A stretch of 5,100 bases of DNA from Bacteroidales bacterium. GTDB lineage: Bacteria > Bacteroidota > Bacteroidia > Bacteroidales > UBA932. The stretch is taken from NCBI GenBank assembly GCA_017509375.1, contig JAFWPT010000199.1, forward strand, positions 1 through 5,100, written 5' to 3'. Position numbers and translations under genes: made by a program. The notes under the pieces were generated by a model. It ran no database searches, was not told the origin of the DNA, and saw only the letters and a program-made list of their open reading frames with translations. The stretch's first letter is position 1; each line of letters starts with the position of its first letter. This document shows, piece by piece, positions 1 to 5,100 of this stretch.

Positions 1-735
1 AGTATGGCGTACGCTTACGTAGTAGGTCTCACCCTTCTTGAGTGGACTGCCGTCGGCATTGCTGAGGGTCACGTTCTTGTAGTTAGGGGTGCCGGTTGCA
101 ACGCTGGTAGGTCCGGTGGCGCCGACTGCATTGGAGAAGGTGACGTCTCCCGACATCGGACGGCTGCCGGAGAACTCGACGAACACCACGTCGTCGAAAT
201 CAACGCTGAAACTGAACAGCGAGCCGATGAGACGGAAACGTATGGAGGGGTTCTCAACTGTTGCCGATCCAACCGTCACGAGGGCCTCGGGGTCGAAACT
301 GCCCGCTACCGCATGCTGGTTCTGGGGAAAATCGATTTCGCAGGCGCCTGTGGCTACATCTACGCTCGTTGCGACAGAATACGGGTAGATTGCTATGAAC
401 TGTGTAGCTCCGGCGGTGACTGTACCTGTGAAGGATACCCTGTCTCCGTCGGAATTGGCTACAAATTCATGGGGAACAGAGGACTTGTCGTCATATACGG
501 CAATCTTGTCGCCAGCTTTCCAGCTGAGCTTCAGAAGGGTCTGCTCTTCTTGAGTATAGGTAGAGCCGACTGCTACTTTCGTGTCGGCGGGAAGGCCTTC
601 TTCGAGGTCGAAAGAGGCGTTGAACGTCATCTCCACTGTCTGGAGATCTTCCCCGGCGGGAACTTCGGTTTCTATGGTCTGGCAGGAAATGAATGCCGAA
701 ATAGCCATAGCTGTGAGCAAATAGATCTTTTTCAT
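1..735 (-). CDS. Fimbrillin-like lipoprotein, 3' part outside the window (second paralogue)
   Basis: This is a partial gene: 245 codons are visible from an ATG at 735, open to the window edge. The protein starts MKKIYLLTAMAISAFISC, a short Lys-headed hydrophobic signal peptide with a lipoprotein-type Cys at residue 18, so an envelope lipoprotein is expected. Residues of about 34-180 look like a fimbrillin/Mfa-like domain: the segment ADTKVAVG, a W-K-x-G-D-K-I motif, then F-T-G-T-V and A-I-Y-P-Y. It aligns along its whole visible length with residues 1-241 of the lipoprotein encoded at 903-2810, with well over half of the residues identical by eye, including FSGSRPMSG and KGETYYVSVRHT. It lies 17 nt after the small ORF at 753-887. 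An in-frame ATG at 759-757 would add eight residues and overlap that ORF's stop; the MKK start is preferred because it gives a normal signal peptide. The C-terminal domain cannot be seen, so its function is open. Confidence 0.88.
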   Translation of the reverse strand, partial: MKKIYLLTAMAISAFISCQTIETEVPAGEDLQTVEMTFNASFDLEEGLPADTKVAVGSTYTQEEQTLLKLSWKAGDKIAVYDDKSSVPHEFVANSDGDRVSFTGTVTAGATQFIAIYPYSVATSVDVATGACEIDFPQNQHAVAGSFDPEALVTVGSATVENPSIRFRLIGSLFSFSVDFDDVVFVEFSGSRPMSGDVTFSNAVGATGPTSVATGTPNYKNVTLSNADGSPLKKGETYYVSVRHT

Positions 736-750
736 AATAGCATTCAGTTT

Positions 751-759
751 AATTACCAT
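751..759 (-). promoter_or_regulatory. Alternative lipoprotein start overlapping the small ORF stop (copy A)
   Basis: An ATG at 759-757 is in frame with the lipoprotein and overlaps the small ORF's TGG-TAA end by 7 nt. It would add MVIKLNAI before MKKIYLL. Copy B has an in-frame ATG at the same eight-codon distance (2834-2832, adding MNGKMNVI). This could mean translational coupling, or a real start slightly upstream of the called one. It is kept as a low-confidence site because the added residues do not improve the signal peptide. Confidence 0.3.
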
Positions 760-887
760 CCAAACTCTTCTGAAACAGTCACGTCTTCAATGACGCTGCT
801 TGCAAATTCGCTGGCGCATACAAGGCTGTCAATATCTACAGACCCGAATGCGCAGCAAGGTGTTTTGTAAGGTTTTTTGATTGTCAT
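753..887 (-). CDS. Small ORF, 44 residues, preceding the second lipoprotein
   Basis: The ORF runs from ATG at 887 to TAA at 755-753. It begins MTIKKPYKTPCC, has SLVCASEF in the middle and ends TVSEEFGW. No signal peptide or membrane segment is visible. The N-terminal part is basic with Cys11 and Cys12, and the C-terminal part is acidic. It is homologous to the small ORF at 2824-2955: over the last 22 codons 11 residues are identical, five of them (A, S, F, S, E) through different synonymous codons, and other changes are conservative (I/V, Y/F). This pattern supports translation. It starts 15 nt after the stop of the 903-2810 gene and ends 17 nt before the next lipoprotein, so it is cotranscribed and possibly translationally coupled. 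Short ORFs with a K-x-Y-x-x-P start and a central L-C-x-S-type motif are, as I recall, common in Bacteroidales and lack an assigned function. I do not know its role. Confidence 0.72.
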   Translation of the reverse strand: MTIKKPYKTPCCAFGSVDIDSLVCASEFASSVIEDVTVSEEFGW

Positions 888-902
888 AATATTGTAGTTC
901 TT

Positions 903-2810
903 TTATTGTACTGAGGTAAGCTGGGGACCGAAGGCCTGGTAGCCACTTTCCAGAACGAATTCACCGGTGGCTGTGTTGAAGCTTGCTATCGGGTTCGAAT
1001 CCAATGTGGCAACTTCAGTCAGCGGTCCTCTGCATGCGGAATCGGAGATGGTCCATTTCTTTCCGGAGCCAAGGCTGCCGTAGCAGTAGTTGTCGGAGGA
1101 TACGCCTTCGAATACGGTCGCGGCATTTGCAACGGAAAGATTGGCCTTGAACATCTTGGCATTTGAACTGTAAGTGCCGTCCTCGGCCCAGAGGATATTA
1201 TTGCGGATGTAAATGGATTTCAGATAATGTGTCCTGAAAAGGCCGTTGCCGTTCGGCATATTGTAGAACAGGTTGTTGTCCATTACGACTTCCTGGTTGC
1301 AGGTGTTTTCCGCGATACCTGAAGCCGTGGTATAGAACACATAAGTCCCATTCTGTGCGGCTGAGGCGTACAGGACATTGTTGGTGAAGGTGAAGTCCTT
1401 GTAACCGGCCAGGGTAGTGGCTCCGGAACCGATGGAGAACAACTGCACGTTAGCGGTAGTGGCGATACGGTTGCCGTTCATCTTGATGCTGTTGATGCCG
1501 TTTGTCAAGTAAGAACTGTTGGGTGCGTAGAACGGTCTTGCGACGTTCTTGATATTGCATTGCTGGACGGTAAGGGACGAGAAGTCGCCGTCGCTGTCTT
1601 TTTTCGCCAGGAACTGGCCGCTGGTCATCGCGGACATATCTATGATGAGGTTGTCCAGCACGAGAGAGCCGGATTTCACCAGGATCAACTTGCCGTTTGT
1701 TCCTTTGTAAGTCGCCGGATGGTCGGGATCGTTGCTTGTAATCACCACGTCCGAGGTTATGGCGGCCTCCGATGTGTTGGTAACGGTAGCGGAAGCGTCC
1801 AGGAAGATAAGTCCGCTCATTCCTGTCGTAAAGTTACCTCCATCATTAAGCAATATGGCATCACCGTCCGTTGCTTTATTGTAGGTCTTTCCGGCGATTG
1901 TAACGTCGAATCCGGCGGTGTAGACGGCATGTCTGTCGTAGGCTAAACTGACATTGGAGCTGTTGAACTGCCCCAACGGGTAGATGGTTTTCCTTGCAAT
2001 CTGCAGGTTTTTGCTTCCTGTTCTGCTCGCCACTTTGGCATCTGCGGTGATAAGCTTCGCCGTGAATCCTTCATGGGCGTTGCTGCCGGTATGGCGCACG
2101 CTCACATAGTAGGTTTCACCCTTAGTCAGGGGGCTTCCGTCAGCATTCTTTATGCTTACGTCCTTGTGGTTTGGAGTGCCTGTACTCACACTTGAGGGAC
2201 CGGATGCAGTAGAGTTAAAACTGAGCTGTCCCGACATCGGCCGGCTTCCGGAGAACTCCACATAAACGACATCGTCGAAATCCACCTTGAAGCTCAGCAG
2301 GGCGCCGAGGAGGCGGAAACGAAGGTTGACATCTGTGGCTTCAGCATATGCGGTCGCCACGAGAGCCTCGGGGTCGAAGCTCCCGGCGACGGCTGTCTGC
2401 TCCCTGGGGAAAGACGCAACGCAAGCACCGGTTTCTGCATTTGCACTTTCAGCAGCAGAATAGGGATAGATTGCGACGAATTTGGTAGCGCCGTCGGTAA
2501 CTGTGCCGGTGAAGGACGTCTTGGCCCCGTCGGCATTTGCGGTAAACTCGTTGGGGGTGGAGGAGAGGTTGTCATAGATGGCAATCTTGTCTCCCTTCTT
2601 CCAGGTGAATTTCAACTGATTGTTGCCTGTATCTACCTCGCCTACCGCTACTTTGGTATCGGCGGTGAGTTCTTCGTTCATGTCTATGGAAGCGCTGAAA
2701 GTCATCTGGACTTTGCCGGGCTCTCCTTCTGTCGGAATTTCTGTGTCTATGGTCTGGCAAGAAATGAATGCCGAAACAGCCATAGCTGCGAGCAAATAAA
2801 ACTTTTTCAT
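903..2810 (-). CDS. Lipoprotein: fimbrillin-like N-terminus plus beta-helix-like (DUF4957/DUF5123-like) C-terminus
   Basis: The protein has 635 residues from ATG at 2810. The signal peptide is MKKFYLLAAMAVSAFISC with the lipid-modified Cys probably at residue 18. Residues of about 34-180 form a fimbrillin/Mfa-like domain (ADTKVAVG, FTWKKGDKIAIYD, FTGTV, AIYPYS). Residues 181-290 continue the beta-rich region shared with the neighbouring paralogue. From about residue 298 the protein changes character: it is rich in Asn, Ser and short beta stretches (for example LVLDNLIIDMS, FTFTNNVLY, MDNNLFYN, IYIRNNILW), recurring at intervals as in right-handed beta-helix proteins, and it ends in a P-x-x-x-F-x-x-x-x-G-E-F-x-L tail typical of DUF5123-like proteins. 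Such proteins occur in Bacteroidota polysaccharide loci near lyases; binding or processing of a uronate glycan at the surface is inferred. I cannot identify catalytic residues. The reading frame extends upstream to 2984, but that would overlap the reductase gene and the small ORF and would bury the signal peptide, so 2810 is preferred. ATGs at 2834 and 2822 are alternatives. Confidence 0.9.
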   Translation of the reverse strand: MKKFYLLAAMAVSAFISCQTIDTEIPTEGEPGKVQMTFSASIDMNEELTADTKVAVGEVDTGNNQLKFTWKKGDKIAIYDNLSSTPNEFTANADGAKTSFTGTVTDGATKFVAIYPYSAAESANAETGACVASFPREQTAVAGSFDPEALVATAYAEATDVNLRFRLLGALLSFKVDFDDVVYVEFSGSRPMSGQLSFNSTASGPSSVSTGTPNHKDVSIKNADGSPLTKGETYYVSVRHTGSNAHEGFTAKLITADAKVASRTGSKNLQIARKTIYPLGQFNSSNVSLAYDRHAVYTAGFDVTIAGKTYNKATDGDAILLNDGGNFTTGMSGLIFLDASATVTNTSEAAITSDVVITSNDPDHPATYKGTNGKLILVKSGSLVLDNLIIDMSAMTSGQFLAKKDSDGDFSSLTVQQCNIKNVARPFYAPNSSYLTNGINSIKMNGNRIATTANVQLFSIGSGATTLAGYKDFTFTNNVLYASAAQNGTYVFYTTASGIAENTCNQEVVMDNNLFYNMPNGNGLFRTHYLKSIYIRNNILWAEDGTYSSNAKMFKANLSVANAATVFEGVSSDNYCYGSLGSGKKWTISDSACRGPLTEVATLDSNPIASFNTATGEFVLESGYQAFGPQLTSVQ

Positions 2811-2819
2811 AATTACATT

Positions 2820-2834
2820 CATTTTACCATTCAT
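2820..2834 (-). promoter_or_regulatory. Alternative lipoprotein starts overlapping the small ORF stop (copy B)
   Basis: In-frame ATGs lie at 2834-2832, overlapping the small ORF by 11 nt, and at 2822-2820, one base after its TAA. Either would lengthen the lipoprotein by eight or four residues before MKKFYLL. The close stop-start packing is compatible with reinitiation by ribosomes that finish the small ORF. No strong Shine-Dalgarno sequence is seen before any of the candidate starts, as is usual in Bacteroidota. Confidence 0.3.
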
Positions 2835-2955
2835 ATTCTTCAGCAATAGTTGCAGTTTCGAATTCACTGTCTTCGAATTGACTTGCGCATACAATGCGGC
2901 GGCAGGTGAGTGTGTACACCCGGCACACCGGCGGGAAATAATTATTGTATTCCAT
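2824..2955 (-). CDS. Small ORF, 43 residues, preceding the first lipoprotein
   Basis: The ORF runs from ATG at 2955 to TAA at 2826-2824. It begins MEYNNYFPPVCRVYT, has RRIVCASQF in the middle and ends TIAEEYEW. Cys residues are at 11, 18 and 23. It is the counterpart of the ORF at 753-887: same length within one residue, same place relative to a paralogous lipoprotein, same VCAS motif, and the same acidic tail ending in EE, an aromatic residue, any residue, Trp and stop. It starts 12 nt after the stop of the SDR gene, in the same frame, and ends 13 nt before the lipoprotein ATG. It is easily missed because an N-terminally over-extended call of the lipoprotein covers it in another frame. The N-terminal half is poorly conserved between the two copies, while the tail is kept. 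It could be a small functional protein, or a translated leader that couples ribosomes to the lipoprotein start. No function is recognised. Confidence 0.7.
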   Translation of the reverse strand: MEYNNYFPPVCRVYTLTCRRIVCASQFEDSEFETATIAEEYEW

Positions 2956-2967
2956 ATCTTTAACAGC

Positions 2968-3726
2968 TTAACTAAAGAGCACACCGCCGTTTATGTCGAT
3001 GCCGGTGCCGGTGATGTAGGATGATTCGTCGCAGGCGAGGAAGCATACGAGGTCGGCGACTTCGGATGCTTCTCCCTCACGGCGCAGGGGAGCGCTGTTG
3101 TGGAGGTTCTCGCGGGCTGCGGGTTTGGTGAATTTGTCATGGAACGAAGTGTTGATCATTCCTGGAGTGACCGCATTGACCCTGATTCCTGCAGGGCCGA
3201 GTTCCTTAGCCATGGCCCTGGTGTAGCAGAGCACTGCGGCTTTGGAGGTTGCGTACAGGGAGGCGCCGGGGCCACCGCCGTCACGTGCGGCCTGGGAAGA
3301 GAAGTTAACGATAGCACCGCCTTCGGTCATTGCGGGAACGACCTCGCGGGTGCAGAGCCATACGCTCTTGAAATTGACGTCCATAAGCAGATTGTACCAG
3401 TCTTCGTCCTGCTCGGTGACGGTCTTGCGGCCCATGATGCCGCCGACGACGTTTACAAGCACGTGGACGACGGGTCCGAAAGCCTCTTTCGTTTTCTCGA
3501 AGAGGTTCTTTACGTCTGCGGCCTTGGTCATGTCACCCTTTACGATAATGGCCTCTCCGCCTTCGGCTTTGATGAGACGCAGAGTCTCCAAGGCGTCCTC
3601 TTCGCTTCCGCGGTAGTTGACACACACCTTTGCGCCTTCGCGGGCGAGTTTAATTGATACTGCGCGACCGAGGTCGCGGGAACCGCCTGTCACGACGGCT
3701 ACTTTTCCTTCAAGTTTTTTGTTCAT
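2968..3726 (-). CDS. SDR-family NAD(P)H reductase, probably keto-uronate (DEH-type) reductase
   Basis: The product has 252 residues, the usual length of a classical short-chain dehydrogenase/reductase. The nucleotide-binding motif is T13-G-G-S-R-D-L-G20, in which the usual middle glycine is Asp18. Arg17 and Arg39, after the second beta strand, suggest preference for NADPH. The NNAG-type motif is N92-V-V-G95. The catalytic set is N118, S144 (in NFSS), Y158 and K162 (YATSK), followed by VTPGM at 187-190 and the C-terminal tetramer tail DINGG. The fold is certain; the substrate is inferred from the neighbours. Next to a hexuronate transporter and a KdgF-like cupin, the expected reaction is reduction of 4-deoxy-5-keto-hexuronate (DEH) to 2-keto-3-deoxygluconate in the cytoplasm. 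It lacks the TGCxTGLGQ signature expected of KduD, which favours an alginate-type reductase over the pectin route. It starts 8 nt after the transporter stop. Generic annotation as a 3-oxoacyl-ACP reductase (FabG) would probably be misleading here. Confidence 0.88.
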   Translation of the reverse strand: MNKKLEGKVAVVTGGSRDLGRAVSIKLAREGAKVCVNYRGSEEDALETLRLIKAEGGEAIIVKGDMTKAADVKNLFEKTKEAFGPVVHVLVNVVGGIMGRKTVTEQDEDWYNLLMDVNFKSVWLCTREVVPAMTEGGAIVNFSSQAARDGGGPGASLYATSKAAVLCYTRAMAKELGPAGIRVNAVTPGMINTSFHDKFTKPAARENLHNSAPLRREGEASEVADLVCFLACDESSYITGTGIDINGGVLFS

Positions 3727-3734
3727 ACTGTTAT

Positions 3735-5054
3735 TTATTTTGTGTTGTTTTCAATGAGTGCCTCGTGCTCGATCTTGCCGCCGAACAGGAAGACGCAGAT
3801 TAGACTGAGCGGTACCAGGGATGCGCCCATGATGAAGAACGGTGTCCAGTTGTCGCCTGCGGTAAGCATGGGAATAAAGAGCATGCTGAGGATGGTGCCG
3901 AGGGTAGCGGCAGCTCCACCGAGTCCGGCGAGGGAACCGATGCTCTTGCCGGTGTACATGTCTCCGGGGAGCGTCTGGATGTTGTTGATGGTGAACTGGT
4001 ATCCGAAGAGGATGACGGCCATTACGGTCACGGCCACCATGGGATCCTGCACGAAAGCCACGAAGATAAGTGAAGGCAGCAGGATAGCGGCGCCGATGAC
4101 GATGGACGTCTTGCGGGCGAATCCGACGCTGCGGCCCTTGCGGATGAAGAAGCTGGAAGCCCAGCCGCCGGCGAGCGAACCGAGTGCCGCTCCGACATAA
4201 GGGATCCACATGTGTGCCGCGAGCTGCTTGATGTCCATGCCGTACTTCTGGCCGAGGTAGATGGGCAGCCAGGTGACGAACATCCACCAGATGGGGTCGA
4301 GGAAGAAACGTCCGAGGATAACGGCGTAACTCTTGCGCCTGGAGAGCAGCTGGCCCCAGCTGAGGCCCTTGTCGTTCGCGACCTTGCACTCGGGCTGGCC
4401 GCTGAGTATATAATCCTTTTCCTTGTCGGTGATCCAAGGGTGGTCCTTTGGCCCTTTCTTGTTCACGATGAGCCAGGGGATGATCCACAGGGGCGCCAGG
4501 ATACCGATTGCCACGAAGGTCAGTTTCCAGCCGAAGGCGGAATATATGAGCGCAATGAGAATGGGCGCGAGGATGGCACCTATGGACGCACCGGCGTTGA
4601 AGAAGCCCTGCGCCATTGCCCTTTCCTTCTGCGGGAACCATTCGGCGTTGCTCTTGACGGCGCCGGGCCAGGGGCCTGCGACTCCGAGTCCGAGACCGGC
4701 ACGGAAGGCACCGATGGACTTGAAACCTCCGGCGATGGAGGTAAGCATATCGGAAATACCCCACAGCAGTGCGGAGAAAGTGAAGCCGCGGCGCGTGCCG
4801 AACTTGTCGTACAGCTTGCCGGAGAACATCTGCGACAGGCCGTAGGCAATCATGAACACCATGTTGATATCGCGGAACATCTTCTTGCTAAGGTCGTTGA
4901 ATTCGGCCTCAGACATCCCTTCGGTGTTGATGAGGCCCAGGTCTTCCACAATCTTGGCCCACATTATTCCGAGGGTGTTCCTGTCCAGATAGTTGATGAT
5001 GGTCACCAGGACGATGAGTCCCAGCACCCACCAGCGCATTCCTTTTACTTTCAT
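3735..5054 (-). CDS. MFS hexuronate transporter, ACS/ExuT-like
   Basis: The protein has 439 residues and about 12 hydrophobic membrane segments in two halves, separated by a hydrophilic loop at roughly 197-240. Family marks are N21-Y-L-D-R-N-T-L28 at the end of the first segment, the MFS loop motif G79-K-L-Y-D-K-F-G-T-R-R89, the fourth-segment motif FRAGLGLGVAGPWP at 117-130, FLDPIWWMFVTWLPIYL at 251-267, and NNIQTLPGDMYTG then GSLAGLGG at 357-380. These fit the anion:cation symporter group of the major facilitator superfamily, which includes ExuT for galacturonate and glucuronate. The role would be proton-coupled import of uronate monomers, probably unsaturated ones made by lyases in the periplasm, across the inner membrane. 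It starts only 3 nt after the upstream KdgF-like stop and ends 8 nt before the reductase, so cotranscription and coupling are likely. Met6 is an alternative start but leaves a shorter N-terminus. The exact sugar cannot be read from sequence alone. Confidence 0.93.
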   Translation of the reverse strand: MKVKGMRWWVLGLIVLVTIINYLDRNTLGIMWAKIVEDLGLINTEGMSEAEFNDLSKKMFRDINMVFMIAYGLSQMFSGKLYDKFGTRRGFTFSALLWGISDMLTSIAGGFKSIGAFRAGLGLGVAGPWPGAVKSNAEWFPQKERAMAQGFFNAGASIGAILAPILIALIYSAFGWKLTFVAIGILAPLWIIPWLIVNKKGPKDHPWITDKEKDYILSGQPECKVANDKGLSWGQLLSRRKSYAVILGRFFLDPIWWMFVTWLPIYLGQKYGMDIKQLAAHMWIPYVGAALGSLAGGWASSFFIRKGRSVGFARKTSIVIGAAILLPSLIFVAFVQDPMVAVTVMAVILFGYQFTINNIQTLPGDMYTGKSIGSLAGLGGAAATLGTILSMLFIPMLTAGDNWTPFFIMGASLVPLSLICVFLFGGKIEHEALIENNTK

Positions 5055-5057
5055 ATC

Positions 5058-5100
5058 TTACTTCTTAAGGAAGTCGGCACGGTGGGGAGAAAATACGTCG
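5058..5100 (-). CDS. C-terminal end of upstream gene, probably KdgF-like cupin
   Basis: Only the last 13 codons and the TAA stop (5060-5058) are visible; they read DVFSPHRADFLKK. From memory, cupin proteins of the KdgF type end in a segment like DVFSPPREDFL, and the match is close. KdgF converts the cyclic 4,5-unsaturated uronate released by polysaccharide lyases into its linear keto form, the step just before the SDR reductase of this operon, so the context agrees. The stop lies 3 nt before the transporter ATG. The fragment is too short for certainty, and the start lies outside the window. It could be any cupin or an unrelated protein with a chance resemblance. Confidence 0.6.
   Translation of the reverse strand, partial: DVFSPHRADFLKK

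Follow-up and report, generated by a model that had tools for sequence, protein, structure and literature searches.

Gene content of the window

The window analysed here, a stretch of 5,100 nt, contains two small ORFs on the minus strand, each placed directly before a lipoprotein gene (Table 1). A first-pass annotation had described these ORFs (887-753, 44 aa; 2955-2824, 43 aa), and both were found. They share 35% identity over their full length and have 11 identities in the last 22 residues, five of which (A, S, F, S and E) are encoded by different synonymous codons, a count by eye that agrees with the annotation. The shared cysteine placed at residue 11 by the annotation is indeed homologous, lying at Pro+2 in both peptides, but is residue 12 in small ORF 1 and residue 11 in small ORF 2. 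Each peptide has a Y-x-x-P motif, Cys at Pro+14, Ser at Pro+16 and an acidic tail with a terminal Trp; the two strongest shared features, YxxP and the constant spacing that places Cys and Ser at +14 and +16 from its Pro, are absent from the annotation. The stop codon precedes the MKK start of the lipoprotein by 17 nt (ORF 1) or 13 nt (ORF 2). The N-terminal part common to the two lipoproteins is 65% identical, and the DNA flanking the small ORFs is also similar, as would be expected had the whole ORF-lipoprotein unit been duplicated.

Table 1. Features of the window
Feature	Position	Strand	Basis
Small ORF 1 (44 aa), predicted RiPP precursor	753..887	-	ORF list, family alignments and profile
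Predicted leader of small ORF 1, residues 1-23	819..887	-	leader/core border inferred
YxxP motif of small ORF 1, Y7-P10	858-869	-	YxxP conservation in the family
Predicted core of small ORF 1, residues 24-44 (C-A-S...EEFGW)	756..818	-	Ser/Cys spacing, LPP analogy
Ser26 of small ORF 1 (Pro+16), predicted phosphorylation site	810-812	-	analogy with LPP core Ser3
Small ORF 2 (43 aa), predicted RiPP precursor	2824..2955	-	ORF list, family alignments and profile
Predicted leader of small ORF 2, residues 1-22	2890..2955	-	as small ORF 1
YxxP motif of small ORF 2, Y6-P9	2929-2940	-	as small ORF 1
Predicted core of small ORF 2, residues 23-43 (C-A-S...EEYEW)	2827..2889	-	as small ORF 1
Ser25 of small ORF 2, predicted phosphorylation site	2881-2883	-	as small ORF 1
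Lipoprotein 1, partner of small ORF 1	1..735, runs off window end	-	lipobox ...AFISC, fimbrillin-like N-terminal domain
Lipoprotein 2 (635 aa), partner of small ORF 2	903..2810	-	fimbrillin-like N-terminal part, beta-helix C-terminal part (DUF4957)
SDR-family dehydrogenase, upstream of the first pair (context only, outside the system)	2968..3726	-	PF13561, E 1e-58
MFS transporter (context)	3735..5054	-	PF07690, E 3e-48

Small ORF 1 matched no Pfam or NCBIfam family and, as a protein-search query, retrieved itself alone; the sole Pfam match of small ORF 2 was to doublecortin (E 0.046), at noise level. No hydrophobic stretch was seen by eye in the small ORFs, and their own export as Sec substrates or lipoproteins was therefore rejected. 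In Pfam, lipoprotein 1 gave a weak match to Mfa_like_1 (E 0.06) and lipoprotein 2 a match to PF16318 (E 2.7e-6), both below cut-off. The AlphaFold model of lipoprotein 2 (mean pLDDT 85) gave fold matches to 4k4k and Mfa3 and weaker ones to PL6 lyases; used as a query against plasmids, this protein found no match. The best NCBIfam model for the MFS transporter was that of a galactonate transporter (TIGR00893, E 8e-64, below cut-off).

A family of small ORFs adjoining lipoprotein genes

Among the loci fetched, 113 distinct ORFs, including the two of the window, matched the family profile. YxxP is present in 112 of the 113 and Cys at Pro+14 in 74%, and Ser occurs at Pro+16 in 88% versus 0-17% at the other offsets from 1 to 29, a contrast that the profile used for collecting members itself favours. 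Pro+2 is hydrophobic (Cys and Ala included) in 76% of 136 peptides, in agreement with the published motif [Y/W]xxPx[L/V/I/F/A]. The alignments A5 (15 sequences) and A11 (46 sequences) are hand-selected subsets; L014, a 3' fragment, was dropped, and alignment A7 omits L007, a near-duplicate, and L046, which lies on a short contig with no lipoprotein seen. The annotation had claimed selection on the peptide, and dN was lower than dS in 51 of the 52 pairs compared, although the pairs are not independent and dS was saturated in 11. The ratio was near 1 in two of the 51 (L002 vs L006 and L002 vs L007), and the remaining pair, L006/L007, had zero synonymous changes. Across the family the frame stays open and four residues stay fixed while the rest of the sequence varies; the members appear to be peptides under selection.

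These peptides have so far escaped classification. A profile built from 46 small ORFs retrieved 79 proteins from the protein database, none with a Pfam domain and few with names, all of the latter being 'hypothetical protein'. Searches of the family against Pfam and NCBIfam gave matches of single members only (E 0.04-0.1), judged to be noise, and the best E value of the profile against PDB was 1.5.

The lipoprotein gene is a regular neighbour. It lies directly downstream of 87 of the 113 family ORFs but of only 56 of 3,131 other ORFs from the same loci, as judged for both sets with the same regular expression of our own. Since loci L001-L016 were found via the lipoprotein, pairing is partly built in for them, and it was members next to lipoprotein genes that served to train the profiles. 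In the loci retrieved by the small-ORF profile (L067 upward), 28 of 50 distinct matches passed the lipoprotein test and 3 further downstream proteins resemble lipoproteins by eye. Outside genome G121, 4 of these 50 had no ORF within 40 nt, one of them (L110) being followed about 390 nt downstream by a lipoprotein gene that is visible as L191; in G121, none of 15 small ORFs is followed by one. Relatives carry several to dozens of small-ORF genes each, mostly adjoining a lipoprotein gene, with at least 37 pairs in one relative of 2.5 Mb. In six loci (L001, L002, L006, L007, L033 and L040) an alternative lipoprotein start overlaps the last small-ORF codons (offset -11), which makes translational coupling plausible and could help to keep these codons. 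A common fimbrillin-like N-terminal pattern was seen in the 63 of the 87 partner lipoproteins that were aligned (A12), lipoprotein 1 included, and 9 of the 63 matched the Pfam model for fimbrillin-like lipoproteins at E 0.01. The homologue search, neighbourhood test and dN/dS comparison proposed by the first-pass annotation were all favourable. Its view that the two small proteins are homologous, under selection and previously missed, and that the fimbrillin-like lipoproteins paired with them are paralogues, is confirmed.

Putative processing genes in related genomes

All observations on a processing machinery come from genomes of relatives, a set separate from the window's own genome. In 15 stretches inspected around a gene for a PqqD-type protein (an RRE), an archaeal-type signal peptidase gene was present in all 15, while an HprK-like gene adjoined PqqD in 13 and an ABC exporter gene in 12 (absent in L171, L176 and L179); all three lay beside PqqD in 10, the other 5 being without the kinase-like or the ABC gene. 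An NTP transferase gene (PF14907) was found in four operons only (L180, L182, L188 and L191). The peptidase retains S35, H73 and D88 in 12 of 12 aligned sequences, and the HprK-like protein, with fold matches to PEPCK and HprK/P, has Walker A (P-loop) and NDDNP motifs in 10 of 10. One of two peptidases scanned matched TIGR02228 (E 6.6e-9), one of two HprK-like proteins matched TIGR04352 (E 1.6e-9) and the L168 ABC protein matched the MsbA model (E 3e-67, below the equivalog cut-off); no NCBIfam match of any machinery part reaches its cut-off. In the RRE, Asn35 (10/10) and Asp73 (9/10) align with N33 and D70 of LppB in our own residue mapping, whereas the RRE profile matched the lasso protein TfuB1 (E 9e-6) better than LppB (9x8z, E 0.75) among solved structures.

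These genes co-occur with the small ORFs. PqqD was present in 19 of 19 small-ORF genomes (as a single copy in 18) versus 11 of 20 others, the two groups being drawn from different samples. The peptidase profile matched 42 of 45 small-ORF genomes (all but G189, G195 and G207) versus 18 of 104 others in a family-level sample, where the small-ORF and peptidase searches were equated as covering the same 149 genomes by matching labels, and 5 of 5 versus 10 of 144 in an order-level sample. The counts are uncorrected for kinship, and the Fisher tests used genome labels copied by hand; 18 genomes had a peptidase match and no small-ORF match. Physical linkage was seen in 6 genomes (L188-L193), in which a small ORF lies in or beside the machinery operon; the gene order in L188 is PqqD, NTP transferase, ABC, HprK-like, peptidase, small ORF, lipoprotein. 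No convincing precursor was found within stretches L142-L182.

Relation to known peptide systems and predicted maturation

The linear polyphosphorylated peptides (LPPs; lppA/K/B/S/D/N) are a RiPP family of Bacillota, to which they are said to be restricted, with published biochemistry and a crystal structure and no known role (Nat Commun 2026, PMC13381572). YxxP is a leader motif bound by PqqD-type RRE proteins in RiPP biosynthesis, among others in LPP and lasso systems; in LPPs the phosphorylated core Ser3 lies at Pro+15 (PMC13381572). The Bacteroidales set shares with LPPs the short precursors, a YxxP leader, Ser 15-16 residues past Pro, a variable C-terminal core, a discrete RRE, a SipW/archaeal-type signal-peptidase-like protease with S/H/D residues, an HprK-like kinase and an MsbA-like exporter, as well as, in the four operons only, an NTP transferase. 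It differs in its hosts, in the position of Ser (Pro+16), in a Cys (or Ala) two residues ahead of that Ser, in the predicted cut (hydrophobic-hydrophobic|Cys rather than F-E-T|A) and in an RRE distant in sequence from LppB. Most of its precursor genes lie scattered over the genome, which may carry dozens of them (1-3 per cluster in LPPs), and most adjoin a fimbrillin-like lipoprotein gene. Among the listings and abstract openings in open PMC, none dealt with these small ORFs or described a system of the LPP type in Bacteroidota.

In our view the two small ORFs most probably encode leader-core precursors that belong to an LPP-like RiPP system of Bacteroidales, in which a single machinery acts in trans. 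Adjacent precursor and lipoprotein genes, an arrangement directly observed, may be expressed together. The leader would then be bound through Y-x-x-P-x-hydrophobic by a PqqD-type RRE encoded elsewhere, as motif and homology suggest; the HprK-like kinase would phosphorylate the Ser at Pro+16, predicted to be the third core residue, and the archaeal-type signal-peptidase-like protease would remove the leader next to Cys at Pro+14, at a bond that is predicted only approximately. Where present, the NTP transferase might further modify the phosphate. Export of an acidic peptide of roughly 20 residues would fall to the MsbA-like ABC protein, many dispersed precursors presumably being served by one machinery, and the peptide could act in the envelope, either together with the adjacently encoded lipoprotein or close to it. 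Binding, cleavage, phosphorylation and export of these peptides are all inferred. Such a system would bring a second phylum into a RiPP type so far described from Bacillota alone, in an unusual form: one machinery acting in trans on many scattered precursors, which RiPP mining confined to the surroundings of biosynthetic genes would overlook.

The first-pass annotation had offered a processed peptide, a translated leader and a partner or chaperone of the lipoprotein as possible roles. The idea that the small ORF is a translated leader (uORF) controlling the lipoprotein, its peptide inert after synthesis, draws on the position of most members and on the overlapping starts, but conservation is strongest for amino acids (Tyr, Pro, Cys and Ser at fixed spacing) that do not lie near the stop codon, some members have no lipoprotein downstream, and the association with RRE, peptidase, kinase and exporter genes is left unexplained; we regard this as improbable and reject it in its pure form. 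A cytoplasmic protein that is not processed and assists the nascent lipoprotein as partner or chaperone, a reading that we judge slightly less probable still, would suit the tight pairing, the common N-terminal pattern of the partners and the correlation of lipoprotein similarity with tail similarity (Spearman 0.35; 0.16 for whole peptides). That correlation is, however, uncorrected for joint descent of the pair, and the proposal accounts for neither YxxP with Cys-x-Ser at its fixed spacing, nor the G121 members, nor the linked machinery. Neither a translated leader nor a cytoplasmic partner accounts for YxxP with its fixed Pro-to-Ser distance, or for RRE, peptidase, HprK-like and ABC genes that co-occur and are linked with the small ORFs. 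The processed peptide is the best-supported of the three, with an altered anatomy: the Tyr/Pro head would be the leader and the Cys-x-Ser-acidic-Trp tail the product.

Two further readings were rejected. That the ORFs are lasso-peptide precursors is very unlikely in spite of the identical leader motif and of an RRE whose best solved sequence relatives are lasso B1 proteins. Phosphorylated lasso peptides of the paeninodin type resemble the Bacteroidales set in their [Y/W]xxP leader, discrete B1/RRE, HprK-like kinase and NTP transferase (PMC13381572), but none of the 19 small-ORF genomes tested had a match to the leader peptidase B2 (PF13471, Transglut_core3) above cut-off, G190, G208, G253 and G264 giving short sub-threshold matches within long frames (E 4e-4 to 8e-4), and the operon carries the signal-peptidase-like protease instead. 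Least credible of all is that the ORFs are spurious and their similarity that of a conserved untranslated region of a duplicated gene pair. The similar flanking DNA and the two comparisons of L002 with dN near dS would fit, but the family profile, the open frame with its four fixed residues and the dN/dS results speak against chance ORFs.

Within the LPP-like reading, the matured phospho-peptide may possibly be a dedicated partner of the adjacent surface lipoprotein, for instance as a bound strand, a ligand or a covalent decoration of its fimbrillin-like domain, with one machinery equipping dozens of interchangeable peptide-adhesin pairs per cell; we put this forward tentatively, as the less likely outcome. 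If true, it would describe a modular cell-surface system in which RiPPs serve as structural parts or ligands and not as antibiotics. The LPP-like reading offers a testable function for small proteins of Bacteroidales that have had neither family nor name, and the lipoprotein gene next to most of them is a first handle on what such phospho-peptides might be for. Like Mfa/Fim-type fimbrillin-like lipoproteins, the partners carry a lipobox and a fimbrillin-like N-terminal part; lipoprotein 2 differs from these in bearing an extra PL6/pectate-lyase-like beta-helix.

Two probable precursor-plus-lipoprotein units

The first-pass annotation had placed two homologous small ORFs in the window, each before a paralogous lipoprotein gene. 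Both parts were borne out, with 35% identity between the two peptides and 65% between the lipoproteins across their common N-terminal part. All features lie on the minus strand, in the transcription order MFS transporter, SDR dehydrogenase, small ORF 2, lipoprotein 2, small ORF 1 and lipoprotein 1, with 13 nt (ORF 2) and 17 nt (ORF 1), counted by eye, between the small-ORF end and the MKK start of the lipoprotein. Pfam and NCBIfam assigned neither small ORF to a family, giving only a single noise-level Pfam match. The window is best described as two predicted precursor-plus-lipoprotein units.

An alternative lipoprotein ATG overlapping the final small-ORF codons was seen in the window and in homologous loci (L001, L002, L006, L007, L033 and L040). 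Because of this overlap, the small ORF and the lipoprotein may be translationally coupled. The alternative start agrees with the length, 643 residues, of a database protein identical in sequence to lipoprotein 2.

Modelled with AlphaFold (pLDDT 85), lipoprotein 2 matched Bacteroides structures labelled 'putative cell adhesion' (4k4k at E 1.7e-7; Mfa3, 5nf4, at E 6e-4); its matches to PL6 lyases were weaker (E 4e-3 to 1e-2). From these fold matches and the Pfam match, we read the protein as probably divided into fimbrillin-like and beta-helix parts. The SDR dehydrogenase and galactonate-type MFS transporter genes adjoin this lipoprotein with its PL6/pectate-lyase-like beta-helix, a neighbourhood that suggests a sugar-acid or polysaccharide utilisation setting.

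Coordinates and gene orders of features in the window and in stretches from related genomes (L-numbers)
Stretch	Coordinates	Feature or gene order	Remark
Window	887-753	small ORF 1	
Window	735-1	lipoprotein 1	
Window	2955-2824	small ORF 2	
Window	2810-903	lipoprotein 2	
Window	2811-2834	overlap of alternative lipoprotein ATG with small-ORF end	
Window	2968-5054	SDR dehydrogenase, MFS transporter	
L171	6674-8246	second PqqD-like match, radical SAM gene	genome G008
L188		PqqD, NTP transferase, ABC, HprK-like, peptidase, small ORF, lipoprotein	one strand
L189		two small-ORF/lipoprotein pairs, HprK-like, peptidase, PqqD, ABC	
L190		ABC, small ORF, lipoprotein, HprK-like, peptidase	PqqD not found within stretch
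L191		small ORF, ~390-nt gap, lipoprotein, HprK-like, peptidase, PqqD, NTP transferase, ABC	
L192, L193		HprK-like, peptidase, PqqD, ABC, small ORF, lipoprotein	closely alike

A family of YxxP peptides encoded before lipoproteins

Used as a query against proteins, small ORF 1 returned only itself; one genome per species was therefore searched with lipoprotein 2 aligned to 14 relatives. By title, all 16 loci so recovered belong to Bacteroidia/Bacteroidales MAGs, of which several come from samples of rumen or omasum and one is labelled Rikenellaceae. The pairing was kept: a like small ORF lies directly upstream in 14 of the 15 loci having the lipoprotein N-terminal part, and in the exception, L015, it precedes a different lipoprotein on the same contig. 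In the alignment of 16 peptides Tyr, Pro and one Glu are invariant, and Cys and Trp nearly so. A profile of these gave 3–23 matches per genome in 10 genomes (at E up to 1, hence partly by chance); those inspected again lie before lipoproteins, some of quite different sequence.

Among 3,289 ORFs of 25–140 aa from the loci fetched, scanned without requiring YxxP, 113 distinct matches were found, including both window ORFs. With the next ORF required to begin within -20 to +40 nt of the small-ORF end, 87 of the 113 were followed by a lipoprotein, versus 56 of 3,131 other ORFs of the same loci; of the remaining 26, 4 precede a protein with a hydrophobic N-terminus (3 resembling lipoproteins) and 22 have no such ORF. 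YxxP is present in 112 of the 113, the odd one appearing to be a false match; Pro+16 is Ser in 88% and Pro+14 is Cys in 74%. Selection on the peptide, as earlier proposed, was supported: of 52 pairs compared, 51 have a dN smaller than dS, with dS saturated in 11 (window pair, dN 0.60 and dS 1.91; L002/L001, 0.13 and 1.10). The ratio was close to 1 when L002 was paired with L006 or L007, and the L006/L007 pair has zero synonymous changes.

In an alignment of 63 of the 87 distinct partners, which were selected for having a lipobox, the lipobox Cys does not vary. Conservation reaches 90% or more at W70, P116 and G194, and 9 of the 63 match Mfa_like_1. Peptide tail and lipoprotein similarities are correlated (Spearman 0.35, p 0.003, compared with 0.16, p 0.007, for the whole peptide; 299 permutations); joint descent alone may account for this.

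A partner-lipoprotein profile gave 75 matches in one genome of about 2.5 Mb (G002), 6 in G179, which has one small-ORF match, and, in nine genomes without small-ORF matches, 0 in six and 1–3 in three. Upstream of 60 of the 75 in G002, a YxxP small ORF was in place at 31 and absent at 29; the opposite strand of the same stretches gave the pattern 3 times. With six further pairs (three in L048, and L052, L053 and L058), G002 has at least 37 pairs among the 66 matches examined, the other 9 of the 75 being weak or partial.

The relatives in another genome, G121, are of the type MKKxYxxP...AxS...W-x-D, with tails ending in W-x-D-D/E (those of L067-L095 that come from G121, and L125-L137). No lipoprotein was found after them; in 10 of 11 stretches inspected, a long ORF immediately precedes the small one. 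Three long ORFs have a visible start, which is signal-peptide-like in L126 and L127 but not in L128. G121, with one complete HprK-like/peptidase/PqqD/ABC set (L173), has the same precursor type beside a different kind of neighbour gene.

Association with an LPP-like gene set

YxxP is a known leader motif to which RRE (PqqD-like) domains bind (PMC12710340, PMC10368454, PMC13381572). PqqD (PF05402) was found in 19/19 genomes with small ORFs (18 single-copy) versus 11/20 without, the groups being different samples; two matches had E 5e-16 and 2.7e-16. Lasso peptidase B2 was above cut-off in 0/19 and 2/20, respectively, with short sub-threshold matches in four of the 19. Profiles for four parts were run on 15 stretches around PqqD: the peptidase adjoins it in all 15, an HprK-like gene in 13 (not L180 or L182, where an NTP transferase is present) and an ABC exporter in 12 (not L171, L176 or L179), all four occurring together in 10 (L168-L170, L172-L175, L177, L178 and L181).

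The peptidase also tracks the small ORFs. Among 149 family-level genomes it was detected (E up to 1e-8) in 42/45 with small ORFs versus 18/104 without (Fisher p 3e-19, ignoring kinship), and at E 1e-20 in 41/45 versus 10/104. Among 149 order-level genomes, it was present in all 5 with small ORFs versus 10 of 144 others, kinship again ignored. At phylum level it was detected in 2 of 247 genomes (E up to 1e-12, scoring no more than 15 candidates in each), so the system seems limited to some lineages of the phylum. Stretches L188-L197 were picked for a small ORF and the peptidase, or several small ORFs, on one contig; small ORFs lie in or adjoin the machinery in six genomes (L188-L193), and a pair lies about 6 kb from it in L194. 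L195-L197 have pairs, with machinery not found within these stretches.

All NCBIfam matches of the machinery parts were below cut-off, including TIGR02228 (archaeal signal peptidase I, E 6.6e-9) for the G121 peptidase, which also matched Peptidase_S24 (E 2e-4), and HprK_rel_A (E 1.6e-9) for the G121 kinase-like protein; hmmscan gave no match for either G002 counterpart. S35, H73 and D88 are common to 12/12 aligned peptidases, and SEC11A was the best solved structure for the peptidase profile (E 0.03). SGTGKST and NDDNP are common to 10/10 kinase-like proteins, and the G002 model (pLDDT 91) gave matches of modest TM-score to PEPCK (from E 9e-8) and to HprK/P (from E 1.3e-5).

The same gene types make up the core of LPP clusters: a signal-peptidase-like protease, discrete RRE, HprK-like kinase, NTP transferase (in four Bacteroidales operons) and MsbA-like transporter (PMC13381572, Nat Commun 2026). 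LPPs were called restricted to Bacillota, with 1–3 precursors per cluster and role unknown; their precursor motif is YxxPxVLxHQxIxFETxxS, RRE binding requires Tyr-16 and Pro-13, the leader is cut after T-1 and Ser3 is phosphorylated, the peptidase residues being S29, H68 and D93 (PMC13381572). The recurrence of this gene set in Bacteroidales would account for the kept Tyr and Pro, and the Ser 16 residues on. The LPP RRE contacts the motif through N33 and D70 (PMC13381572), with which Bacteroidales N35 (10/10 aligned RREs) and D73 (9/10) align via PbaB1 G42 and Q79 (an offset of 18 in 9x90 numbering being inferred); the match is consistent with LPP but not diagnostic, since such residues are common in many RREs (PMC13381572). 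Motif, spacing, co-occurrence and linkage together support well the predicted precursor nature of the small ORFs and their dependence on the RRE/peptidase/kinase/exporter set; every biochemical step is one that we infer from the Bacillota system.

L171 has a second PqqD-like match, flanked by the HprK-like gene on one side and by a radical SAM gene (PF04055, E 1.5e-16), followed by a similar ORF, on the other; this is possibly another RRE-dependent peptide system adjoining the LPP-like genes.
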